From contig JANXER010000009.1 of assembly GCA_025057955.1 (NCBI GenBank), positions 1 to 51,075 on the forward strand: 51,075 nt of DNA, written 5' to 3'. Each line of letters begins with the position of its first letter. Within the stretch, counting starts at the first letter, position 1. A program made the translations under genes and the position numbers. The notes under the pieces were generated by a model, which made no database searches, was not told the origin of the DNA, and was given only the letters and a program-made list of their open reading frames with translations. The DNA is from Candidatus Methanomethylicaceae archaeon. Lineage in GTDB: Archaea > Thermoproteota > Methanomethylicia > Methanomethylicales > Methanomethylicaceae. Shown here piece after piece: positions 1-51,075 of the stretch.

Positions 1-27
1 AAATAAGATTCTTTTTATAATTCGTAA

Positions 28-1101
28 ATGATGGTAGAAGGAATATGTATTAAAGTGGATAGAAAAAGAGGTGAAGAAGTAAGAAGAATCCTCACTGATA
101 GAAATCTCATAGATAATTCCAGGAAGATTATCTCAAAAGATGAATACATATTTATTCCAATTTTAAGAGAATTGAGTAAAGAAGAACTTGAACTTATAAA
201 TCCTGTGGAAGTAGTATTAATGGAATTACCTACATCAAAGAAAAGATATAGAAGTTTAATTGAGGCTTTGAATGGAGTACTTCAACCTCATCTATTAGCA
301 ATGCTTCCAAAATCCTTTGATATAGTTGGAGATATTGCCATTATAGAGGATCTGGAACCAGATCTCCTTCCTTATAAGGAAAAAATAGCTGAGGCATTGA
401 TGAAAGTACATTCGAATATTAAAACCGTCTTACTAAAAACAGGAAAGGTTGATGGAATATTTAGAATTCCTAAGTATGAATTCATAGGAGGAATAGAAAA
501 TTATGAGACTATTCATAGAGAATATGGAATTAGATTAAAGGTAAACTTATTCAAAGCATATTACTCCCCTCGACTAGCTACGGAGCACTTCAGAGTGGCT
601 TCACAAACAAAAGATGGAGAGATAGTAGTAGACATGTTTGCTGGCATAGGACCTTTCTCCATAATGATAGCCAATATGGTTAAAGCCAAGGTGTATGCCA
701 TAGATATAAATCCAAGCGCCATTGAGCTTCTGAAGGAAAACATAAGGATGAATAAGCTAAAGGGAGAAGTTATCCCACTTTATGGCGATGCTAGGAGCTT
801 TTCTAAAATTCTAAATGGAATGGCTGATAGAGTTATTATGAATTTGCCAGGAGAGGCCATAGCTTATTTGGATTGTGCAATTAATTTCTTAAAAAAAGAT
901 GGAGGAATTATTCACTTCTATAGTTTTTTAAAGGAAAATGAAAAAGAATCAATAGAAAAAATATTATCCTCCAAGCTGAATTCGTTAGTAGATTATTATA
1001 GGATTATAAATATTAGAGAGGTAAAGCAAGTAGCTCCAAGGGAGTGGCAATTAGCAATAGATTTTTTTGCTAAAGCAAAATCATTCTCATCTAATCAATA
1101 A
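28..1101 (+). CDS. trm5: tRNA (guanine37-N1)-methyltransferase Trm5 family
   Basis: ORF; class I SAM motif VVDMFAGIGPFSI, NLP motif, overall Trm5/TYW2 layout. Confidence 0.9.
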   Translation: MMVEGICIKVDRKRGEEVRRILTDRNLIDNSRKIISKDEYIFIPILRELSKEELELINPVEVVLMELPTSKKRYRSLIEALNGVLQPHLLAMLPKSFDIVGDIAIIEDLEPDLLPYKEKIAEALMKVHSNIKTVLLKTGKVDGIFRIPKYEFIGGIENYETIHREYGIRLKVNLFKAYYSPRLATEHFRVASQTKDGEIVVDMFAGIGPFSIMIANMVKAKVYAIDINPSAIELLKENIRMNKLKGEVIPLYGDARSFSKILNGMADRVIMNLPGEAIAYLDCAINFLKKDGGIIHFYSFLKENEKESIEKILSSKLNSLVDYYRIINIREVKQVAPREWQLAIDFFAKAKSFSSNQ

Positions 1102-1122
1102 AATTAATTTATAAATATATTT

Positions 1123-1542
1123 TTATTCTATAATTAATGTAAATCTAACTTTAGTATTTTTATTCTTTAAAACTTCAACTAATAATCTATTCAATTCTAT
1201 AGCTGCTTTATTTGCACCTATCATTAAAGTTCTTTTGCATATAAAGTTGGTTTTTCTAATAATCATATCATGCTCACTTTCAAAAGATAATTTAGGATGT
1301 CCCTTTCCCCATACTTCTTCAGAAATTCCTCCTGCCTCAATTATCAATCCTATTCTAGCTTTTTCATCCTTAGCTCTTTCCTTAAATTCCTCTGGAAGAT
1401 CTTTTAAAGCTAATTCAGATCGTGTAGCAATTATACAATCTCCCTTAGGGCTTTTAATATCATGCTTGGTTATTTCCATGGTTGTTCTATGAAGTGCACT
1501 TATGAGTGGATCACCCCAAGCATAGAATACAATTTTGAACAT
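1123..1542 (-). CDS. DUF371 family protein
   Basis: ORF trimmed to internal ATG (MFKIVFYAWGDPL...); RTTMEITKHDIKSPKGDCIIATRS resembles DUF371; the longer upstream ORF would overlap pcm. Confidence 0.7.
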   Translation of the reverse strand: MFKIVFYAWGDPLISALHRTTMEITKHDIKSPKGDCIIATRSELALKDLPEEFKERAKDEKARIGLIIEAGGISEEVWGKGHPKLSFESEHDMIIRKTNFICKRTLMIGANKAAIELNRLLVEVLKNKNTKVRFTLIIE

Positions 1543-1561
1543 AATATTTTTAATTATATGC

Positions 1562-2275
1562 ATGAAAATAAAAATTGTGAGAAAATCTTTTAACGAGAAA
1601 AGAGAGGAGCTAATAAAATATCTTATAGATAGAGGTATTTTAAATAAGCCAGAGGTAATAAGGGCCATGCTTAAGGTTCCAAGAGAGATGTTTGTCCCTG
1701 AGAGTTTCTTAGATCATGCTTATGATGATACTCCATTACCAACACTTAAAGGTCAAACCATATCCGCTCCACATATGGTAGCAATGATGTGTGAGCTCCT
1801 GGATTTGAAAATAGGTTATAAGGTTTTAGAGGTTGGAGCTGGGAGTGGATATCATGCTGCAGTATGTGCTGAAATAGTAGCTCCAAGTGATGAGTCAAGG
1901 GAAAAATGGGGGCATGTTTATACAATAGAGTTTTTTGAAGAACTTGTAGAGTTTGCAAGAAACAACCTAAAGAAGAGTGGTTATGATAATAGAGTAACCG
2001 TGATAAAGGGGGATGGAACCTTAGGATATCCTAATGCAGCTCCATATGATAGAATTTTGGTTACTGCAGCAGCTCCAAATGTTCCACCACCTTTAAAAGA
2101 ACAACTTAAGGATGGAGGGAAAATAGTAATTCCAATTGGAGAGGCATATTCTATTCAAGAGTTATTATTAATTGAAAAAATAGGAGATAAGTTCAAGGAA
2201 ATTAGATGTGGTGGTTGCATATTTGTTCCACTTTATGGAAAATATGGATGGCAAAAATTAGAACCATTTATCTAA
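1562..2275 (+). CDS. pcm: protein-L-isoaspartate O-methyltransferase
   Basis: Start moved to MKIKIVRKSF; motifs GQTISAPHMVAMMCELL and VLEVGAGSGYHAAV are diagnostic. Confidence 0.93.
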   Translation: MKIKIVRKSFNEKREELIKYLIDRGILNKPEVIRAMLKVPREMFVPESFLDHAYDDTPLPTLKGQTISAPHMVAMMCELLDLKIGYKVLEVGAGSGYHAAVCAEIVAPSDESREKWGHVYTIEFFEELVEFARNNLKKSGYDNRVTVIKGDGTLGYPNAAPYDRILVTAAAPNVPPPLKEQLKDGGKIVIPIGEAYSIQELLLIEKIGDKFKEIRCGGCIFVPLYGKYGWQKLEPFI

Positions 2276-3277
2276 GCTTGAGCTCTTAATTTTCTTCAGC
2301 TTTGCTAGAGCAGATTCTATTCTCTCAAGGGAAAAATCATGTTCATCACATAGTAATCGTTTAATTTTTTCCTCATTTATTTCGCTCCATGATAACTTAT
2401 AATCATAGGAAACTTTTGGATTTATGAAAATTTCTCTTATAGCATCTACATCTATTGAGAAATCGCTAGAAATCGCTCCACTATTTATAGCAGCCTTAAG
2501 TGAAGAATAGGTCTTTATTATTTTTAGGGCTCGCTTTGGACCAATTCCTTTGAATCCATTAGGATTGAAGTCAGTGCCTAGTAATATTGCTATATCTATT
2601 AACTGCTCCCTTGTTAGGCCAAGCTCCTTCAGAACCTTATCCAAGAATATTATTTCAGGTTCTATTTCTACATAGACTGGTTTATTAGGGAGCTTTCTTC
2701 TTCCGGATATAGTGAGGTTTCTTATAAGCCTTGGAGCACCAAAAAGTATAGAGTCATAATCTTGGCTCACTGTGGCCCATGCATCACCCCTTAAGGTCAT
2801 AGCTGCTGCTTGAGCTTCTCCTTCTGATGGTGCTTGAATCCAAGGCACACCAAGTGCTTCAAGTAATTTCTTCGCATCCTCAACCATTTCACTAGTAAGC
2901 TTGGCTGTGGCTTGAGCTGCTTTTCTAGCAGCCTCTAAATCACCACGTTCTATAGCTTCTCTATACTCTTCCTCAGCCTTCTCCTTAATTTCCATTCTCC
3001 TCTCTATTTCCTTCATTTTTAGCTCAGGAGGTTTTCCATCAAGTATATATACTGGTTTTAATCCCATTTCTAAAAAATTGACTGTTCTATAGAATAGCCC
3101 ACTCAAATGGCTGGTTATTCTTCCTCTCGAATCCATAAGAGGTGTGCCATCTGGTTGTCTTATTATGGATAGAAATTGATATAGAGCATTATATGCATCA
3201 ATAGCTAGAACCTTTCCTTTCAAAGATTCCAAAGTTATTTTTGTAGGAGTTATTAAGTCTCTAAGATTTACGCCCAT
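2258..3277 (-). CDS. fen: flap endonuclease 1 (FEN-1)
   Basis: MGVNLRDLI, APSEGEAQAAAM, XPG-N/XPG-I/H3TH layout; C-terminal PIP-box-like SSSLDKWF. Confidence 0.97.
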   Translation of the reverse strand: MGVNLRDLITPTKITLESLKGKVLAIDAYNALYQFLSIIRQPDGTPLMDSRGRITSHLSGLFYRTVNFLEMGLKPVYILDGKPPELKMKEIERRMEIKEKAEEEYREAIERGDLEAARKAAQATAKLTSEMVEDAKKLLEALGVPWIQAPSEGEAQAAAMTLRGDAWATVSQDYDSILFGAPRLIRNLTISGRRKLPNKPVYVEIEPEIIFLDKVLKELGLTREQLIDIAILLGTDFNPNGFKGIGPKRALKIIKTYSSLKAAINSGAISSDFSIDVDAIREIFINPKVSYDYKLSWSEINEEKIKRLLCDEHDFSLERIESALAKLKKIKSSSLDKWF

Positions 3278-3279
3278 AT

Positions 3280-3525
3280 CTAAGATTCCTTTCGCTTAAT
3301 CATAGTTATTAATTTTCCCTTTTTTAAAGAGGATACACTTATCTTTCCTGAAAGCTCCATCTTCATTAAAATTTTATTCAAAGTAGGAAGAGATATCTCC
3401 TTAACCATGCTCTTAAGCATTTCCAGCAATTCATCTTCCTTCAAGCTACCATCTTTTCTTCTTAATAAATCAAGTATTATTAAGTCTAAAGGTTCTGATC
3501 TCCAAATGGATTCCTCTTCAGCCAT
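3280..3525 (-). CDS. small winged-helix-like protein of unknown function
   Basis: 81 aa ORF directly upstream of fen; helix-rich with DNA-binding-like C-terminal half; fold inferred only. Confidence 0.5.
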   Translation of the reverse strand: MAEEESIWRSEPLDLIILDLLRRKDGSLKEDELLEMLKSMVKEISLPTLNKILMKMELSGKISVSSLKKGKLITMIKRKES

Positions 3526-3540
3526 TGAAAATCACTTCAT

Positions 3541-3568
3541 ATGAAGTTTATTAGATGAAGTTTATTAG
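3541..3568. repeat. perfect 14-bp tandem duplication
   Basis: (atgaagtttattag)x2 at the cdc48 stop codon. Confidence 0.97.
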
Positions 3569-5764
3569 AGGCTGCTTTCCAGATACTAATCGTTTGCTTC
3601 GCTCCTCCCAAGCTTTATAATATTTTATCATATCATCATTTATGGAAGGCTTCACTTTATTCATAGCTCTCTCAAAGTGACGCATATAAACCTCCATAGC
3701 CTCTGGATTCTCCCTTAGGGCCATTAGACCTGCTTCTCTGCATATTGCTTCAATGTCCGATCCAGCATATCCTTTCGTTATATTGGCAAGTTTTTCAAGA
3801 TCAACATCCTTTGCCAATGGCATATTTCTGGTATGAATTTTAAATATTTGTAATCTCGTTTGAGTATCTGGCTCAGGAACATAAACTAGTCTATCGAATC
3901 TTCCAGGTCTTAGAAGAGCTGGATCTATCATATCTGGTCTATTTGTTGCACCTATTACTACAACATTCTCTAAATCCATAATTCCATCCATCTCTGTTAG
4001 AAGTTGACTTATTACTCTCTCAGTAACCATGGAGTCGCCACCTCCAGCCCATCTTATTGGAGCTATGGAATCTATTTCATCAAAGAAGATTATTGATGGA
4101 GCTGCCATTCTAGCTCTTCTGAAAACTTCCCTTATGGCTTTTTCAGATTCTCCAACCCATTTACTGAATATTTCAGGACCCTTTACTGTTATGAAGTTTG
4201 CTTCACTTTCATTAGCAACTGCCTTGGCTAGTAGTGTTTTTCCACAGCCAGGAGGACCATAGAGAAGAATCCCCTTGGGAGGTTTTATGCCCAGTCTTTT
4301 GAATTTCTCAGGATATCTAAGCGGCCATTCTACACATTCCTTCAACTCTTGTTTAACTTCTTCAAGTCCTCCTATATCTTCCCATTTAACCGTTGGTATT
4401 TCCACATATATTTCTCTAAGCTCTGTAGGAGTAATTTCCTTGTAAGCTGCTTCAAAGTCCTCCATTCTAACTTCAAGCTTTTCTAAAAGCTCAGGGGGTA
4501 TTTTATCTTGATGTATATCAATTTCCGGAAGGTATCTTCTAAGGGCCTTCATAGCAGCCTCTCTACATAAAGCAGCTATATCAGCTCCAACAAAACCATG
4601 AGTTATATTAGCTATTTTCTTTAGATCAACATCCTTTGCCAATGGCATATTTCTGGTATGAATTTGAAGAATTTCAAGCCTCTCATTAGCAGAGGGTACA
4701 CCAATTTCTATCTCTCTATCAAACCTTCCAGGTCTTCTCAAAGCGGGATCCAATGCATTTGGTCTATTAGTAGCTCCTATTACAATAACATCTCCTCTAG
4801 CCTCTAAACCATCCATTAATGCTAGAAGTTGAGCTACAACCCTTTTCTCAACCTCTCCAGTAACCTCCTCTCTCTTTGGAGCTATAGCATCAATTTCATC
4901 TATAAATATAATGGCTGGAGCATGTTGCTTAGCTTCCTCAAAATGCTCTCTAAGCTTTTGCTCAGATTCTCCATAGAATTTACTCATAATTTCAGGTCCA
5001 TTTATGGCTATGAAATAGGCATCGGTTTCATTAGCAACTGCCTTGGCTAGTAGTGTTTTTCCACAGCCAGGAGGACCATAGAGAAGAACTCCCTTTGGTG
5101 GATCTATTCCAAGCCTCTTGAAGAGTTCAGGATGTCTAAGCGGAAGCTCAACCATTTCTCTTATCTTTCTTATGGCTTCCTTAAGACCTCCTATATCTTC
5201 ATAAGTAACCCTTGGGACTCTTGAAATCTCAGTAGGCTTTTCAAGTATAGTCAAGCTTGTATCATCAGTTACAAGAACAATACCAGGAGGCTTTGTAGAA
5301 ACAACAATGAAAGGAATAGCTTGACCAAGAACAGGTATTAATACTTGATCTCCTTCCACAAGTGGAGTATCGGCCAATCTTCTCTTCACAAAATTAATGA
5401 ATCCAGGATCAACAGTTATGGTAAAAGATACTGGTGCTAGCTTAACCATATTTGCAGGCTTTACCTCTGCTTTTCTAACTATTACCTTTTCTCCTATTCC
5501 TATATTGGCATTTTTTCTAATTAATCCATCCATTCTTATTATGTCCATTCCTTGATCCTCAGTATAAGCTGGCCAAACTATGGCTGCAGTTTTTCTTTTA
5601 CCCTCTATTTCAACAATATCACCAACATTTACTCCTAAAGTTTTCATGGCATTAGCATCTATTCTAACTTTTCCTCTACCAACATCCCTTTGCTTGGATT
5701 CCGCTACTCTAAGCACAAGCTCTCGCTTCTCCGGCTGTTCTCTTTCCAAACTATTTACCTCCAT
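3551..5764 (-). CDS. cdc48: CDC48/VCP-type AAA ATPase
   Basis: Two AAA modules ([17 protein letters not shown] twice), Cdc48 N domain; start placed at [10 protein letters not shown]. Confidence 0.97.
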
Positions 5765-5821
5765 AGAATTCCAAAAGTTTATCAATAATTAATAAAGAGA
5801 TTATGAAAATAAAAATTACTA

Positions 5822-6139
5822 TCATCCCGGTAATGTTTGAACAATCTCCACGTCTACTTGCCCAACTCCCTTGACCTTGCTAAAAGCCTCTTCTAGAGGT
5901 TGTGTACCCCCTTCAAAGAAGGGCGGCATTACAATGAAAACTCTAAGTACTTTTATTCCAAAAGCAAGCTCTTCCTCAGTTATTTTATGAATATAGAGAT
6001 TCTCATTTCCCTTTGGGATTGCTTCTCTAATTCCTCTCTTAAGAGATTCTAAATCCACTTGATCATCCTCTGGTAGTATTCTAAATATTGCTAGAACATT
6101 ATTTGGCAAATTAATCACCTCAAGGTCCCATAAATCCAC
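5822..6139 (-). CDS. ef1b: translation elongation factor aEF-1 beta
   Basis: MPPFFEGGTQPLEEAFSKVKGVGQVDVE typical of the aEF-1beta C-terminal domain. Confidence 0.85.
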   Translation of the reverse strand: MDLWDLEVINLPNNVLAIFRILPEDDQVDLESLKRGIREAIPKGNENLYIHKITEEELAFGIKVLRVFIVMPPFFEGGTQPLEEAFSKVKGVGQVDVEIVQTLPG

Positions 6140-6308
6140 ACTTAGGACATTTATAAGGATTTACTAATTCCCTACACTTTTCACATCTCCAAAAGCTTAT
6201 TTCTCCACAATTAGGACAGGGCATTTTTACGCCTTTCTCCCCAGGTATTATTGGTCTATTACAAGATATGCATATGGGTAATTCTATAGCTCCCATTTCT
6301 TTCACCAA
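6120..6308 (-). CDS. small zinc-ribbon protein (DUF1610/HVO_2753-like)
   Basis: CxxC pairs CISC, CPNC, CEKC, CPKC; located upstream of aEF-1beta. Confidence 0.75.
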   Translation of the reverse strand: MVKEMGAIELPICISCNRPIIPGEKGVKMPCPNCGEISFWRCEKCRELVNPYKCPKCGFMGP

Positions 6309-6317
6309 GTTTTATGC

Positions 6318-7403
6318 TTAAAGGAATTTCTCCAATATATAAGCTTTTAATGATCTCAAAAATGGAACTAGTGTAGATATTGCAACTTTGGAAGTAGCAA
6401 CTCTAAGAATGGCAGATCCTTGAAAATCCATATCATAGGAGGTTAGCTCTTCAAATAGGCCAGAATTATTAATTTCCTCCAATACTCTCTCCAGCTCCTT
6501 ATAATTCATATTCCTAAAAATTCTAGCAGCTAGTAGCATTCTTCTAAATTCCTTTAAATAAATTCTTTTCCACTCTCTATCAAAATCAGATAGTTTTCCC
6601 AGCGCAGCCATTTTTCCAGCCATTTTCGCAATAAGACAACCAAAGACTATACCCCCTCCAGTCGTAGGTTTAGTAAAACCACCAGCATCTCCAATTGAAA
6701 CTACTTTTTCTTTGAAAGCCTTATTTACAGGTCCTCCTATTACAACCTTTCCCCAAAGTGTTCTCAAGATCTTGGCTTTAAATCTCTTCTCTATAAAATT
6801 CATGAGAAGCCTCTTTGGATTTTCCTCAGAAGCAAGTCCCACTCTAACATGGTCATATCTAGGAACAAGCCAAGCAAAAAACCCAGGAGCTATACTTCCA
6901 GTATATATTTCAACAGCATCCCTCTCAAAATCGCTTAGTTCTAAATCAAACTGAATTGCAGGTAAGGATTTTGGAATTTCTAATCCAAATCTCCTACAAA
7001 TCCTTGCTTTAACACCTTCGGCATTTATCATTATATCATATTTGAGGGAGGGATTATATGGAGTATTAGTAATTATTTTCACACCAGCTCTTTCAGCCAT
7101 TTCCATAAGCTTCAAATCCAGTTTCCCTCTATCCACCACTACAGCCTTATATTCCCTAAGGGATATTTCATATTCTCTACCCATTGGAGAGAATATTCTA
7201 ACCTTTCTTATCCTATTTATAACCACATCTTCATAATTAGGTAAAATATTTCTTAAGCCACTTATACTAATTAAGCCTGCACAATGATCGGGTTTACCTA
7301 TTTCACGATCTTCCTCAATTAAAGTTACTTTTGCACCAATGAGGGCTGCTTCTCTAGCAGCAGTTAAGCCAGAGGGCCCTCCACCTACAACCAATATCTC
7401 CAT
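6318..7403 (-). CDS. geranylgeranyl reductase family FAD-dependent oxidoreductase
   Basis: N-terminal GGGPSGLTAAREAALIGAKVTLIEE Rossmann motif; GDAGGFTKPTTGGGI. Confidence 0.9.
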   Translation of the reverse strand: MEILVVGGGPSGLTAAREAALIGAKVTLIEEDREIGKPDHCAGLISISGLRNILPNYEDVVINRIRKVRIFSPMGREYEISLREYKAVVVDRGKLDLKLMEMAERAGVKIITNTPYNPSLKYDIMINAEGVKARICRRFGLEIPKSLPAIQFDLELSDFERDAVEIYTGSIAPGFFAWLVPRYDHVRVGLASEENPKRLLMNFIEKRFKAKILRTLWGKVVIGGPVNKAFKEKVVSIGDAGGFTKPTTGGGIVFGCLIAKMAGKMAALGKLSDFDREWKRIYLKEFRRMLLAARIFRNMNYKELERVLEEINNSGLFEELTSYDMDFQGSAILRVATSKVAISTLVPFLRSLKAYILEKFL

Positions 7404-7450
7404 TAATCATCCAAAATAAATTTCTACTAGCATTACTTTAAAACCTTATT

Positions 7451-7804
7451 ATGAAATATAAGCAAGTTGTCATAGTGAGAAATGATATCAAAATGGGTAA
7501 GGGAAAGATAGCAGCTCAAGTTGCTCATGCAGCTCTAGCTTCATATATGGAGGCCATTAAAAGAAGGCCGAATTGGGTGGAAGAATGGTTAATGGAGGGA
7601 CAAAGAAAGATTATACTTAAAATAAATTCTCTAGAAGAATTGTTAGAAATAAAGAAGAGAGTTGAAAAAGAGGGATTTCCAAATTCATTAATAACAGATG
7701 CTGGTCTTACTGAGCTAGAACCTGGAACTATAACTTGTTTAGGAATAGGGCCTGCTCCTTCAGAGGAATTGGATAAAATTATTGGACATCTTAAATTATT
7801 GTGA
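7451..7804 (+). CDS. pth2: peptidyl-tRNA hydrolase Pth2
   Basis: YKQVVIVRNDIKMGKGKIAAQVAHAAL, GLTELEPGTITCLGIGPAP. Confidence 0.96.
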   Translation: MKYKQVVIVRNDIKMGKGKIAAQVAHAALASYMEAIKRRPNWVEEWLMEGQRKIILKINSLEELLEIKKRVEKEGFPNSLITDAGLTELEPGTITCLGIGPAPSEELDKIIGHLKLL

Positions 7805-7826
7805 TATTTTAAATTATTGTGGTACT
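7791..7826. repeat. imperfect 18-bp tandem duplication
   Basis: ttaaattattgtgatatt / ttaaattattgtggtact across the pth2 stop and truD start. Confidence 0.9.
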
Positions 7827-7827
7827 T

Positions 7828-9114
7828 ATGAGGCCAATTCCTACAAAATCCTTAATGGAATCCTCTTTTGGAATGTTCTATTATTCAACTCCCAATGAAG
7901 GAATAGGAGGTAAAATAAGAACTTCTCCTGAAGATTTCATTGTTGAGGAAATTACTCCAGAGGGAATTATTGTAAATGAAGATCTAAAAGCATTAGATAG
8001 AGGGCATGGTAAAGTAACCCTTGCAGTACTGAAAAAAATTTCCAAACCATTACTTCCCATTATATCTATGCTCGAGAAAAAACTGGGTGGGAGAATACGC
8101 TTCGCTGGAATAAAGGATAGAAGAGCAGTAACATATCAATTAGTTTCAATCAATAGGCCATTTGAGGGAAGATTGAAGATTGGTAGCATAGAGCTATGGA
8201 GCGTTGGAAGATCTATGTGGGAAATCTATCCTGGTGAGCTCAGTGGAAATAGATTTACTATTACAATTAGAAATCTTGAAAATTTTCCTGAAGAATTAAG
8301 CATAAAATGGTTTCCAAATTATTTTGGTCATCAAAGATTTGGAATTTCTCGCCCAAACACTCATAAAATAGGAAAAATGCTAATAAAGAGAGATTTTGAA
8401 GGAGCAATAAAAGAATTTTTAGCAGAATTATATGAAGGAGATCCTCATATTAATGTTAGGAAAAAATTGAGAGATACATGGGATTTGAAAGGGGCACTTT
8501 CATATTTTTCTGATGAACTTATCTATGAAAAGAAAGTAATAAATGCGCTAATTCATGGTTCAAGTGCAGAAGGAGCCCTTTATAAACTTTCGAAACAATT
8601 GCTTCGTTTATTTATTGAGGCTTATCAATCATACATTTTTAATTTAGCGCTATCTGAGAGGTGGAAAAGATTTGGATTATTTAATATAAAAATTGGAGAC
8701 TATATAGCTATGCTGAATTCTCATAGAAATCCCTCTAAACCAATTGAAATTGTGAAAGAGAACTTAGTCAAAATGCAAAAATTGGTGGAACAAGGAAGAG
8801 CTGTACTTTTAATGCCTATTCCAGGATCAAACATAAAATTCAAGGGAATAAATGAAGAGATATATTCAAAAATACTTTATAATGAAGGAATTGAGCCAAA
8901 GGATTTCTCAATATTTGAAATTTCACTTAGGGGCACATTTAGACCTGCGGTATTTTATCCAATGAGCTTTGAATTAATGGAGATATCAAAGGATGAAAAA
9001 TTTGAGGGAAAGATTAAGGCTATTATAAGATTCTCACTTCCAAGAGGAACGTATGCTACCATTCTATTGAGAGAACTAATGAAGCCCGAAGATCCAAAAA
9101 AGACAGGATTCTAA
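7828..9114 (+). CDS. truD: tRNA pseudouridine(13) synthase TruD
   Basis: RFAGIKDRRAVTYQ, NYFGHQRFG motifs; start moved to the internal ATG. Confidence 0.95.
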   Translation: MRPIPTKSLMESSFGMFYYSTPNEGIGGKIRTSPEDFIVEEITPEGIIVNEDLKALDRGHGKVTLAVLKKISKPLLPIISMLEKKLGGRIRFAGIKDRRAVTYQLVSINRPFEGRLKIGSIELWSVGRSMWEIYPGELSGNRFTITIRNLENFPEELSIKWFPNYFGHQRFGISRPNTHKIGKMLIKRDFEGAIKEFLAELYEGDPHINVRKKLRDTWDLKGALSYFSDELIYEKKVINALIHGSSAEGALYKLSKQLLRLFIEAYQSYIFNLALSERWKRFGLFNIKIGDYIAMLNSHRNPSKPIEIVKENLVKMQKLVEQGRAVLLMPIPGSNIKFKGINEEIYSKILYNEGIEPKDFSIFEISLRGTFRPAVFYPMSFELMEISKDEKFEGKIKAIIRFSLPRGTYATILLRELMKPEDPKKTGF

Positions 9115-10427
9115 GGAAGTAAACGCTCTGGTGTTCTTGGAAATAGGGTAGCTTCTCTTATATTACTGAGATTTAGTAGCTGCATAGTGAATCGTTCTAT
9201 TCCAAGATTGAATCCACCATGAGGGGGGGCACCATATTTAAAGAATTCTGTAAACCATTGAAGTCCAATTAAGCTCATGCCTTTCTCCTTTATTTGCTCC
9301 ACAATTTTCTCATATCTATGTTCTCTCTGTCCACCTGAGCTTAATTCCAATCCTTTATATATTAAATCAATACTTCTCGCCCATTGCGGATCTTCATCCA
9401 CTTTCATTACATAGAAGGGTTTAATCTTGAAGGGAAATCTATTTACAAAAAAGAAATCTGATTTATATTTCTCCTTAACATATTTTGCAAGTATTACTTC
9501 AGACTCTCTATCATAATCTTCACCAAAAGGAATCTTCTTTCCAAATTCTTCCAATATTTCATATATTTTTGGAAATCTCAATTCTGGAAAAGGCGTACTT
9601 GGAATTTCTATATTTACTTCAAGAATTTCCAATTCTTCACTACATTCTTCTTTTACTTTTAACATAGCCCTTGTTACCAGATTTTCTTCTATTCTCATAA
9701 TATCTTGTTCATCATTAATGAAGCCCATTTCCACAGCGCACCCTCTGTGTTCACACAAATGCCTTGGTGTATGGCTTGGTTCAGCTCTCCAGCTTGGACC
9801 GAGATCATATATTTTATCCATTCCACTTATAACAACAAGCTGCCTATGAAGTTGAGGATCCTGTCTTAAAAAAGCAGTTTTATTGAAATAAACCACAGGG
9901 AATACTTCAGCGCCTCCCTCAGAAGCAGCGCCTATTAAACAAGGAGTAAATACTTTTTGAAATCCTTTCTCCCTTAGATAATCTTCAAAACCTTCCACAA
10001 TCTTCGATTGAATTTTGAATACTGCTAGAACCTCAGGCCTTCTAAGATCGAGAACTCTATAATCCAATCTTGTATCTAAACCTATATCAGTCTTACTTGA
10101 AATTGAAATTGGAAGGGGGGAGATGGGCCTACTTATTATTTCTATTTCATTAGGAATTAACTCTCTACCTTTTGGTGCAATTCTATTTGCCTTTACTATA
10201 CCCTTCACAGCAATTACATACTCCTCCCTTAGCTCATCAGCAATATTCATTAATTCTTGTGGAATAACCCCTCTTTTTGCAGTAATCTGCAATAAGCCCT
10301 CTCTATCTCTTAGAATTATGAATTTTACCCCTCCTAAATCTCTCACTCTATGAACCCATCCAGCTACAACTACCTCCTTACCCTCATCCTCAGGCCTAAT
10401 TTGTGATGTATAATGTGTTCGAAGCAT
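9111..10427 (-). CDS. aspS: aspartyl-tRNA synthetase
   Basis: OB fold plus class II core; FKYGAPPHGGFNLGIERFTMQLL. Confidence 0.97.
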   Translation of the reverse strand: MLRTHYTSQIRPEDEGKEVVVAGWVHRVRDLGGVKFIILRDREGLLQITAKRGVIPQELMNIADELREEYVIAVKGIVKANRIAPKGRELIPNEIEIISRPISPLPISISSKTDIGLDTRLDYRVLDLRRPEVLAVFKIQSKIVEGFEDYLREKGFQKVFTPCLIGAASEGGAEVFPVVYFNKTAFLRQDPQLHRQLVVISGMDKIYDLGPSWRAEPSHTPRHLCEHRGCAVEMGFINDEQDIMRIEENLVTRAMLKVKEECSEELEILEVNIEIPSTPFPELRFPKIYEILEEFGKKIPFGEDYDRESEVILAKYVKEKYKSDFFFVNRFPFKIKPFYVMKVDEDPQWARSIDLIYKGLELSSGGQREHRYEKIVEQIKEKGMSLIGLQWFTEFFKYGAPPHGGFNLGIERFTMQLLNLSNIREATLFPRTPERLLP

Positions 10428-10441
10428 ATTCTAATCCTCTA

Positions 10442-10945
10442 CTATTCGAAAACTATGTGAACTACTTCTCCAGCCAACTTCTTTACAATTTCCTCAATTA
10501 ATCCTGCATCCATGGGTATTTTCTTCCTATCGATTTTAGGGATTCTTATTATGCTCTCCCAACTTCCATCAGGAAGCCATACGGTATTAGCACCAATAAC
10601 TCTTGCTGGATATACGAGTTGCTCAAGGAGGCGTTTTATGCTGGAGGTCTTCTCTATTATTCTTATATTTCTCTTCTTATCCATGCTCATTTGCTTCCCT
10701 ATTCTGTTCAATAATGCTCTACTCACCTTACCTCCACAGTTAATCATAACTATAAGCATTTCACCAGTGTCTATAGTCTTTTGAAGAACACAATCCTTTA
10801 TTTGAGGATTCTTTGACTCATATTCAAGGAACCATTTTGTTACTTCCACGTCATCATGAGTTATTTCACCTTTCTCTAATTTCTCCTGACACTTTGGGCA
10901 GAGTATTCCACTTTTTGCACAGAACGAACATACTGGGGTCTTCAA
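10442..10945 (-). CDS. NusA-like KH-domain protein with N-terminal zinc motif
   Basis: CSFC...CPKC at N-terminus; KH-like region ending GEVVHIVFE; located next to aspS. Confidence 0.62.
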   Translation of the reverse strand: MKTPVCSFCAKSGILCPKCQEKLEKGEITHDDVEVTKWFLEYESKNPQIKDCVLQKTIDTGEMLIVMINCGGKVSRALLNRIGKQMSMDKKRNIRIIEKTSSIKRLLEQLVYPARVIGANTVWLPDGSWESIIRIPKIDRKKIPMDAGLIEEIVKKLAGEVVHIVFE

Positions 10946-10957
10946 GACCCTCCCGTC

Positions 10958-11227
10958 CTATTTCATTTTGGCTAAAACGATGCTTATTGAGCTTATCCTC
11001 CTCACATTATCATTGAGCTTTATCTCATCAGTTCCTATGTTTATATCCTTTATTGTAATATCTGTCATGAATTTCTTTCTAACTATTTCAACAACATCCA
11101 CAGCCTTACTAATAGATCTTCCCCTTGCTTTAATTGTTACCTCTTTTGCTCCTTCATGAAAGGCCGTGAGGCATGCTAATACGTAGTTCATTTGTGATTT
11201 CTTGCCAACAAGTATTTCATTGAACAC
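10958..11227 (-). CDS. albA: DNA/RNA-binding protein Alba
   Basis: VGKKSQMNYVLACLTAFHEGAKEVTIKARGRSISKAVDVVEIVR. Confidence 0.96.
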   Translation of the reverse strand: MFNEILVGKKSQMNYVLACLTAFHEGAKEVTIKARGRSISKAVDVVEIVRKKFMTDITIKDINIGTDEIKLNDNVRRISSISIVLAKMK

Positions 11228-11299
11228 AAGCTTTCCCCCAAATAAGTCAATCTTGAAAAGTAATGCTTTAATAAATACATTTTGGTTGGACTAAGCTTT

Positions 11300-11312
11300 A
11301 TATATAAATATC
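11300..11312 (+). promoter_or_regulatory. TATA-like box for the Lrp-family gene
   Basis: ctttatatataaat between the divergent alba and Lrp genes. Confidence 0.5.
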
Positions 11313-11342
11313 AACTTTGTTTAAGTAAAATTGGGTGATAAT

Positions 11343-11810
11343 TTGTTTATCAGAACTAACATAACAGATAGGAGATTACAAATACTTAGATTATTATTCA
11401 CTATGAGTGAAGGGACAACAGTATTCACAATAAAGAAAACTCAAACAGAATTAGCTAAAGAACTCAAAATAAGCAGACAAGCATTGAACATTCATTTGAG
11501 AAAACTAAAGGAAGAGGGATTAATTAGAACTGGAAGAGGATTTATAGATATAACAAAGGATGCTCTTCAACTTCTTGGCATAGGAACTTCAGAGGCTTTT
11601 GTTTTTCTCAAGGTATTGCCTAAGAGAAGGGAAGAGGTCTACAATAGGGTTAAGGAACTTCCATGCCTAAAGCTCTATAGAGTGACTGGAGAAATTGATT
11701 TGATTGCCGTAGTGCCTCAAGCTCATCTGAATATCTTCTTAGAAAGGGTAGCATCTATAGAAGGTGTGGAGAGAACTTCTTCACATATTATAATCTCAAC
11801 ATTAAAGTAG
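11343..11810 (+). CDS. Lrp/AsnC-type transcriptional regulator (HTH plus RAM-like ligand domain)
   Basis: HTH QTELAKELKISRQALNIHLRKLKEEG; C-terminal RAM-like domain; in-frame TTG start preceded by GGTGAT. Confidence 0.78.
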   Translation: MFIRTNITDRRLQILRLLFTMSEGTTVFTIKKTQTELAKELKISRQALNIHLRKLKEEGLIRTGRGFIDITKDALQLLGIGTSEAFVFLKVLPKRREEVYNRVKELPCLKLYRVTGEIDLIAVVPQAHLNIFLERVASIEGVERTSSHIIISTLK

Positions 11811-11862
11811 TAAAATTTATTAACCATTAGTTCGCTTGTGTGATAAAAAAAGGTGAAAATTC

Positions 11863-12024
11863 ATGCCAATACAAGATCCTGAGAAACTTAGAATTGCTCA
11901 GCAGCATTTGCTCTATGTTAAGATATGTAGGAAGTGTGGAGCAAGAAATCCAATGTCAGCAGAAAAATGCAGAAGATGTAGAAGTAAAGAACTTCGTCCA
12001 AAAAGAAGAGAATTGAAACGCTAA
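11863..12024 (+). CDS. rpl40e: ribosomal protein L40e (missed by ORF track)
   Basis: MPIQDPEKLRIAQQHLLYVKICRKCGARNPMSAEKCRRCRSKELRPKRRELKR*; GGTGA upstream. Confidence 0.96.
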   Translation: MPIQDPEKLRIAQQHLLYVKICRKCGARNPMSAEKCRRCRSKELRPKRRELKR

Positions 12025-12055
12025 GTTTTTCTGAGATTCTTATATTATGTAATAT

Positions 12056-12146
12056 GGGCCCGTAGTCTAGTCTGGTTAGGACACCTCTGAGGCCTAAGGT
12101 CGCCCTCACACGGCGGAGGTCCGGGGTTCGAGTCCCCGCGGGCCCA
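12056..12146 (+). tRNA. trnV-CAC: tRNA-Val(CAC) containing a 16-nt noncanonical intron (12083-12098, position 25/26)
   Basis: Acceptor GGGCCCG/CGGGCCC, D-stem GTCT/GGAC, T-arm CGGGG-TTCGAGT-CCCCG, anticodon stem-loop TCGCC-CTCACAC-GGCGG formed only after removing ACCTCTGAGGCCTAAG. Confidence 0.93.
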
Positions 12147-12242
12147 TATTAGAACCATTGTAAATATAAAATCCAACCTGAAATTTTTCATAAGCTTACT
12201 CTAATTTATGGCTAACCCACAATATTATATATTCATAGTAAG

Positions 12243-12962
12243 TTGATAAGAATAAGTGGGGGATTTGATTTGGAATATGAAATAAAATTCAGACCATCAT
12301 ATTCTATGCTTGTGGTTAGATTAAATCCAGGAGAGGCAATTATTGGAGAGGCGGGAGCCATGACCTATATGACTCCAAATATAGCTGTTAGAACTAAAGC
12401 CAGGGAGGGAATTCTTGGATCAATAGGTCTAAAAATTTTAGGAGGGCAATCCTTCTGGATTAATGAGTATACAGCAGTAAATGGTTCAGGAGAAATTGGA
12501 CTTGTCTCAGCTCCACTAGGAGATATTGAGCGCCTTACTCTATCTGAAGATAAGGGCTATATAATTAGAAGAGAATCTTATATAGCTTCTTCACCATCCA
12601 TAGATCTTGATATAAGATGGGAAGGATTTACTAAGGGATTATTTGGACAAGGCCTCTTTATGATTAAGGCTAAGGGAAAAGGTGATTTGTTTATAAATAC
12701 TTTCGGAGCTATAGATAGACATTTATTGAAGGAAGGAGAGACGCTAATAGTGGATAACTTCCATCTTGTTGCCTTCAGTAGCACTTGTAATTATAGAGTT
12801 GAGAAATTTGGCGGATTAAAAGAGACTTTGCTGAGTGGAGAGGGGTTGGTAGTAAGAATTGAAGGACCAGGAGAAGTATTAATTCAAACAAAGAGCATAA
12901 GGGAATTTATTGAATGGCTTTGGAGCTTCATAGAGCCCATGATCAGATCAAGAGCTCGATGA
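12243..12962 (+). CDS. AIM24/TIGR00266 family protein
   Basis: PSYSMLVVRLNPGEAIIGEAGAMTYMTPNI signature. Confidence 0.82.
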   Translation: MIRISGGFDLEYEIKFRPSYSMLVVRLNPGEAIIGEAGAMTYMTPNIAVRTKAREGILGSIGLKILGGQSFWINEYTAVNGSGEIGLVSAPLGDIERLTLSEDKGYIIRRESYIASSPSIDLDIRWEGFTKGLFGQGLFMIKAKGKGDLFINTFGAIDRHLLKEGETLIVDNFHLVAFSSTCNYRVEKFGGLKETLLSGEGLVVRIEGPGEVLIQTKSIREFIEWLWSFIEPMIRSRAR

Positions 12963-12963
12963 T

Positions 12964-13626
12964 TCATATCAATATTTCCGAGAGATCATATACCTTTATG
13001 TTTAATTTTTTAATGATGTAACCTGCAAAATCAAATATTCTTTTTGCTTTTTCTATAATAATAGAATCGCTTGTAGCAACAATTCCATCAGAGGATATAA
13101 GTTCATAATCAGGAGATTGAACAGTCTTAGCTTCTCCTTCAATATTAATTTCATTTAGAAGTTTTCTTACGATTGCTGCAATCTCACCGCTTCTGCTTAT
13201 TTGTTGTTCAAAAAAGAATATAACATTTTCAGGCTTAAGCTGAGAAATGAAAGAGATTATTAGTCTTAAATTTGTAAGTATATCTTCATGTTTTATAGCT
13301 CCATGAATCTCAGATAAATCTCTAACAATTCCATCATCACAAAGATATACTGGCTGTCCCTTAATAGCACTTATTACTGTCCAAAGAATATTGAAACCAT
13401 CAATTAGAAGCACATTATTTTCTATATGCTCAGGATTTACAAGTTTGGATTTATGAATAATGGATATAGATTCAGGATAAACAGCTCTATATAGCAATAA
13501 GCGCTGTTCCTTATTGAGAAGATATTTATCACCTACAAACCTTATGGAGGCAGATCTATCATAACCTCTGCTCAATAGAAATCGAAGATCTTCTACAGCC
13601 TCCTTCTTTACTTTTAATGGCCTCAT
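12964..13626 (-). CDS. DUF434 family protein
   Basis: LLSRGYDRSASIRFVGDKYLLNKEQRLLLYRAVY; DGFNILWTVISAI. Confidence 0.72.
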   Translation of the reverse strand: MRPLKVKKEAVEDLRFLLSRGYDRSASIRFVGDKYLLNKEQRLLLYRAVYPESISIIHKSKLVNPEHIENNVLLIDGFNILWTVISAIKGQPVYLCDDGIVRDLSEIHGAIKHEDILTNLRLIISFISQLKPENVIFFFEQQISRSGEIAAIVRKLLNEINIEGEAKTVQSPDYELISSDGIVATSDSIIIEKAKRIFDFAGYIIKKLNIKVYDLSEILI

Positions 13627-16484
13627 TCTATATAAATTGCAGGTCTTAATGGTATAGCTTGCTCTGCTTTATTCTTTGGATCATACTCTGCTAAATCTGC
13701 TGATATTATTTTAACCTCACACTTGAAATAGTTCTCAAGAAAAGCTCTATTATTGTTTAAAGTTTCTATTTCATTTAAAGGTCCAATGGAGAGAATTTGC
13801 TTTCTTCGATCTTTTGGCATGGTTATTATTAATTGAGATATGGAATTGAGGAATTTAGCGGCCATTGATCCCTTTGATCTTATCTCTTGATCCTTCATTG
13901 CCTCTCTAAGAAGCATTTTCACATCCACACCTTCCTCTAACAATTGAATCATCTTAATATATGCATTCCATTTCCAATTTGGAGCCACATAGTAATATAT
14001 TCTAGAGGGGGAAATTCCAGTAACTTTAATTATTTCTGAGGAATCTTCTATTACACTCTTTATGAATCCCTCTATTGCCTCAGCCTTATCATCCACAAGA
14101 GATTCATCTAAAGTTGGCCAAGATTCCATAGAAATGAAACTCTTATGCCCATAGGCTTCCCACAACTCCTCACAAAGATGAGGGGCAAATGGTGCAAGAA
14201 GCTTTATTGCCACTTCCATAGTATATTTCACCACACTTTTAGCATTATCAGAGTTCTTTCTCTTCAAATACCATTGTAAATCCTGCATAAGTATGAATAA
14301 TACTAAGTGAATAGCCTCTCTAACTCTCAAAGACTCCATGGCTAAGGTTACTTGAGATATTAGACGCTGAACTCTGCTGAGCATCCATCTATCTACTTGA
14401 TCTAAATAATTCTTATCTATTGGAGGAGCTTTTGAATACTCAAGTGCAAAATTATAGAATTCCTGCAGTTTAGACTTTATTGATCTTGCTAGAGAGTCGC
14501 TAAAATCTGCATCTTGTAAAAGTTCAGAGGAGGATAATATAGCGACTCTTAGCGTATCTGCACCATAGGTTCTTAATGCTTTTCTTAGAGGTATTATATT
14601 GCCCAGAGACTTCGACATTTTCCTTCCTTCCATTAGCACACTTCCATTTACCACTATTTGTTTTGGCCATAACTCCTTTGGGAATATTGCTACATGATTG
14701 AAAATAAAGAAGGTAAGATGATTTGGAACAAGATCTCTACCAGAGTGACGACTGTCTAATGGATAGAAATAAAGAAACTCTTTCCTCATTTTTTCCAAGG
14801 TTTCCTTGTTTAAGGAGGATGGATTACCCTTGCCTAAAAATACATAGTCAAATACTTCAGGAGTAAGTAATGAGGCTTCAATTTTTTCCTCGTTTATTAT
14901 TCTAGCGATAGTATAGTAAGCCATATAAATTGTTGAATCTGAGAGGCTTTCTATTATCCAATTTCTATCCCAAGGAAGGGGAGTACCAAGTCCAGCTCTT
15001 CTAGCACAAGCTTTTTCCCTCAGCCAATCTATGATATTTTCGAACTCTTTTCTCATTTCATCGGGAATTATATTCATTTGTGATAGACATTCTCTTGCTA
15101 AATCTTTCCATTCTCTATTTCCATAATTTATGAACCATTGATCTCCAAGGACATTTACAATTATCTTAGAACCACATCTACAATATATTGGACCATTTAT
15201 CACTTCATAGAATTTAAAAGCCTTGTTGCTTTCTAATAAATGCCTCTTAATCTCTTCCCTCGCTCTATTAACTAACATTCCAGCATATTCACCAGTATTT
15301 GGAAGCATTTCACCATTATTGAATTCTTTCAAGTAAAGTTCTTTTGTAGCCTCTTCAGCTTTAGGATCCATTTGATTTTTTACTCCTAATTTTTCTATAA
15401 TTTCTTGTGCAGGTATTCTTGAGAGTTCAGGTGTTCGAATTATAGTTATTGGAGTGAGACTTGATAATATGCTTGAGTCCAATCCATATTTTTTGAGGGA
15501 TTCTGAATGGCTTTGAAGATCTCTTATGGCAAGAAAATCATAAGGAGCATGTGCTGGTACTGACATAACTACGCCAGTAGCATTGTTTGGATCGACAAAT
15601 TCCGCTGGAAGTATGGGGACTTTCCTTCCATCCATTGGATTTATAACATATTTTCCAATTAGAGAAGATCCTTTGATTTTTTTAATTAATACAACATTGG
15701 AAAATTGATGTTTAAGCTTTTCAATAGAGCTTTCGCTAACTATTACTTTCTCTCCATTGATAAGAACTTCAGCATATTCTACTTCAGGATTAATCCATAT
15801 ATTCGTTACACCAAAAATTGTTTCAGGTCTAAGTGTGGCTGCGGGAAGATATTTATCCTCAAATATGAACTTTATGGATATGAATTCTCCTATCTCTGGT
15901 TCAGCATCTCCCTTAGTATCATGTTGTCCAACTGGATTTTTACAGGAGGGGCACCAACCTATTGGATGAGATCCCTTGGTTATGTAATTTTTCTCTCTTA
16001 ATTTATAAAATTGCCATTCTATGAACTTATTATAAGCAGGATCTATTGTAGTAAACTCTCTCCTCCAATCTATTGAATATCCCATCTCTTGCATTCCCAA
16101 CTTCAAATCTTCATGAAAGTACTTTGCAATGCTTATTGGGGAAGTAAAGGTGGTGATTACTTCCTCAGGAACGCCTAAACTCTTGAATTGTTCTATTAGT
16201 TCTTTGTCACCGGATTGTAGTCTCTTGCTTTGAGCGAGAATAGGAGTACCAGTATAGTGAAAAGCCATGGGAAATAATACATTGTAACCTCTCATTCTCT
16301 TATAACGAGCATAGACATCTGTTAAAGTATACGTCCTCGCATGACCTATATGTTGAGGCATATTTGGATAGGGATATGCTACAGTCAAGTAAAACTTAGG
16401 TTTTGATTCCTCAGGATTAGCTTCAAATATACGAGCTTCTTTCCACTTTTTCTGCCATTTCTCCTCTATAGCTCTAAAGTCCAA
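13623..16484 (-). CDS. leuS: leucyl-tRNA synthetase
   Basis: HIGHARTYTLTDVYARYKRMRGYNVLFPMAFH; EGRKMSKSLGN. Confidence 0.97.
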   Translation of the reverse strand: MDFRAIEEKWQKKWKEARIFEANPEESKPKFYLTVAYPYPNMPQHIGHARTYTLTDVYARYKRMRGYNVLFPMAFHYTGTPILAQSKRLQSGDKELIEQFKSLGVPEEVITTFTSPISIAKYFHEDLKLGMQEMGYSIDWRREFTTIDPAYNKFIEWQFYKLREKNYITKGSHPIGWCPSCKNPVGQHDTKGDAEPEIGEFISIKFIFEDKYLPAATLRPETIFGVTNIWINPEVEYAEVLINGEKVIVSESSIEKLKHQFSNVVLIKKIKGSSLIGKYVINPMDGRKVPILPAEFVDPNNATGVVMSVPAHAPYDFLAIRDLQSHSESLKKYGLDSSILSSLTPITIIRTPELSRIPAQEIIEKLGVKNQMDPKAEEATKELYLKEFNNGEMLPNTGEYAGMLVNRAREEIKRHLLESNKAFKFYEVINGPIYCRCGSKIIVNVLGDQWFINYGNREWKDLARECLSQMNIIPDEMRKEFENIIDWLREKACARRAGLGTPLPWDRNWIIESLSDSTIYMAYYTIARIINEEKIEASLLTPEVFDYVFLGKGNPSSLNKETLEKMRKEFLYFYPLDSRHSGRDLVPNHLTFFIFNHVAIFPKELWPKQIVVNGSVLMEGRKMSKSLGNIIPLRKALRTYGADTLRVAILSSSELLQDADFSDSLARSIKSKLQEFYNFALEYSKAPPIDKNYLDQVDRWMLSRVQRLISQVTLAMESLRVREAIHLVLFILMQDLQWYLKRKNSDNAKSVVKYTMEVAIKLLAPFAPHLCEELWEAYGHKSFISMESWPTLDESLVDDKAEAIEGFIKSVIEDSSEIIKVTGISPSRIYYYVAPNWKWNAYIKMIQLLEEGVDVKMLLREAMKDQEIRSKGSMAAKFLNSISQLIITMPKDRRKQILSIGPLNEIETLNNNRAFLENYFKCEVKIISADLAEYDPKNKAEQAIPLRPAIYIE

Positions 16485-19227
16485 TCATATCACCTATTTG
16501 TTTTTTTAAATTTTGAATATTAGCTTCAAATTCTGAAATATGAGAAATTGGTATTTTTCCTTGACCTATATCTGGTCTACCTCCCCCCTTACCACCAATA
16601 CCAGCTACAAGAGAGGCAATAATTCTTCCAGCATTCAATCCCCTCTTAATAGCATCCTCCCCACACATAACCACTACATATCCATCAGTCTTAGAAACGA
16701 AAACAACTAAGGAAAGTTTATCTTTCCTCACTATATAAGATGCAATAGCCAATATATCCTCATTAAGGAGATCCTCAAATTTTTCAAAGAAAAATTTAAT
16801 TCCATTTATAGTTTCAGATTTGAGGTTAGAGTAGATTATAGCAGCTAATTTTCCTCTGAGATCCTCCGTTATTTTCCTATAATCCGAGAGCTCCTTTATG
16901 AGCTTACTTACTGCCACCTCAAGATGCTCCATTGGAGCATTGAGGGCTTTGGAGATCCTCTGTATCATATCTTCTTGGGAATGAATATATTTTATTGCTT
17001 GTTCTCCTGCTACAAATTCCAATCTTTCAACTCCATCTTGAATACGTTCAGAGCGTATTATCTTTACAATCCCTATTTCTCCAGTATTAGAGCAATGTAT
17101 ACCCCCACATGCCTCCACATCCCATCCCTCTATCTCCACAATTCTTATTCTTCTTCCTGGAACTACTCCTCCTTGATAAAGCATCATACCAAATTTTTCC
17201 TCTGCTTTATTTCTATCCTCGAAGTAAGTTCTTATAGGTCTACATTCCTGTATTACTCTATTTGCTAGAACTTCTATTTCCCTAAGCTGAGATGAATTTA
17301 TTTTTTCAAAGTGGGTTATATCCAAACGGCTTCTATCAACATCTTTTTGTGCTCCATGTTGCCATACGTGATTTCCTAAAACTCTTCTAGCAGCTCCTAT
17401 TAAGATATGAGTGGAAGAGTGATGCTTCGAGAGGCTAATCCTTCTGTTCAAATCTATTATACATTCAACTTCACTTCCAACATCTATTGATTGATCATTC
17501 TCAATATAATGAACTACTATCCCTTGAGACTTTTTCACATTATTAACTTTGATTTCCTTACCATTAGCCACAATTATACCTATATCGCTTGGTTGTCCTC
17601 CACCCTCTGGATAAAATATAGTTCTATCTAAAACAATTCTTTTACCATCTGAATAAAGAACCTTTGCTTTAATTCGTCTAGCTCTTGGATCAGTATAGTA
17701 TACGAGCTCAGTCTCAGGAAGATTAGGCATATCTTGTAGTATATCTTCTTCCATTTTAGATGGTTGAGAAGATTGATGTAAAGATGCAATCATAGCATCA
17801 AAAGCCGCAGGAATCTCCACTCTTACACCCTGAGGTTCAGCAATCTCCTTCACAATCTCTGGTGGAACTCCATGAGAGTCGTAAAGTTGTAAAAGAGTCT
17901 CTGTTGGAATATTAGAGCTCTTTCTTATTTTCTCATCTTTTAAAATTTTCATTATCAAACTTTTTCCTTGCTCCATGGTTTTGGTATATCTTTCCATCTC
18001 AAGATCGGCTACCCTTAATATATAGTCCATATTCTCTACAAGTTCCGGAAATTGATTTTTCCAATGATCAATTTGCATGGATAGAAGCTCTGAAATAGGC
18101 ACATATACCTTTAGAATATCCATTAAACGTTTGATACGTCTAATTAAGAATCTAGCAAAATATCCTGCTTGAACATTCGAAGGAACAAGCCCATCACCTA
18201 GCATAAAAATTAAAGCTTTTGTATGATCCATTATAGCCATTATAGATTCCACTGGCCTCAGAAATAATTCTAATGATGGAATATCCATTCCTACAGCCTC
18301 TGAAACTTTTCTCTTGAATAAATTTATGGATGCATCATCACTTACATCGATAATTCCACTCAGTTTAACAACCTCACTCAATATTTTTGAGTCTGGTTCA
18401 TTAAAACCAAATATTTTGAAGAAACCCTTGTATAGACTATCATAAGCTGCTTCAAAGGCTGTTGGAGTTCCCTTAGAAATCCAAGTAAAACGCTCTAGAC
18501 CATATCCTGTATCAACGATCCTAAGTGGAAGTTCTCTATAAGAATTACCAACCTTCCTATATTGCATAAAAACTAGAGTGGAAATCTCCAATCCGCGTAC
18601 TACACCCTCTACATCTGGTCCTGCGTCTCCTCCTCCTTCCCACCAATGCTCAATGTAAGTTATTTCATCCTCGGGTATTCCAAGATCCTTTGTTAGAAAT
18701 TCATGATGATATGCTACAGTTTCTTCCTTCCAATATACCTCTCTATCCTTTGAAGAGAATGCATGATGTCCCATCATTTCAAATATTGTTAAGTGTCTTC
18801 CCCCAGTTCTTCCTACATTTCCTATATCAGTCATCCTTATGGAGGGTTGAGAGATCACAAGTGGATTATAAGGAGGAGGGACTTCACCGCTTGTTACATG
18901 TGGTTGAAAACAAGCTATAGAAGCTATTGTAAAGAAGATATCGTCCCTCCATCTTGCTACTACTGGATAGCGCTTAATTCTTGTATGTCCTCTCTTCTCA
19001 AAGAAAGAGAGAAATGCTTCACGCATCTCCCAAATATGATAACTCCTCTTTGTTGGAGGATTATTTATGAAGGTATATGGGGTACAAGGAGATTCTCCAC
19101 AAACTTCACGATTCGGATTAACTGTCCAAAAGTGTCTCTTACAAACCCTACATTCTTTTCTAGTGAAACCATTCTCCAGAAAAAATCTCAATCTATATGC
19201 TTCAGGTCCTACTATCAAATCTACCAT
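16474..19227 (-). CDS. alaS: alanyl-tRNA synthetase
   Basis: HHSSTHILIGAARRVLG, EACGGIHCSNTGEIG. Confidence 0.97.
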   Translation of the reverse strand: MVDLIVGPEAYRLRFFLENGFTRKECRVCKRHFWTVNPNREVCGESPCTPYTFINNPPTKRSYHIWEMREAFLSFFEKRGHTRIKRYPVVARWRDDIFFTIASIACFQPHVTSGEVPPPYNPLVISQPSIRMTDIGNVGRTGGRHLTIFEMMGHHAFSSKDREVYWKEETVAYHHEFLTKDLGIPEDEITYIEHWWEGGGDAGPDVEGVVRGLEISTLVFMQYRKVGNSYRELPLRIVDTGYGLERFTWISKGTPTAFEAAYDSLYKGFFKIFGFNEPDSKILSEVVKLSGIIDVSDDASINLFKRKVSEAVGMDIPSLELFLRPVESIMAIMDHTKALIFMLGDGLVPSNVQAGYFARFLIRRIKRLMDILKVYVPISELLSMQIDHWKNQFPELVENMDYILRVADLEMERYTKTMEQGKSLIMKILKDEKIRKSSNIPTETLLQLYDSHGVPPEIVKEIAEPQGVRVEIPAAFDAMIASLHQSSQPSKMEEDILQDMPNLPETELVYYTDPRARRIKAKVLYSDGKRIVLDRTIFYPEGGGQPSDIGIIVANGKEIKVNNVKKSQGIVVHYIENDQSIDVGSEVECIIDLNRRISLSKHHSSTHILIGAARRVLGNHVWQHGAQKDVDRSRLDITHFEKINSSQLREIEVLANRVIQECRPIRTYFEDRNKAEEKFGMMLYQGGVVPGRRIRIVEIEGWDVEACGGIHCSNTGEIGIVKIIRSERIQDGVERLEFVAGEQAIKYIHSQEDMIQRISKALNAPMEHLEVAVSKLIKELSDYRKITEDLRGKLAAIIYSNLKSETINGIKFFFEKFEDLLNEDILAIASYIVRKDKLSLVVFVSKTDGYVVVMCGEDAIKRGLNAGRIIASLVAGIGGKGGGRPDIGQGKIPISHISEFEANIQNLKKQIGDMIGL

Positions 19228-19269
19228 CCCACAATTGAAATATATAAATGAGCAATATAAAGGGGATGG

Positions 19270-19593
19270 TTAGCCAAAGAGAGCACTTAACCCTTCCACA
19301 CTTTCCTCTTCCTTTTTCTCCTCCTCTTCCTTTGGTGCTTCCTTTTTCTCCTCAACAGCAGGTTGAGGCTGAACAGAAGCAGGTGCACTTACAGTGGGCA
19401 TTGAAATTGCTGATTTTATTACTTCATCAATGTTTATTTCACTCAATGCTGCAACAAGAGCCTTAACTCTGGCTTTATCAACGCTTATTCCTGACGCTGA
19501 GAGCACCTTAGTTAGATTCTCCTCATTTATTGGTTGCTTGGCACTATGGAGGAGGAGGCCAGCATATATGTACTCGATTTTAATCACCCCCAA
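19270..19593 (-). CDS. rpl12: ribosomal protein L12 (P1)
   Basis: [28 protein letters not shown]; acidic tail ending VEGLSALFG. Confidence 0.97.
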
Positions 19594-19635
19594 TAGAGCG
19601 TTTATTAGGAAGGAAATTTATACTTAAATCCTTTG

Positions 19636-20520
19636 CTATTTTTCCTGAACTACTTCTGGATACTTCTTTGTAATCTCTTCGAATAATCTCCTTCCTCTTA
19701 ATATAGCGATTGTTACTGAATCCTTCAATATCTCAGGTATTGGAAGAGCAGAAACAATAGCAAGAGTTCTTGCTTCCATATAGGCCTTAGATATTAGAAG
19801 TGGTACTGTCTCTTTAGTTGGATAAGCTATATTAAAGGCAAGATTAATTGCATACTCCGTTGCGCTCTTTATTTCAGATTTATATTTATCCAAATCAATA
19901 GCCAATACTTCTCCAGGAATAACCGTTTCATCAAATGCCATTTTGAGCTTAAGACTAACCATAATTGGTTTTAGACCTAACTTCTTAAGTATATCAGCTA
20001 GATCGGCAGAGATTACATCCCCCTTCTTAGCTACTAAAGTGTCTTTTACAATCCAAATCGATCCCTCTTGAATTTTTGTTGGTATTTTTGCTGCACCAAA
20101 TTTGCTCAATATAGGACCTGGCTGTAGACCAGTATTTCCTGCGGGCACTATTATGTCCTCTGTTGCTATATCTCCTGGAGCTGCTTCTGAGGCAATCTTA
20201 TTTTTCTCCAAGAGGAGATATAGTGAAAACGGATTCATATTAGAGAAAATTAGTATATTTTGGCCAGAAAGATACTTGGAAATTTCTTCTCTATACCCAT
20301 TAAACTTTGGTACTCTTTCCATGGCCTTTTTAATAAGCGTATTTTTCGCCACATACACCTCAATAAGCCCTCTGAAGTTCTTTCTAATGCTCTGAATATG
20401 CTTAGCCTTCATACCATAGAGATTTCCTATAGCGAATGTGTGATATTTTTGAAATAAAAGTACAATTTTTTCAACAATAGATTTCTTAATTTCTAGAGAT
20501 GCTCTAGCCAATTTCCACAC
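19636..20520 (-). CDS. rpl10: ribosomal protein L10 (P0), no acidic C-terminal tail
   Basis: VEVYVAKNTLIKKAMERV-like core, PGPILSKFGAAKIPTKIQEGSIWI. Confidence 0.95.
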   Translation of the reverse strand: MWKLARASLEIKKSIVEKIVLLFQKYHTFAIGNLYGMKAKHIQSIRKNFRGLIEVYVAKNTLIKKAMERVPKFNGYREEISKYLSGQNILIFSNMNPFSLYLLLEKNKIASEAAPGDIATEDIIVPAGNTGLQPGPILSKFGAAKIPTKIQEGSIWIVKDTLVAKKGDVISADLADILKKLGLKPIMVSLKLKMAFDETVIPGEVLAIDLDKYKSEIKSATEYAINLAFNIAYPTKETVPLLISKAYMEARTLAIVSALPIPEILKDSVTIAILRGRRLFEEITKKYPEVVQEK

Positions 20521-21160
20521 CTCTAATTTCCATAGGCTTACCCATAGTAGTCTTAATAATTATTGATGAGAGATATTGATCGAGCTTTATTCTTCTATCT
20601 ATAGCACTTAGAACTGCCATTACATTCTCGGCAATGCTTCTAGAGTCCATATTTTCAGTTCCAACACGACATTTGATAACTGGTTGATCTCGCATTCTAA
20701 TTCTAACAGATTTACGATAGTTTTTGACTATTGCATCTATATTTGCAGTAGGAGGTACAGGATCTGGCATCTTTCCCCTTGGACCAAGAACTGGACCTAG
20801 AATCTTTCCTATAATTGCCATTAAATCAGCTCTAGCAATGAAGAAGTCATATTGAGAGGCCAATTTCTTAATGGCCTTTCTATCATTTGTATACTGATCT
20901 AGTTCCTGTTTTGAAATAACTAAATCAGCTCCAGCTTGTTTAGCTTTTATTAATAGATCTCCATCTGCTATAACACAAATTTTCACTTCTTTTCCAATAG
21001 GATTAGGAAGGGTGATAACTTCATTTATTCTATTTTCTGGAGATTTCATATCAAGTCCTTTCAAATTAACTATTAATTCCATACTTTGTATAAAGTTTCT
21101 CTTCTTTGAATTTTTCTTTGCTTCTTCAACCATTGAAGTAATAGTTTCAAGATCTATCAT
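20504..21160 (-). CDS. rpl1: ribosomal protein L1
   Basis: ARADLMAIIGKILGPVLGPRGKMPDPVPPTAN. Confidence 0.97.
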   Translation of the reverse strand: MIDLETITSMVEEAKKNSKKRNFIQSMELIVNLKGLDMKSPENRINEVITLPNPIGKEVKICVIADGDLLIKAKQAGADLVISKQELDQYTNDRKAIKKLASQYDFFIARADLMAIIGKILGPVLGPRGKMPDPVPPTANIDAIVKNYRKSVRIRMRDQPVIKCRVGTENMDSRSIAENVMAVLSAIDRRIKLDQYLSSIIIKTTMGKPMEIRGVEIG

Positions 21161-21161
21161 A

Positions 21162-21659
21162 CTATTGCTCCTCCGCTTTTCTTATTACTTCATCATAAAC
21201 TCCAGCATCAATTTCTTTTTCAATGATTTTTGGATCTTTACCTTCGACTGTAACTCCCATGCTTAAGCATGTTCCAACAACTTCCTTAAGACAAGATTTC
21301 AAATTTCTTGCTAAAGAATGAGGAAATCTTATTTTTGCAATCTTTATTGCTCCTTCTATGCTTAAGTTGCCCACTTTCTCTGTCTTAACATTAGTTGCTC
21401 CTTTTTGAAGCTTTAGCTCCTTCACTATTAGAGCGGTGGTTGTTGGAACTCCAACCTCCACTTCAAATTCCTTTGTATCTGAATCTACTATGACTTTAAC
21501 AGGAACTCTCATGCCCTCAAATTCCCTAGTTTTTTCATTTATGGCATTCACCACTTGAAGGATATTAACTCCCAATGGTCCAAGTGATGGACCTATTGGT
21601 GGTCCGCCAGTTGCCTTTCCACCATCTATTAGGAAATTGAAAGTTTTCTTAGTCCCCAT
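21162..21659 (-). CDS. rpl11: ribosomal protein L11
   Basis: DGGKATGGPPIGPSLGPLGVNILQVV; start placed at MGTKKTFNF. Confidence 0.96.
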   Translation of the reverse strand: MGTKKTFNFLIDGGKATGGPPIGPSLGPLGVNILQVVNAINEKTREFEGMRVPVKVIVDSDTKEFEVEVGVPTTTALIVKELKLQKGATNVKTEKVGNLSIEGAIKIAKIRFPHSLARNLKSCLKEVVGTCLSMGVTVEGKDPKIIEKEIDAGVYDEVIRKAEEQ

Positions 21660-21660
21660 A

Positions 21661-22185
21661 TTACTTATCCTCCAATTTTGAGAACTCCTCAAATATGTCA
21701 ATTTTTTCTTTCTTCTCTTGAACCTCTTGCTTTATTGCTTCACTTTTAGATATAATTTTTACTTGTTCAGCTCGAATGGTTATAGGTAAGGTGTAAGGTG
21801 CTTCTAATAATTCTAAAGTAACTTCCCCTTTAGCTTTATCCACACGAGTTACTTTTGCTTGCATGCCCTTAAATGGGCCTGAAACTATTTCTACTTTATC
21901 ATCTGTATTAATTAAATCTATAATCGGTTGCTGAATTAAAAACTTAGTAATATCATTCAATTCAACTTTTCCAGCCACCCATCCCTTAACGTGTTTTATT
22001 TCCTCTATGGCCAAACTAACAATATTTGGACCACTAGCTTCTAAAAATACATAGCCACTCACATCTGGAGGGGAAATTATAGATTTAACATTAATATTCT
22101 TAGCAGTACATCTTCTCTCAATTAAGAGAGCTACATTCATTTCTTGTCCTGCAGTGGTTCTCACTGCAAATATTCTCGAAGACAA
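21661..22185 (-). CDS. nusG: transcription elongation factor Spt5/NusG
   Basis: IFAVRTTAGQEMNVALLIERR; KOW VEIVSGPFKGMQAKVTRVD; TTG start. Confidence 0.95.
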   Translation of the reverse strand: MSSRIFAVRTTAGQEMNVALLIERRCTAKNINVKSIISPPDVSGYVFLEASGPNIVSLAIEEIKHVKGWVAGKVELNDITKFLIQQPIIDLINTDDKVEIVSGPFKGMQAKVTRVDKAKGEVTLELLEAPYTLPITIRAEQVKIISKSEAIKQEVQEKKEKIDIFEEFSKLEDK

Positions 22186-22188
22186 AAC

Positions 22189-22365
22189 TCATCCCCCAAG
22201 CCCAAGCATAAGAGTAGCCATAATCTGAATTAAAAAACCAAAAGTACCCACAATTATAAGACCAAGGAAACATACTCTCAAAGATAGTTTAAACTCATCA
22301 AAGTCTGGCTTCCTAGAGAGTTTCAACACTCTATTTATAGCATAAAGTATTTCTGAGAGTTTCAT
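22189..22365 (-). CDS. secE: protein translocase SecE/Sec61 gamma (missed by ORF track)
   Basis: MKLSEILYAINRVLKLSRKPDFDEFKLSLRVCFLGLIIVGTFGFLIQIMATLMLGLGG*; immediately upstream of nusG. Confidence 0.93.
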   Translation of the reverse strand: MKLSEILYAINRVLKLSRKPDFDEFKLSLRVCFLGLIIVGTFGFLIQIMATLMLGLGG

Positions 22366-22373
22366 TATTTTTC

Positions 22374-22390
22374 ATCTACCTTAGGTAGAT
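22374..22390. promoter_or_regulatory. 17-bp palindrome ATCTACCT-T-AGGTAGAT just upstream of secE
   Basis: 8-bp inverted repeat with 1-nt centre, 8 nt upstream of the secE ATG on the minus strand. Confidence 0.5.
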
Positions 22391-22432
22391 TGGGAAAGAT
22401 AAAAGTTTAATTTAAAGCTTTCCATTAAATCA

Positions 22433-23236
22433 CTATATCTTTATAATTTCAATTCCCTTAATAGATTTAAGATATTCCTTGTAAATTGAAGGTGTTCCTT
22501 TCCAATCTACATAAATTTTAGAGCATTCACCTAAAGTTCTCTTCATACAAATTTCTATCATTAAAGGATTCATTTCTTCCATCATTGCATATTTCGGAAT
22601 AATATGGCCAATGAAGACATTTTCATTTATGATTTTATTTGTAAATTTTTCTGAGTAATGACCTCCCCCCATTCCTAAGCCACTTGGCTTCAAATTAATT
22701 GAAAGAGAGATTGCATGAATAACAGATTTAGCTATAATTTCTCCAAATATATTATTTTTCCATGCATTTTCATCACTTCCTATTTCTACGAAGGTTACTG
22801 GAAAATCTAGACTAGTGGGACCATGATGTGTGGCTTCCACAGTTACTGGTACATCAATTTTATACTCAGAGGTTAGCTTGTGAATTTCCTTTAATAGGAT
22901 GCTTTGAATTGGAGGGTTAGAAATTGCCACTTCATTGGGATTTCCTCCCATATCAGCTCTATTACATAGGTTTCCAGGTGTATGAGTGGTTAGACAATTT
23001 TTCCCAGCTTCGCTTCTATGCTTTGAGAGAAAAATGGAATATTCTACATTGGGAATTTCTATAATGGCATTTATCAATTCTTCCTCTACTGATATAAGGT
23101 AAATGTCTTCATAAATAAGAGTCTTAATTCCTTTAATATAGCTCTCTCTAAATGATAACTCAGAAACTATGTGAGAAGCTATATTTACTCCAGCAGGATC
23201 GCCTTTTGAGTAAAGAAGAAGCTTCAAAAAATACAC
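22433..23236 (-). CDS. dtdA: D-aminoacyl-tRNA deacylase (GEK1/DtdA type)
   Basis: VEATHHGPTSLDFPVTFVEIGS, GLGMGGGHYSEKFT. Confidence 0.92.
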   Translation of the reverse strand: MYFLKLLLYSKGDPAGVNIASHIVSELSFRESYIKGIKTLIYEDIYLISVEEELINAIIEIPNVEYSIFLSKHRSEAGKNCLTTHTPGNLCNRADMGGNPNEVAISNPPIQSILLKEIHKLTSEYKIDVPVTVEATHHGPTSLDFPVTFVEIGSDENAWKNNIFGEIIAKSVIHAISLSINLKPSGLGMGGGHYSEKFTNKIINENVFIGHIIPKYAMMEEMNPLMIEICMKRTLGECSKIYVDWKGTPSIYKEYLKSIKGIEIIKI

Positions 23237-23237
23237 C

Positions 23238-24170
23238 CTATATTAGTAATGCTAATATAGCCTTCTGTACATGAAGTCTATTTTCCGCTTGATCCCATAC
23301 AGCGGAGTTCTTTCCATCAATTACTTCATCTGTAATCTCCAATCCCCTATGAGCGGGTAGACAATGCATGATAATTACATCTTGAGGAGCCTTACTAATT
23401 AATTGAGAATTAACTTGATATTTAGAAAAAGCGCTAATTCTTTCTTCCTTTTCTTTTTCTTGACCCATGGAAACCCATACATCAGTATAGATTACATCAG
23501 CATTTTTTACACCTTCTATAGGATCCTCGGTTAATATCAAAGAGGCACCTTTAGAGGCGCCTTTTCTAATTTCCTCTATATAGGATTGAGGTGGATAATA
23601 GCTCCTTGGTGAGGCTATAATCATATTACCCCCAAGTTTTAGAATGGCTTCAGAGAGGGATCTACAAACATTATTATTTCCATCTCCAATAAATACTACA
23701 TTGATCCCTTTTATTCCACCTTTTTTTTCAATTATAGTAAGACAATCAGCAATAGCTTGACAAGGATGGGCTAAATCACTTAATGCATTTATTACTGGAG
23801 CTCTTGCGTTATTAGCAATCACCTCTAAATCTAGATGTTTATATACTCGCGCTACTATACCATCTGAGTAGCAATCTATGGCCCTAGCAGTATCTGCTAA
23901 ACTCTCGCCTCTAGTTATTTGAAGATCGCTCCAATTCAGGTAAATCGAATGACCACCTAATTGATAAGTAGCAACTTCAAAGGATAGGCGAGTTCTCGTG
24001 GATGGTTTTTGAAATAGTAAAGTTATAGTTTTTCCATTGAGATATGGAATAATATATTCTCCACATTTTAATCTATGCTTCATGTCAATTGAAAGTTTTA
24101 AAATCATCTCCAATTCTTCCCTTGAGAAATTTGAAAGTGTTAATAAATCCCTACCTTTCATACTTTGCAT
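23238..24170 (-). CDS. argF: ornithine carbamoyltransferase
   Basis: FQKPSTRTRLSFEVATYQLGG, MHCLPAHRGLEITDEVIDG. Confidence 0.96.
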   Translation of the reverse strand: MQSMKGRDLLTLSNFSREELEMILKLSIDMKHRLKCGEYIIPYLNGKTITLLFQKPSTRTRLSFEVATYQLGGHSIYLNWSDLQITRGESLADTARAIDCYSDGIVARVYKHLDLEVIANNARAPVINALSDLAHPCQAIADCLTIIEKKGGIKGINVVFIGDGNNNVCRSLSEAILKLGGNMIIASPRSYYPPQSYIEEIRKGASKGASLILTEDPIEGVKNADVIYTDVWVSMGQEKEKEERISAFSKYQVNSQLISKAPQDVIIMHCLPAHRGLEITDEVIDGKNSAVWDQAENRLHVQKAILALLI

Positions 24171-24189
24171 TTACTACACCTAGTATAAT

Positions 24190-25080
24190 TTAAATCATAG
24201 CAAATATATTTTTGATTATCCATTCAGGATCGAATTTTATTAAATCCTTATAACCTTGTCCTACTCCTAGAAATATTATTGGTTTTCTCAATATATGAGA
24301 AATGGAAATGGCAGCTCCTCCCTTTGCATCTGCATCTATCTTAGTAAGTACTATGGCATCTATTGGAACAAATTTATTAAATTCTTGAGCTTGATTTAAA
24401 GCATCATTTCCAGTAAGCGCATCTCCAACAAATACTGTTAAATCCGGCTTTGCAACCCTATGAATTTTTTGCATTTCATCCATTAATCCACGATCGGTTT
24501 GCATTCTTCCAGCCGTATCAATCAATACAACATCAATCCTATTTGATTTAGCATAGGAGATGGCATCGTATGCTACAGCAGCAGGATCTGCACCATATCT
24601 ATGTTTTATTAATTTTACCCCAAGTCTATTTGCATGTACTTCCAATTGTTCCTCAGCTCCAGCTCTAAAAGTATCACTACAGGCAAATACAACTTTTAGA
24701 CCATTATTCATTAAATATTTTCCAATTTTTGCTATTGTGGTTGTTTTTCCAGTACCGTTAACTCCAATAAACATAATAACAAAAGGCTTTTTTGAGCGTA
24801 TTATTGATAATATATCAGCTGAGGAAAGAAATTGCTTCAATATTTCAGCCAATGTATCTTTAACTAGAGGCTTTATATCACTGAATCTGCTAACTTTTGT
24901 TCCAATCAAACTACTTTTTAAATTGGATATAATAGCTTCTGCTACTGGAAGAGCAACATCACTTTCCAGTAGGGCAATTTGAAGGTTCCAAAGATGATCC
25001 TCAAGATCTTTCTCTGATAAGGATTTCTTAGAGATATCATCTATGAAACTAGAAAAAGCTTTTTTCAGTTTATCGAACAA
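24190..25080 (-). CDS. ftsY: signal recognition particle receptor FtsY
   Basis: GVNGTGKTTTIAKIG, DTAGRMQTDRGLMDEM, LTKIDADAKGGAAIS. Confidence 0.96.
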   Translation of the reverse strand: MFDKLKKAFSSFIDDISKKSLSEKDLEDHLWNLQIALLESDVALPVAEAIISNLKSSLIGTKVSRFSDIKPLVKDTLAEILKQFLSSADILSIIRSKKPFVIMFIGVNGTGKTTTIAKIGKYLMNNGLKVVFACSDTFRAGAEEQLEVHANRLGVKLIKHRYGADPAAVAYDAISYAKSNRIDVVLIDTAGRMQTDRGLMDEMQKIHRVAKPDLTVFVGDALTGNDALNQAQEFNKFVPIDAIVLTKIDADAKGGAAISISHILRKPIIFLGVGQGYKDLIKFDPEWIIKNIFAMI

Positions 25081-25085
25081 AATTT

Positions 25086-25541
25086 CTATACCTTCCTAGA
25101 AGATTCAATTTGTGAATATAGTTCATTTATTCTAGCCTGTAATTGATCCATCCTTGTAACAACTTGTGCATATTGATTCTGAAGCGATGAAACATGAGAT
25201 TGAATTTTCTTTATTTTATCCTCTATGTTAGAAATAGCCTCCTCTATATTTTTTTCAATGGAAACTCCTGCTCCAACATTCACAATTATTCTATTCACAT
25301 CCTTCAAGTAGGCCTTAACATAGTTGCCAGCACCAATAGGAAGAAGTACTTCAGCATTTCCTCCAAGTAACTTTATTTCGCTTAATGAGCTCTTGCTCAT
25401 AACAAGTTCCATGATCGCGCCAGTGGATATTTCTATTTGTTGACGAAGCACATCAGCGTAGGCCTTAAGATTAGAAAACTCCAATACTAAGGCATCTAAT
25501 TCCTCACTACTGGAGAATTTAAATTGAGATTCTTCACTCAT
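25086..25541 (-). CDS. pfdA: prefoldin subunit alpha
   Basis: Coiled-coil ends with central LLGGNAEVLLPIGAGNYVKAYL. Confidence 0.9.
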   Translation of the reverse strand: MSEESQFKFSSSEELDALVLEFSNLKAYADVLRQQIEISTGAIMELVMSKSSLSEIKLLGGNAEVLLPIGAGNYVKAYLKDVNRIIVNVGAGVSIEKNIEEAISNIEDKIKKIQSHVSSLQNQYAQVVTRMDQLQARINELYSQIESSRKV

Positions 25542-25728
25542 TTTTATCTACCAACTCTACTGAACTTATTTTAATTTGGAAGCGCTTTAACTTATGGTTT
25601 CCGCCAAAGAGACAAAATACTTTTTCTATGGCCATTTTTTCACTTACTGCTGAGACCAGCTTTTTGAAGTTCACCCATTCAAATCCAATTTTAATCTTTC
25701 CTTTTACTAGAAAGTTTTTTTCATTCAT
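25534..25728 (-). CDS. rplX: ribosomal protein L18Ae/LX
   Basis: 64 aa; AIEKVFCLFGGNHKLKRFQIKISSVE; between aIF6 and prefoldin alpha. Confidence 0.85.
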   Translation of the reverse strand: MNEKNFLVKGKIKIGFEWVNFKKLVSAVSEKMAIEKVFCLFGGNHKLKRFQIKISSVELVDKNE

Positions 25729-25729
25729 T

Positions 25730-26401
25730 TTATTCCACCAACCCTAGCGAAGATTCAATATGAGCCATTTCCGGCCCAGTGGTATCTTCCCCAACCACTG
25801 CACCATTAGAGTTCACTATCATTCCTACTCTTAGATAAGGTATTCCACAGTTCACTGTAGATGGATGCACTGGTTTATTAAAAATTTTTTCTAATTTAGC
25901 CATTTCTTCATTTGAAGTCTTAGGATGACAGAGAATTGCTCTACTATTCATAACAGCACAAGCCCCTGGCAAAGATACACCAGCTATTTGACCTTCAAAT
26001 ACCTCTACCCCAAGCTCATTGGAAATTAATAATCTCAGTTCCTTATCTGCTCTAGGACTAACAAGGGCACTCTTATCATTCAATAAAATCATATTTCCTA
26101 AAGCATTATATTTTCCCCTATATTGTATGATGGGAAAATCAGTAGCCTTCTCTATGAAAGATATTTCATCCTCTCTTGCATTATGAGGAACTAATATTCC
26201 TCTTGAGTTTCCTATTATAAAAATTCCCAAGAGTACACTTCCACATATGGTAGCTCTATGGACTGGAACTTTTAGAGTATTAGAAATTTCAGCAACGAAC
26301 TTCTCTGGAGCATCGTAAGGAACAAGGGCAAAAGAATCATTAGCAAAGACAAAAACACCTATGTTAGAATTTCCATATATTGATGCACGTGATATTGGCA
26401 A
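25730..26401 (-). CDS. eif6: translation initiation factor aIF6
   Basis: Repeated ISRASIYGNSNIGVF / VHRATICGSVLLGIF pentein modules. Confidence 0.97.
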   Translation of the reverse strand: MPISRASIYGNSNIGVFVFANDSFALVPYDAPEKFVAEISNTLKVPVHRATICGSVLLGIFIIGNSRGILVPHNAREDEISFIEKATDFPIIQYRGKYNALGNMILLNDKSALVSPRADKELRLLISNELGVEVFEGQIAGVSLPGACAVMNSRAILCHPKTSNEEMAKLEKIFNKPVHPSTVNCGIPYLRVGMIVNSNGAVVGEDTTGPEMAHIESSLGLVE

Positions 26402-26416
26402 AATACCACATCCAAG

Positions 26417-26677
26417 CTAACTTGGAAGGATTCTTACTTCACCATCTTTCAACTTTTGTATTTTCACAGAAACTTTTCTTAATGTTTTACCTTTCCCTCT
26501 AGACCATAATATCATATTTAGAGAGTTATCAATTTTTACATCATCACTATTTGCAATCCTTTTTGCTATTTCCTTAATAATTCTCACAGCCCTTGGAGCT
26601 GCTCTCTTTCCAGATGCTAAGTAAGCACCCCTCAGATTGATAGTAATCACTTTTTCTTCAATAACCTCTGAGGACAT
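26417..26677 (-). CDS. rpl31e: ribosomal protein L31e
   Basis: NLRGAYLASGKRAAPRAVRIIKE. Confidence 0.93.
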   Translation of the reverse strand: MSSEVIEEKVITINLRGAYLASGKRAAPRAVRIIKEIAKRIANSDDVKIDNSLNMILWSRGKGKTLRKVSVKIQKLKDGEVRILPS

Positions 26678-26688
26678 ATTAAATCAGC

Positions 26689-26844
26689 CTATAACTTTAA
26701 TTTTGTACGACGCCAATTGCGAATTTTAGGATGTCGCCTAAATTTTCCCCTAGTTTTAACCACTACCCAGACAGGAACTGAACTATTTTGCTTACATGCT
26801 TTTATTAATCTTTTCTTTCTTGCAAAATGTTTGCTCCTCGCCAT
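26689..26844 (-). CDS. rpl39e: ribosomal protein L39e (missed by ORF track)
   Basis: [51 protein letters not shown]. Confidence 0.97.
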
Positions 26845-26848
26845 AGTC

Positions 26849-27190
26849 TCACATCCAAGTAATTCTTATGTCCCTTTTCCTACCTTGAAGTTCAATCAAT
26901 ATGCTTTTAAGTTGTTCATCAGTAAGAGGAACTGGTAATTTTCCTTGCTGAGCTAAACTTATAAGTTGAGCTTCAAGCTGTTCAGCAAATTCCGGCTTAA
27001 TAATTTTAAGATTTGCAATTCTACTTCTTGCCTCAGGAGTTAATATTACTCGTAATATACTTTGCTTTCTAGCTTCCAATTCCCTCCTTCGCTCCTCTTC
27101 TGCCATCCTCTTTTGTAACTCTGCCATCTTTCGTCTCTTAATAAGCTCTACTTCATCCACCTCTTCAGACAAGAGATTACCCCCCTTCAC
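26849..27190 (-). CDS. PDCD5-like DNA-binding protein
   Basis: [41 protein letters not shown]. Confidence 0.95.
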
Positions 27191-27650
27191 CAGCCATATA
27201 TTTTGATAATTCGGGCATTTCCTTCTGAAGCTCTCTGAGGAGCTTATATGCTATTCTATCAATGATGCTCTTTCCTTTATCTGTAATAATTCTTCCCTTT
27301 GTGTCCAATCTAGTAACTAAACCAGCTTTTTCTAATTGTTGTAGTGGCTTCCTTATCCAAGATCCACTAGCTTTATAGAAATGCTCACGCCTCATTCCCT
27401 TCTTAGCCCTCCCTCCATAAAAGGTTCTAAGTCTCTCAATACCAACAGGACCCTCAAGATATATCTGTCTCAGAAGAGAGGCACATCTAATATACCACAT
27501 ATCAGGCTGAGTGGGGATTCTTTCTGCATGCCTTCCTGTTTTCACATAAAATGACCATGAAGGAGGAGTCAACTCTTTAAAGTTCTCTTTAAGGTACTCT
27601 GCTAATCTATTAATTAATTTATCAGCAGGAACAAACTGTGCTAAGGTCAA
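27177..27650 (-). CDS. rps19e: ribosomal protein S19e
   Basis: RLRTFYGGRAKKGMRREHFYKASGSWIRKPLQQLEKAGLV. Confidence 0.97.
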   Translation of the reverse strand: MTLAQFVPADKLINRLAEYLKENFKELTPPSWSFYVKTGRHAERIPTQPDMWYIRCASLLRQIYLEGPVGIERLRTFYGGRAKKGMRREHFYKASGSWIRKPLQQLEKAGLVTRLDTKGRIITDKGKSIIDRIAYKLLRELQKEMPELSKYMAGEGG

Positions 27651-27693
27651 ATTTTTTCCCTCTTAGACCGAGAAATAATTATTAAATGTCTTT

Positions 27694-28017
27694 TTATTTT
27701 TTGCGTTTTTTGATCAAATAGCGTCTCATTGCACCACATACAAGACAGGTAACTACTATATGAGGACTTCTTCTTGGTTTAATTCTTATCCTTGCTCTTA
27801 TTCCAGGGTAGAGGAATGAATTACAAGATCTACATATAAAGTACTTCCATTTCTTTGGTATTTTTGTTCTAGTTCTCATTGAAATCTCAATTGCCATCTT
27901 AACATATCTATCCGACAGATGAGGATTTAATTTAAAATTATCAATAGCAAGTTTAAAGAGTTGCTCAATTCTTTGAACTGCTAAATCATGAATAAGAAAC
28001 CTTTTGGAAAATTTCAT
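27694..28017 (-). CDS. rnp4: RNase P protein component 4 (Rpp21/Rpr2)
   Basis: CxxC pairs CRSC and CLVC; KFFICRSCNSFLYPG-like motif; neighbour of S19e. Confidence 0.85.
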   Translation of the reverse strand: MKFSKRFLIHDLAVQRIEQLFKLAIDNFKLNPHLSDRYVKMAIEISMRTRTKIPKKWKYFICRSCNSFLYPGIRARIRIKPRRSPHIVVTCLVCGAMRRYLIKKRKK

Positions 28018-28047
28018 ACTGAAAGATTATTGAATGATTAAGCATAA

Positions 28048-28764
28048 ATGTTTTTAGTGACGCCGCATAGCCAAGATATTATGAAAAAAGTTAATGTAGT
28101 TCTAGCAAGATCAGCTTTGGAACTCATACCTAAGGAAATAGTAAGCCATTCTGTTATAAAAAACTGGGCGGAGAGGAGAAAGAAGGATGCTGAGAAAATG
28201 CTTCTTGATATATCCTATCACTATGCAGCCATGAAGAATTTGAGGGATTGGGATAGAAGAGGAAGGCCAGATATAGTTCATATAACCCTCCTCAATTTAT
28301 TGGGAAGTCCTTTGAATAGGGAGGGATTTTTACAAGTATTTGTTCATACTGTGAATGATTTTACAATAACAATAGATCCAGTAACAAATATTCCTAGAAA
28401 CTATTTGAGGTTTGTAGGATTAATGGAACAGCTCTTTGAAATTGGTAGAGTCCCACCAAAGGGAAAATGGTTGATGAGAATGGAGAGAAAGAATCTAAAA
28501 GAACTTATTGAAGAAATAAAGCCAAGTAAAACAATTATTCTAACTGAGAAAGGGAAAAAACTTCAGATTGATGAGCTTGGAAATAGAATTATACAAGAGG
28601 AGAATCCATTAATCATAATAGGAGGATTTCAAAGAGGAGAGTTCAGTAATGAGGATTTTAAGCTTGCTAATGAAATATTCTCAATATATAAAAAACCTCT
28701 TGATGCTTGGATTGTGGCATCAATGATTGTTTGTGAAATTGGGAGGCTATTAAAAATTGTATGA
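28048..28764 (+). CDS. nep1: 16S rRNA pseudouridine N1-methyltransferase Nep1/Emg1
   Basis: DWDRRGRPDIVHITLLNLLGSPLN, NYLRFVGLMEQLF. Confidence 0.92.
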   Translation: MFLVTPHSQDIMKKVNVVLARSALELIPKEIVSHSVIKNWAERRKKDAEKMLLDISYHYAAMKNLRDWDRRGRPDIVHITLLNLLGSPLNREGFLQVFVHTVNDFTITIDPVTNIPRNYLRFVGLMEQLFEIGRVPPKGKWLMRMERKNLKELIEEIKPSKTIILTEKGKKLQIDELGNRIIQEENPLIIIGGFQRGEFSNEDFKLANEIFSIYKKPLDAWIVASMIVCEIGRLLKIV

Positions 28765-29491
28765 TAAAATTAGAAAAGCTGTAGAGTTATTGAAGGGCTC
28801 CATACATGCAATTGCTTTCACTGGAGCTGGAATTAGTACAGAGAGTAATATACCGGATTTCAGAGGAAATCAAGGATTATGGAGAAAATTCGATCCAAAA
28901 ATGGCATCAAAAAGTTATTTCAAAGAAGATCCTGATGGCTTTTGGAATTTCTATGCTCAAAGATATGAGGCTATTGCAAAGGCTGTTCCAAATGAGGGGC
29001 ATAGAGTCTTAGCAAAATTAGAAGAAATTGGCTTATTAAAGTACATAGTAACACAAAATATAGATAGACTTCATATTAAGGGAGGATCAAAATCAGTAAT
29101 AGAGCTTCATGGTAATATTTTAATGAGTCATTGCGAAAGTTGTTTTTCTGAAAAATTCACAGATGAGTGTATAGAGGAATTTAAAAAAAATGGAAAGGCT
29201 CCAAGATGTAAATATTGTGGAGATTATATGAGGCCCTCAGTGGTATTATTCGAGGAGCCTGTTAGACTCATTGATCTTGCTATGGAAATTGCTTGTAGAA
29301 GCGATTATTGTATAGTTATTGGATCATCCCTAGTGGTCTATCCTGCAGCATTAATACCTGAAATTGTGAAAAGACAAGGAGGGAGATTAGTGATTGTGAA
29401 CTTAGAACCAACACCCTTAGATTGTATTGCGGATGTTGTGATTAATGAAAGAGCATCAGTAGTTCTGAAGAAAATTTTGGAGTTTTTGTGA
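28757..29491 (+). CDS. Sir2-family NAD-dependent deacylase
   Basis: FTGAGISTESNIPDFRG, TQNIDRLH, HGN, zinc CESC/CKYC, GSSLVVYPAA. Confidence 0.95.
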   Translation: MYDKIRKAVELLKGSIHAIAFTGAGISTESNIPDFRGNQGLWRKFDPKMASKSYFKEDPDGFWNFYAQRYEAIAKAVPNEGHRVLAKLEEIGLLKYIVTQNIDRLHIKGGSKSVIELHGNILMSHCESCFSEKFTDECIEEFKKNGKAPRCKYCGDYMRPSVVLFEEPVRLIDLAMEIACRSDYCIVIGSSLVVYPAALIPEIVKRQGGRLVIVNLEPTPLDCIADVVINERASVVLKKILEFL

Positions 29492-29505
29492 AGAAAATTT
29501 ATAAA

Positions 29506-29584
29506 TGGTGCGGTCGCCGGGATTTGAACCCGGGATCCGAGGCTTGGGAAGCCTCTATCCTAGACCGGGCTAGACCACGACCGC
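29506..29584 (-). tRNA. trnG-CCC: tRNA-Gly(CCC), no intron, CCA encoded
   Basis: Minus strand GCGGTCG TG GTCT..GGAT A GAGGC TTCCCAA GCCTC GGATC CCGGG TTCAAAT CCCGG CGACCGC A then CCA. Confidence 0.97.
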
Positions 29585-29627
29585 ACTATATAGAATAAAA
29601 AATTTTGGGATTAATAGACATTTTGGA

Positions 29628-31835
29628 CTACATTGACATGAAGTCCTCTGGTTTGGGTGGCTCTGGAGGCAGTCCCTTTCTCTCTCTTATCTTCTTTATT
29701 AGGTCCTTTGCCATATTAGAGGGCACAGGCGCCCATCTAGCGAATTCCATACCCCAAAAGGCTTTTCCAGCAGTAGCACTTCTTAACTGATCCGAGAGAT
29801 CAAAAGTCTCAGCCACAGGTATTTCAGCAATAACATTCATAGTATTTCCACTTTGATTAAGTGATATTATTCTTCCTCTCTTTCCAGCAAGTACTCTAGT
29901 AACCCCACCCAAATGTTCTTGTGGCACCCTTATATCTAACTTCAATATAGGTTCCAATAATATAGGGTTTGCAGTAAGAACTCCTTGGAACATAGCATCT
30001 CGCATGGCTGGCATTATTTGAGCTGGACCTCTATGTGCAGGATCTTCGTGAATCATAGCATCCACAATCTTAACCAATAATCCTCTTATTGGTTCTCTAC
30101 AAAGAGGGCCTTCAGCTACATTCAATCTAAAGGCTTGTATTACTGTATCCTTTATTTCACGCATATATTGAAGACCTTTTGTTGCATCCACTAGCACATT
30201 TATATAAGAATCTATGGCCCAAATACCTCTAGCAATATCAGTATCCCAGCCGGCTTGTTCGCGAAGGATTTTCGCTCTCTCGCGTGATTCCATATCTTCA
30301 TGGATAATTCCTTTCTGTATTAGTTCCATCGCCTTCTCATCAAGTGGTTCCACACTCACATAGAGTCTGTTATGTTTATTAGGAGACTTTCCTTCAAATG
30401 GGCCTACTGACTTGGTTATAGCCTCCCTATAGACTACTATTGGTGGAGAGGTTACTATTTCCAATCCACCAGTTCTCTGTTTGAGATCCCATAGAGCAAT
30501 TTCAAGATGAAGACTACCCATTCCAGCGATTAAATATTCGCCAGTCTCTTGATTTATCTTAATGGAAAGAGTTGGATCTTCTATGGCCATCTTGTGAAGA
30601 GCATCCACAAGCTTAGGTAAATCTCTATTGAACTTAGGCTCTATAGCAATTGTAACCACTGGTTCACTTATATATTTCATTTTCTCAAATGGAACCATTC
30701 TATCCTTATCCTCAGGTCTCACTAAAGTTTCTCCTGCTCTTATATTCTCCAAGCCCAAAAGAGCAACTATATTTCCTGAGGAAATTTCATTTGTAACCTC
30801 TCTATATGGACCCATATAAAGACTAACTTGTTGAATTCTTCCTTCGCTCTTCGCCATTAAACCATAGAGAACCTCTCCCTCACGTACTGTACCAGAAAAT
30901 ACTCTTCCAGTTACTACAGGACCAGCATGTGGATCTACAACTACCTTATTTACACATATGACTAATGGACCATTTTCATCACAATTTAACATAGCTTGGC
31001 CAATTGGACTGTTTAAATCTCCACGCCATATCTTTGGAATTCTATATTTTTGAGCTTCAATTGGATTTGGAATATGGTTCACAACCATGTCTAATATGGC
31101 AACATGTAATGGAAATTCTTTCTGAAGATATTCTACATCATTTCTATTATAAGCATCTATTATATCTGAGAATTTCATCCCCTTGGATTGTATTATTGGG
31201 ATTGTGAATCCCCACTTATGAAGAGCAGATCCAAAGGCTACTTGACCTCTACTAGGATTGACCTTCCATTTATCTTTGAACTCTGGATCAGCATAAGTAT
31301 CAATAAGTGTATTGAAATCCTTTATTATTTTCATTAATCTATCAAGTATTTCCTGTGGATTGAGTCGAAGTTCTTTTATTAAACGATCTATTTTATTTAT
31401 ATAAAGCAAAGGTCTAACTCGCTCTTCCATACTCTGTCTGATTACAGTTTCAGTTTGAGTCATTACGCCCTCCACACTATCAACTACACATATTCCTCCA
31501 TCCATAACCCTTAGCGATCTAGTAACATGTCCTGTGAAGTCCACGTGGCCTGGAGTATCCACTAGATTTATGACGTAGCTTTGATCATTCCACTCATGTA
31601 GTAGGCTTACATTTGCTGCTTTAACAGTCATTTGCCTTAATTGTTCAATTTCCACGTAATCCAGTGCAAGCGCCTGAGCTGCAATTTTTTGAGAGATTAA
31701 GCCAGCTCCAGCAAGCAAACTATCAGATAGAGTTGTTTTACCATGATCTACATGAGCAAGAGTGCCTATGTTTCTAACATACTCTTTATTCTTCATTAAT
31801 TTTATAATATCCTCAGTCTGTCTATACTTTGGCAA
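29628..31835 (-). CDS. fusA: translation elongation factor EF-2
   Basis: NIGTLAHVDHGKTTLSDSLL, VDTPGHVDFTGHV, HRGPAQIMPAMRDA. Confidence 0.98.
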   Translation of the reverse strand: MPKYRQTEDIIKLMKNKEYVRNIGTLAHVDHGKTTLSDSLLAGAGLISQKIAAQALALDYVEIEQLRQMTVKAANVSLLHEWNDQSYVINLVDTPGHVDFTGHVTRSLRVMDGGICVVDSVEGVMTQTETVIRQSMEERVRPLLYINKIDRLIKELRLNPQEILDRLMKIIKDFNTLIDTYADPEFKDKWKVNPSRGQVAFGSALHKWGFTIPIIQSKGMKFSDIIDAYNRNDVEYLQKEFPLHVAILDMVVNHIPNPIEAQKYRIPKIWRGDLNSPIGQAMLNCDENGPLVICVNKVVVDPHAGPVVTGRVFSGTVREGEVLYGLMAKSEGRIQQVSLYMGPYREVTNEISSGNIVALLGLENIRAGETLVRPEDKDRMVPFEKMKYISEPVVTIAIEPKFNRDLPKLVDALHKMAIEDPTLSIKINQETGEYLIAGMGSLHLEIALWDLKQRTGGLEIVTSPPIVVYREAITKSVGPFEGKSPNKHNRLYVSVEPLDEKAMELIQKGIIHEDMESRERAKILREQAGWDTDIARGIWAIDSYINVLVDATKGLQYMREIKDTVIQAFRLNVAEGPLCREPIRGLLVKIVDAMIHEDPAHRGPAQIMPAMRDAMFQGVLTANPILLEPILKLDIRVPQEHLGGVTRVLAGKRGRIISLNQSGNTMNVIAEIPVAETFDLSDQLRSATAGKAFWGMEFARWAPVPSNMAKDLIKKIRERKGLPPEPPKPEDFMSM

Positions 31836-31887
31836 TTCAAACGCCTCATAAAAAGCGAATGCTGAGAAGGTTTTAAAATTTTATGCT

Positions 31888-32499
31888 CTATTCTATTGTG
31901 GAATGGCGTATCTTTAGATCCTCCTCAGTCTTACCCAAACATCGCATTAATTCTGCAATTAAACTATCAAGGAATACATTAAGAGTTATTTCAAATAATG
32001 TTCCAAGAGGAGCCAATGGCTCATGTTCTCCTAAAATTTGCCTCACATTATAGTCATTTTCACAAGCTAATTTAGTTCTTCCTGGAACAAGTACCACATT
32101 ATCAGCAATTTTAGCAAGTGGAGAATCTTTATGAGAAGTAATAGCAATAACCCTCGCTCGAACCTCCTTTGCAGCAGAGGCTATTGTTAAAACTACTCTA
32201 GTTGTTCCAGAGCCCGAAATAGCTATGACAAGATCACCATCTCCTAGTGCAGGAGAAATTGTTTCTCCAAATACAAATACATTAAAGCCAAGATGCATTA
32301 GACGCATGGCAAAGGCTCTTCCAGCTAGGCCCGATCTACCAGCTCCTACAACAAGCACCTTCTTATTATGTTTCAATACATCTAGAAGCACTCTTACAAA
32401 TACATCTATCTCTGAGTCATTAATTATACTCGATGCATAAAGCACATAATTAGCGATTTCTCGCATAAATTGCTTAACTATATAAGACATAACACCCAA
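31888..32499 (-). CDS. hxlB: SIS-domain protein, probable 6-phospho-3-hexuloisomerase
   Basis: VVGAGRSGLAGRAFAMRLMHLGFNVFVFGETISPA, GSGTTRVVL, PLGTLFE. Confidence 0.85.
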   Translation of the reverse strand: MGVMSYIVKQFMREIANYVLYASSIINDSEIDVFVRVLLDVLKHNKKVLVVGAGRSGLAGRAFAMRLMHLGFNVFVFGETISPALGDGDLVIAISGSGTTRVVLTIASAAKEVRARVIAITSHKDSPLAKIADNVVLVPGRTKLACENDYNVRQILGEHEPLAPLGTLFEITLNVFLDSLIAELMRCLGKTEEDLKIRHSTIE

Positions 32500-32533
32500 T
32501 TGAAAGAAGGGAGGTTAGATATTTAAAATTTCT

Positions 32534-33289
32534 CTAACCAATTCCAAAGAATAGTTTTAAGGAGAGAATGGCAAAAAAGCTTATGAATGAGACGATTATG
32601 AAAATATAATCCTTTCTACCCATGGTAAGAGTATAAAACGAGGTTCTTTCCTTGCTTGCACCAAAAGCTCTAGATTCCATGGCATCTGCTATCATTTCAG
32701 CCCTTCTAAAGGAATTTATTATAAGTGGCACTAGTATAGGTATATACTTCCTAACTTTTTGAAGAATATTTCCTCTCTCCAATTCTAAGCCTCTGGATTT
32801 TTGAGCATCCATTATAATTTGAAGCTCTCTAGTAAGAGTGGGTACAAAACGCATGGACATATTGAAAGTTAGAGCATATTCATAGGGAATTTTCAATTGA
32901 ACCATTGATTGCATTAAATCCTCAGGAGAAGTGGTAAGAAAGAATGCTGAGAATATAGATATTAAAGCAATAAACCTAATTGACATAGCTATGGAAAGAA
33001 TTATTGAATACTCCAAAGATCCAGTACTCCAAAATATTCCAATGAAATTAAAAATGAAAATGAAAATGATGAAGAATAGAGCACTCCTTATAGAAATTTT
33101 CCATCTATCAATAACTTTTCCAAGAACAACCATAGGTATAGAAGAGAGAAAGATCAAGAATAAAATTATTGGATTAGAATAGTAGACTACTAAAATTGTG
33201 AAAAGTATAAGATATACTAATTTTGCTCTAGGATCTATCTTGTGAATTATTGATGATTTACGAGTATATTGAAAACTGAAAACTCTCAT
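32534..33289 (-). CDS. ecfT: ECF transporter transmembrane component EcfT
   Basis: HKIDPRAKLVYLI, multiple TM segments, ADAMESRAFG motif. Confidence 0.9.
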   Translation of the reverse strand: MRVFSFQYTRKSSIIHKIDPRAKLVYLILFTILVVYYSNPIILFLIFLSSIPMVVLGKVIDRWKISIRSALFFIIFIFIFNFIGIFWSTGSLEYSIILSIAMSIRFIALISIFSAFFLTTSPEDLMQSMVQLKIPYEYALTFNMSMRFVPTLTRELQIIMDAQKSRGLELERGNILQKVRKYIPILVPLIINSFRRAEMIADAMESRAFGASKERTSFYTLTMGRKDYIFIIVSFISFFAILSLKLFFGIG

Positions 33290-34101
33290 TAAATTTCACC
33301 CTTCATTATAGCTCTCACTTTCGATAGAACTACATCAAATTTAATTGATGGAGGGTTTATGGAAAGTTCATAACATATCTCAACCAATTGGGGCATTAAG
33401 AGCTTATTGGCCATTAATAGCTCGCCCCTAGTAAGTATATCATCTGATGGTCCATCAGCCACAATTTCTCCATTAGACATTATTATGCATCTTGGAATGA
33501 AATCTGCTACAAATTCTATATCATGTGTAACTATGATTATAGTCTTCCCTTCCTCATTAAATCTCTTTAATAATTTCGCTAAATTCCTCTTCTGATTATA
33601 GTCTTGACCAGTGGTGGGTTCATCTAATATTATTATGGATGGATCATAACAAAGAACAGCCGCTAGAGCTAATCTCTTCTTCTCTCCACCGCTTAAGGTG
33701 AAAGGAGATCTATCTTTATATTCGATTAGATCCAAACCTCTAAGTATTTTTTCAGTTCTCGATTTTATTTCCTCAGGAGGGAAACCAAAATTAATAAGTG
33801 CGAACATTACCTCCTTTTCCACAGTTTCAGCGAATAGCTGATGATCTGGATTTTGGAAAACAAGCCCAACTTGTTTTGCCAATTTAGCTACACTTACTTC
33901 CTTAGTGTTCATTCCAAGAACTTTTACATATCCAAGTTGAGGTTTCAATAAACCATTTATATGCTTTACAAGGGTCGTCTTTCCTGCGCCATTGCCTCCA
34001 AGTATTGCTAAAATTTCACCTCTATTAATAAATAAATTTATATTCTTTATTACATATTCACCGGGGACGTATGAAAAATATACTCCCTTGAATTCTATCA
34101 T
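33289..34101 (-). CDS. ecfA: ECF transporter ATPase EcfA
   Basis: GGNGAGKTTLVKHING, LSGGEKKRLALAA, FQNPDHQLFAETVEKEV. Confidence 0.93.
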   Translation of the reverse strand: MIEFKGVYFSYVPGEYVIKNINLFINRGEILAILGGNGAGKTTLVKHINGLLKPQLGYVKVLGMNTKEVSVAKLAKQVGLVFQNPDHQLFAETVEKEVMFALINFGFPPEEIKSRTEKILRGLDLIEYKDRSPFTLSGGEKKRLALAAVLCYDPSIIILDEPTTGQDYNQKRNLAKLLKRFNEEGKTIIIVTHDIEFVADFIPRCIIMSNGEIVADGPSDDILTRGELLMANKLLMPQLVEICYELSINPPSIKFDVVLSKVRAIMKGEI

Positions 34102-34922
34102 TTTCTCACCATTATGAAATTTGCAAGTGATTTTGAGGATAGCGGTCTATTTTTAATACCTAAAGCCTTTGTCAAACGAACTACCTTTGGTATACCTATG
34201 CCTATGGCTTCAGCTTCATCAGAGTATAAAACCTCCTCTGGCTTACCAATAAGCGCTATACTTCCATTATTCAATATAGCACATCTATCTGCCATTTTTG
34301 CCACAATTTCCAATCTATGCTCAACCAATATGATCGTCATCCCAAATTCCCCTTTCAATCTAGATAGTAAATCCAAAACAGATTTTGAGCTAAAGGGATC
34401 TAAGTTGGCAGTAGGTTCATCTAGGACTAGTATCTTCGGCTTCATAGCTAATAGAGCAGCTATTGCTACTTTTTGCTGTTCTCCACCAGAGAGTTCATAG
34501 GGGGCTCTATCTCTTAAATGGGATATGCCCATCATAGCAATAGTTTCCTCAATTCTTTTCCTAATCTCCTCTCTAGGCAACCCTAGATTTTCAAGGCCAA
34601 ATGCAATTTCCTTTTCAACTGAAGTGCAAAAGAGCTCATTCTCTGGATCTTGAAAAACTAATCCAACTCGCTGAGCAATTATATAGACAGGATGGTTCTT
34701 TGTTGAAAGGCCGTCCACTATAACCTCTCCATCAAAGTCACCACCATAAGAATTTGGAATTAAGCCATTCAAACACTTACATAGTGTGGTCTTCCCACAT
34801 CCACTCGGCCCAGTAATTAGGAAAAACTCTCCTTCATCTACCGATAGATTTATGTTATATAGGCTCGGCTTTGTTGATCCTGGATATCTATATGTGAGGT
34901 TTCTTATTTCTACGATTGCCAT
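34098..34922 (-). CDS. ecfA: ECF transporter ATPase EcfA (second copy)
   Basis: GPSGCGKTTLCKCLNGLIP, FQDPENELFCTSVEKEI, LSGGEQQKVAIAA. Confidence 0.93.
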   Translation of the reverse strand: MAIVEIRNLTYRYPGSTKPSLYNINLSVDEGEFFLITGPSGCGKTTLCKCLNGLIPNSYGGDFDGEVIVDGLSTKNHPVYIIAQRVGLVFQDPENELFCTSVEKEIAFGLENLGLPREEIRKRIEETIAMMGISHLRDRAPYELSGGEQQKVAIAALLAMKPKILVLDEPTANLDPFSSKSVLDLLSRLKGEFGMTIILVEHRLEIVAKMADRCAILNNGSIALIGKPEEVLYSDEAEAIGIGIPKVVRLTKALGIKNRPLSSKSLANFIMVRK

Positions 34923-34924
34923 TC

Positions 34925-34948
34925 TAGATCATCTTATAGATCATCTTA
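34925..34948. repeat. perfect 12-bp tandem duplication
   Basis: (tagatcatctta)x2 directly upstream of an ecfA start codon. Confidence 0.97.
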
Positions 34949-34978
34949 TTGGAATAATAATTCAAAAACAAGCAATAC

Positions 34979-35971
34979 TTATTTTTTTATATCAATTTCT
35001 AATAAGGAGCTTCTGGGTAGATTTAGCTTATTTAAAATCAAATCCAATAATTTAGAAATAGGAGCTTCATTAATATTAAAGAGATGCATAGTTGCAGCTG
35101 TAGCATGACCGCCCCCTTGTCCATTGAAACTTTTAGTAAGTGGTTTAATTATATCTTCTACAAGATTAAATCCTGTTTTACAATGAAAAGATTCGCTTAC
35201 TCTTCCTGTAATTCTCACATATTCATTAGTTGTATTAATTACAAGAGCAATATCTGCTCCAATATCTATTAGCGATCTTGCTACAGATGCTTCAAAGGCT
35301 CCAACATGAGTTATAGCAATAATCCATGATGAAATTCTGAATAGTTTAATTCTGGCACATCCTTTCAGCTTTGCTATTCTCTCAGAGAATTCTAACTCAA
35401 GGGTTAAGAATTGAAGAGCCTTCTCTAAGTCAGCCCCCCTATTTATGAGTTCACAAGCACAGAGAAAGGAGGATTTAGGCTTTATTAAGAATCTTTTAGA
35501 ATCATATATAATGCCAGTAAGTAGAGCATTAAGAGCTTTTCCATCAATGGGATAATCCTTTATCATCTTATAGACTATTTCGCATGTGGATGAAGAATCC
35601 TCTATAATGGCCAATTTAGCTTTCTCCAAAGTTTTCATATCTGATACATGATGATCTATAATAATGTAGGGAATATTATTGTTCTCTATGTAATGTTTAA
35701 GATTTGAAATTTGATCGAGTGAACTTACATCCACTAAAATGAATAAGTCAGATTCTGGAAGTTCCATGATAGGATTGATATTAAGATACTCCAGAAGTGG
35801 ATTTGAAATTGAATTTATGGATTCTGGTACATATATTTTAGCAATTATCTCAAAAGATTTAAGAATGGAAAATAATGCATAAGCAGCACCTAGGCTATCT
35901 GGATCAGCATTTGGATGGCAAACTATGGTAATATGCTTGAAATTTTTAATTAAGCTTAAGAAGTCTGACAA
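34979..35971 (-). CDS. DHH/DHHA1 family phosphoesterase
   Basis: CHPNADPDSLGAAYAL, IIDHHV, GQGGGHATAATM. Confidence 0.9.
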   Translation of the reverse strand: MSDFLSLIKNFKHITIVCHPNADPDSLGAAYALFSILKSFEIIAKIYVPESINSISNPLLEYLNINPIMELPESDLFILVDVSSLDQISNLKHYIENNNIPYIIIDHHVSDMKTLEKAKLAIIEDSSSTCEIVYKMIKDYPIDGKALNALLTGIIYDSKRFLIKPKSSFLCACELINRGADLEKALQFLTLELEFSERIAKLKGCARIKLFRISSWIIAITHVGAFEASVARSLIDIGADIALVINTTNEYVRITGRVSESFHCKTGFNLVEDIIKPLTKSFNGQGGGHATAATMHLFNINEAPISKLLDLILNKLNLPRSSLLEIDIKK

Positions 35972-36228
35972 GGAATTTTTCCTCTTATGAATTTGTCAAT
36001 CTCTGAGAGAGCTATATCACTGGCTTCCTCAACAATTCTCTCAATATCAATATTCTCCATAGGTAATACATCAATAAATATATCCACTGTGAAGGAGAGA
36101 TCCTCATATATTATTGATATCTCAATACTCTTCAAAAACTTGGGATCTATTCTGGAGTAAATGTATCTTCTAGCAATATTCTCTCCAATCTCACAAGCTT
36201 CTCTTATTATCTCAAGAGGAAGAGACAA
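35956..36228 (-). CDS. DUF3194 family protein
   Basis: Small ORF next to prefoldin beta, typical DUF3194 position and size. Confidence 0.65.
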   Translation of the reverse strand: MSLPLEIIREACEIGENIARRYIYSRIDPKFLKSIEISIIYEDLSFTVDIFIDVLPMENIDIERIVEEASDIALSEIDKFIRGKIPCQTS

Positions 36229-36234
36229 AACTTA

Positions 36235-36606
36235 TCACGATCCAGTAAATGTGCCTGAGAGGCTTGCCTGTATAGACTTTCTTAATTCCTCAAGCTGTTG
36301 CCTAAGGCGTTGCTCTTGCTTTTCTATTGTTTTTATTCTTAAATCAAGTTCCTCCTTTCTCTCATTTAATTCTGATATAACTTTGTTTTTTTCAGTCTTG
36401 AAAAGAAGTGTTCCAACTGACTTATAGATTGTAGTATCCTCAGGAAGATTGGAGCACTCTTGAAGTGCTCTTTCAATCTCCTTAAGCTCCATTTCAAATT
36501 GCTGCTTTCTTAGAAGAAGTGCTTTATATTGCTCTTGCTGTTCTTGTAAACGTATAAGTTGATTTTGTAATTGAGGAGGTAATTGCTTAGACATAATTTG
36601 ATTCAC
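36235..36606 (-). CDS. pfdB: prefoldin subunit beta
   Basis: LPPQLQNQLIRLQEQQEQ; IYKSVGTLLFKTEKNKVISEL. Confidence 0.92.
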   Translation of the reverse strand: MNQIMSKQLPPQLQNQLIRLQEQQEQYKALLLRKQQFEMELKEIERALQECSNLPEDTTIYKSVGTLLFKTEKNKVISELNERKEELDLRIKTIEKQEQRLRQQLEELRKSIQASLSGTFTGS

Positions 36607-36627
36607 CTTTAAACATTATTTAGCATA

Positions 36628-36903
36628 TTAGCTTTTATTTGTTTTGGAGTTCATGAGAAGAATCTCTAAAGATGAATTAATCCAACGTAAATATGAGTTC
36701 AAAATGGCTCTAAGCCCTGGCATTGTTTTGGCCCGTATATAAAGATATAGATTTTGTCCTTCTCTTCTAATAGAAATTCTAGTGGATTTACTCTTTGTTG
36801 TTCTTACTTCTGGTACTAAAACTTTGTATAGACTATCTGCAATTTTTTCGCTCGTGGTTTCTATTACTAATGTGGATGAAATGGGAAATTTCTCATCCTT
36901 CAA
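36628..36903 (-). CDS. pcc1: KEOPS complex subunit Pcc1
   Basis: Pcc1-like size and alpha/beta pattern; ITIRREGQ-like ISIRREGQNLYLYIRAKTMPGLRAILNSYLRW; genomic context. Confidence 0.75.
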   Translation of the reverse strand: MKDEKFPISSTLVIETTSEKIADSLYKVLVPEVRTTKSKSTRISIRREGQNLYLYIRAKTMPGLRAILNSYLRWINSSLEILLMNSKTNKS

Positions 36904-37441
36904 AATACATCACTTTTTCATTAATTGAATATCCACTTAAAATTATTCTTGGACCACATAATAAATTTGTCTCACTTTCAATAAAGTTCAATTCAACATA
37001 TTTGTTCTTGATTATTTTCAACTCAGTAAATGGTCTATTAATGGATGGAATTTCTGGAATAGCTTTTTTGATTATTGAATATAATTCACAAAGCTCAGTA
37101 TCCTCTGGAGGAATTACATTTAGATAGTAATCCTTCGTAGACTTAGGAAATATACCCTTAAGCTCCCTCTTCAAGCTTATGCCTCTTATTATAATAGAGC
37201 CTATGCTTTTTGATTCAAATTTTTCGATATTATAAAAAGATATTTCACCAGGATTACCATGTTTTGAGCTAACTAACCATATCCTCTCAACACCCAATAT
37301 ATGAGCATAACTAAAGAGCGAGGGTAGATTCATTTTGCCACGAGTATGATAGTAGAAAATAGAGGAAGTTGATGCTAAATCCTTACAAAATGTTCTAATT
37401 CTAGGAGAGGGTCTTAATGATGTAGAAATTAAAACTTTCAT
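36893..37441 (-). CDS. Brix-domain ribosome biogenesis protein
   Basis: TSLRPSPRIRTFCKDLAS start and overall archaeal Brix length. Confidence 0.85.
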   Translation of the reverse strand: MKVLISTSLRPSPRIRTFCKDLASTSSIFYYHTRGKMNLPSLFSYAHILGVERIWLVSSKHGNPGEISFYNIEKFESKSIGSIIIRGISLKRELKGIFPKSTKDYYLNVIPPEDTELCELYSIIKKAIPEIPSINRPFTELKIIKNKYVELNFIESETNLLCGPRIILSGYSINEKVMYFEG

Positions 37442-37442
37442 A

Positions 37443-37712
37443 TTATTCCTTTCTTAATGCTTTCAGCTCCTCTGGAAGAAGTGTCTTACCCATAATGGTC
37501 TGAGCTATGTAAGCACCTCCAGCAAACTCTATACCACAAAATTTACAGAGCCAAATTCCAACAGCATCTCTCTTTAAGGTATTAATAGATTTGCACTTCG
37601 GACATCTCTGATCCTTGCTCTTTAATTTTATTGCAACATATCTCTTTCTAAGCGTTGATCCGTATCTTGGACCAAAGCTTCCCGCAGGGCCAACGAATTT
37701 CGTCTTTCCCAT
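37443..37712 (-). CDS. rpl37ae: ribosomal protein L37Ae
   Basis: FGPRYGSTLRKRY, CPKC..CKFC zinc finger, FAGGAY. Confidence 0.96.
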   Translation of the reverse strand: MGKTKFVGPAGSFGPRYGSTLRKRYVAIKLKSKDQRCPKCKSINTLKRDAVGIWLCKFCGIEFAGGAYIAQTIMGKTLLPEELKALRKE

Positions 37713-38521
37713 TATTCACCACCACTTAGGACTATTTTCCGCAACTCCTGACTTTTAACCTTAGCGATTTCTACAGCTCTCATTAATTCCTCAGGAGTTA
37801 GAATACCGGGACCACCTTTTTGCATAGCACATATATGCTCCTGACCATTTTTTTCAACAAAAGCCACACTTATTCTGCAATCCATAACTTCCTCCTCATC
37901 AAGTGATGGATCCACAAAGAGTTTATCGCCAATTTTCGCTAAAGTGATTGTTATAGGAAGGTTAGAAATTGGTAATGGAACATATTCATTTAAAACCTTT
38001 ACTTCATTTTCAATAACTTCCGTCCTTGGCATCTTTGTTGTCATCAACGCACATAGGCTTGCTAGAGCTGAGGCATCAATTAAATTACCACAATGATCTA
38101 ATATGAATATATCCACCCAAACAATCCAAACTTTCTTGCCAGGAATGATGCAAAGCCTTTGAGTATTTATCATCTTTGCGCCACGAAATGCTCTATCCAC
38201 GATTCTGGCTAGCTCTATAGCTCTCTCATCGGGAGGGCCAGATTCAAATGTTGGAGAGGCCAATGGTAGAAATTCTGCATTTACAGAGATAACTCCTTCA
38301 TTCGGTATATCGGGAAAGGGATCTCCTATTTCAAATTTTATTCCTGCAATAACGTAAGTATCTCCAAGCTTAACTGTGGCTGAGCCCTCAGCTTTATCTA
38401 AAACATTTGTTCTAATTTCCAATTTTCTCATATCTGTCAATCCACGGCCATCTATTCTTTTACCACTCTCTGCAAGCGCCATTATGTGTCTTTTCTTAAT
38501 TGATGGAACAATATTAGACAT
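37712..38521 (-). CDS. rrp42: exosome subunit Rrp42
   Basis: GKRIDGRGLTDMRKLEI, AEGSATVKLGDTYVIAGIKFEIGDPFPD. Confidence 0.96.
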   Translation of the reverse strand: MSNIVPSIKKRHIMALAESGKRIDGRGLTDMRKLEIRTNVLDKAEGSATVKLGDTYVIAGIKFEIGDPFPDIPNEGVISVNAEFLPLASPTFESGPPDERAIELARIVDRAFRGAKMINTQRLCIIPGKKVWIVWVDIFILDHCGNLIDASALASLCALMTTKMPRTEVIENEVKVLNEYVPLPISNLPITITLAKIGDKLFVDPSLDEEEVMDCRISVAFVEKNGQEHICAMQKGGPGILTPEELMRAVEIAKVKSQELRKIVLSGGE

Positions 38522-39248
38522 TTTCCAACCCCACCTTAATTTCCTTGAAATATGATTCCAGCGTCTCTCTCTGCTTTTTATAAACTTCCATACAACCCTT
38601 CTTTGCTAATTCAAAAGCTTTTTTGAATTCCTCATATGTTAACATTCCATCCATTTGTATCAAAGTAATTACATTCTTTGATGGCATTATAGCAATTGGC
38701 ATATCAGCGGATCCATGTTTATCTTCCTCATCCTTAACATCAAGTACTATTTGATCTTCAACTTTTGCCACTGCAATACTTGATACTAAATCTCGCATGG
38801 GGATGCCTGCATCTGCAAGAGCCAAGGATGCCGCAGATATAGTAGCACATCTAGTACTACCATCAGCTTGAAGCACTTCGGCAAATATATCAATCGTAGT
38901 CCTTGGGAACATCTCCACAAAAATTGCCGGTTCAAGAGCCTCACGTATTACCTTAGATAATTCAATCTCTCTACGTGAAGGGGCAGGAGATTTTCTCTCT
39001 TCTACAGAGAAGGGAGCCATATGATAGCGAGCTTGTACTATACATCTATCTGGTACTGCAAGATGTTTTGGATGAGCTTCTCTTGGACCATATACACCAA
39101 CAAGTATCTTTGTTTTTCCCCATTCTACATAAGCAGATCCATCTGCATTCTTCAAAACGCCAATTTTAAATCTTATTGGTCTAATTTCATCTAAACGCCG
39201 ACCATCAATACGCAATCCATCCTCAGATATCAATTTTCTTATTCCCAT
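38514..39248 (-). CDS. rrp41: exosome subunit Rrp41
   Basis: LRIDGRRLDEIRPI, QADGSTRCATISAASLALADAG. Confidence 0.97.
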   Translation of the reverse strand: MGIRKLISEDGLRIDGRRLDEIRPIRFKIGVLKNADGSAYVEWGKTKILVGVYGPREAHPKHLAVPDRCIVQARYHMAPFSVEERKSPAPSRREIELSKVIREALEPAIFVEMFPRTTIDIFAEVLQADGSTRCATISAASLALADAGIPMRDLVSSIAVAKVEDQIVLDVKDEEDKHGSADMPIAIMPSKNVITLIQMDGMLTYEEFKKAFELAKKGCMEVYKKQRETLESYFKEIKVGLENV

Positions 39249-39253
39249 GCTAA

Positions 39254-39937
39254 CTACCTCCTTTTCATTAGAAACTCATGAATTCTATCAGTTAAACCAC
39301 TTATATGAGCTTCCAACTCTATTTTCTTTATAGCTTCTGCAACTAAGATTTCATTTTCCCTAGACTTCCCACTTATTAAAATTCTACCATTCTTTCCAAC
39401 ATATATTTGACAACCAGATTCCTTCTTTAATAAGCTTATCATTGATCCCTTTTTCCCAATAATTCTAGGGACTCTTGTTGGATTTACTTCAACAATCATT
39501 CCCTTCTGAATCTTACCCAAACCTTGTCCCTTTGCATTAAGTAGAGGATTTTTTGTTCTATCAAATGAAGTTACCTTAGCCATCACCATCTCACCTACAT
39601 CCAAGAAGCTACGAATATCCTCCTTCATTACATTAAGAGGTTTTGAGAGATATTCCTTAGCAAATAGAATAGCATTCCAAGGTGCTCTTATGTCTAATAT
39701 CCATGCTGTTGGAATAACATCAATAATTTTACCTATAACAATATCTCCAATTGAAGGAATATAAAATCCCTTTAGGGGGATTACAGTAATTACATTATTT
39801 CTCAGTTCTGCTAATCCAACTATTGTGGAATAAAATTTGTTGTCTTCTCTATAGACGTTATCTCCTGCTTCATATTTTCCTTCAGCCAATAGGTGTCCAG
39901 GGCCAACTATTTGTCTTGAAGTGAAGTTGATTGTAAT
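39254..39937 (-). CDS. rrp4: exosome RNA-binding subunit Rrp4; apparent ATT start upstream of the TTG used by the ORF track
   Basis: S1 and KH (VPRIIGKKGSMISLLKKESGC); in-frame upstream ITINFTSRQIVGPGHLLAEGKYEAGDNVY matches the conserved Rrp4 N-terminus; GAGGTGAT upstream. Confidence 0.9.
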   Translation of the reverse strand: MTINFTSRQIVGPGHLLAEGKYEAGDNVYREDNKFYSTIVGLAELRNNVITVIPLKGFYIPSIGDIVIGKIIDVIPTAWILDIRAPWNAILFAKEYLSKPLNVMKEDIRSFLDVGEMVMAKVTSFDRTKNPLLNAKGQGLGKIQKGMIVEVNPTRVPRIIGKKGSMISLLKKESGCQIYVGKNGRILISGKSRENEILVAEAIKKIELEAHISGLTDRIHEFLMKRR

Positions 39938-39948
39938 AATTTATCACC

Positions 39949-40644
39949 TCATGTTCTCTTTACTATGCTTATCTCTATATCGCCCCTTGTTATTTCATTT
40001 AATCGATCTATAACTGATTGTTGAATCCCTGCAGGAATTACAATCTCACCTTTCCAAGATCCATCAGAAAGCCACTCAGATTTTGTCAAATCCCCTGTTT
40101 TTGATAAGTAATCTTTGACCTTGCTTGCACGCTCCTTTTTTGTATGAACTGAAATAGTAACTTGACTTACTTTTAATGGTAGTACTGTTCTCAATGCCTT
40201 TATCACCTCTTGAGCTTGCTCCTCCACAGGCTTAAATGGATCAATGCTTATTCTAATGTTTTCTATAGCATTCTCAATTCTAATAGGAGGATGTGGCAAT
40301 CCAGTCTGAGGATCTACACAATTTCTAGCAATAAAAGCAACTATCTGCTTTCTTTTATTCTCAATCATTTGTCTTCGTTGTTCTGTTGTTAACTGAAGTT
40401 CTCCTCTTTTTATTATTGCAGTTGCTACTGTTTTCAAGTCTGCTGTACCAAAATTTTTAATAATTGCTTCCTCTGAGGCTTTCTCTCCTTTTTTCGCATC
40501 CTTATAGACTATTTCACTTATAAGCAATTCCTTAAGGTCTACTTCTTTTCCACTCTTCAAAGCCCAAGCCAAATCAGGATCTACTAATATTTCGAAATGC
40601 TCCTTTCCAATGGTCAGCCTAGCTATTACTTTTTCCTTGGGCAT
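39949..40644 (-). CDS. sbds: SBDS-family ribosome maturation protein
   Basis: RRQMIENKRKQIVAFIARNCVDPQTGLPHPPIRIENA. Confidence 0.97.
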   Translation of the reverse strand: MPKEKVIARLTIGKEHFEILVDPDLAWALKSGKEVDLKELLISEIVYKDAKKGEKASEEAIIKNFGTADLKTVATAIIKRGELQLTTEQRRQMIENKRKQIVAFIARNCVDPQTGLPHPPIRIENAIENIRISIDPFKPVEEQAQEVIKALRTVLPLKVSQVTISVHTKKERASKVKDYLSKTGDLTKSEWLSDGSWKGEIVIPAGIQQSVIDRLNEITRGDIEISIVKRT

Positions 40645-40645
40645 T

Positions 40646-41380
40646 CTAAGTCGCCTTTAATTCATCAATATATTTGCTTAGATTTTTCGAAGGAAGAATC
40701 TCAAATTTCCCAGTATCTTTTCTTGCAATTGCCATTTCCACTCTTGTTGAATCAATACCTCCTTCTATTACCATAGCCAATGCTTTCAAGGCTAGAGGTA
40801 TTGCATTCTCCAGGTTTATATTCACATTATAGTTTTTCTCAAAAAACTCAGTAACTGTTTGACTGCCAGCACCTATAGAGACTGCATAGTATCCAGCATA
40901 TGCTCCACTCGGCTCTGTCATGAATAGCCTTGGTCCAAATTTATCTACTCCTGCTATCAGAAGCGCTACACCAAATGGACGAACACCTGCATGTTGAGTA
41001 TAGAGTTGTTTAATGCTACTTATTTTCCTAGTAAGAGCCTCTATATCAATAATTTCATCATATAATAGACGATTTATCTGAGCCTCCTGTCTAGCACTTT
41101 CTATCAATATCCTTGCATCTGAAGAAAGCCCTGCAAAGGTTGCACCTACATGCTCGTCTATTCTCAAAATTTTTTCCATCGAGGATGGATCAATCAATGG
41201 ACTTATCTTTTTCTTCTCTACTGCAATTACAACACCATCAATGCATCTTATGCCTAGTGCAGTCCAACCTCTTCTAACAGCCTCAAGAGCATATTCTACT
41301 TGAAATAGTCTTCCATCTGGAGAAAATATTGTAATTGCACGATCATAGCCCATACCTGGAGGTGTAAACATTATATCCAC
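40646..41380 (-). CDS. psmA: proteasome subunit alpha
   Basis: GYDRAITIFSPDGRLFQVEYALEAVRRGWTALG. Confidence 0.98.
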   Translation of the reverse strand: MDIMFTPPGMGYDRAITIFSPDGRLFQVEYALEAVRRGWTALGIRCIDGVVIAVEKKKISPLIDPSSMEKILRIDEHVGATFAGLSSDARILIESARQEAQINRLLYDEIIDIEALTRKISSIKQLYTQHAGVRPFGVALLIAGVDKFGPRLFMTEPSGAYAGYYAVSIGAGSQTVTEFFEKNYNVNINLENAIPLALKALAMVIEGGIDSTRVEMAIARKDTGKFEILPSKNLSKYIDELKAT

Positions 41381-41458
41381 CTACATTAACATTTATATCT
41401 ACATAATAATATATTTTGTCAGTAAAAAATAAAACTATGATTATATGCTTTTCGCACA

Positions 41459-42856
41459 TCATTTAACTTTGATTCTTTCAAAGAGTTCAGGGATGAATTT
41501 CTTAACAAGCTGAAGCATCTCCTCATCCTGTATAGAAAGAACATTTTCATCCTCAAATCGTTTCAATACTTCTTGATATATCTTTATGACTCTTGGATCA
41601 TCCTTAGTAAGTTTTTCATTATTTTTCAATTTGAAATGATGGTTTATCCAGAATGCAATTCCTGCTGCTCCAGAATAGGGAGTTATCGATATTCCTGGAG
41701 GTACGCCCAACAATTTTTCAGTATCAAAAGGCAAGTACATTTCAATATTCTTAAGAGTGCCATCAGCATGTATTCCAGCCCTCGTCACATTAAAGTTGCT
41801 CCCAACTATTGGATAATAAGTTGGAATTCTATATCCTATTACATTTCTATAGTAATCTGCCATCTCTGTTATTGCAAGAGTATTCATACCATCAAGATCA
41901 CCCTTTATTGCAGCATATATAAATACCATGGCCTCCAAAGGAACATTGCCAGCCCTCTCTCCTATTCCAAGCATAGTTGTATTATTAAGAGAAGCCCCAT
42001 AGAGCCAAGCAGCTGTAGCATTTGCAACACCCATATGAAAGTCATTATGACCATGAAATTCAAGCCATTCTGCTGGAACACCTGCAATATGACGAAGAAC
42101 CCAAATTATCTTCGGAATACTCCTTGGTAAAGCCGATTCAGGCCATGGTAAGCCCAAACCAAGAGTGTCTGGTATTCTAACTTTAACTGGCAATCCATAC
42201 TTATCGGAGAGTTTCATGAGGCTTCTAGCAAAAGGAACTACTACGCCCAATATATTAGCTCTAGTACAATCCTCAATATGTGCTCTCATTACTATACCAG
42301 ACTTCAATCCTTCCTCTATTACCTCTAGATATTTTGAGAGAACTTGAGATCTACTAAGCCCTTTAAATTTATAGAATATATGGTAATCTGAAATTGATGC
42401 CAACATTCCAACTTCTTCCAATTTTTCTTCCTTCACAAGTCTTAGATCTTCCATACTGGCTCTTATCCAACCACTTATAGTGGGATGTTTTAAACCAAGA
42501 GAGCGTATTTGTCGCAATGCCTCTCTATCACGCTTTGTATATAGGAAGAACTCACTCATCAAAATCTTACCCTTTGGCCCTCCAATTTTATTCAAATATT
42601 TGTACAATTGAACGATTTGTTCAACAGTATATGGTTCTATTGCCTGTTGACCATCTCTGAAGGAAGTATCTGTTATCCATAGCTCCTTAGGAATATCTTG
42701 AGGTACTATAATCCCATCCCATAGCATCCTTGGTGGTGAAGTGAATGGGAATAATTCTTTATAAAGCTTTGGTTCAGACGAGTCTACTACTTCATAATCA
42801 GGATAGTCTAAACATTCCCTATTTATTGTTCTAATTAGTTCATTATCTGGTTTCAA
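41459..42856 (-). CDS. HMGL-like acyltransferase of the isopropylmalate/homocitrate synthase superfamily, probable Re-citrate synthase type
   Basis: ITDTSFRDGQQAIEPYTVEQIVQLYKYLNKIGGPKG..., EFHGHNDFHMGVANATAAWLYGA. Confidence 0.82.
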   Translation of the reverse strand: MKPDNELIRTINRECLDYPDYEVVDSSEPKLYKELFPFTSPPRMLWDGIIVPQDIPKELWITDTSFRDGQQAIEPYTVEQIVQLYKYLNKIGGPKGKILMSEFFLYTKRDREALRQIRSLGLKHPTISGWIRASMEDLRLVKEEKLEEVGMLASISDYHIFYKFKGLSRSQVLSKYLEVIEEGLKSGIVMRAHIEDCTRANILGVVVPFARSLMKLSDKYGLPVKVRIPDTLGLGLPWPESALPRSIPKIIWVLRHIAGVPAEWLEFHGHNDFHMGVANATAAWLYGASLNNTTMLGIGERAGNVPLEAMVFIYAAIKGDLDGMNTLAITEMADYYRNVIGYRIPTYYPIVGSNFNVTRAGIHADGTLKNIEMYLPFDTEKLLGVPPGISITPYSGAAGIAFWINHHFKLKNNEKLTKDDPRVIKIYQEVLKRFEDENVLSIQDEEMLQLVKKFIPELFERIKVK

Positions 42857-43057
42857 TTTGCTTACACCTTTTTTTACAAAGTAAAGATAATAAATGCCAA
42901 AAGCTTTTTAAATTTATCTGATTAAATGATTTAAAAAATTAAAAAATTAATGTGAAGTATTTGAATAATGTTCAAAAATAATTTCGGAAATTTTAAAATT
43001 ATCTGTAAAATTTAAATTGAAGTAGGCAAAGTCTTAATTTACTTTATTAAAATAGAA

Positions 43058-43123
43058 TGGGCTCAGACGGGCATTTCTCAACATATAGATTCTGATTGAC
43101 TGGGACGGCTTCCTCATCACCCA
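43058..43123 (-). ncRNA. C/D box sRNA candidate
   Basis: Minus strand TGGG-TGATGA ... ATGTTGAG ... CTGA-GCCCA: C box GTGATGA, C'-like TGTTGA, D box CTGA, 4-bp terminal stem TGGG/CCCA, about 66 nt, intergenic. Confidence 0.82.
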
Positions 43124-43124
43124 A

Positions 43125-43439
43125 TTAATTAAATAGAGAGTTCACTTTTATTTTTTCCTTTAATTTTTTAATTGTTCCTGAAGTTTTTATAGATGATATA
43201 GAAAATCTTTTCGATTGAATTAAAATTCTTGGTTTGGAGGATCTCTTGAATTGTTCCTTGAATTGTTCCCAAGATTTATGATCAATTTTCACTATAATAA
43301 AAGGCCATTTTTTAAATGTGATTTTAATTTTATGTGGAAGAAGAATGGCCCTTATATAAAAGAGAAATTCCTCTTCATCTATCTGACCAGATATTTTAAA
43401 TAAGATATATCTCGAGCGATATAATTTCATTAAACTCAC
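43125..43439 (-). CDS. rnp2: RNase P protein component 2 (Pop5), divergent
   Basis: RSRYILFKI N-terminus, SIKTSGTIKKLKEKI C-terminus typical of Pop5. Confidence 0.78.
   Translation of the reverse strand: MSLMKLYRSRYILFKISGQIDEEEFLFYIRAILLPHKIKITFKKWPFIIVKIDHKSWEQFKEQFKRSSKPRILIQSKRFSISSIKTSGTIKKLKEKIKVNSLFN
43245..43268. repeat. perfect 12-bp in-frame tandem duplication in pop5
   Basis: (cttgaattgttc)x2 encoding EQFK-EQFK. Confidence 0.95.
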
Positions 43440-43846
43440 TATAATTTCTGTAGAACTTCCATGGGATTTGATACACTTATCTTAACCTTTATAACATCAT
43501 CAGACAGTGATAGTCGCAATATTCCATTATATGCAGCTTGCTTATCAAGCCTTAAGAATATAAAGTTCTCATCTGAGTATAAAGATGGATTATTTTTTAT
43601 GAGAGAGATGTTAATTTTTGAAAGTGAGTTTATTATATATTTGAAAATCTCTGAAGCTAATTCAGAAGTTTTAAAATTTATGCTCAATAATAAAATAGGA
43701 TTTCCATGATGACCTTTTGCTGAAACTTTTGTAATTTCACATAATGCTCTTAGATTCTCTGGAATCAAATTAAGCATAGCAATCTTTACTTTTTCAAAAT
43801 CCTCTGTAGCATGAACTATTGTACTTATAGAAATTGAGTTTATCAT
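43439..43846 (-). CDS. COG1325-type RNA-binding, exosome-associated protein
   Basis: VHATEDFEKVKIAMLNLIPE, KGHHGNPILLL, FLRLDKQAAYNG. Confidence 0.85.
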   Translation of the reverse strand: MINSISISTIVHATEDFEKVKIAMLNLIPENLRALCEITKVSAKGHHGNPILLLSINFKTSELASEIFKYIINSLSKINISLIKNNPSLYSDENFIFLRLDKQAAYNGILRLSLSDDVIKVKISVSNPMEVLQKL

Positions 43847-43850
43847 TTTT

Positions 43851-44408
43851 CTAGCGCTTTCTCCTACTTCCTTTTACATAGAGGCCACGACTTTTTCGAC
43901 CAGCTGGTGTTAATCCTCTGAAGACTCGACTTCTTTGAGAAGGATTTGTAATCCATGCTAAATCCTTATCAGATTTTATTGAAGGATGATTAGGATCTAC
44001 AAGTATTACCTCATACCAAGAAAAGCGCCCATCAGAGGCAACCCAATAACTTGCAAGAACATTCATATTGGGATATTTTCTAGCTGCTCTCTCCTCAGCA
44101 ATCCATTGAAGGCTTTTTTTAGATGGATGTATTATTCCCATACGTTTTGGACGGCGTCCACTATTAGGTCTACTTACATTCATTAAGCCCCTTCTAATTC
44201 TAACTCTTACTACTATTATTCCTTGCTTAGCCTTATATCCTAAGGTTCTAGCTCGATTTAATCTTGTAGGGCGATCTATTCTCACAACAGAAGGTTCCTT
44301 CCTCCATTTAATTAGCCTTATTAGACGTAGCTTTCCAGCAATTCCCTCTGTTGGCTTTTTCCAAATCTCTGCCATGTACTTATATATAGACATTCCCATC
44401 CCATCCAC
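43851..44408 (-). CDS. rpl15e: ribosomal protein L15e
   Basis: [37 protein letters not shown]. Confidence 0.97.
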
Positions 44409-44413
44409 AAAGT

Positions 44414-45337
44414 CTAGCGACCAAACAATTTTATAATGTTTTCGGCCATAATCTTTGCTCCTTCTGCTTGAGCTTCATAAGTCTGAGCTCCAATATGAGG
44501 CGTAGTTATCACATTTGGGAGTTGTATTAATTCCTTTTCCCATGGCTCCTTTGGTGGTTCATTTTCAAAAACATCAAGGGCTGCTCCAGCTAATTTTCCA
44601 CTTTTTAGAGCTTCCAATAGATCCTTGGTATTAATAATTTCACCTCTTGAAGTATTAATAATATAGGCTCCAGTTCGCATTAGTGCTATTGTGCTACTAT
44701 TTATCAAATGCTTAGTATCTTTTGTTAAGGGCACATGTAATGATATAATATCAGATAATCTTAGCAATTCCTCAAGAGAGGAAGCTCTTGTCACTTTCAT
44801 TCTTTCCAAGCTCTCTTGATCCATGAAAATATCATATACTATGACTTTCATGCCAAAGGCTTTAGCTCTTTCAGCCACAGCCTTTCCAATCCTTCCAAAT
44901 CCTATTATGCCAAGAGTTTTGTTGAAAAGTTCATTTCCATAGAACGATTTCTTTTCCCATAATCCTTTTTTCATTGATTCAATGGCACGATAAGTTCCAC
45001 GTAAAAGATTTAAAATTAATGAGATTGTAAGTTCAGCTACAGCTATAGTGGACATTTGTGGAGTATTAATCACTTTTATTCCTCTTCTCTCAGCAGCTTC
45101 CACATCAATATTATCCAATCCAACGCCTACTCTTCCTATAAGTTTCAAATTAGTGGCATTTTCGATTATATCCCTTGTAACCTTAATCCTTCCTCTAACT
45201 ATTAGTATATCATAATTGTTAATTATTTTTTTCAAATCCTCATTAGTTATATTGGGCTTCTCTTCAACTTCAAATCCAGCTTTCTTCAATTTTTCTGAGC
45301 ACTCCTCATGGACTTCATCAGCTATTAATATTTTCAT
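44414..45337 (-). CDS. serA: D-3-phosphoglycerate dehydrogenase / D-isomer 2-hydroxyacid dehydrogenase
   Basis: [59 protein letters not shown]. Confidence 0.92.
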
Positions 45338-45403
45338 AACAAACCCCCAAATTCTTATATTAAAACCATATTAAGTAAATATAAAAATAATGGTGCTTAA
45401 TTA

Positions 45404-46603
45404 ATGATATCAGGTATAATTGGAAAGACGAACGTAGGAAAATCAACTTTCTTTTCAGCGCTAACTCTATTATCAGTAAAGATAAGCAATGTGCCTTTCA
45501 CAACAATAGAGCCTAACAAAGGAGTTACAAACATAAGAGTGCGTTGTGTGTGTAGAGATTTCTCTGTAAAGGATAATCCAATGAACTCTTTATGTATAAA
45601 TGGTATTAGGTGGGTTCCAATTGAGATAATTGATGTGGCTGGGCTTGTGCCAGGAGCACATAAAGGCAAGGGTTTGGGGAATAAATTTTTAGATGATTTA
45701 AGACAAGTGGATGGTTTTATTCATGTAGTGGATGCAGCAGGCTCTACAGATATAAGCGGAAATCCCTGTGAAATTGGAAAGGGTGATCCAGTTGAGGATA
45801 TAAAGTTCGTAGAGAATGAAATAACAATGTGGATTTTCCAAATATTGAAAAAAGATTGGGATAAGCTTGTTAAGAGAGTTTTACAAGTAAAAGAGGATCC
45901 TGTATCTGTGCTTTATGAAAGATTAGCTGGATTAATGATTGATAAGAAGTTTATAACTTCTGTTTTGAAGGGTGATGCTATATTTGAAAAAAATCTGGAT
46001 AAGTGGTCTGATCAAGATATTCTAGAATTTGTGAATAGGCTTAGAAGAATTTCAAAACCTATGGTGATTGCAGCTAATAAAATAGACATACCAAAGGCTG
46101 AAGAAAATATAGAAAGACTAAGAAATACATTCAAGGAATATTCAATAATACCTTGTTCTGCTGAGGCTGAGCTTCTATTAAGATTGGCAGCAAAGAAGGG
46201 AATAATAAACTATATGCCAGGTGATTCTACCTTTGAAATAATTAGGGGGGAGGCGCTTACAGATAAGCAAAGAAATGCACTAATGAAAGTCAGAGATGTA
46301 TTAATGAGTTGGGGAAGCACTGGAGTTCAGCAAGCCATAGAGACGCTTTATAGGAAGGAGCTTAAAATGATTGCAGTATTTCCAGTGGAAAATGCTACAA
46401 AGCTTACAGATCATAAAGGAAATGTACTACCAGATGTAATTCTTCTACAAGAGGGTTCAACTGCAATTGATTTAGCTTATAAAATTCATAGCGATTTAGG
46501 AAAGAACTTCATTTTTGCGATAAATGTTAAGACAGGACAGAGGATTGGTGAGAATTATATATTGAAGGATGGAGATGTAATAAAAATTGTAGCTGGTAAA
46601 TGA
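45404..46603 (+). CDS. ychF: YchF/OLA1-like GTPase/ATPase with TGS domain
   Basis: GIIGKTNVGKSTFFSAL, DVAGLVPGAHKGKGLGNKFLDDLRQVDGFIHVVD, C-terminal TGS. Confidence 0.94.
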   Translation: MISGIIGKTNVGKSTFFSALTLLSVKISNVPFTTIEPNKGVTNIRVRCVCRDFSVKDNPMNSLCINGIRWVPIEIIDVAGLVPGAHKGKGLGNKFLDDLRQVDGFIHVVDAAGSTDISGNPCEIGKGDPVEDIKFVENEITMWIFQILKKDWDKLVKRVLQVKEDPVSVLYERLAGLMIDKKFITSVLKGDAIFEKNLDKWSDQDILEFVNRLRRISKPMVIAANKIDIPKAEENIERLRNTFKEYSIIPCSAEAELLLRLAAKKGIINYMPGDSTFEIIRGEALTDKQRNALMKVRDVLMSWGSTGVQQAIETLYRKELKMIAVFPVENATKLTDHKGNVLPDVILLQEGSTAIDLAYKIHSDLGKNFIFAINVKTGQRIGENYILKDGDVIKIVAGK

Positions 46604-46606
46604 ATT

Positions 46607-46948
46607 TTAATCTCTACCAAAGGCTCTGAAATAATATCCCGGCTTCCTCTTCTTTCCAAATGATCTAACACCCTTTTTACGAATCCTAGTTCTAAGAGCT
46701 TCAGCATACTCCTTCGAAATTTCTCCTCTTTTTTCAAGAAAGTCAATTATTTCAATAGCTTCCTCATTACTATCACATCTTCTAATGAAGTCGATGACTG
46801 TAGGCTCATAGCCACGACTTCTATCTATTTTCATTGTAATTTTCTCTTCAAGAGATGCTTCTTCAATTTCTCTCATTAAGTTGGGAAAGGCTTTTCTTAA
46901 CTCCTCCCTTTTATATTCCCTCATTATAGACCTTTTATATTCCCTCAT
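46607..46948 (-). CDS. DUF2095-like small basic protein
   Basis: FPNLMREIEEASLEEKITMKIDR...GYYFRAFGRD; operon with the radical SAM gene. Confidence 0.6.
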   Translation of the reverse strand: MREYKRSIMREYKREELRKAFPNLMREIEEASLEEKITMKIDRSRGYEPTVIDFIRRCDSNEEAIEIIDFLEKRGEISKEYAEALRTRIRKKGVRSFGKKRKPGYYFRAFGRD

Positions 46949-46954
46949 TATAGA
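46907..46954. repeat. perfect 24-bp tandem duplication
   Basis: (ccttttatattccctcattataga)x2 at the radical SAM/DUF2095 junction. Confidence 0.97.
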
Positions 46955-48489
46955 TCTCCTATTGCTCTTATGAATTCACTTCTCAAGATCTCTGTCGGTG
47001 TTGGCATTTTTATTTCTTCCCATGGTAATGGTAAATCCAAGGATTTTGGCTCATATAACTTTTCTGGATTTTTATTAAAGCTCTTGAGTACTCTTCTCCA
47101 GCTTCCTAAACTTTCAGATCCTCTTATAGCAATATCATCTATAAGAGCTTTAATTATCTTCGAGGCTTCTAATCCAGCTGTTGAAAGATAAGCTTGAATA
47201 TTACACCATCTATAATCTAAGGATTCCACTCTTCTTATCCCCAAAGAGGAAGCCTTTCTTTGAATAATGTTCACTCTTCTCTCATAATCTTTCCTTGAAA
47301 TTAAAGGAAGCCACTGAAATGGTGTATTGGCCTTTGGAATTAATGGATTTATAGATATATGAATTGAGGATGGATTAAAGCCTAAAGAGATGATTTTAGA
47401 AAGCATTATATCAAATCCCTCAAGATCTTCATCCCTCTCTCCTGGTATCCCTATCATGAAATAAAGTTTCAAAGATTTGATTCCAGCTCTATGCGCTTTA
47501 TATATCATAGAATAGAATTGATCATTCTCAAATTTTTTATTAATCACTTCTCTTAATCTCTCTGATGGAGTCTCGGGCGCTATTGTAAGAGTCCTCTGTC
47601 CACCAGAGGCCATAAGCCTCATAAGCTCTTCATCCATATCATAAACTCTCAATGATGGAACAGAAAAGGAAATTCCTCTATCCATTAGATAGGATAGTAT
47701 GTCCTTTATTTCTGGATGATCTAATAAAGCTGAACTTATGCAACAAATACGCTTAACATTAGTAAGGAGAAGGCCTTCCTCAATTATATTTTTAATGGTA
47801 CTTACAGATCTATCTCTCTTTGGAGAGAAAAGAAAAGTCTCTAAACAAAATCTACATCTCCTATTACAACCTCTACTTATCTCCAATAGAAATGACGATA
47901 GAAATCCTATTTCTTCCTCTGAGATTATTTGTCTAAGTGAATGAGGGGAGGAGTTCAAATCTCTTACGGAAATTTTCTCAGTAGGTTTTCCTAATTGATA
48001 AATTCCAGGGAGCTCTGGTTCATGAGATTTTACATCTTTCTCCATTAAAAAGTTCAAAAAATCGTCCAAAATAGGTTCAACTTCCCCAATTATAAATAAA
48101 TCTATGAATGGTGCCATTGGGATTGGATTTGCTGATATGGAAGGACCTCCTGCAATTACTATTGGATGAGAGCGATTCTTCGATTCCAAGGGTATTCCAG
48201 AAGATCTAAGCATATCCAGCGATCTAATATAATCCATTTCATGCTGAAGAGAGAAGCCTATAACATCAAAATAACTGAGTGGCATTCCAGACTCTAAACT
48301 TCTTGGAGGAGAGCCATAATTAGAGAAGAAGAAACGCTCACAAAGGGCATCCTCTCTTTGATTTATGAGCTCATATAGTAGGCGAATTGCAAGATTGCTC
48401 ATTCCAACACTATATAAATTTGGATAGACTAATGCGAACTTCAATTTAACACTTCTATGATCCTTTTTGACAATATTTCTCTCTTTCAT
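46948..48489 (-). CDS. B12-binding-type radical SAM protein
   Basis: CNRRCRFC cluster motif; N-terminal KFALVYPNLYSVGMSNLAIRLLYELIN; LTIAPETPSERLREVINK. Confidence 0.9.
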   Translation of the reverse strand: MKERNIVKKDHRSVKLKFALVYPNLYSVGMSNLAIRLLYELINQREDALCERFFFSNYGSPPRSLESGMPLSYFDVIGFSLQHEMDYIRSLDMLRSSGIPLESKNRSHPIVIAGGPSISANPIPMAPFIDLFIIGEVEPILDDFLNFLMEKDVKSHEPELPGIYQLGKPTEKISVRDLNSSPHSLRQIISEEEIGFLSSFLLEISRGCNRRCRFCLETFLFSPKRDRSVSTIKNIIEEGLLLTNVKRICCISSALLDHPEIKDILSYLMDRGISFSVPSLRVYDMDEELMRLMASGGQRTLTIAPETPSERLREVINKKFENDQFYSMIYKAHRAGIKSLKLYFMIGIPGERDEDLEGFDIMLSKIISLGFNPSSIHISINPLIPKANTPFQWLPLISRKDYERRVNIIQRKASSLGIRRVESLDYRWCNIQAYLSTAGLEASKIIKALIDDIAIRGSESLGSWRRVLKSFNKNPEKLYEPKSLDLPLPWEEIKMPTPTEILRSEFIRAIGDL

Positions 48490-49763
48490 TTCTCTCTAAA
48501 TTCCAATTCAAATTTTTGAAAGACAAATGAATTTTGTGGAACATCCTTATAAACTGCAGTATGAGGGGCAATCCAACTATTTGGCCCTATCTTCACTCCA
48601 GGATATATGCTCACATTAATTCCAGTTTTCACATTATCACCAATGAATGCCCCTAGCTTTCTCCTTCCACTATTCACTTTCTCCCCTTTAATTGTAACTT
48701 TTATTGAGGCTTCATCAAATCTAAGATTTGAGATTATAGTTCCAGCGCCTATATTACATCCAGCTCCAATAATACTATCACCAATATAGGAAAGATGGCC
48801 TATATGAGTATTCTCCATTATTATGCTAGCCTTAACTTCACAAGCATTTCCTATTCTTACATTTTGACATAGATATGTATATGGTCGAATATAACAGTTT
48901 GGGCCAATTATACACCCTTTAGATATCCATACTGGGCCTTCTATGTATGATCCAGAAAGAATATGAGCGCCTTCTTCAATTACAACATTGCCCAATATAT
49001 GAGCGCCTTCTTCAACCATTCCAAGAATTCTTCTCTCTTTAATCAGTTTATCCATTAAAATTCTATTTGCCTCGAGTATATCCCATGGTCTTCCTACATC
49101 TATCCACTCATCCTCCTTAGCTTTGACAATAAGCATTTTGAATCCACTGTCCATAGCAGCATTGATTGCATCAGTAAGCTCAATCTCTCCTCTATTGGAT
49201 TTTGGCGTTCTTTCTAAGAAATCAAAAATTTCTGGCTTAAGTATATATATTCCACCGTTAATTAGATTGGGGCCTTCTATATTGGGCTTCTCCTCAATTC
49301 TTAATAATAAATTGTTCTTTATTGATAGCACTCCAAACTCTTTAGCATTTCTAACAGGAACTGCAAGTATAGCACCAAAGTAGGATTTATTAAATAGAGA
49401 AATCATATCATGAAGAATGGAAGGATGAAATGCAAGATCTCCATATATGACCAGAAAGGGATCGTCCTTAAGCAAATTCCTACATGAAAGTAAAGCCTCT
49501 CCTGTTCCTCCAAGGGATGGTTGTTCCAAATATCCTATTTTAATACCAAATTTAGATCCATCACCTAAATGAGCCTTTATAGATTCTCCCATGTATTTTA
49601 TAACAATTATTATTTCATTCACATTTATTTCTTTCAGAGCATTAATTATATGTTCAATTAAAGTGGCTCCAGCAATTGGAATCATATGCTTAGGACGTGT
49701 GATTGTAAAAGGTTCAAGCCTAATTCCTTTACCAGCCGCAAGAATTACAGCCTTCGTAGTCAT
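48486..49763 (-). CDS. bifunctional sugar-1-phosphate nucleotidylyltransferase/acetyltransferase (GlmU-like)
   Basis: KAVILAAGKGIRLEPFTITRPKHMIPIAG; C-terminal left-handed beta-helix hexapeptides. Confidence 0.93.
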   Translation of the reverse strand: MTTKAVILAAGKGIRLEPFTITRPKHMIPIAGATLIEHIINALKEINVNEIIIVIKYMGESIKAHLGDGSKFGIKIGYLEQPSLGGTGEALLSCRNLLKDDPFLVIYGDLAFHPSILHDMISLFNKSYFGAILAVPVRNAKEFGVLSIKNNLLLRIEEKPNIEGPNLINGGIYILKPEIFDFLERTPKSNRGEIELTDAINAAMDSGFKMLIVKAKEDEWIDVGRPWDILEANRILMDKLIKERRILGMVEEGAHILGNVVIEEGAHILSGSYIEGPVWISKGCIIGPNCYIRPYTYLCQNVRIGNACEVKASIIMENTHIGHLSYIGDSIIGAGCNIGAGTIISNLRFDEASIKVTIKGEKVNSGRRKLGAFIGDNVKTGINVSIYPGVKIGPNSWIAPHTAVYKDVPQNSFVFQKFELEFREK

Positions 49764-51075
49764 GCCTCCATTGAATCAAATATAATTTTACGCAATGAGG
49801 AGATAAGATTTTTTGCTCTCTCTTCATTTGGAGACTCCACAGTTATCCTTATTATTGGCTCTGTTCCTGAGGCTCTGATAAGAGCCCAAGTATAATCATC
49901 CCAGGAAATTCTAATTCCATCTATATAAGATATTTCAGCATCAGAATATAATTCATTAATCTTTGGCTTTAATCTATTAATTAAATTCAATTTATCATAA
50001 CATTTAATCTTTGATCTTTCTATGAAAAAGCTTGGAATTCCCATCATTAATTCAGAGGCTCTTATATCCTCTGAGTCTAAAAAATTCAAAAGAATTATTG
50101 AAGATAATACACCATCAGGACACTTCAGTATTTTCGGAAAGATCCATGCACCACAGCTCTCTCCTCCAAAGGAGGCATCTCTCTTGAGAGCTTCTTCAAC
50201 CACGTATGGATCTCCAACTTTGGTTCTATATACAATACCACCTAATGGTTTAATTAGAAAATCTATAATGGATGATGAATCCACATTAGTTACAATCGGT
50301 CCACCAAATTTCTTCACAAAATACTTAGCCACTTGAGCTAAAGTAATATCTTGAGGGATCACATTACCCTTTTCATCAATTACTACTAATCGATCTCCAT
50401 CACCATCATAGGCAAAGCCTATATCCAATGATTTCCTCTTCACAAACTCACATGTCTCTCTTAAGGACTCCTCATTCGGCTCTGGTCCTCTTCCTGGAAA
50501 TCTTCCATCTGGATCCAAGTTTATAGCATGTACCTCATGATTGCCAAGGCGAAATACAAGTGGAGCTGTCAATGAAGTTGTTCCATTACCAGGATCAATG
50601 CAGATTCTCCACTTCTTCCTTGTATTAAACTTTGATACCAACATCTCTACGTATTCATAAAATCCACAACCATCTATTCTAGATCCTAAAGAGTCCCAAT
50701 TTGCATAATTTGGCTCAGAATAAATCAAGAGTTCATAGAAGGATGGTAAGGCTGGTTTTCCAGTATTATCAAATATTTTTATTCCATTATATTCAGGTGG
50801 ATTGTGACTAGCAGTTATAGCAATTCCACCGGAATAGTATTGAGAATAAAATGCAATTGCTGGTGTAGGAAGCATGCCCATAAATATAGAATTAGAGCCA
50901 CTAGCGCAAATACCATTAATAATAGCATTTGCTAATAGAGGAGAGGTTAATCTAACATCGTGACCTATAACATAATTTCCTCTTTTCCAATTGGAAATAT
51001 TTGCGCCCACTTTAATACATAATTCCAATGAAACTTCTTTAATTGCTATTCCTCTAATTCCAGATGAGCTTATTA
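49760..51075 (-). CDS. phosphoglucosamine/phosphomannomutase, 5' end truncated by window edge
   Basis: TASHNPPEYNGIKIF, DGDGDRLVVID; the frame stays open upstream of 51028 (LISSSGIRGIAIKEVSLELC...), so the gene starts outside the window. Confidence 0.94.
   Translation of the reverse strand, partial: ISSSGIRGIAIKEVSLELCIKVGANISNWKRGNYVIGHDVRLTSPLLANAIINGICASGSNSIFMGMLPTPAIAFYSQYYSGGIAITASHNPPEYNGIKIFDNTGKPALPSFYELLIYSEPNYANWDSLGSRIDGCGFYEYVEMLVSKFNTRKKWRICIDPGNGTTSLTAPLVFRLGNHEVHAINLDPDGRFPGRGPEPNEESLRETCEFVKRKSLDIGFAYDGDGDRLVVIDEKGNVIPQDITLAQVAKYFVKKFGGPIVTNVDSSSIIDFLIKPLGGIVYRTKVGDPYVVEEALKRDASFGGESCGAWIFPKILKCPDGVLSSIILLNFLDSEDIRASELMMGIPSFFIERSKIKCYDKLNLINRLKPKINELYSDAEISYIDGIRISWDDYTWALIRASGTEPIIRITVESPNEERAKNLISSLRKIIFDSMEA

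Follow-up and report, generated by a model that had tools for sequence, protein, structure and literature searches.

The window analysed here, a stretch of 51,075 nt, belongs to an archaeal MAG of 1.21 Mb (~94% complete), in which it is contig 49. Going by the Lrp-like protein whose gene precedes the tRNA gene described below, the nearest named relatives are MAGs of Candidatus Methanomethylicota (Verstraetearchaeota). Positions 12056-12146 match the Rfam tRNA model (RF00005) with 47 bits and lie directly downstream of the gene for ribosomal protein L40e (11863-12024; PF01020 above cut-off), which provides a syntenic marker. The match is a tRNA-Val(CAC) gene in two exons, both on the + strand like the L40e gene. 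The 5′ exon (12056-12082), identical or nearly so in the intronless orthologues G003, G013 and G004, includes the 5′ acceptor strand, U8/A9 and the D arm up to position 25. The 3′ exon (12099-12146) carries G26, the anticodon arm TCGCC-CTCACAC-GGCGG, the variable loop, the T arm, the 3′ acceptor strand and the discriminator A, with no encoded CCA. They are separated by a 16-nt intron, ACCTCTGAGGCCTAAG, at position 25/26 (12083-12098). ARAGORN, run on the whole window, misread the precursor as 'tRNA-??? anticodon aggc'; after removal of the 16 nt it returned a standard Val(CAC) tRNA of 75 nt. A genome could thus be taken as devoid of tRNA-Val(CAC) through misreading of this gene by automatic annotation. 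No second Val(CAC) gene was found in the assembly, whose level of completeness leaves an unseen copy possible.

The intron and its flanks can be folded into a bulge-helix-bulge (BHB). The central helix is formed by TAGG (12077-12080), comprising the end of the D loop and the first half of the 3′ D-stem strand, and CCTA within the intron (12093-12096), joined by four Watson-Crick pairs. A 3-nt bulge borders it on either side (AC^A and AG^G), and an inner h′ hairpin follows (12084-12092) in which CCT pairs with AGG around a CTG loop. The outer exon helix is absent: the flanks GGT and TCG do not pair and the strict hBHBh′ form is not present. The motif is a relaxed HBh′-type BHB, a form that needs no outer helix, and a base-by-base check confirmed the intron coordinates, the helices and bulges of the BHB and the missing outer helix.

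All 16-nt excisions leaving 75 nt were enumerated. Four registers, with the intron starting at 12083, 12084, 12085 or 12086, restore both the D stem (4/4) and the anticodon stem (5/5), and only 12083-12098 also yields the 4-bp central helix, as had been noted earlier for the three alternative junctions. A single sequence is only suggestive in this respect and constitutes weak evidence, since shuffling the intron 100,000 times, with the exons kept constant, still produced a compatible BHB in 6.8% of cases. By folding energy the BHB conformer (-34.7 kcal/mol) is less favourable than the MFE structure (-40.7 kcal/mol), but this carries little weight because the model also misses the cloverleaf of the spliced, unmodified tRNA.

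To identify orthologues, 40 relatives were searched with the spliced sequence and the matches were oriented and aligned. The L40e gene precedes the tRNA at 21/21 loci and the Lrp-like gene is also found at 20 of them, the contig of G007 ending early. An intron is present in 17 genomes, including this one, which belong to genera g1, g2, g5, g6 and g7; it measures 13–18 nt and is always inserted at the identical point. The locus is intronless in genera g3 (G003, G013) and g4 (G004) and in sister family f2 (G022). There the sequence reads GGAC-G followed directly by the anticodon stem (TCGCC), exactly the junction predicted for the spliced product, and the intron appears as an exact gap in the alignment. 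In 17/17 intron-bearing orthologues CCTA is retained opposite TAGG, with the same register and a 3-nt bulge at each splice site, despite variation in the sequence between the conserved elements (CAGAAG to CCTGAAAAAGG). The inner helix ranges from one to three pairs: it is reduced to a single pair in G005 and in g7, and both sides of its second pair change from C-G to T-A in G001. No covariation was detected in the CCTA-TAGG helix, because the tRNA itself dictates the sequence of the exon strand. A constant CCTA and register combined with a changing loop and length fits a functional BHB intron and not a chance insertion. As far as sequence comparison can establish it, the case is made decisive by a locus that carries the intron in some orthologues and lacks it in others.

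The orthologues also fix the register at 12083-12098, because the intronless copies carry G26. An intron placed one base downstream (12084-12099, position 26/27) would leave A26 and would likewise restore all stems, and A26 is indeed predicted in some relatives (G005, G007, G011); it lacks the 4-bp central helix, is at odds with the G26 of the intronless copies, and is in our view very improbable. The same holds for the evidence on the two further shifts, which restore the stems without a BHB and are contradicted by the intronless orthologues. The 16-nt intron at 25/26 that had been proposed from the window alone is thus upheld by its being the sole BHB register and by the exact gap; the earlier choice of junction was right, although one sequence had left it underdetermined.

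Very short introns outside 37/38 generally require a heteromeric splicing endonuclease, and the expectation that the genome would encode both alpha and beta EndA paralogues was borne out. All genomes of the class with a completeness of 90% or more likewise have two EndA genes. EndA alpha matches the crenarchaeal catalytic subunits 3p1z_B and 2cv8_A, keeps the Tyr/His/Lys triad and carries the Crenarchaea-specific loop stretch, with K38 aligned to K44 of A. pernix; the loop lysine and the catalytic triad are invariant in 29/29 alphas of the class. This lysine has been credited with the cleavage of relaxed motifs (review, PMC6379350). The preliminary description associated such introns mainly with some crenarchaeal lineages; the lineage here is Methanomethylicota and not a classical crenarchaeote. 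EndA beta is degenerate and has lost the catalytic His, so that, on the evidence of these residues, the genome possesses separate catalytic (alpha) and structural (beta) paralogues. The alpha resembles that of the (alpha-beta)2 enzymes of A. pernix (3p1z) and S. tokodaii (2cv8), aligning over its length (163 bits). The beta found here (L032:225-758) scores 95 bits against the M. jannaschii subunit and about 27 bits against the A. pernix beta chain, so that by sequence it is nearer to the former; crenarchaeal beta chains reach only about 25–28 bits with it, although the alpha is clearly of crenarchaeal type. The RtcB ligase is also encoded in the genome.

The intron in tRNA-Val belongs to a set that is normal for this organism. 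Noncanonical introns are also apparent in at least five further tRNAs: His(GTG), Lys(CTT), Ser(GGA), Leu(TAA, two introns) and Trp(CCA, two introns). In another eight, Lys(TTT), Ala(GGC), Met, Gly(TCC), Tyr, initiator Met, Ser(CGA) and Leu(CAA), the anticodon loop contains an insertion resembling a canonical intron. The tRNA-His(GTG) gene (G000:C1, about 20430-20516; L173, L185) carries a 14-nt insertion, AGACATACCCCGAA, at 9/10 with BHB geometry (CGGG/CCCG). This insertion is retained, though its loop varies, in G001, G011, G006 and G014 (L186, L187, L189, L190), and in g6 a 37/38 intron appears to be present in tRNA-His(GTG) as well. Position 9/10 was not found in the non-exhaustive list of known sites in PMC4090602 and is possibly an unlisted site. 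In tRNA-Ser(GGA) (L044; G000:C33, about 24138-24240), for which Rfam alone gave a score below cut-off, a 12-nt intron, AAGATTGCTTAA, lies at 29/30 with a GAGC/GCTT helix and a 5-nt loop. The tRNA-Trp(CCA) gene (L172; G000:C11, about 17950-18250) seemingly has an intron of ~29 nt near 28/29 together with a long 37/38 intron; in other archaea a C/D box RNA is often housed in this intron. Automatic calls misplaced the introns of Lys(CTT), 17 nt at 30/31, and of Leu(TAA), 20 nt near 30/31 and 13 nt at 37/38 (L034 and L043). Neither tRNA-Arg(GCG) nor Arg(CCG) was among the matches from the whole genome (G000); they may sit in missing sequence or be hidden by introns.

Two other readings would dispense with splicing. 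The gene could be a pseudogene with a chance insertion, and its Rfam score is indeed lower than that of most tRNAs in the same genome. It is nevertheless the sole Val(CAC) gene found, every stem is intact, and the conserved synteny and the retention of an invariant pairing element in the intron across five genera are grounds for rejecting this reading, whose likelihood is negligible. It is just as hard to credit that the 16 nt form an enlarged D-anticodon junction, unspliced and tolerated in the mature tRNA, given the precise absence of the insertion from sister genera, the BHB geometry, the matching set of splicing enzymes and the many other BHB introns in the genome. We are highly confident that the one tRNA-Val(CAC) gene detected in the assembly contains a functional BHB intron of the archaeal kind that has been inherited vertically.

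We infer that the gene is transcribed and that its precursor is processed as follows. The intron CCUA would pair with UAGG of the D arm, forming the 4-bp helix with a 3-nt bulge on each side, for which part of the D stem has to open. A heteromeric EndA of catalytic alpha and structural beta, presumably assembled as (alpha-beta)2, would then act on this precursor, cutting after C25 and before G26. Ligation by RtcB would join C25 to G26, giving a normal 75-nt tRNA, and the 16 nt, ACCUCUGAGGCCUAAG, would be released in circular or linear form.

The history of the intron was considered on an AlaS tree of 30 genomes. This places g1 and g7 on one side and g6, (g5,g4) and (g3,g2) on the other, so that the intron-bearing g1/g7, g6, g5 and g2 surround the intronless g4 and g3. 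For the family plus outgroup the fewest changes are three, as in a scenario with one gain and two losses, and the pattern favours a single gain that would have preceded the radiation of the family, followed by two exact losses. A 16-nt intron, AGACTTAGCTCCTAAG, with the same TAGG/CCTA helix is also found at 25/26 of Val(CAC) in G023, from a distant family of the class, and its relative G039 has Val(CAC) without an intron. The G023 intron could represent a parallel gain or very old descent with losses. A pattern search over 400 genomes of the phylum gave no other clear case of a Val(CAC) 25/26 intron outside the home family; the search assumes one D-arm sequence and is thus no proof of absence elsewhere, and its other matches were read as chance pattern matches. 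Tentatively, position 25/26 of tRNA-Val might be a recurrent insertion point, with the G023 intron apparently separate from that of the home family.

The preliminary description had regarded 25/26 as an uncommon site. It is not exceptional: it is among the known intron positions, as in Pyrobaculum islandicum tRNA-Pro(UGG), and Caldivirga maquilingensis tRNA-Glu(UUC) is split there (PMC4090602). The lengths of archaeal tRNA introns span 11–129 nt (median 15; PMC3218864), and a count over 217 genomes gave 673 noncanonical introns (PMC8450103). The Val intron resembles the Thermoproteales 25/26 introns exemplified by P. islandicum (PMC4090602) in insertion point, short length, relaxed BHB and, if spliced as proposed, dependence on EndA; it differs in isoacceptor and lineage, and in being a single intron conserved across a Methanomethylicota family. 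It shares the tRNA-body junction with the C. maquilingensis split, but here there is one contiguous gene and splicing would occur in cis. The position, the length and the relaxed BHB are all documented in other archaea and none is new; the present case contributes the lineage and, for a single locus, a presence/absence series. We know of no earlier Val(CAC) isoacceptor with a 25/26 intron, and no paper on tRNA introns of Methanomethylicota was found in the literature searched. The locus provides a clean, well-supported example of a noncanonical tRNA intron in a little-studied lineage, with shared synteny, one probable gain and two probable exact losses, and extends to Methanomethylicota the link of loop-bearing heteromeric EndA to noncanonical introns. 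Should insertion at 25/26 prove recurrent and the two exact losses in the home family hold, the locus could serve as a record of how tRNA introns are gained and lost.
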